IMG/VR virus record: IMGVR_UViG_3300025439_000012
Span: 1-20,458 of that record
Source of the DNA: a virus
Strand: one strand, 5' to 3'
DNA length: 20,458 bases
Numbering within the stretch: position 1 is the stretch's first letter; each line of letters opens with the position of its first letter. The notes below the pieces were generated by a model. It ran no database searches, was not told where the DNA came from, and worked only from the letters and a program-made list of their open reading frames with translations. The position numbers and the translations under genes are program-made. Positions 1 through 20,458 of this stretch are shown here, in pieces.

Positions 1-137
1 TCGTAATTCTTGAGTGCTTGCCTTGCGTTCTTGAAGTTGTCTTCCTCTTCCTTCGAGACCTGTTTGAATGTGAGTCCGTCCTTCGTCTCTGCAATCTCTT
101 CAAGGATAAAGTTAATGGGAAGGTCTGGAAGTCTCAA
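1..137 (-). CDS. Unknown protein, N-terminal part (cut by window edge)
   Basis: This is the last visible cistron of the leftward minus-strand operon and it runs off the left edge, leaving about 45 residues. The proposed start is TTG at 137-135, two bases after the TAG that ends the gene at 140-304. The same TAG-AC-TTG spacing occurs at all seven junctions of this operon. The visible part begins MRLPDLPINF and is rich in Glu, Lys and Asn, with a likely helix at residues 11-44. I recognise no family. The start is inferred from the junction pattern, not from homology. Confidence 0.6.
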   Translation of the reverse strand, partial: MRLPDLPINFILEEIAETKDGLTFKQVSKEEEDNFKNARQALKNY

Positions 138-139
138 GT

Positions 140-304
140 CTAGATGGTTTCCACTGGATTGATATGGCAATCTGGACAGTTGCAATCGCCATCACAATTT
201 GGTTTGATGGGTTCCAACTTGGCGAGTTTACTAATTGTGAGGAAGTCCACTTCCTGAAGTATCTCGGTCATTAGTTCGTCTGGAACGGGCCAATAGGTTG
301 GCAA
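140..304 (-). CDS. Small Cys-rich protein, putative zinc knuckle (54 aa)
   Basis: This is a 54-residue protein starting with TTG at 304-302 and ending with TAG at 142-140. Both ends lie in TAGACTTG junctions shared with its neighbours. The N-terminal part is a short amphipathic helix (residues 8-32). The C-terminal part has C37, C41, C43 and C46 (C-x3-C-x-C-x2-C), a compact metal-binding cluster. Purine-rich AGAGGT in the end of the upstream gene could serve as a ribosome site for the TTG. Function is unknown. Small zinc proteins are common in archaeal viruses, often as transcription factors, but nothing here proves that role. Confidence 0.65.
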   Translation of the reverse strand: MPTYWPVPDELMTEILQEVDFLTISKLAKLEPIKPNCDGDCNCPDCHINPVETI

Positions 305-306
305 GT

Positions 307-579
307 CTAGGTCTTAACCTCTGTGTAAGTGAAGGGTAGGTCTTTCGAGACAAGTTCTGGAAGGTGGCCCCACTCTGCTTGGTCTGCTATCATCTGAAGA
401 GTTAAGTCTGGGGTGGCAAGCCAAGCATCATAAGACTCATCGAGTAGTTCCTTAACGTCTGCTTGGGTTATCTGCCCTTCCCACGTTCCAAGGTCTCCGA
501 GAACGTCATCCCAGAAAATCATTTCTTGAATGTCTCGAAGGTTCTTGATTGCTTCCTCAGACAATTCGATTTGAGGCAA
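307..579 (-). CDS. Unknown acidic helical protein (90 aa)
   Basis: The reading frame is open upstream to an ATG at 636. I prefer TTG at 579-577 because it follows the TAG of the upstream gene by two bases, as at the other junctions, and because the ATG choice would overlap that gene by about 55 bases. The protein begins MPQIELSEEA and is acidic and predominantly helical, with Trp residues in the middle (FWDD, TWEG, AWL). It has no membrane segment and no Cys pair. No family is recognised. GGAG lies 12 nt before the TTG as a possible Shine-Dalgarno. It is part of the minus-strand operon driven from 2201-2221. Confidence 0.65.
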   Translation of the reverse strand: MPQIELSEEAIKNLRDIQEMIFWDDVLGDLGTWEGQITQADVKELLDESYDAWLATPDLTLQMIADQAEWGHLPELVSKDLPFTYTEVKT

Positions 580-581
580 GT

Positions 582-749
582 CTAGACCCAACTCCGAGAA
601 GTCTGAGTCAATTTGTAAGTGGCTTGAAGACCACATGGGAAAGTCATTATCACGTTGGCCCTGTCTATCTCTCCGTCCTCATACTCGAAAGTGATGAGGG
701 TTCCGTTGCGCGTCTTCATGCTCTTCTTACGGAAGGTCTTGCTAACCAA
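582..749 (-). CDS. Unknown small basic protein (55 aa)
   Basis: This 55-residue protein starts with TTG at 749-747, immediately after the stop of the upstream gene (TAG-AC-TTG), and ends with TAG at 584-582 in the next copy of the junction. The N-terminus is basic (VSKTFRKKSMKTRNG) and is followed by alternating residues suggesting a small beta domain (TLITFEYEDG, ANVIMTF, ATYKLTQ). GGGAG lies 9 nt before the TTG. The basic N-terminus plus small beta fold could fit a nucleic-acid-binding role, but this is only inference and no family is recognised. Confidence 0.6.
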   Translation of the reverse strand: MVSKTFRKKSMKTRNGTLITFEYEDGEIDRANVIMTFPCGLQATYKLTQTSRSWV

Positions 750-751
750 GT

Positions 752-970
752 CTATTCGCTCCCTTTGTCCCACTGCCCTTCGATGTCAATCTCGTCTAGG
801 GTGTTTTGGATTGCCTTGACTGCCGGAGCCAAGTTGAGAATGAGATTGCAGACTTCGGTGGTCTGGTATTGAGAAGTGTTTATCATGGATTCGTAGGCAG
901 ACTTCAAATCTCGAAGTGCCTCTTGGAAGGTCTGATACGAGTCTGAAGTCTTGAAGTCTTCTGAAGTCAA
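752..970 (-). CDS. Unknown helical protein (72 aa)
   Basis: The start is TTG at 970-968, two bases after the TAG of the upstream gene, and the stop is TAG at 754-752. The sequence has two likely helices: residues 9-32 (YQTFQEALRDLKSAYESM) and residues 40-65 (VCNLILNLAPAVKAIQNTLDE). The C-terminus is acidic. GGGAG occurs 7 nt before the start codon, the best-spaced ribosome-site candidate of the series. No known domain is recognised. The size and helical-pair design resemble many small viral regulators, but no function is assigned. Confidence 0.65.
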   Translation of the reverse strand: MTSEDFKTSDSYQTFQEALRDLKSAYESMINTSQYQTTEVCNLILNLAPAVKAIQNTLDEIDIEGQWDKGSE

Positions 971-972
971 GT

Positions 973-1359
973 CTAGGCTCCCACTGACTCCTTAATGGCT
1001 TGGGCCAGTGCCTTGGCGATGTCTGCATAACTCGATGGCTCTGTAGGTAGGTAGGTGATTGGCTCTCCGTCCTTTGGGAATAGGGTGACTGGTTCGGCCT
1101 TGCGCTGAATCTTGGGCGTGAAGGTCTCGACCTTGGGTTGCGCTTCGGACTTAGTGACCCGTTTGATTCCCTTGTCTCTTCGGGCCTTGCGTGTGTGAAT
1201 GAAGACCTTGATTCCTCTGAAGGCGTTCACGTTCTCCCTCAAGGCTTGGAAGGTCTGGGTCTCGGTGGCTGATTGGCTTGGGTCTGTGATTATCGGGAAG
1301 GCTGATGCCAGTGGGTTGGTTCCCTTATACATTCCGCGTCTGTCGAAGTGAAGTGCCAA
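973..1359 (-). CDS. Unknown basic protein with Pro-rich linker (128 aa)
   Basis: The frame is open up to position 1413. The junction pattern puts the start at TTG 1359-1357 (MALHFDRRGMYKG), two bases after the TAG of the upstream gene, and removes a 52-base overlap. Residues 1-60 look globular. Residues 55-75 are strongly basic (IHTRKARRDKGIKR). Residues 75-110 are Pro/Glu/Lys rich and probably flexible. The C-terminus (YADIAKALAQAIKESVG) is a helix. The design suggests a nucleic-acid-binding or bridging protein, which is inference only. It is the longest visible gene of the TAGACTTG-linked set. Confidence 0.65.
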   Translation of the reverse strand: MALHFDRRGMYKGTNPLASAFPIITDPSQSATETQTFQALRENVNAFRGIKVFIHTRKARRDKGIKRVTKSEAQPKVETFTPKIQRKAEPVTLFPKDGEPITYLPTEPSSYADIAKALAQAIKESVGA

Positions 1360-1361
1360 GT

Positions 1362-1559
1362 CTAGGAGACCTTCTCGATGAGTCCGTTTTTCATGGACAC
1401 GGTGGCATACCACTTACGCTGATATTCGCTTGGCCCCACTACGCAGAATTGGCCGTCTGCCTTGAACTCAGCCCCGAACATTGAGGTTTCGCCGTATCTT
1501 AGGGGTTGGCCCACTGCGGCCTTCAAGTCCTTCTTAGCCTTGTAATATGCGGCTAACAA
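1362..1559 (-). CDS. Unknown small protein (65 aa)
   Basis: The start is TTG at 1559-1557 and the stop TAG at 1364-1362. Both sit in identical TAGACTTG junctions. The N-terminal helix (LAAYYKAKKDLKAAV) is followed by what looks like a small beta domain containing Gly turns and the segment QRKWYATVSMKNGLIEKV. There is one Cys only and no membrane segment. No family is recognised with confidence. AGGAG lies 12 nt upstream of the TTG inside the preceding gene. Confidence 0.65.
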   Translation of the reverse strand: MLAAYYKAKKDLKAAVGQPLRYGETSMFGAEFKADGQFCVVGPSEYQRKWYATVSMKNGLIEKVS

Positions 1560-1561
1560 GT

Positions 1562-1909
1562 CTAGGCTAGACTCCTAAAGGTTGGCGCGGTTGCGTCGAA
1601 CTGGTAGGTTGCTGGAAGTCGGATGCCCCTTGAGAATGCCAGCGAATAGGCTTCGTCTACCTTGTCGGCCTTGCTTGAGTCGTAGAGGACTACGGGTTCA
1701 GGTGGGACTGCTAGACGGGTCTCGCTGACTTCGATGCAAACCACGTTTGTCTTCCACTTCTTTGCGGCCCTGACTTTAGCCTTGGTCTCTGCCTCTGCTA
1801 TGCTGTGTGCGTTGCCTACGTCCACGATTGCCTCTCTTCGGACTGAGGTAGGGCCACCGATGCGAATGCCTAACTCCCTCACTGCCACGAGAATGTGCAG
1901 TGCGGTCAC
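1562..1909 (-). CDS. Unknown protein (115 aa)
   Basis: The frame is open to 1990, but GTG at 1909-1907 overlaps the TGA stop of the upstream gene as GTGA, the classic translational-coupling overlap. That start gives MTALHILVAVREL. The protein ends in the first TAGACTTG junction of the series. Residues 40-60 are Ala/Lys rich and helical (EAETKAKVRAAKKWK), followed by a strand (NVVCIEVSETRLAV). The fold may be alpha/beta. No family is recognised. This is the transition gene: its own start uses a stop/start overlap, while all genes downstream of it use TAG-AC-TTG. Confidence 0.65.
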   Translation of the reverse strand: MTALHILVAVRELGIRIGGPTSVRREAIVDVGNAHSIAEAETKAKVRAAKKWKTNVVCIEVSETRLAVPPEPVVLYDSSKADKVDEAYSLAFSRGIRLPATYQFDATAPTFRSLA

Positions 1910-2187
1910 TGTAGGGTCGCCCTCTCGAAATGTTGGTTCAGTTCTAGGTCGGCCTCTTCCTTCGTCCACATCGTATTGGTTCCGAAGCAAATCCAGCCTA
2001 GTGCGGCCATCTTCTGAAGGTTGTTTGTGCTGAGTCCGAAGACAGTGCTATACCCTGTTTCGGCTCTCATGTGGACTATAGCGTGGTCTCCGCTTTGCGT
2101 CACCCACACACGCGACACGCCCTTATCAAAGGCTAGGGCTGTCTCGATTGCCGTCTGTCGTTCTGCCCGTTGGGTTTTTGTTATCAT
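1906..2187 (-). CDS. Unknown protein, first gene of minus-strand operon (93 aa)
   Basis: The longest frame starts at 2238, but that start lies upstream of the TATA box. ATG at 2187-2185 (MITKTQRAERQT) lies about 30 nt downstream of GATATATGG on the minus strand (about 2213-2220), giving a leaderless message. The protein has a basic helical N-terminus, a beta region around residues 28-52 (VWVTQSGDHAIVHM, YSTVFGL) and an acidic helix near the C-terminus. No family is recognised. As the promoter-proximal gene of a nine-gene unit of small proteins it could be an early regulator, but that is inference from position. Confidence 0.7.
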   Translation of the reverse strand: MITKTQRAERQTAIETALAFDKGVSRVWVTQSGDHAIVHMRAETGYSTVFGLSTNNLQKMAALGWICFGTNTMWTKEEADLELNQHFERATLQ

Positions 2188-2200
2188 TGGTCTCTGGGTA

Positions 2201-2221
2201 GGGGGGTATACCATATATCCC
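2201..2221 (-). promoter_or_regulatory. TATA promoter of the minus-strand operon with near-palindromic element
   Basis: The stretch reads GGGGGGTATACCATATATCCC on the plus strand. On the minus strand the ATATATGG part sits about 30 nt before ATG 2187, the spacing seen for leaderless genes throughout this window. Closely related sequences occur at 2401-2422 and 16914-16934, so the box may also be an operator. Confidence 0.7.
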
Positions 2222-2983
2222 TTGTTGTCCTTTTCCACAACTCCCCTCTCCCCGCGCCCCCCTCATCCCTCTAAGAACTTTATATAGGACATAACCACTT
2301 CCGATGGAGCCGATGCAAACCTAGTGGCAGTGGGTCTGTGCGGGGGATGTAAACCCGTCCTCATAACAGCCTCTTCTAACTTGGTAAATCTTGCAGGAGT
2401 GAGGGGGTATATGGTATATCCCTTACATGAACTAGGGGTAGTCCCATATAGAATCCCCTGATTAGGTTTCACCGAGTCGCACAGTCGCTATAAGGGACAC
2501 CATGAGACGCGGCCCGTCTGGGAGCCGAGAATGAAAACCCCTAACAGGTTCGTTTCCAGTGGAAGCGGTGGGGGTGCTATATAAAGACCTACGTTTCCAC
2601 TGCAACCGCGCCCCTACCTTTATAAGCCCGACCCCGCTTTCCAGTCGAGCCATGTTGCCCATCATGGCCAAGAGGGTATACCCCCATATATACCCTTCGC
2701 ACCCCTTATAGGCGCGACCAGTGTTTCCAGTGCAAACGGCAGTAAGCATTCTTTATATACCACCCCCCTGTTACCAGTGCAGGGCTTCCGCAGGATAGCA
2801 CAGCCACACACATTATAAAGTGTCACACATGGAACTTTATGATACCAGTGTCCCTAAGTAGCACAAGCACACTCCCATTATAAAGTCGCACATAGAGAAT
2901 TGAGTGATGGCTTCCTACCTCTAGTTCTGCACATGGGAAGGCCGCGAGAACCTTTATAGAGTCCCGTTTAGCAGAGATAGACC
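2222..2983. promoter_or_regulatory. Gene-poor region: array of TATA-like boxes with TTCCAGTGGAA-type dyads
   Basis: No convincing gene of normal size lies here. TATA-like boxes occur about every 60-100 bases (for example 2278, 2577, 2618, 2705, 2751, 2811, 2836, 2876 and 2952). Dyad elements related to TTCCAGTGGAA lie at 2299-2309, 2554-2564, 2595-2605, 2639-2649, 2725-2735, 2772-2782 and 2843-2853. For the boxes at 2278, 2618, 2705 and 2751 the dyad begins 20-21 bp downstream, which places it against the predicted transcription start. A 19-codon ORF (2652-2711, M-L-P-I-M-A-K-R) follows the 2618 box by 34 nt and ends inside the next box. The region separates the leftward operon from the rightward genes, so a control region or replication origin is plausible. 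Confidence 0.55.
2401..2422. promoter_or_regulatory. Second copy of the GGG-TATA-TATA-CCC near-palindrome
   Basis: GGGGGTATATGGTATATCCC is almost the same as the operon promoter at 2201-2221, with the central four bases inverted (TGGT against ACCA). No plausible gene starts at the expected distance on either strand. It may be an operator copy or a promoter for an untranslated RNA. Confidence 0.45.
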
Positions 2984-3166
2984 ATGACAGATACTAAGGG
3001 TTGGCGCGATGCCCCTCTCCATAGTATGGTTCACAACTGTTCTAGATGCGACAAACTGAGCGAGACGGCACAAGCCTACGGTAATAGATGGCTTTGCCTA
3101 GAATGTTGGAACGTCGAAAGTGAGGGGCCGTTTCCGATGATGTTTATCCATTCACAATCTTTATAG
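2984..3166 (+). CDS. Small zinc-ribbon protein (60 aa)
   Basis: This 60-residue protein has C19-x2-C22 and C38-x2-C41 (NCSRCDK and WLCLECW), a four-Cys zinc ribbon. ATG 2984 is 32 nt downstream of the C of CTTTATAG at 2952, so the message is leaderless. The last codons are CAA-TCT-TTA-TAG, and this CTTTATAG is itself the TATA box of the next gene, so stop codon and promoter are superimposed. Zinc ribbons of this size in archaeal viruses are often transcription regulators or protein-interaction modules. The exact role is unknown. Confidence 0.75.
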   Translation: MTDTKGWRDAPLHSMVHNCSRCDKLSETAQAYGNRWLCLECWNVESEGPFPMMFIHSQSL

Positions 3167-3189
3167 AGTGGTCTCCTAATAGGATGGGT

Positions 3190-3354
3190 ATGGAAGAAGC
3201 CAAAGACGGGTGGCTGTGGCGTATGTTGGCCTTGACAGAAGAGGCCAGCAAGGAAGTAGACCAGTGGCTCAAGGCGCACCCAGAGGCCAGTGTCTTTGGA
3301 GTTGAAAGAATCGAGCGTCTGAGAAAGTTACCAACTAGGTATCCAATCCAGTAA
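3190..3354 (+). CDS. Unknown small protein (54 aa)
   Basis: ATG 3190 lies 31 nt after the C of the CTTTATAG box at 3159-3166. A second in-frame ATG at 3184 would give two more residues but fits the spacing less well. The protein begins MEEAKDGWLWRM and is helical, with heptad-like residues at 10-30 (LALTEEASKEVDQWL) and a basic C-terminal part (ERIERLRKLPTRYP). It has no Cys and no membrane segment. No family is recognised. Support comes from promoter spacing and from the absence of any competing frame. Confidence 0.6.
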   Translation: MEEAKDGWLWRMLALTEEASKEVDQWLKAHPEASVFGVERIERLRKLPTRYPIQ

Positions 3355-3676
3355 CTAATCGCATAATGGTTATAATGGATATAGGGTGGGGTATACCCCT
3401 CACTGAACACTAATAGGGGTATGAGCAACTAATAGGGGTAGGAGTCCCTTGGAGTCGGACAAAATCCTTATAAAGTCTGAGAGGACACCTGTTGTCGCCC
3501 AAGGTAGGAGCAAGTAGGCCAAACAAGCAATAAAGCCGAAATGCCCGGTGTGCGATTGCACATCTGGAAGACGACCCCTGCTTTTGGGTGCTCCTCTACT
3601 TTTCAGAGTCAGATGGCATCGGATGGGGCGGTAGTAACTACTGGTGGCGATAGTGGCTTTATAAGGAATCCGATAG
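3355..3676. other. Intergenic stretch with TATA boxes and a 13-bp direct repeat
   Basis: I see no well-supported gene here. ACTAATAGGGGTA occurs twice, at 3409-3421 and 3428-3440 (19-bp period). GGGGTATACCCC at 3389-3400 is a perfect palindrome related to the promoter element at 2201. CTTATAAAG at 3467 predicts a start near 3498 but no start codon fits. A 66-codon frame beginning at 3541 overlaps the next gene by 65 bases and has no promoter at the usual distance. A small hairpin (TGTGC-GATT-GCACA) lies near 3549-3562. Confidence 0.4.
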
Positions 3677-4243
3677 ATGTCGGACTTCGGAAATCTAGAA
3701 AGTCGCGTCCTAGCCCAAGTGTCGCACATGGAAAAAGTTGATAAACTTTATATAGGTTCGAGAGCAAGGCTAGAAGGATGGCTGGAAACCCACACGGTTC
3801 GCAATGTGTGGCCGACCCATCTAGACGGCAAGATACAAGCCGGGGAAGGTAGTTTAGTGTGTGCCTACGTTAAGCGACACCGCGTCAAGAACGCCAGCCA
3901 CCAAATCTTTATAAACGGCAGACCCGATGCCTTGGGTATGGAGTTCGAGATAAGGAGCGTAGAACCAGAGTTCTGTGGAGACGGGACTGACATCAGAGCC
4001 ATCGCACATGACAGCCGCCACACTGTAGTTTGTGTCCGTCTGAACAAGTGGACACTGGCCAACAACCCTAACTCTGACACTCTCAGCATCCTGTTGGATG
4101 CCTTAGACCAGAAGTATAGGGAAATCCAAGCCAGTCGGAACGTCTACCGGGCCTTCCATTCCTACCTTGGAACGAAGGTGGCAAGCGGCAAAGAAGCCAA
4201 GAGGATTGCTCGAAAGGCTGGAATCAAGGTCGGAAAGAAATGA
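3677..4243 (+). CDS. Unknown protein (about 188 aa)
   Basis: The frame is clearly coding, but the start is uncertain. ATG 3677 (MSDFGNLESR) is only 20 nt from the C of a TATA box at 3657. ATG 3728 (MEKVDKLYIG) is another choice. A strong box, CTTTATATAG at 3746, lies inside the frame and points to 3778, where the ATG is out of frame. From about residue 35 the protein looks globular (NVWPTHLDGKIQAGEG, KNASHQIFINGRPDALG). Residues 145-165 are helical and the C-terminus is basic (KEAKRIARKAGIKVGKK), suggesting nucleic-acid contact. No family is recognised. Its stop overlaps the next start as ATGA, so the two genes are coupled. Confidence 0.7.
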   Translation: MSDFGNLESRVLAQVSHMEKVDKLYIGSRARLEGWLETHTVRNVWPTHLDGKIQAGEGSLVCAYVKRHRVKNASHQIFINGRPDALGMEFEIRSVEPEFCGDGTDIRAIAHDSRHTVVCVRLNKWTLANNPNSDTLSILLDALDQKYREIQASRNVYRAFHSYLGTKVASGKEAKRIARKAGIKVGKK

Positions 4244-4479
4244 GTCTCAGTTCCTTCACCGAAGCCCTAGTGGGCGGATGGGCGAGAGAGTTCGCCAGCA
4301 ATAACTCCAAGACCACCTTCTTCATAGTCTGCAACTTCGACAGCAAGAAGTTCTTCAATTACGAGAGCCTTGAAGACCACTTCAAGAAGGAACACATGGA
4401 TAAGGTCACGAAATTTGCCCTCAGTCGTGGTGTTGCGGCAGATGTCTGGAATGAGGCTCTTAAGAGGATGACGAAGTAG
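4240..4479 (+). CDS. Unknown protein coupled to the preceding gene (79 aa)
   Basis: ATG 4240 overlaps the TGA of the upstream gene by four bases, so it is probably translated from the same message by reinitiation. The protein begins MSLSSFTEAL. It has a beta stretch (TTFFIVCNFDSKKFFNY) followed by a helical part containing HFKKEHMDK and a basic end (NEALKRMTK). It has one Cys. The H-x4-H spacing at HFKKEH recalls the second half of a C2H2 finger, but there is no matching Cys pair. No family is recognised. Confidence 0.7.
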   Translation: MSLSSFTEALVGGWAREFASNNSKTTFFIVCNFDSKKFFNYESLEDHFKKEHMDKVTKFALSRGVAADVWNEALKRMTK

Positions 4480-4495
4480 TTCGCAAAGAGCGAAC
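4479..4495 (+). repeat. Perfect 6-bp inverted repeat between gene end and TATA box
   Basis: GTTCGC (4479-4484) and GCGAAC (4490-4495) form a perfect dyad around AAAGA. It begins in the stop codon of the gene at 4240 and ends one base before the CTTAAATA box at 4497. No T-run follows, so a regulator site upstream of the box is more likely than a terminator. Confidence 0.45.
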
Positions 4496-4527
4496 CCTTA
4501 AATAGCCTAGCGAACAAGGGTATGGAC

Positions 4528-4610
4528 AGCGTGGAGTGCCTCACCTAGAACTGCATCATACGAATGGGGTTCCCTATGTCCTGTGCAGAGGACGTTTAAA
4601 GGGCCACGCT
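4528..4610 (+). ncRNA. Candidate structured non-coding RNA
   Basis: A good TATA box (CTTAAATAG from 4497) is not followed by any usable ORF: the only nearby ATG, at 4523, gives eight codons. The transcription start predicted by the 31-nt rule is 4528. Exactly there AGCGTGG (4528-4534) begins, and it pairs perfectly with CCACGCT (4604-4610). Inside are a hairpin ATGTCCT/AGGACGT (4576-4582 with 4589-4595, one G-U, 6-nt loop), a weaker GGG/CCC hairpin near 4566-4575 and a tiny GTG/CAC one at 4536-4544. The layout is tRNA-like in outline, but there is no T-loop consensus, and ten unpaired bases separate the 3' hairpin from the closing stem. Exact ends are inferred. Confidence 0.5.
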
Positions 4611-4660
4611 AATTTCATAAGACTAGAATCCTTAAATAGCATTTCAATCTTATGCAATGT

Positions 4661-5116
4661 GTGAGCCAAGAAGAAGAGGACAAGACCGAGTATGTGGTGG
4701 TTGATTCTTCGCCTAAAGGATACTGCCACCAAAGGATTCACGTTTCTAGAGAGTTGATAGAGAAGTCCATGAAGAAGGAAGAGGAGCCAAAGATGGAGAC
4801 TTGCACCTGCAAGTTCGATGGACATGGCCTTCAGGTGAATCCCAAATGTCCTCTTCATGGGCAGGTATGTAGTGGCATGGGGCTTACTCGCATAGAGAAC
4901 GAGCAAGTGATTCCGATTGATTCCATGAAAGAAGGTGTCCCGCCTATCGAACTCAAGATACATGGTTCGGCAGACCCAAAACTCAAGGTCGCAATCGAGA
5001 ACGCTGTGAAGAAGGCGATGGAGAGGGTTTCGCGTTGCACCTGCACTCCTGTTTCTGAGATTGAGGACAAACTCGACCCGAACTGCCCGATTCATGGCGA
5101 GACGAAGGAATCCTAA
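4661..5116 (+). CDS. Protein with two duplicated CxC...CPxHG zinc modules (151 aa)
   Basis: ATG 4652 lies only 22 nt from the C of the CTTAAATA box at 4630. The in-frame GTG at 4661 lies 31 nt from it and is preferred (MSQEEEDKTEY). The protein has two copies of one metal-binding unit: C48-x-C50 with C63-x2-H66 (NPKCPLHG), and C126-x-C128 with C142-x2-H145 (DPNCPIHG). They are separated by a spacer with a helix at 106-124. The N-terminus is acidic. The repeated module suggests internal duplication and a protein- or nucleic-acid-binding role. The same CPIH pattern appears in the virion-like protein at 19849, so this module is used more than once in this genome. No named family. Confidence 0.75.
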   Translation: MSQEEEDKTEYVVVDSSPKGYCHQRIHVSRELIEKSMKKEEEPKMETCTCKFDGHGLQVNPKCPLHGQVCSGMGLTRIENEQVIPIDSMKEGVPPIELKIHGSADPKLKVAIENAVKKAMERVSRCTCTPVSEIEDKLDPNCPIHGETKES

Positions 5117-5148
5117 CCTTTATTAACCCCAGACTCTATACCCATACT

Positions 5149-5169
5149 GTGACTTCATTTAATGCCTAA
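5149..5169 (+). CDS. Possible 6-residue leader peptide
   Basis: GTG 5149 lies exactly 31 nt after the C of the CTTTATTAA box at 5118 and opens a frame of six codons ending in TAA at 5167-5169. The ATG of the next gene follows after three bases (TAA-TTA-ATG). This would allow leaderless initiation followed by reinitiation. Support is positional only. Confidence 0.3.
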   Translation: MTSFNA

Positions 5170-5172
5170 TTA

Positions 5173-5358
5173 ATGAAGCAAAAGTGTCCAGTATGTGGAT
5201 ACCCTCTACGAGTGAGGCACTGTCACGGTGGCGGAGACCGACCCGGCAAACTCTCTGCGTGCCACCACCCCTTCAGGACGCGAGTATCTCGATGCCCAAG
5301 GGGATGTGTCAAGGCCACGAACACCCGAAGGGCAGAATGGGAGCCTTACACCAGATAG
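5173..5358 (+). CDS. Small Cys/His-rich protein (61 aa)
   Basis: Residues C5-x2-C8 (KCPVCGY), C17-H18, C30-H31-H32 and C41-x3-C45 (CPRGC) can bind one or two zinc ions. The protein is very basic (many Arg) and probably contacts nucleic acid. Start ATG 5173 gives MKQKCPVCG, typical of small zinc ribbons, in which the first CxxC comes right after the Met. No TATA box lies at the usual 31 nt. The nearest are CTATAC at 5136 and CTTTATTAA at 5118, the latter fitting a short leader ORF just upstream. The family is unknown. Confidence 0.6.
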   Translation: MKQKCPVCGYPLRVRHCHGGGDRPGKLSACHHPFRTRVSRCPRGCVKATNTRRAEWEPYTR

Positions 5359-5415
5359 TATCCAAAGTATCCAAAACAGTGAAAGACTTAAATAGGGTTG
5401 AGTGCATACCCTAGA

Positions 5416-5483
5416 TGCCAGTCGCCGTCCAGATGACGGCTAATGACCGAATGACAAAAGGGCTATCCGGCCCTTCTCTGGCA
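5416..5483 (+). ncRNA. Candidate structured RNA, three-way junction
   Basis: CTTAAATA at 5387-5394 predicts a transcription start near 5418. From 5416 the sequence folds into three perfect 6-bp stems. The closing stem is TGCCAG (5416-5421) with CTGGCA (5478-5483). Hairpin 1 is GCCGTC (5424-5429) with GACGGC (5435-5440), loop CAGAT. Hairpin 2 is AAGGGC (5458-5463) with GCCCTT (5470-5475), loop TATCCG. A 17-base linker (5441-5457) joins the hairpins and contains TGAC twice. A 36-codon frame from ATG 5415 to 5525 overlaps it, but the nested perfect stems favour an RNA. I recognise no known RNA family, and the hammerhead core is absent. Confidence 0.5.
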
Positions 5484-5612
5484 CGAATAGATTTCCAAGT
5501 ATCTAAAGAAGAGACCCCAACCTAGTGCATCGGCAATAAGCCAGAGGATGGGAAAGTGACCTATAAGGAGTCCCAAGGCGAAGATGCCCAAAGACAGGGA
5601 ATACCACATCAT
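5463..5612 (-). CDS. Possible small membrane protein (49 aa)
   Basis: This minus-strand frame is too short to stand out by length, but its product is strikingly hydrophobic. It begins MMWYSLSLGIFALGLLIGHF, continues with PILWLIADALGWGLFF and ends in a basic tail (YSCQRRAG). Together these could form a helical hairpin in the membrane, holin-like in general design. Upstream on the minus strand are AAGGAGA (15 nt before the start) and the palindromic GTTTATAAAC at 5644-5653. It overlaps hairpin 2 of the candidate RNA on the other strand. Codon position and homology cannot be checked here, so it remains tentative. Confidence 0.35.
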   Translation of the reverse strand: MMWYSLSLGIFALGLLIGHFPILWLIADALGWGLFFRYLEIYSCQRRAG

Positions 5613-5643
5613 ACCATAGGGTTGAATCTCCTTCCTTAAGAAT

Positions 5644-5653
5644 GTTTATAAAC
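5644..5653 (+). promoter_or_regulatory. Palindromic TATA box GTTTATAAAC
   Basis: The box is a perfect palindrome. ATG 5675 lies 30 nt from its second base on the plus strand, which fits leaderless transcription of the DnaJ-zinc-finger gene. Being symmetric it could also fire leftwards toward the small membrane frame ending at 5463. Confidence 0.55.
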
Positions 5654-5674
5654 TAGGCTTCTATAGAAAAGGTG

Positions 5675-6004
5675 ATGCACTCCGAAATATGTCCTGTTTG
5701 TCATGGCGAAGGGACGATTCCCGTCATAGGAATGACAACAAGCACAGACCCAAGAAAGACCTGTCACGCTTGTAATGGAGCCGGATACATCCTAGTTCCT
5801 GATGAACATCCTTACTGGCCAGAACCCTACTATCCGCCACAACCCTACTATCCGCCACAACCCTACTATCCGCCACAACCCTACTATCCGCCACAACCCT
5901 TCACGCCTTTCTACATTGACCCTCAGTATCCTTTCTACTTCCCTTTCTACATTGACCCTCAGTATCCTTTCTACTTCTGTTGTATGGTGATTCCAAGTGA
6001 CTGA
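5675..6004 (+). CDS. DnaJ-type zinc finger protein with Tyr/Pro repeats (109 aa)
   Basis: The N-terminal 40 residues contain C6-x2-C9-x-G-x-G (CPVCHGEG) and C30-x2-C33-x-G-x-G (CHACNGAG), the paired repeats of the DnaJ Cys-rich zinc domain. In chaperones this domain binds unfolded substrate. It is followed by four copies of a hexapeptide (PYYPPQ) and two copies of a 12-residue Phe/Tyr/Pro unit (around FYIDPQYPFYF). No J-domain is present. GTG 5672 is a possible start, but ATG 5675 fits the TATA box at 5644. The end overlaps the capsid paralogue by eight bases, so the two are translated together. It may assist assembly or attach to the virion, which is inference. Confidence 0.75.
   Translation: MHSEICPVCHGEGTIPVIGMTTSTDPRKTCHACNGAGYILVPDEHPYWPEPYYPPQPYYPPQPYYPPQPYYPPQPFTPFYIDPQYPFYFPFYIDPQYPFYFCCMVIPSD
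5825..5896 (+). repeat. Four exact 18-bp tandem repeats (coding)
   Basis: The unit CCCTACTATCCGCCACAA occurs four times without a mismatch and encodes the PYYPPQ repeats. Perfect identity at synonymous sites suggests recent expansion or active homogenisation. Confidence 0.95.
5906..5977 (+). repeat. Two exact 36-bp tandem repeats (coding)
   Basis: Positions 5906-5941 and 5942-5977 are identical 36-mers starting CCTTTCTACATTGAC. They duplicate twelve residues containing FYIDPQYPF in the same gene as the 18-bp repeats. Confidence 0.95.
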
Positions 6005-6884
6005 AGAGCCGCATCCAGCAGAGGGATACCCACACAAAGAAGCGGAGTCAGCCTTTCCAGCCTATTGGGGCGAACTGATGGGGGCTATGAGCAGATTCCA
6101 AGAGTCTGGGTATCTTGAAGGTAGGCCAAGTGTGTCAACACCGTCTCCGGCTCCCGGCTCTCCCGCCCTGTTCTATCCTGAACTGACGAAACGCTTCGTA
6201 GAACTCATAATGCCGAAACTAGAGATAAAGCAGATTCTTCAAGACTTCTTCATCAGAGTAGGGGCAACAGCCACCATTCCTAAACAGCAAGGGGCAGGGG
6301 CTAATGCGCTGATAGGTCGAACTGCCGATGGAAACGGAGTTATGATGGACTTCAAACCTTACGACCTTATCACCATCACACCCTACAAGATTGGAATGAG
6401 AGTCCGGCTTGCTAGAGAGATGCTCGAAGACGGCATCTACACCATCGTAGAAGACCAGTTCAGGAGAGCCGCAACACACACTGCCAACGCCATAGACAAC
6501 GACATTGCAAAGGTCTTTGAAGCGGCCAGCAAGAAGAGTTTCAGTTGGCTTCCACACAGGTATCCCCATCTCGATAATGTCATCAAGAACTTGGATGATG
6601 TAGGCAAATACAACGTCCTTATGAACGACAAGAAATACTCGTATGGAGTCAAGATGTCGGGAATCAAGGCTCTGAGAAGCCCGATGATTAATCCGAAAGC
6701 GGCCTATGTCGTTCAGACAGCCTTTGACGGATGTTATGCTCCTGTAGGTTACTTCGTCACCAAGCGTCCAATCAGTATAGATGTCTGGCCACAGCCACAG
6801 TTCGACTCGCTCGATGTTGTCATCACTGCTCGATATGCGCCCGTCATCACCTACCCAGAGGCCATAACGCGGTGCAGAGTTTGA
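5997..6884 (+). CDS. Paralogue of the HK97-like major capsid protein, shortened centre (295 aa)
   Basis: Residues from about 57 (ALFYPELTKRFVEL) to about 165, and the C-terminal 50 residues (YFVTKRPISIDVWPQPQFDS, ARYAPVITYPE), closely match the capsid protein at 18036. Shared blocks include QDFFI-VG-TATIPKQ-GA-ANA-IG and PYKIGMRVR. The centre differs: about 70 residues here replace about 115 there. The first 56 residues are an extension not found in the main protein, Pro/Ser rich near its end (STPSPAPGSP). Start GTG 5997 overlaps the preceding stop. It could be a minor capsid or vertex protein, an assembly competitor, or a decaying duplicate. The intact frame and strong conservation argue that it is used. 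Confidence 0.8.
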   Translation: MTEEPHPAEGYPHKEAESAFPAYWGELMGAMSRFQESGYLEGRPSVSTPSPAPGSPALFYPELTKRFVELIMPKLEIKQILQDFFIRVGATATIPKQQGAGANALIGRTADGNGVMMDFKPYDLITITPYKIGMRVRLAREMLEDGIYTIVEDQFRRAATHTANAIDNDIAKVFEAASKKSFSWLPHRYPHLDNVIKNLDDVGKYNVLMNDKKYSYGVKMSGIKALRSPMINPKAAYVVQTAFDGCYAPVGYFVTKRPISIDVWPQPQFDSLDVVITARYAPVITYPEAITRCRV

Positions 6885-7042
6885 TTTGGATTGTGGCGAT
6901 AGGTTCCTTCTTCGCTCTAGAGGGCGGAGCCAACATCATCTATTGGGCTAGGTATGGCAACGGTGTCAAGGACAACAACTACTGGCAGATAGGAAGAGCA
7001 CTACGGATGGCTCTTGGTCTTGCTCTGGTTGTTTTCGGCTGA
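6872..7042 (+). CDS. Small two-helix membrane protein (56 aa)
   Basis: The frame is open upstream inside the capsid paralogue. GTG 6872, overlapping the last 13 bases of that gene, gives MQSLIWIVAIGSFF. Residues 3-22 and 41-56 (ALRMALGLALVVFG) are hydrophobic and separated by a polar loop with Asn, Lys and Tyr, so a membrane hairpin is likely. Size and topology are compatible with a holin or another lysis or envelope-associated peptide, but no conserved motif identifies it. Tight overlap suggests it is made from the same message as the capsid paralogue. Confidence 0.6.
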   Translation: MQSLIWIVAIGSFFALEGGANIIYWARYGNGVKDNNYWQIGRALRMALGLALVVFG

Positions 7043-7106
7043 CTTTATAGACCTTTAGTAACGACAACACTTATAACGCCTACCCACCATAGAGTGCCTA
7101 CAAACT

Positions 7107-7220
7107 ATGAGTTTCTTTGTTGCATCAGCAGAAGAGTGTCCTGAATGTCACGAACTCGCTCTTGTTCACTACAATGGTTGCGTCACCTGCTACGGATGCG
7201 GGTATGGACGGTGTGGGTAA
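7107..7220 (+). CDS. Tiny zinc-ribbon protein (37 aa)
   Basis: ATG 7107 opens a 37-residue frame with C11-x2-C14 (ECPECHE), C25, C28-x2-C31 (TCYGCGYG) and C36. The CPEC...G-C-x-T-C-x2-C-G arrangement resembles the small zinc ribbons found at protein ends, such as in class II ribonucleotide reductases and some archaeal factors, but here it stands alone. The TATA box CTTATAAC at 7070 is 37 nt upstream, a slightly longer spacing than usual. The next TATA box (7230) begins ten bases after its stop. Confidence 0.6.
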   Translation: MSFFVASAEECPECHELALVHYNGCVTCYGCGYGRCG

Positions 7221-7259
7221 ACAGAATCCTTATAAGCCAAACTTGTATAGGTTCTGTCT

Positions 7260-7646
7260 ATGGCACAAGAGGTATTCAAGGATGAACAGGGCCGGGGAAC
7301 GGTCACGTTGATTGATGAAGAGGGAATCAATCCTGAACCCAAATTCCATCCGGCGGCAATCCAGCCTATGAACTTCGTGCCGGAAGACCCCATAGCAATC
7401 TTCGAGAAGCGGATTGAGCAGATAAAGAAGATGATTGAGGAAAAGAAGATAGACTTGGCCATCAACAACACCAAGGCTCTTCAGACGGCTATAGCCATGC
7501 TCATAACAATGGCCAGCACAAAGCACGACCAACCTCTTCTAGAGAAACTTCAAACAGTCGGAACCAAGGTGAATGAGTTGGCCACCACTCTTGCGCCTCT
7601 AGCCACCCCTATCATCCCTTCTGTGAAACCCAAGGGACAGCCTTAA
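7260..7646 (+). CDS. Unknown protein with central coiled coil (128 aa)
   Basis: ATG 7260 is 30 nt after the C of CTTATAAG at 7230. Residues 1-45 are polar with many Pro and Glu. Residues 46-105 form an uninterrupted helix with coiled-coil character (IFEKRIEQIKKMIEEKK, LLEKLQTVGTKVNEL). The end is Pro rich. Its position among structural genes suggests a virion or assembly component, which is inference. The stop TAA lies inside the CTTAAATAG that promotes the next gene. Confidence 0.65.
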   Translation: MAQEVFKDEQGRGTVTLIDEEGINPEPKFHPAAIQPMNFVPEDPIAIFEKRIEQIKKMIEEKKIDLAINNTKALQTAIAMLITMASTKHDQPLLEKLQTVGTKVNELATTLAPLATPIIPSVKPKGQP

Positions 7647-7674
7647 ATAGTTCCTCTTCCCTACTATCCTTGTC

Positions 7675-8253
7675 ATGCCTACCGATGAAGGAGTAAAGAT
7701 TGTAGAGGATGGTTGGGAGACAGGAGTTGACAGTCCTTCCCACAATGTCCGGTATGTTATCGGCGGAAACCTTGCCGTGACTGGAACAATCTCTGGTGTT
7801 TCTACAGATGGAACCTATACCACTTACACAAAGGTTCATGATGTGGTGGTTGATGGCGCAGGTCTGACCAATAGTATCAATGTTACTGCCGCATCCATTG
7901 ACGAAACTAATGGGTGGGTAGCGTTCATTGAGGATGGAACGGGTAACGACAGATTGGTAACTTGCAAGTTTGATGGGACAAGTAAAGCAACACTGTATTC
8001 TGGTGGTAGTCCTTACAATCTAGGTCTTGGGCCTAGTGTTCGCCAAAGTGCGGGTGGAACGATACAGGTCTGGGCCGATGGCAATGACAATTACTATGTC
8101 TCTAGCAAGGGTGCTCTTGTTCACACGATTAACACTAGCGGCATAAATCCAAGTGCTGTTGGACTTGCTATCTCCATAACAGGGAAGTATATCTTCATTG
8201 TCGGAGATAACAACTCTAAAGAGGCCCGATTCCAAATCTGGCAAGGCAGTTAG
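7675..8253 (+). CDS. Beta-rich putative virion or receptor-binding protein (192 aa)
   Basis: ATG 7675 lies 33 nt after the C of CTTAAATA at 7642. The sequence is rich in Gly, Thr, Ser, Val and Asn, with short strands separated by turns. It shows repeat-like features reminiscent of beta-propeller blades: GWVAFIEDGTGNDRLVTCKF, then QVWADGNDNYYVSSKGALVH, then GKYIFIVGDNN. Such composition is usual for phage tail-fibre or baseplate accessory proteins. No signal peptide is present. The specific family is not recognised, so the virion role comes from composition and neighbours. Confidence 0.6.
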   Translation: MPTDEGVKIVEDGWETGVDSPSHNVRYVIGGNLAVTGTISGVSTDGTYTTYTKVHDVVVDGAGLTNSINVTAASIDETNGWVAFIEDGTGNDRLVTCKFDGTSKATLYSGGSPYNLGLGPSVRQSAGGTIQVWADGNDNYYVSSKGALVHTINTSGINPSAVGLAISITGKYIFIVGDNNSKEARFQIWQGS

Positions 8254-8329
8254 AAACCCGAAACCCCATATTTTAGCCTTGTTTGCCCTATCCTGAACCC
8301 TTAAATACCCTCAGAACTAAGGGTTGCCC

Positions 8330-8542
8330 ATGCCTTGGAAAGAGGTAAAAGAGATGAAGAAAGAGGGCATTTTAGGCCATTGGGAGACCGAAGAGGGGTC
8401 TATGATAACCATTACGAAGGGTATGGCCCATGTTGTGCATAAGGGAAGAGCACTTGCCATCCAGATGCCAGAGGGAACCTACCCAGAAGACCCTGCTGTA
8501 ATGGCTAAGATGCTTGCGAAAAGACTGGACGCGGTTCAGTAA
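8330..8542 (+). CDS. Unknown small protein (70 aa)
   Basis: An upstream in-frame TTG exists at 8324, but ATG 8330 (MPWKEVKEMK) is 30 nt after the C of CTTAAATA at 8300. After a basic helix comes a small beta domain (GHWETEEGSMITITKGMAHVVHKGRALAIQMPEG) and a C-terminal helix (DPAVMAKMLAKRLDAV). The pattern could be a small SH3-like or Tudor-like barrel plus helix. The gene converges with the large minus-strand gene, six bases away. No family is recognised. Confidence 0.65.
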   Translation: MPWKEVKEMKKEGILGHWETEEGSMITITKGMAHVVHKGRALAIQMPEGTYPEDPAVMAKMLAKRLDAVQ

Positions 8543-8548
8543 CTACCC

Positions 8549-10054
8549 TTAAGGTGCTACTGTAGTCGTAGTCGTCTCCCAATTGTTCTCTTGTCCACCT
8601 ATCCCTATGATGGACTCTTTCTTCGATGTATCAGTCTGTATCAGAGAGGGAGACACGGTGAACGACTCTCCGGCATCTAGTGGTGCTGGCGAGAAGGCAG
8701 GACTTGTGGTTATCGTATTCGCAGTATTAGATGCGACTGTTCTGCTCTGTCCCATTGCTTGTCCACTGGTGTAGGTGAGAGTCTGCCCTGTTAGGGCATT
8801 CACGGTCAAACTCAGATTGGTATCATGAAGCACTGTTGACGTAGTGCCAGTCGTGGTCACTCCTGTAGTGCCACCGCTTCTGTCGTTGATTACCTTCTGG
8901 TAGGGTGTGCTTGCGCTGATTGTCGGCATCTCCCATTTGGCAACGCCCGTTTCTGTGCTAGTTGCAGGAGTCGTTACTCCGCCTTTGATTGTGATTCCTT
9001 GAACCTCTGCTCCGATGTCCTCAGTTACCCAAGGCGCATTGCTGGCATTGGCTTGGAGATAGGCATCAACGCATCCGACTAGAATCCAAGCACCTGAAGT
9101 GCCGAGTGTGGTGGTAGCCGACCCTGTTATTGCATAGTCAACTTGTGGGGTTGTGACTATCGCACATTCAGTGCAAAGGTAGTAATCTGTTGCGTCATAG
9201 GCATCTATTCCTTTCATTCCTGTTCCCACTGTTACTGCGTTTGAAGGTGCTAACATCATCGCTCCGAATAGGAGTGCTGGCGCGTTGCGGTTGGAAACCT
9301 TTGCTGAGAAGGTCTCGACATCAGCATTGATTCCAGTAACCACATAGGGTGACGGCAGACCGCCATTGGAATCGAAGGATGCAGGAGTGGCAACATCAAG
9401 TAGGCCGACTACTGAGATAGCACACTCTCCGCTTGGAACAGCAGAGAAGGTTGCAGTCACATTCTTATTGGTGATTGTGCCAGTGGCAACAGCCGTGAAT
9501 ATCTGAAGGTAGTATTGGTCGTAAGTTCTAGTGTATGTGCCCGGGAACGAACCACTAAGAATCCATGCCCCATTGGTTATGGGCTGGCCTCTTGGAACCC
9601 AATTAAGACTCAGACCTGTAGTATCGGTGATGCTGGACACAGATATAGAGGTTGCTCCTGTGTCATGCCAAAAGACTGTAGCAACAACTAGGTCTCCGCT
9701 TGTGGCAGACAGACCCGTTGCTGTCACTGTTCCTGTCGAAAGAGATTTTGCATGAACCGCAGTCTGAGGATAGATTGAAGTAGTAGAAGTGAAACTTGCT
9801 GAAGCAGTATCAGGATTGTTTGATGTAACTGTGATGTTATGAGCACCTACAGCCGTCATCGGAATTGTGAGTGTTCCAGTGAAACTCCCGTCTGCGGCAA
9901 CGATTTGTCCTATGAGAGTATTCGTAGCGCAAGCAACTGCGTTGTAGGTGACAGCGTTAATTACGGCACTCGCAGTGTAACCTGCGCCAGTAACACGGAC
10001 ACCCTGCATACCAAGTGGGCCAGTAGTTGGAGAAAGCGCAATTGTCGCTACCAT
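8549..10054 (-). CDS. Adhesin-like tail protein with TIG/Ig-like N-terminus (501 aa)
   Basis: ATG 10054 lies 33-34 nt downstream of CTTTAAATAG on the minus strand (10079-10088), so it is leaderless. Residues 1-95 form an IPT/TIG-like Ig domain (IALSPTTGPLGMQGVRVTG, then DGSFTGTLTIPMTAVGAHNI). Residues about 110-330 form a beta domain (SGDLVVATVFWHDTG, YDQYYLQIFTAVATG). The C-terminal 100 residues contain a unit (ALTGQTLTYTSGQAMGQSRT, VASNTANTITTSP) that also occurs in the protein at 12228. The composition is Thr/Ser/Ala/Gly rich with little Lys, as in phage host-recognition fibres. It is on the opposite strand to the surrounding genes. The receptor role is inference. Confidence 0.7.
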   Translation of the reverse strand: MVATIALSPTTGPLGMQGVRVTGAGYTASAVINAVTYNAVACATNTLIGQIVAADGSFTGTLTIPMTAVGAHNITVTSNNPDTASASFTSTTSIYPQTAVHAKSLSTGTVTATGLSATSGDLVVATVFWHDTGATSISVSSITDTTGLSLNWVPRGQPITNGAWILSGSFPGTYTRTYDQYYLQIFTAVATGTITNKNVTATFSAVPSGECAISVVGLLDVATPASFDSNGGLPSPYVVTGINADVETFSAKVSNRNAPALLFGAMMLAPSNAVTVGTGMKGIDAYDATDYYLCTECAIVTTPQVDYAITGSATTTLGTSGAWILVGCVDAYLQANASNAPWVTEDIGAEVQGITIKGGVTTPATSTETGVAKWEMPTISASTPYQKVINDRSGGTTGVTTTGTTSTVLHDTNLSLTVNALTGQTLTYTSGQAMGQSRTVASNTANTITTSPAFSPAPLDAGESFTVSPSLIQTDTSKKESIIGIGGQENNWETTTTTVAP

Positions 10055-10078
10055 TCTACTCTATTGTAGAACCTACCA

Positions 10079-10122
10079 CTATTTAAAGGTAGTTCCCATG
10101 AGTCCGACCACTCTTTATATAG
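10079..10122. promoter_or_regulatory. Divergent promoter pair
   Basis: CTTTAAATAG on the minus strand (10079-10088) serves the adhesin gene ending at 8549. CTTTATATAG on the plus strand (10113-10122) lies 31 nt before ATG 10144. The boxes are 24 bp apart, so their transcription complexes are likely to affect each other. Confidence 0.7.
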
Positions 10123-10143
10123 ATGGCCGTTCTTAATCTCTCC

Positions 10144-10518
10144 ATGCCACGCAGATTCAGACGCAGGTGGTTCCCACCCTCTTCTCCACAACAGAACAAA
10201 CTTCTGCATTATGTCCGGTTCCTCTATCCAACAGCCGCAAGAAATCATCGAGTTAGAATTGTAGGGATGCGGAAGAGTCGGTGGGTTGACATCGGGATTG
10301 TCGAGAGAAAGATTGCGATAGAGTATCAAGGACAAGCCTATCATAATAGCCCAACTGCTAGAGCAAGAGATAAGATACGGACTAAGGAACTCGAAACAAT
10401 GGGATGGGTCGTCATTTTTGTGGATAAATACAACTGGAAGTGGTTCTTGGCTAATATGCGTGAGATAATAGAAAGAACCACAGTAGAAAGGAAATCTTTA
10501 TATCCGTCATCCACCTAA
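10144..10518 (+). CDS. Putative PD-(D/E)XK-type endonuclease, Vsr/DUF559-like (124 aa)
   Basis: The longest frame starts at 10123, almost inside the TATA box. ATG 10144 (MPRRFRRRWF) is 31 nt from the box and is preferred. D49 (WVDIGI), E60-x-Q62 (IAIEYQGQAYH), D76 with R79 (ARDKIRTKEL) and the GW-VIFV strand follow the order of very-short-patch/DUF559 nucleases: D, then E-x-D/Q, then H, then D-x2-R. The usual E-x-D is E-x-Q here, which may weaken metal binding or be a family variant. The basic N-terminus would bind DNA. Beside an HNH gene it may be part of a selfish homing cassette. Confidence 0.65.
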   Translation: MPRRFRRRWFPPSSPQQNKLLHYVRFLYPTAARNHRVRIVGMRKSRWVDIGIVERKIAIEYQGQAYHNSPTARARDKIRTKELETMGWVVIFVDKYNWKWFLANMREIIERTTVERKSLYPSST

Positions 10519-10526
10519 ATGACGGT

Positions 10527-10997
10527 ATGCAATCTACTTGTAGAATTTGTAAAGTTGAATTAGTTGGAGATGCGTATCCTGCCTTCTTAAAGAGACAGCG
10601 TAGAGGCATTTGTAGAGATTGTCGAAATAATGAACGGAATGAAGACTATCTCAATAACATAGAAGACCGTAGACGAGCAAACAGAAGACGAAACAGGAAA
10701 TACATCATTCGTTTGAAACTGAAGGTTATTAGCCACTATTCCAATGGCACTATGGCTTGTGCCAATCCCTTTGAGAAACACAAAGAACCCTATACAGACA
10801 TTAGAGCAAATTCGATTGACCACATCAAGGGTGGCGGAACTAAACATAGAAAGGGTTTGAATGGGAGCAGTTTCTATCGTTGGCTCATCAAACACAACTA
10901 TCCAGAAGGATACCAAGTGCTTTGTATGTCTTGTCAATACATCAAAAGATGGGAGAACTTTGAGTTTGCGAGTTATATACATGATGAACTGCTTTAA
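10527..10997 (+). CDS. HNH endonuclease-like protein with N-terminal zinc ribbon (156 aa)
   Basis: ATG 10527 lies 31 nt after the C of CTTTATAT at 10496. C5-x2-C8 and C29-x2-C32 form an N-terminal zinc ribbon, followed by an Arg-rich helix (DRRRANRRRNRKY). The HNH core has C78, D98-H99 (SIDHIKGGGTKHRKG) and C133-x2-C136 (LCMSCQYIKR). It is a paralogue of the protein at 16577, which lacks the N-terminal ribbon. Free-standing HNH genes between phage genes are usually homing endonucleases, and some act in DNA packaging. Position next to another nuclease and far from a terminase favours homing. The stop TAA lies in a TATA box for the next gene. Confidence 0.75.
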   Translation: MQSTCRICKVELVGDAYPAFLKRQRRGICRDCRNNERNEDYLNNIEDRRRANRRRNRKYIIRLKLKVISHYSNGTMACANPFEKHKEPYTDIRANSIDHIKGGGTKHRKGLNGSSFYRWLIKHNYPEGYQVLCMSCQYIKRWENFEFASYIHDELL

Positions 10998-11023
10998 ATA
11001 AGACTTGCCCTTATAAAGAAGGT

Positions 11024-11161
11024 GTGCTGACACTTGTATGTCACTGGTGTAGTGAGACCTTCAAGACCAAGAAAGTTCAGAGGATGTGTCCAACCTGTAA
11101 GATGCTGAAAGCACAATGCAAGTGGGACGAGTTGCAGAAGCGCAACTCTCGGAATCCTTAA
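11024..11161 (+). CDS. Small zinc-ribbon protein (45 aa)
   Basis: GTG 11024 lies 31 nt after the CTTTAAATA box at 10992-11000, which overlaps the preceding stop codon. C6-x2-C9 (VCHWCSE) and C22-x2-C25 (MCPTCKM) plus C32 give a zinc ribbon in a highly basic 45-residue protein. The in-frame alternatives further down would cut off the first CxxC. The stop TAA is again part of the CTTAAATA box of the next gene. Function is unknown, with a DNA/RNA-binding or transcription-related role possible. Confidence 0.6.
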   Translation: MLTLVCHWCSETFKTKKVQRMCPTCKMLKAQCKWDELQKRNSRNP

Positions 11162-11187
11162 ATACCCACGCTACCTGACTCCTGCCT

Positions 11188-11514
11188 ATGGCAACAATGT
11201 GTCCAACACCGATGCCGTCTCCTTCTGAGAGATGGTTCCATTCAGGGACTCTCAAAGTTGTGATGCTACCGTTGCACATTCAAAGAGCCGTCTTAGGGGC
11301 TTCGATACGGGCGAAGACCATCTTCGATGACAACGGGTGGGAATGGAATGGAGCAGTCCCAAGTCTGGGAGAGATTGTAGACCTCTACACTAAACTCACA
11401 AGAGATGTGCTTGCATGGCCCGAAATTGGTAATGCAAGGTCTGGTCATCTGATTGTCGAAATGACTGATGAGATACTAGAGTTCAGTGTCGAAATCGGTT
11501 ACGTTGAGGTTTAG
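11188..11514 (+). CDS. Unknown protein (108 aa)
   Basis: ATG 11188 is exactly 31 nt after the C of CTTAAATA at 11157. The protein begins MATMCPTPMPSPSERWFHSG. A central helix pair (SLGEIVDLYTKLTRDVLAW) is followed by strands (SGHLIVEMTDEILEFSVEIGYVEV in part). Trp residues flank the middle (NGWEWNGAV). The fold is probably alpha/beta with no metal site. It converges with the minus-strand SLOG-like gene, the two stops overlapping by three bases. No family is recognised. Confidence 0.7.
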   Translation: MATMCPTPMPSPSERWFHSGTLKVVMLPLHIQRAVLGASIRAKTIFDDNGWEWNGAVPSLGEIVDLYTKLTRDVLAWPEIGNARSGHLIVEMTDEILEFSVEIGYVEV

Positions 11515-11984
11515 AGTAGATACCAGATGGCCTTATGGCCAAGTTCAATGGCCTTGAGTCCTGTCCAACACGCGCCACTCTTCACATGAAGTTCTCTCTT
11601 GTCTTTGCAGTGATAGCAATACGGCTTTCCGTCTCGTAGAAACTTTTCGCTTTCAGGAACGAAACCGGGCGGATAGTCTTTTACCACAATGACAACAACC
11701 AAGTCGGCTTGAGCGATGTCCAAGTTCCGAGCCATGTAACCGTATCCCTTTCCCTGTTTAGGCCATGCTTGGATGACCGGAGCACGAATCCACAACCCAC
11801 CAGTGGTCGGATGCTGATAGAAACCTTCTTCAGTGAAGATGTCAACCCCGCCTCTTATAGAGTGACCCGAAGTGATGGTAGCATTGGGATAGGACATGAG
11901 GACGCTCTGAATTATTGCTCTCGCCTTCGTCTCGGTCTCTAGGGTGAACTTGTCTGCTCCGGCTCCCACTATCCCTACTATCAC
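11511..11984 (-). CDS. SLOG-like Rossmann nucleotide-binding protein with CxxC insert (157 aa)
   Basis: The N-terminus VGIVGAGAD (residues 3-11), TSGHSIRGGVDIFTEE (38-53), RNLDIAQADLVVVIV (86-100) and SGACWTGLKAIELGHKAIWYL (from 136) match in order the glycine-rich loop, SGG-x-GaD-like loop, RN..I/D-V strand and T-x-x-A...GK signature of the SLOG (YspA/DUF2493/DprA-LOG) superfamily, which binds nucleotides or nucleotide-derived signals. C123-x2-C126 in a basic insert, with C139, may bind zinc. GTG 11984 is 29 nt from the TATA box CTTAATAAAG (minus strand). Its orientation is opposite to its neighbours. In phage genomes such proteins are often accessory, including anti-defence or signalling roles, but no role is shown here. 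Confidence 0.65.
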   Translation of the reverse strand: MIVGIVGAGADKFTLETETKARAIIQSVLMSYPNATITSGHSIRGGVDIFTEEGFYQHPTTGGLWIRAPVIQAWPKQGKGYGYMARNLDIAQADLVVVIVVKDYPPGFVPESEKFLRDGKPYCYHCKDKRELHVKSGACWTGLKAIELGHKAIWYLL

Positions 11985-12002
11985 ACCACCCCTTGCACAG
12001 AA

Positions 12003-12014
12003 CCTTTATTAAGG
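12003..12014. promoter_or_regulatory. Single symmetric TATA box serving two divergent genes
   Basis: CCTTTATTAAGG reads CCTTAATAAAGG on the other strand. ATG 12035 lies 31 nt to the right and GTG 11984 lies 29 nt to the left, both at leaderless spacing. One box therefore appears to fire in both directions. Confidence 0.6.
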
Positions 12015-12034
12015 ATTCTCCTCTAGTCTAGGCT

Positions 12035-12199
12035 ATGGCAAAGTGTCCGAAGTGTAACGACCCAGACACCGAACTCGAAACCTATGAAGGGGTGCATGGG
12101 CCGGAGCAACTTTGTTCCAATTGTGGATGGACAAGCGAAGACAAGATAGCCTTCGAGACAATGAAGAATGTTCCGACTCTTATGAAGGAACAGGTTTAA
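12035..12199 (+). CDS. Small zinc-ribbon protein (54 aa)
   Basis: ATG 12035 is 31 nt after the CTTTATTAA box. C4-x2-C7 (KCPKCND) and C27-x2-C30 (LCSNCGW) form a four-Cys zinc ribbon, followed by an acidic then helical tail (TSEDKIAFETMKNVPTL). The first CxxC directly follows the Met, as in TFIIB- or TFIIS-like minimal ribbons. The stop TAA is embedded in TTTAAATA, the TATA box for the gene at 12228. Function is unknown. Confidence 0.65.
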   Translation: MAKCPKCNDPDTELETYEGVHGPEQLCSNCGWTSEDKIAFETMKNVPTLMKEQV

Positions 12200-12227
12200 A
12201 TACTACCGAAACCATAGAAGAGGTAGA

Positions 12228-13001
12228 ATGACAGCCGCAATAACTCTGACTCCAACTTCTGGCGCAGGTAGTCTTACCGTCACTATGACCGGAACAGGAT
12301 TTACGGGTGGCGGTGCGGCCACAGTAACAGCACTTACCATCGGCGGTGTAGATGTCTTCTCGACAGTTCTGCCAACACCAGTGACGATTGCCAATGATGG
12401 TAGTTGGACAGGAACCTTCGTAGTTCCGATGGCCACTCTGGGATATGGCACTAAGACTGTTCATGCTACAGACAGTGGTGCGGCCAACGCATCGGCTTCG
12501 TTCATCGTAACTCCGGTAGCAACGATAGAGAAAATTGCGGGTGGCGCAATGTCGCAACTCGGCCCCGGTGGGTCGGGATATTGGGCCTCTGCCAATAGCC
12601 CACAACTGACAGAGCAAGGGGCAGGAATCGAAGAGGTTGTAGATGTCTGGACTGGCAACCTAACAGGAGTGTCTTCAGCCGCAACTAACGCAGGAGCCGC
12701 AACGGTGACTGTTACTCCTTTGAAACTACCAGTGAACTACTTGGCGGGTGCTTACATCAAATTCCTTACTGGCCCTGCTATCGGACTGCAACTGGTCATC
12801 GCATCGAACACGGCAACGGTGATAACCTGCACTGGCACATTCGGAACTGCACCGACATCCACAGGTGGAGACACATTCATGATTGTGGGAGACCAAAGGC
12901 TTGTCTACACAAACGTCCCGCCCTATGCTGTAGGCGAGATAAGGACAGGAACCATCGTCTACTCCAACGACAACCAACCACTCTGGGTAGTCTGGTCGTA
13001 G
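12228..13001 (+). CDS. TIG/Ig-domain virion protein (257 aa)
   Basis: ATG 12228 is about 33 nt after the TTTAAATA box at 12195. Residues 1-95 form an IPT/TIG-like domain (ITLTPTSGAGSLTVTMTGTG, then DGSWTGTFVVPMATLGYGTK) matching the N-terminus of the minus-strand protein at 8549. Residues about 140-225 contain the unit LAGAYIKFLTGPAIGLQLVI, ASNTATVITCTGTF and GDTFMIVGDQ, also found at the C-terminus of that protein. Such units occur in phage tail and capsid-surface proteins. The long central region of the other adhesin is missing. It is probably a surface or tail component, from composition and context. Confidence 0.65.
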   Translation: MTAAITLTPTSGAGSLTVTMTGTGFTGGGAATVTALTIGGVDVFSTVLPTPVTIANDGSWTGTFVVPMATLGYGTKTVHATDSGAANASASFIVTPVATIEKIAGGAMSQLGPGGSGYWASANSPQLTEQGAGIEEVVDVWTGNLTGVSSAATNAGAATVTVTPLKLPVNYLAGAYIKFLTGPAIGLQLVIASNTATVITCTGTFGTAPTSTGGDTFMIVGDQRLVYTNVPPYAVGEIRTGTIVYSNDNQPLWVVWS

Positions 13002-13045
13002 AGCGCAAACTAGGCTTTAAATAGTTCCACGCCCTAGTCTATCTT

Positions 13046-13846
13046 ATGTCTGAGGATGGCACTCATGAGTTTGTAGGGCATCACGCCTTTGCTGATTTCT
13101 ACGGGTGCAAAGGAGACCTAGACGACAAGGAGAAAATGGAAGAGGCCATCTCGCTTGCTATCGAAGCCGCAGATATGGATGAGGTCAAGACCGATGTAGT
13201 CAACTTTGACCCACAAGGCACGACTGCTATCTCTATTATCACTCAGTCTTCAGTTACCATCCACACATGGCCGGAGTCTGATGGGATGCTAGTGGATGCC
13301 ATCACTTGTGGCCCTCATGACCCTCACAAAATCATCGAGACACTTAAGGAGATTTACCAACCTGAGAAAGTCAACGAGTGGAGAGTGGACAGAGGCGAAG
13401 CAAGCAACGAAGTGAAGAGGCTAGAAGAAGACCGAGAGACAGACGTTGCGCCCGTCCCTATAAGATTTCCTGACGAGAAGACAAAGGTGACGGGAGAGAG
13501 CGTTGAGGTCAAGCCCTGCTCTCATGGTCACGGTGTCTTCGCTACCAAGGACTTCGGAGAGGGCGAGACGATTCAAAGTTTTCAGGCTCCCTTTGTAGAG
13601 GGAGACGAAGACCCTTCTGAGGAAGGGACGGCTCTCAGAGTCGGAGACCTGTGGTGGAACGGCCCAAAGGCTGGAACGGAGCAGGAGTGGGCCAACTTCC
13701 TTGACCACAGCGACACGCCCAACGCCAGTTTCTTCGACTTCGACTTGGAGAAAGGCACAGGAAATCTGGTAGCACTTCAAGACATCAAGGTGGGTGACGA
13801 AATCCTCATAGACTATGGGCAGTATGCCCCAGAGAACCTTAAATAG
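13046..13846 (+). CDS. Fusion: AdoMet decarboxylase (SpeD)-like domain + SET domain (266 aa)
   Basis: Residues 7-106 match the prokaryotic SpeD proenzyme: GHHAFADFYGC (11-21), NFDPQG (53-58), S68-V-T-I-H73-T-W-P-E77 and C88 (AITCG). S68, H73 and C88 correspond to the pyruvoyl-forming Ser, the processing His and the catalytic Cys. The usual E-S-H is Q67-S68-S69, and the conserved Ser before it is T60. After a charged linker (110-150) comes a SET domain: HGHGVFATKDFGEGETI (160-176), NFLDHSDTPNASF (217-229) and ALQDIKVGDEILIDYG (243-258), the NHS-PN and DYG AdoMet/substrate motifs. SpeD decarboxylates AdoMet for polyamine synthesis, while SET transfers methyl from AdoMet to lysine. TATA CTTTAAATA at 13015 is about 30 nt upstream. 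Its activity is unknown. Confidence 0.8.
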   Translation: MSEDGTHEFVGHHAFADFYGCKGDLDDKEKMEEAISLAIEAADMDEVKTDVVNFDPQGTTAISIITQSSVTIHTWPESDGMLVDAITCGPHDPHKIIETLKEIYQPEKVNEWRVDRGEASNEVKRLEEDRETDVAPVPIRFPDEKTKVTGESVEVKPCSHGHGVFATKDFGEGETIQSFQAPFVEGDEDPSEEGTALRVGDLWWNGPKAGTEQEWANFLDHSDTPNASFFDFDLEKGTGNLVALQDIKVGDEILIDYGQYAPENLK

Positions 13847-13867
13847 TGCTAGACCTTATTAAAGGTC

Positions 13868-14212
13868 ATGCCAACGATGGAGTTGATTGTGCCTCTCACC
13901 TATGGCGATACCGGAGAGCCAGTTGACGCAGAAGCCTTCATGATTCTTGAAGAGAAACTGATGGACTATTTCGGCGGTTATACGTCACATTCCATTGAGG
14001 GCGGATGGCGCAGTCCCACCGGGCAACGCCTTCGTGATGAGAGCGTTAGATATGTCGCCTCTTCCGACCAATACGACCCTGAGACTTTTGAAGTCTACGC
14101 ACACGGAATTGCTGATGCTGTCAAAGACTATTGGAGACAGCAAGAGGTCTACTACAGGGTAGGCAAAGAAGAGGAAATTGAGAAGGACGAAGGCAATCTT
14201 TATATAGGCTAG
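13868..14212 (+). CDS. Unknown conserved-looking protein, FGGYT...GxW motif (114 aa)
   Basis: ATG 13868 is 30 nt after the C of CTTAAATA at 13838, a box that overlaps the end of the SpeD-SET gene (its stop TAG is inside). The protein begins MPTMELIVPLTYGDTGEPVD. The segment LMDYFGGYTSHSIEGGWRSP resembles the FGG-T...G-W motif of DUF3574-like proteins, but I am not certain of the family. A helix (YAHGIADAVKDYWRQQEVYY) and an acidic tail follow. Its position directly after SpeD-SET suggests a linked function or simply adjacent insertion. Confidence 0.6.
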   Translation: MPTMELIVPLTYGDTGEPVDAEAFMILEEKLMDYFGGYTSHSIEGGWRSPTGQRLRDESVRYVASSDQYDPETFEVYAHGIADAVKDYWRQQEVYYRVGKEEEIEKDEGNLYIG

Positions 14213-14228
14213 AAACCATCCTATGCCT

Positions 14229-14522
14229 ATGGACATACGCGACCTAAAAAACGGTATGAAGAAGGTAGATGCCTCTGGGGTTGTGAAGGAACTCGGAGAG
14301 CCTAAGACTGTCAACCTGAGAGCAGGTGGGACAGCACAGGTGGCAGACGCGAAGATTCAGGATGCAACAGGAAGCATCACTCTGTCGCTTTGGAACGATG
14401 ACATCAAGAGAGTCAAGAAAGACTCACTGGTGGCCGTCACCAACGGGTTCGTGAACGAATTTCAGAACGTCATCCGCCTCAACGTAGGGAAATACGGCAA
14501 ACTCACTGTAGATGGCAGTTGA
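14229..14522 (+). CDS. OB-fold single-stranded DNA-binding protein (97 aa)
   Basis: ATG 14229 (MDIRDLKNGMKK) lies 31 nt after CTTTATATAG at 14198. ATG 14223 would add two residues and also lies close. The order DLKNGMKKVDASGVVKELGE, VADAKIQDATGSITLSLWND, DSLVAVTNGFVNEFQ and NVIRLNVGKYGKL is that of the archaeal RPA/SSB OB fold: first strand, the D-TG-I-L-LW strand pair, then NG-V and L-x-G-x-G. Length fits a single OB domain with no acidic tail. It probably coats viral single-stranded DNA during replication or recombination. Confidence 0.8.
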   Translation: MDIRDLKNGMKKVDASGVVKELGEPKTVNLRAGGTAQVADAKIQDATGSITLSLWNDDIKRVKKDSLVAVTNGFVNEFQNVIRLNVGKYGKLTVDGS

Positions 14523-14689
14523 CCAAGTGCGTCTGTGGTTCTACTGATGTCACGAAGTTTGAGACCGAGACAGTGCTTCGTTACCAGTGTAACAAGTGCA
14601 ACGCCTTTTGGTATGAAGACAAGGCCATAATCCCTATAAGCGACAAGCCACCTACTCGGAAGGTGAGAAGCAATGGCCACCGCGACTGA
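14519..14689 (+). CDS. Small zinc-ribbon protein (56 aa)
   Basis: TTG 14519 overlaps the TGA of the SSB gene (GTTGA), giving MTKCVCGSTD. C4-x-C6-G and C24-x2-C27 (YQCNKCNAFW) resemble a TFIIS-type zinc ribbon, in which the second knuckle is followed by aromatic residues. The C-terminal 20 residues are basic. No ATG is available in this frame before the Cys residues. It overlaps the next gene by 17 bases. Coupling to an SSB suggests a DNA-transaction or transcription role, which is inference. Confidence 0.65.
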   Translation: MTKCVCGSTDVTKFETETVLRYQCNKCNAFWYEDKAIIPISDKPPTRKVRSNGHRD

Positions 14690-14990
14690 GACCATAGACT
14701 TACCCCTTGGAGACCTAGTTACCGCAAAGGAATGGGGCAACAAAGCCTTCGTTTACGCGCCTTCTGAGGACGAGTTCTACATAACCCAAGAGAAGCATAA
14801 GGCTCTTGAGTTCGCTTCACCCAAGAAGTTTGAGGCCAAAGCGACTACAGTGGACGGAAAGGTGAAGGTTGCTCTGCCAACCGAGTTTGCCAGAGCCTAT
14901 ATGTGGCAACGTGATGCTCAAATTGCCAAGATAATCTACGGAAACAAGTTGGCTATCGTGGTCTTTGCGGCTCCGAAGAAGCAACCTTAA
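14673..14990 (+). CDS. Unknown protein, possible AbrB-like DNA-binding end (105 aa)
   Basis: ATG 14673 (MATATETIDLPLG) follows AAGGTGAG by about eight bases, one of few good Shine-Dalgarno sites here, consistent with an internal operon gene. CCTATAAG at 14633 is too far for leaderless initiation. The C-terminal part (GKVKVALPTEFARAYMWQRD, then AKIIYGNKLAIVVF) has the G-x-V-x-hP-x-E-x-R pattern, then a G-x-L-x-I strand, reminiscent of AbrB/SpoVT swapped-hairpin regulators. The N-terminal half is unassigned. The AbrB link is weak. The stop TAA lies in the TATA box of the protease gene. Confidence 0.6.
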   Translation: MATATETIDLPLGDLVTAKEWGNKAFVYAPSEDEFYITQEKHKALEFASPKKFEAKATTVDGKVKVALPTEFARAYMWQRDAQIAKIIYGNKLAIVVFAAPKKQP

Positions 14991-15019
14991 ATAGTCGTGT
15001 TCGTATTATAAACACTGTA

Positions 15020-16549
15020 ATGGCTCCGATACCTTCAGACAGAAAAGGGCTTACCCTCAAGTATAGTTCTGGAATCGCACCCCTAGTTACAACCAAACGA
15101 TACGCCGAACTCATTGACAACTACAAGAAGAACGGGCCAAGTGCCTTTCCGCACATTCTAGACCTTGGCGGTATGGCTATTGACACTTCTCGCAACCGGA
15201 ACAAGTGGCGTGTGCCTCTCGAAGACCTTCAAGCCATCGCTGACAAACTGAAGGGACTCCCTCTGATGAAAGACCACGACATAGACCACGTTGATTCTAT
15301 CATCGGAAAGGTCGAAGAGGCGTGGGTAGAACCGGATAAGGACGACCCGACAGCAGGAAAAGTCTTCTGGAAGGGCGAGTGTAGCGATGAAAGCCTCATT
15401 CAGAAGATACTTTTGGGCTATGTCAAGCACAACTCGATTCAGATTGCTGTGCCGAGAGCCTATTGCGATGACTGTATGTCCTCACAAGGCAAGAAAGAAG
15501 AGGAAGCGGCCATTGATGACCTAGACCTTCCCTGCCCAAGATGTGGCAGTTTGAATATGCTGATACGCGGCCCACTACCTTTGGAGCAGTCTCTTGTGGC
15601 AATCCCCGCCTATGAGCGTGCAGATGTGACCCCATTCGGGTTCAAAGCCAGCATGGACTTCGCTCTGAGGGCGCGTTACGAGCCTAAAGAAGCACCAAAA
15701 GCAGTCCCGAAGGTGGCCAAAGTGGTGCGTTTAGACCTCACACCCCTGCTTTTTGAGGCCATGAATGCAGTCGGAATGGTCACTGCTGAAGTGGCTGAAA
15801 TGGAACTTAGGATGGCAAAGATGGCCTTAGAGGGCTATCCAGAAGACCGAGTTGAGATTTATTACAGTCAAAAGGCCAAAGACCCGGCCTCAGACAAGCC
15901 TATAGAGGACATGGGGATGACTCCCGAACAGAAAGCCCTTCTGCATTCTGTGGGGCAACCACAGGAGTTGGGTTCCGCGTGTCCAGACTGTGGACAGGAG
16001 TTCGGAGAAGAGAGGCTTGCTCTTCTAGACCACATGGAGAAGGAGCATGGATACACGATTGGCGAGACTCTAGAGACCCCAGACCCCTTCGACCAGTTCG
16101 ATGTCTCCAAATGGGACGAAGGAAAAGGTGGCTCATTAGAGGACTTCCCCTTGGTCGAGAAAGGTGGAGAGAAGGATAAAAAGGAAGAGGGCAAATGCGT
16201 ATGCGGTCATGTGAGAGGGTATCATCAAGAAGATGGCTGTCATGCACCTACGTCCTATTTTCCGGGCGCGGCTTGCTCATGCACAGTCTATGAAGAGGCA
16301 GGAAAAAAGGAAGAGGCATCTGAATATGTGGGTATGCCCTGTCCCGAATGTAAGATAGGTGAAATGGTTGATGATGGAAAGGGCGGGGCAAATTGCCCCA
16401 ATTGTGGCTGGCCCTCAGATAAGAAAGAAGAAGACAAGTGTATCTGGTGCAATCCAATAGGCTTGAATTTAAGAAGTATTGAGGCAACTCATGAAGATTG
16501 CACCTGTAAAGAGCCTTGTGACGAATCCTTCTGTATGGCGAAGGCTTAA
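15020..16549 (+). CDS. Prohead-protease-like protein with multiple zinc modules (509 aa)
   Basis: Residues 50-215 follow the HK97 prohead protease (S78) pattern: LPLMKDHDID (H86), IIGKVEEAWVE, GKVFWKGEC, KILLGYVKHNSIQIAV (S139) and LEQSLVAIPAYERADV (from 188). H86 and S139 are the likely catalytic pair. Inserted between S139 and E189 are C149-x2-C152 and C172-x2-C175, a zinc ribbon inside the protease fold. The long C-terminal part has C321-x2-C324...H338-x4-H343, C393-x-C395-G-H...C407-H408...C419-x-C421, C441-x2-C444...C459-x2-C462, and C474-x2-C477...C494-x-C496...C500...C505. The position before scaffold and capsid supports a maturation role. TATA CTTAAATA at 14986 is 34 nt upstream. Zinc modules on this enzyme are unusual. 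Confidence 0.7.
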   Translation: MAPIPSDRKGLTLKYSSGIAPLVTTKRYAELIDNYKKNGPSAFPHILDLGGMAIDTSRNRNKWRVPLEDLQAIADKLKGLPLMKDHDIDHVDSIIGKVEEAWVEPDKDDPTAGKVFWKGECSDESLIQKILLGYVKHNSIQIAVPRAYCDDCMSSQGKKEEEAAIDDLDLPCPRCGSLNMLIRGPLPLEQSLVAIPAYERADVTPFGFKASMDFALRARYEPKEAPKAVPKVAKVVRLDLTPLLFEAMNAVGMVTAEVAEMELRMAKMALEGYPEDRVEIYYSQKAKDPASDKPIEDMGMTPEQKALLHSVGQPQELGSACPDCGQEFGEERLALLDHMEKEHGYTIGETLETPDPFDQFDVSKWDEGKGGSLEDFPLVEKGGEKDKKEEGKCVCGHVRGYHQEDGCHAPTSYFPGAACSCTVYEEAGKKEEASEYVGMPCPECKIGEMVDDGKGGANCPNCGWPSDKKEEDKCIWCNPIGLNLRSIEATHEDCTCKEPCDESFCMAKA

Positions 16550-16576
16550 ATACTTCTTTATCGTATAGAGTAAAGA

Positions 16577-16909
16577 ATGCCCACTAACAGAAAGGACTAT
16601 ATGCGAGACTACATGAGAGACTACAAGCAGAGAATCAAACTGAAGGTTCTCATTCACTATTCTGGCACAGACCCGCCTCAATGCGCCAATCCTTTTGGGG
16701 AGCATAAGGAACCCTATACGAACATCCTTGCACTTTCTGTTGACCATATTGATGGTGGTGGGACGCAACACAGAGAGAATCAGGGACATGGCAACGTATT
16801 CTATCTCTGGTTGATAAAGAACAACTACCCAGAAGGATACCAATGTCTTTGTATGAACTGCCAGTTTATCAAACGAAAACGGAACAAAGAGGTTCCCCGA
16901 CACCTTTAA
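16577..16909 (+). CDS. HNH endonuclease-like protein (110 aa)
   Basis: ATG 16577 lies 31 nt after CTTAAATA at 16546. C36 (QCANPFGEHKEPY), D56-H57 (SVDHIDGGGTQHRE) and C92-x2-C95 (LCMNCQFIKR) form the HNH core. It matches residues about 60-140 of the protein at 10527 block by block (NYPEGYQ-LCM-CQ-IKR), so the two are paralogues. The N-terminal zinc ribbon is absent and replaced by a short basic helix (DYMRDYMRDYKQR). It separates the prohead protease from the scaffold gene, a typical site for a homing endonuclease in a phage structural operon. The stop TAA overlaps a TATA box. Confidence 0.75.
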   Translation: MPTNRKDYMRDYMRDYKQRIKLKVLIHYSGTDPPQCANPFGEHKEPYTNILALSVDHIDGGGTQHRENQGHGNVFYLWLIKNNYPEGYQCLCMNCQFIKRKRNKEVPRHL

Positions 16910-16934
16910 ATAAGGGGTATACCATATATACTCC
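16905..16934 (+). promoter_or_regulatory. Promoter of the scaffold-capsid operon with GGGGTATACCATATAT element
   Basis: TTTAAATA at 16905-16912 is about 34 nt before ATG 16939. Immediately downstream, 16914-16934 is a near copy of the early-operon promoter element at 2201-2221, in the same orientation. The same regulator could therefore act on both the leftward operon and the capsid operon. Confidence 0.6.
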
Positions 16935-16938
16935 ACTT

Positions 16939-17016
16939 ATGACACCTTCTACTCTATATGGGTGTGTAGTTGGCCGATTGGTAAATGTAACGTCACCCCA
17001 GAAATCAAGAAACTAA
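16939..17016 (+). CDS. Possible 25-residue leader peptide before scaffold gene
   Basis: ATG 16939 follows the TTTAAATA box at leaderless distance and opens a 25-codon frame (MTPSTLYGCVVGRLVNVTS...). Its TAA stop (17014-17016) directly abuts ATG 17017 of the scaffold gene. No Shine-Dalgarno precedes ATG 17017, so translation by reinitiation after this ORF is likely. No function of the peptide itself is recognised. Confidence 0.45.
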   Translation: MTPSTLYGCVVGRLVNVTSPQKSRN

Positions 17017-17541
17017 ATGGCTACTGTCGCACCTTCTGGTGAAATAAGCGAAGGCAAAACTTTGTCTTATGACCAAGTTGTGAAGCAATTCGGTGCTCTC
17101 GAATCCAAACTTGATGGTCTGATGTCCATAATCAAAGAGGTCAATGTGAAACTGGAACAGCAAGACTCGCTTCGCAAGAGGCAAGCCCTACTGAGCCAGA
17201 GGATTGCTCTGAGACGGGCATCTAACCGCAAGGTTGAAGAGGACGAAGAGGCGAAGCGCAAGAAAGAGGAAGAGGAAGCCACAAAGCGGAAGAAACTGGA
17301 AGAACTGAAGTCTAGGCTTCAGGAAGTCCGGTCTAAGGTTGAGGAAGAGGCCAAGAAACGGAAAGAGGCCACTGCTTCTGCACCTGCCAACACTGCCAAT
17401 GGAAAGGGCAATGTCGGTGAGGTAAAAGAAGAGAACAGTGCTCTTGCCGCTATGGGTATCTCTACCGAAATCCCACCTGAGTTCAAGGAACTCATGAGTG
17501 CTTCCGATAAGTTCAAGAGTCTGGGACTACTCTCAGGGTAG
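17017..17541 (+). CDS. Putative capsid scaffold protein, coiled coil (174 aa)
   Basis: The protein is dominated by a long charged coiled coil from about residue 25 to 117 (SKLDGLMSIIKEVNVKLEQQ, then KRKKEEEEATKRKKLEELK). An Ala/Gly/Asn linker (120-135) leads to a short C-terminal segment (IPPEFKELMSASDKFKSLGL). Residue composition, helical nature and position just upstream of the decoration and capsid genes fit a tailed-phage scaffolding protein, whose C-terminal helix usually contacts the capsid protein. No sequence family is recognised. The start abuts the stop of the leader ORF. Confidence 0.65.
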   Translation: MATVAPSGEISEGKTLSYDQVVKQFGALESKLDGLMSIIKEVNVKLEQQDSLRKRQALLSQRIALRRASNRKVEEDEEAKRKKEEEEATKRKKLEELKSRLQEVRSKVEEEAKKRKEATASAPANTANGKGNVGEVKEENSALAAMGISTEIPPEFKELMSASDKFKSLGLLSG

Positions 17542-17551
17542 GTAATAGACA

Positions 17552-18016
17552 ATGGCTTTCGGGCCACCTTATCTACACGGAAGTTCAATCCCCGGACTGC
17601 TTGAAGGCGCACCCTTCCACAACGACTCGTTCCTTCTCACCTTCAATAGTGAGGCGAATGCAAGCGGCACGAATGTATATGTAGGAGCAATAGTTACTCT
17701 GGCAACCGACAATGACTTTACCTGTGTCGTTCCCGTAGCAGGGGAAGGCGCAGAACTCAAGTTCATTCTTGGAGTCGCTCAGACATCTGGGCAACTTCAG
17801 AGTGCAATTGATGTCATTTGTCGTGGTGAAGTGACTGTGATATGCGATACCACAGTTACGCCGGGGCAATTCCTTGACACATCAGACACCACTGGACACG
17901 ATGGGATGGTTGCGGTTGCGGATACGGCAACTGGCCAACTAAACGCAAGGCTCATCGCCCTTCAGGGATGCACTGTGACAAGCACTCCTCAATCCATTGT
18001 TGCCCTTCTGTTCTAG
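17552..18016 (+). CDS. Putative capsid decoration/cement protein, DUF2190-like (154 aa)
   Basis: ATG 17552 (MAFGPPYLHG) follows the scaffold gene by ten bases. The pattern GTNVYVGAIVTLATDNDFTC, KFILGVAQTSGQ, DVICRGEVTVICDTTVTPGQ and then FLDTSDTTGHDGMVAVAD matches small beta proteins of the DUF2190 type: G-x-V-V, GVA, V-x-x-x-G-x-V-V, V-x-G, ending in an alanine/leucine strand. These stabilise the HK97-type capsid surface. Placement between scaffold and MCP is the usual one. It is assigned by pattern, not by search. Confidence 0.65.
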   Translation: MAFGPPYLHGSSIPGLLEGAPFHNDSFLLTFNSEANASGTNVYVGAIVTLATDNDFTCVVPVAGEGAELKFILGVAQTSGQLQSAIDVICRGEVTVICDTTVTPGQFLDTSDTTGHDGMVAVADTATGQLNARLIALQGCTVTSTPQSIVALLF

Positions 18017-18035
18017 ACACTACAAGTGAGTTAGA

Positions 18036-18971
18036 ATGGCAATGACAAGAGAGCAGTTCCCGATAGTTAACACTGGTGCTCTGTTCTATCCAGCACTGGC
18101 GAAGAGGATAGTAGAACTTACGATGCCCAATCTGGCATTGAAGCCTCTACTTCAGGACTTCTTCATCAAGGTTGGTTCAACAGCCACCATTCCGAAACAA
18201 AAGGGTGCTCGCGCCAACGCAGTTATAGGAAAGACTGCGGAAGGGGCCGAGATAATGGCCGACTTCACACCTTACGACTCGATTACCGTTACACCTTACA
18301 AGGTGGGTATGAGAGTCCGAGTTACCAGAGAGTTGATTGAAGACCAGATAGTGAACATAGTAGAAGACCAGTTGAAACGAGCCGCGAGACGGGTGGTCAT
18401 GACAATTGACCAAGACGTTGAGAAGGCTCTTAACGCAGGTGCTCAAACCACCTACGGTGTCACTGGAACTTCAGTGTTCATGGATGGAACGCCCGGAACA
18501 TTCGCTAACACGATAGGAGTTAACGACATTACTAACGGTATCCAAGTTGTCCAGAACTTCATGCTGGAACCTGATACAATCGCCATGAATCCGATGGCGA
18601 ATCAGGACTTGGCTAGGATTCCGCAGTTTGCCGCGCTACTCTTCTTCGGACAGCCTGTATACGCACAGGGACAGGGAACAGTCGTTTCCGCCCCCGCGCT
18701 GTATGGACTGAAGCGCATAGTTACCCCGAACATCCCTCTGACTGATGGAACTGCCAACAGTGGTAGGGCTTACATCCTTGCCGCATCAGGTAGCAACTAC
18801 TCAGCCGCATATGCCCCGTTGGGCTACTTTGCGACTAAGAGACCCATCAGTGTAGATGTTTGGCCGCAACCGACTTTCGACTCGATAGACACAGTGATTA
18901 CTGCAAGATACGCGCCAGTCATCACATACCCAGAAAGTATTGTGAAGATGACGGACTTGCGGTCTGCATAG
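18036..18971 (+). CDS. Major capsid protein, HK97-like (311 aa)
   Basis: ATG 18036 (MAMTREQFPIVNTGALFYPA) follows the decoration gene by 19 bases. Its length of 311 residues without a large delta domain fits compact HK97-type capsid proteins. Features are an N-terminal helix (LAKRIVELTMPNLALKPLLQ), strands with SITVTPYKVGMRVRVTREL, a long helix (VNIVEDQLKRAARRVVMTID) resembling the spine helix, and a C-terminal strand set (FATKRPISVDVWPQPTFDS, ARYAPVITYPE). Order with scaffold and decoration genes supports the call. A shortened paralogue lies at 5997. The gene is followed by a terminator hairpin at 19032. Confidence 0.8.
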   Translation: MAMTREQFPIVNTGALFYPALAKRIVELTMPNLALKPLLQDFFIKVGSTATIPKQKGARANAVIGKTAEGAEIMADFTPYDSITVTPYKVGMRVRVTRELIEDQIVNIVEDQLKRAARRVVMTIDQDVEKALNAGAQTTYGVTGTSVFMDGTPGTFANTIGVNDITNGIQVVQNFMLEPDTIAMNPMANQDLARIPQFAALLFFGQPVYAQGQGTVVSAPALYGLKRIVTPNIPLTDGTANSGRAYILAASGSNYSAAYAPLGYFATKRPISVDVWPQPTFDSIDTVITARYAPVITYPESIVKMTDLRSA

Positions 18972-19031
18972 TGTCGTCACTAGAAGCCAACCATACAACA
19001 CACTCCCCTTCGGAGAGTTAACTGAAAGCAG

Positions 19032-19073
19032 GGCGTAGCCGCCTTTAGTGGGCTACCCCTTCCCTACGTTTTT
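19032..19073 (+). terminator. Hairpin and T-run after the capsid operon
   Basis: GTAGCC (19035-19040) pairs with GGCTAC (19051-19056), extendable by a G-C-rich base with one mismatch, and TTTTT follows at 19069-19073. Archaeal termination mainly needs the T-run. It lies 61 bases after the capsid stop and before the TATA box at 19093. Confidence 0.6.
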
Positions 19074-19124
19074 AAACCCTCTAGCCCAAGGCTTAAATAC
19101 TACCACAACCATCTATACATTAGA

Positions 19125-19787
19125 ATGGCTACCTCAGTTCCGCCAGTCGTAAAGAGACCCACTCTTGTTCCGACACCCCAATCTTTGGGGTTCTCGAATC
19201 CTAGACGGTCTACGTTCACAATCACCCGTCTCAACGACCCAGACAAAGCGATTTACAACTGGAAGAAAGAAGGGCATTCTGCCACCGAAGCCGCATCGAA
19301 GTTCAGGCACAGACTAATCAAGGTAAGCACAACGAAGACTAACAGTCTGCTCAACGACTACAAGCCGCTTGGATGGGCTTTCATCACTGGTATTGGCACG
19401 CCAACCACTCCTTTCAGTTTCGCTAACGCAAGACTTGGAGTCTCAGATGACCCGTCTTCGCCTTTCGACACAAGCGTAACTGTTCTGAATCCTGCTGGCG
19501 GAGCCACAGTAAAGTATATGCAACTGATAGACGTGACCTACCCACAGATTACGACTAATGCTACTACAGGAGATACAGCCACATGGGAAGCATCCTTCCC
19601 GGCTGGCATTGCTGAGTTCGACTGGACGGCTTTCGGAGTTGACAATGATGCGGCAGATTTGGCTGGCTCTAGCACTGCCAGTTATGATGGCATCAACATC
19701 CTTCTCATGAATAGGCTAGTCACAGATGAAGGGACGAAGGGTGCTGGCCAACTCTGGATACTCACGCAGAACATCACTCAATACTAA
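19125..19787 (+). CDS. Putative tail/virion protein (220 aa)
   Basis: ATG 19125 (MATSVPPVVKRPTLVPTPQS) is 32 nt after CTTAAATA at 19093. The N-terminal 60 residues are basic and polar (YNWKKEGHSATEAASKFRHR). From residue 75 the protein is beta-rich (GWAFITGIGTPTTPFSFANA, ARLGVSDDPSS, TATWEASFPAGIAEFDWTAF), ending in an LLMNRLV strand. The pattern A-x-L-G-V-S...W-x-A-x-F-x-x-G-x-A-E-x-x-W is typical of phage tail-fibre or collar-like proteins. It has its own promoter after the capsid terminator. The exact role is not identified. Confidence 0.6.
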   Translation: MATSVPPVVKRPTLVPTPQSLGFSNPRRSTFTITRLNDPDKAIYNWKKEGHSATEAASKFRHRLIKVSTTKTNSLLNDYKPLGWAFITGIGTPTTPFSFANARLGVSDDPSSPFDTSVTVLNPAGGATVKYMQLIDVTYPQITTNATTGDTATWEASFPAGIAEFDWTAFGVDNDAADLAGSSTASYDGINILLMNRLVTDEGTKGAGQLWILTQNITQY

Positions 19788-19848
19788 GCGCACCACCTAT
19801 AGGTTGAGCAAGGCTTAAATACTCCCGCTTCCTTCTAATACCTTAGAT

Positions 19849-20458
19849 ATGTCAGGAACAGGTGGTATGCACATCGGTTTGGACATCAAGGTTTTCGAGC
19901 CTTGCCCTATCCATCAGACCCCAGATAAGACTCAGAAAAAGACGATGGTTGTGAAGCAAGCCCGTTTTCCTTTCTTCCACATCGAGAAACGAAGGATAGT
20001 CCCTCAGTGCGATTGCCCCAAAGTGATGTCGGCTCACAATTTCATTGAGCACGACTTGAGCACCAAGAACTTCTGTGGTATACTCATGTCGTCCATGTTC
20101 AACACAGCACTCGTCACGGCTCAGATTTATGATACATCAAACGCGACTCACACTATGGCGGCTGGAAAGGTCGGCACTGCTATCCAGATAGTGGCTGGAA
20201 GCGGTGTGACTGCACCAAACGCAGGAACAGACCGCGTAGTTGAAACCCAACTTGCTGGCTCAGATGGTGCAATAACTCCGACCTACGTTGGAACTGCATC
20301 TGCCAATGGAACCATCAATACGACTTCATCGAGCACGACCACGTTCCTGATTGTAGGAACCATGACGAACAGCACTGGTGGGAACGAGACTTGGGGCAAC
20401 ATCGGCATCTACGGGACTTTCGACAGCAACATTTACCTGCTTGCCCACGACCAGACCA
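19849..20458 (+). CDS. Putative virion protein with N-terminal Cys/His module (partial)
   Basis: ATG 19849 (MSGTGGMHIGLDIKVFEP) follows CTTAAATA at 19814 by 35 nt, and the frame is still open at the window end (203 codons visible). Residues 19-22 (CPIH) and a C-D-C at about 57-59 followed by His residues form a metal-binding module of the type seen twice in the protein at 4661. From residue 85 it is beta-rich, ending NIGIYGTFDSNIYLLAHDQT, close in design to the end of the 19125 protein. It is likely a tail or surface protein. The upstream promoter resembles that of 19125 (AAGGCTTAAATACT in both). Confidence 0.6.
   Translation, partial: MSGTGGMHIGLDIKVFEPCPIHQTPDKTQKKTMVVKQARFPFFHIEKRRIVPQCDCPKVMSAHNFIEHDLSTKNFCGILMSSMFNTALVTAQIYDTSNATHTMAAGKVGTAIQIVAGSGVTAPNAGTDRVVETQLAGSDGAITPTYVGTASANGTINTTSSSTTTFLIVGTMTNSTGGNETWGNIGIYGTFDSNIYLLAHDQT

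Follow-up and report, generated by a model that had tools for sequence, protein, structure and literature searches.

The window, a 20,458-base virus record, contains a single gene that joins a SpeD domain to a SET domain. This pairing is genuine and viral, and our searches found no earlier description of it. SpeD domains normally decarboxylate S-adenosylmethionine (AdoMet) and SET domains normally use AdoMet to methylate lysines. Both domains are of known kinds; their combination is new, and unusual residues occur in each of the two sites. The features of this locus, all on the + strand, are:

13016-13023, +, archaeal-type TATA box TTTAAATA, 30 nt upstream of the fusion ATG
13046-13846, +, SpeD-SET fusion gene, 266 aa, uninterrupted from ATG to stop
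13064-13405, +, SpeD (class 1b AdoMet decarboxylase) domain, residues 7-120, from Pfam, an AlphaFold2 model and a fold match
13244-13249, +, predicted self-cleavage site Gln67-Ser68, equivalent to Glu62-Ser63 of T. maritima
13262-13264, +, His73, equivalent to T. maritima His68 (processing/catalysis)
13307-13309, +, Cys88, equivalent to T. maritima Cys83 (catalysis)
13406-13495, +, charged helical linker, residues 121-150, of low pLDDT and of a length that differs between members
13496-13831, +, SET domain, residues 151-262, from Pfam, with vSET as top profile and Foldseek match
13703-13708, +, SET motif III, Asp220-His221 (Asn-His elsewhere), from motif comparison
13814-13816, +, SET motif IV, Tyr257 (DYG), from motif comparison
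13868-14212, +, 114-aa gene accompanying SpeD-SET in every fusion contig, with a weak PHROG 3543 match

A preliminary description of this DNA had proposed one uninterrupted frame holding both domains, and the profile searches bear this out. Specifically, the Pfam AdoMet_dc profile (PF02675) matches residues 13-117 of the 266-aa protein (E 2.8e-24, 86 bits against a cut-off of 25) and the SET profile (PF00856) matches residues 161-258 (E 1.9e-11, 44.7 bits against a cut-off of 22.4), and the motifs that had been named, Gln67-Ser68, TIHTWPE, FLDHSDTPN and DYG, are all present. NCBIfam TIGR03330 scores 83.6 bits against a curated cut-off of 75.65, the PHROGs profile match is the SpeD family, and a phmmer search of the PDB returns the T. 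maritima and Aquifex SpeD proteins as well as, weakly, SET enzymes.

Searches of metagenomic viruses revealed the same fusion in four other contigs, namely IMGVR_UViG_3300025419_000037 and 3300039258_000198 (both 100% identity), 3300039412_001255 (90%) and 3300037843_000452 (71%), and the fusion is kept in three distinct virus lineages. An assembly error, frameshift or metagenomic chimera joining two genes, which has nothing in its favour except the metagenomic origin of the data, is thus ruled out for practical purposes, since the same join and the same surrounding gene neighbourhood recur in independent contigs at 100, 90 and 71% identity. The preliminary description knew of no enzyme with this pairing, and we likewise found no description of a SpeD-SET protein in the open-access literature, for which reason we count it as a new combination. 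No phage record covered 80% of the fusion-protein query. One limited scan of genome contigs found no cellular SpeD-SET, which is weak evidence because that scan used just two short peptide patterns. The linker helix (NEVKRLEE) is similar to the one at the C-terminus of SET-only proteins (NEVTKLEQ), a likeness that is suggestive only; 23-149 of 5000 shuffles were equally good.

The SpeD half is modelled by AlphaFold2 with a pLDDT of about 94-98 over residues 11-110, and this model superimposes on T. maritima SpeD with a Z score of 19.7 and an rmsd of 1.6 Å over 114 residues, followed by Aquifex SpeD and then by the N-terminal domain of human spermine synthase (Z 11.3). The self-processing residues Ser68, His73 and Cys88 (Ser63, His68 and Cys83 in T. 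maritima) are present in all SpeD-SET members. When compared with 58 other distinct viral SpeDs and with the T. maritima and Aquifex sequences, the fusion SpeD keeps 12 conserved positions (Phe54, Pro56, Gly58, Ser68, His73, Thr74, Trp75, Pro76, Glu77, Asp84, Cys88 and Arg116), of which we take Phe54, Trp75 and Glu77 to be pocket residues from what we know of the T. maritima enzyme. In T. maritima SpeD, His68 has processing and catalytic roles and Cys83 a catalytic role (PMC10407285).

Both domains also carry substitutions at otherwise invariant residues, which the preliminary description did not mention. In regards to SpeD, the fusion protein has Gln67 and Ser69 where all other compared SpeDs have Glu and His. 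In a scan whose pattern allowed only Glu or Gln and Ser or His at those places, Glu-Ser-His was present in 76/80 loci and Gln-Ser-Ser in 4/80, the latter confined to the SpeD-SET clade; Glu-Ser-His around the cleaved bond is a common feature of SpeD and not a strict requirement. The SpeDs of the fusion proteins form one clade in the tree, with a stem of 1.98 changes per site and support of 100/100. This very long branch, together with the Gln67 and Ser69 substitutions, suggests a changed SpeD function. Within the clade the SpeD part is under strong purifying selection, with a dN/dS of about 0.02 between the window and L004 (dN 0.017-0.019, dS 0.83-1.30) and of 0.06-0.14 between the window and L005, a pair in which amino acid identity is 82% in the SpeD part and 63% in SET. 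A changed but working protein would be expected to show just such a long stem and, after it, strong constraint. Spermidine synthase (SpeE) was not found in nine related records, which include three of about 105 kb without the fusion; the fusion-bearing records are fragments. As a separate observation on viral SpeD genes, Moorella phage MTATph1 (L048, OR602862.1) has speD between two genes that are both annotated as major head protein, and Microcystis phage MaAM05 (L045, MW495066.1) has two adjoining genes that are each annotated as SpeD.

The core of the SET half matches SET structures, with vSET best by sequence profile and Foldseek. The SET profile of the clade ranks vSET first among solved structures (E 3.8e-7), and a Foldseek search with a model of the SET domain alone has 3kma vSET as its top match (E 1.6e-5), a model that is moderate in quality (pTM 0.69, with fragment residues 46-79 below pLDDT 50, from a 17-row input). 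The full-length model is poor at residues 181-211, and the model of the domain alone brought no improvement there, so that parts of the SET-I region are badly modelled in both. Motif I (GxG) is kept as G161-H-G163, and motif IV (ELxFDY-like) reads EILIDY, with Tyr257 present in all members. Motif III is Asp-His in the whole clade, SET-only members included, whereas Asn-His is present in 45/45 of the other viral SETs in which this motif is readable. In regards to motif II, the fused SETs lack any Tyr before Tyr257, and the corresponding column has Gly or Ala in the fused SET and Tyr in 10/12 other viral SETs, with alignment and model both uncertain there. An aromatic equivalent of motif II is possible because the position of Trp203 in the fused proteins is taken by Tyr in the SET-only protein of L015, and thus Trp203 may be the equivalent of the motif II Tyr. 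In yeast Set1, N1016A and Y967A behave as nulls, whereas certain changes close by are tolerated (PMC3585878). Since the SET half departs from canonical methyltransferase motifs, lysine methylation is not to be assumed. The roles suggested in the preliminary description, with SpeD supplying or sensing AdoMet or decarboxylated AdoMet for SET, or with SET methylating chromatin or capsid proteins, are conjectural. Overall, the AdoMet sites of SpeD and SET both appear to be altered, and the enzyme activities of the two halves are predicted ones.

Short SETs are common in IMG/VR, and the SET domain had no match in the phage collection. We also observed that phrog_28741, which is listed without function, matches short viral SET proteins in IMG/VR contigs, L160 and L151 among them, and probably represents a SET family.

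Relatives of the window virus differ in what they carry at this locus. The 105-kb record G001, whose MCP is 99% identical to that of the window, has a 171-aa SET-only protein at the same position (L015:5947-6462), flanked as in the window by orthologues of the 12228-13001 gene and of the OB-fold gene at 14223-14522, and no SpeD was found in that record. L056 also carries the SET-only form at this locus, and in L019 the neighbouring genes are present with no SET match between them. Record G010 has the SET module within a 781-aa protein at a different genomic place (L043:2981-5326). SET therefore looks to be a portable module in these viruses, as relatives have it alone at the locus or inside a larger protein elsewhere, and it seems to have no need of a fused SpeD since SET-only relatives occupy the same locus. 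The same relatives argue that the pairing was built or dismantled within the virus lineage, with SpeD either gained before SET in one sub-lineage or lost in the rest. The 114-aa gene that follows the fusion gene is absent from the compared SpeD-less relatives (L015, L056, L019 and L024), and among the viral contigs scanned it occurred solely in those of this virus group. Overall, the SpeD-SET locus is accessory and variable between relatives. Two side observations concern the relatives themselves. In the SET-only gene L056:4944-5460, an otherwise conserved Trp codon is replaced by an in-frame TAG, through either decay or a sequencing error. The 781-aa protein also contains a homing-endonuclease-like stretch (phrog_9084, residues 186-288) and zinc-finger-like cysteine motifs.

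The expression signals of this virus are archaeal in type. TATA boxes are present at -38 to -18 before 38/86 start codons (44%) relative to 1.2% of random positions, and they peak genome-wide at -30 to -33. Shine-Dalgarno-like motifs exceed background only slightly (9.3% versus 5.9%). A TATA peak with no Shine-Dalgarno signal is the pattern of archaeal, largely leaderless transcription, and it makes a bacterial phage unlikely. The preliminary description had given the fusion gene its own promoter, and this is plausible in the form of the archaeal TATA box at 13016-13023, not of a bacterial promoter; the stretch round this box is conserved in the SET-only relatives L015 and L056. The window has an HK97-type capsid match in Pfam and PHROGs, and G001 has portal, terminase ATPase, B-family polymerase, Rad51-like and HerA-like genes. 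Some of the MCP relatives are records of about 105 kb, and a comparison of the MCP with the phage collection gave a single weak match, to the haloarchaeal virus HGTV-1. No tRNA genes were found when host clues were sought. Taken together, the virus is a tailed one (Caudoviricetes), and archaea are its probable hosts.

Several other features of the window were seen in passing. A second, diverged MCP copy at 5997-6884 is 43% identical to that at 18036-18971 and is without a Pfam match of its own. The capsid-protease-like gene at 15020-16549 (orthologues L015:7325-8860 and L004:6862-8328) has a C-terminal part that differs between relatives, and the zinc-ribbon-like cysteine motifs in these varying C-termini are different ones, as though small modules had been exchanged. 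Genes 10527-10997 and 16577-16909, which share an 89-nt stretch at 73% identity, are possibly HNH-type or zinc-finger endonucleases, and 10123-10518 has a REase MTES_1575 match slightly under the cut-off. Tandem repeats of 18 and 36 nt at 5800-5977, which encode repeats rich in Pro and Tyr (YPPQP), lie at the end of frame 5672-6004.

Our best explanation of the fusion protein, which we favour tentatively, is that it is a self-cleaving pyruvoyl enzyme that carries SET on its alpha chain and forms a dimer holding two SETs. An accessory gene of a probable archaeal tailed virus would thus have a class 1b SpeD module placed ahead of a viral SET module. The proenzyme would fold and dimerise via its SpeD core and would then cleave itself between Gln67 and Ser68, with Ser68 converted to the pyruvoyl group, giving a mature protein made of a short beta chain (1-67) and an alpha chain (68-266) that bears SET. 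As cleavage would leave SET on the alpha chain, one SpeD dimer would carry two SET domains. The SpeD site would decarboxylate a substrate, most probably AdoMet given that Phe54, Trp75 and Glu77 are kept, and the SET site would bind AdoMet or a relative of it and modify a host or virion protein. This explanation is favoured by both domains scoring over curated cut-offs, by retention of the fusion in three lineages, by the kept Ser, His, Cys and pocket residues, by the low dN/dS and by the fold match. There is also precedent for SpeD working inside fusions, as seen with self-cleaving SpeD-SpeDC proteins (PMC10407285) and with SpeD-aminopropyltransferase fusions that have AdoMetDC activity (PMC12803844). 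Against it are Gln67 and Ser69, the very long branch and the lack of a spermidine synthase in the nine related records and, on the SET side, the motif III Asp, the missing motif II Tyr and the existence of SET-only relatives without SpeD.

The main rival, which we consider unlikely but a serious contender, is that SpeD is no longer a decarboxylase and instead serves SET as a dimerisation and/or AdoMet-sensing module. In human spermine synthase a SpeD-derived N-terminal domain is a structural dimerisation domain for the fused catalytic domain, and in a bacterial SpeD-aminopropyltransferase fusion SpeD has reportedly lost its activity and is essential for dimer formation (PMC12803844). Among the structural matches human spermine synthase comes directly after SpeD itself, and both the substitutions that flank the cleavage site and the long stem are congruent with such a loss. 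However, the spermine synthase domain is SpeD-like in structure and not in sequence, whereas the viral domain retains its catalytic Ser, His and Cys as well as its pocket residues at a dN/dS of about 0.02.

Alternatively, the SpeD half could have changed substrate and, like the SpeDs of several phages, be a pyruvoyl enzyme that decarboxylates arginine or ornithine, with the join to SET being incidental co-expression, which we regard as improbable. Experiments have established arginine or ornithine decarboxylase activity for some SpeD homologues of phages and archaea (PMC9992855, PMC10407285), with four residues, Gln, Thr, Phe and Tyr, being diagnostic of the SpeDC pyruvoyl ornithine decarboxylase (PMC10407285), and a shift in substrate would agree with the unusual cleavage-site residues and with the absence of SpeE from the nine related records. 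Retention of Trp75, Glu77 and Phe54 argues against such a shift, and conservation of the fused form across lineages argues against an incidental join.

More doubtful still is a role in counter-defence, where SpeD would consume AdoMet and thereby starve AdoMet-dependent restriction or methylation in the host, with SET as an AdoMet-binding partner. Phages do deplete AdoMet with other enzymes, and the accessory, variable nature of the locus would suit this role, but a methyltransferase partner would starve as well. The least probable of the functional readings, and one to which we give very little credence, is a coupled reaction in which SpeD makes decarboxylated AdoMet in place and the SET site, altered by Asp220 in place of Asn and by the lack of a motif II Tyr, uses this product, transferring its aminopropyl group, or its methyl, to a protein lysine; Asp220 is, however, also present in SET-only relatives with no SpeD in the record.

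The SpeD-SET protein is a new domain pairing next to the few SpeD fusions already known, those with spermidine/spermine synthase (PMC12803844) and with a second SpeD (PMC10407285), and it places two AdoMet-binding folds on one chain in an apparent archaeal virus. The natural series of no SET at the locus, SET alone and SpeD-SET means that the added effect of SpeD can be compared between orthologous proteins. An active SET would make this a SET enzyme encoded by an archaeal virus, one that might act on host chromatin or virion proteins, and if SpeD and SET were coupled through decarboxylated AdoMet it would be a protein-aminopropylating SET enzyme.

When compared with known systems, the window protein has in common with class 1b SpeD (TIGR03330, PF02675; T. 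maritima TM0655, 1vr7, 1tlu) the fold, the Ser/His/Cys residues and the pocket Phe/Trp/Glu, and differs from it in having Gln-Ser-Ser for Glu-Ser-His, a SET partner and no SpeE found nearby. With vSET (PBCV-1 A612L; 3kma) it has in common the minimal SET core, the GxG of motif I, the His and PN of motif III and the Tyr of motif IV, whereas the motif III Asp, the lack of a motif II Tyr in the fused forms and the SpeD partner set it apart; in addition, vSET belongs to an algal virus while the expression signals of the window virus are archaeal. The small phage SETs of phrog_28741 are also short viral SET proteins and match the SET of the L005 fusion weakly (E 0.005), but unlike the window SET they are unfused, and the examples seen have Asn-His. 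Goe1-SET of Methanosarcina mazei, which methylates MC1-alpha (PMC3980110), is likewise a SET protein in an archaeal setting, but it is cellular and unfused. As in SpeD-SpeDC double-pyruvoyl fusions (PMC10407285), SpeD is part of a larger chain, which is self-cleaving there and has a second SpeD as partner. Finally, like SpeD-aminopropyltransferase fusions and animal spermine synthase (PMC12803844), the window protein has a SpeD-type N-terminal domain followed by a transferase, one that in those proteins uses an AdoMet derivative, with the partner being spermidine/spermine synthase there and SET in the window protein.
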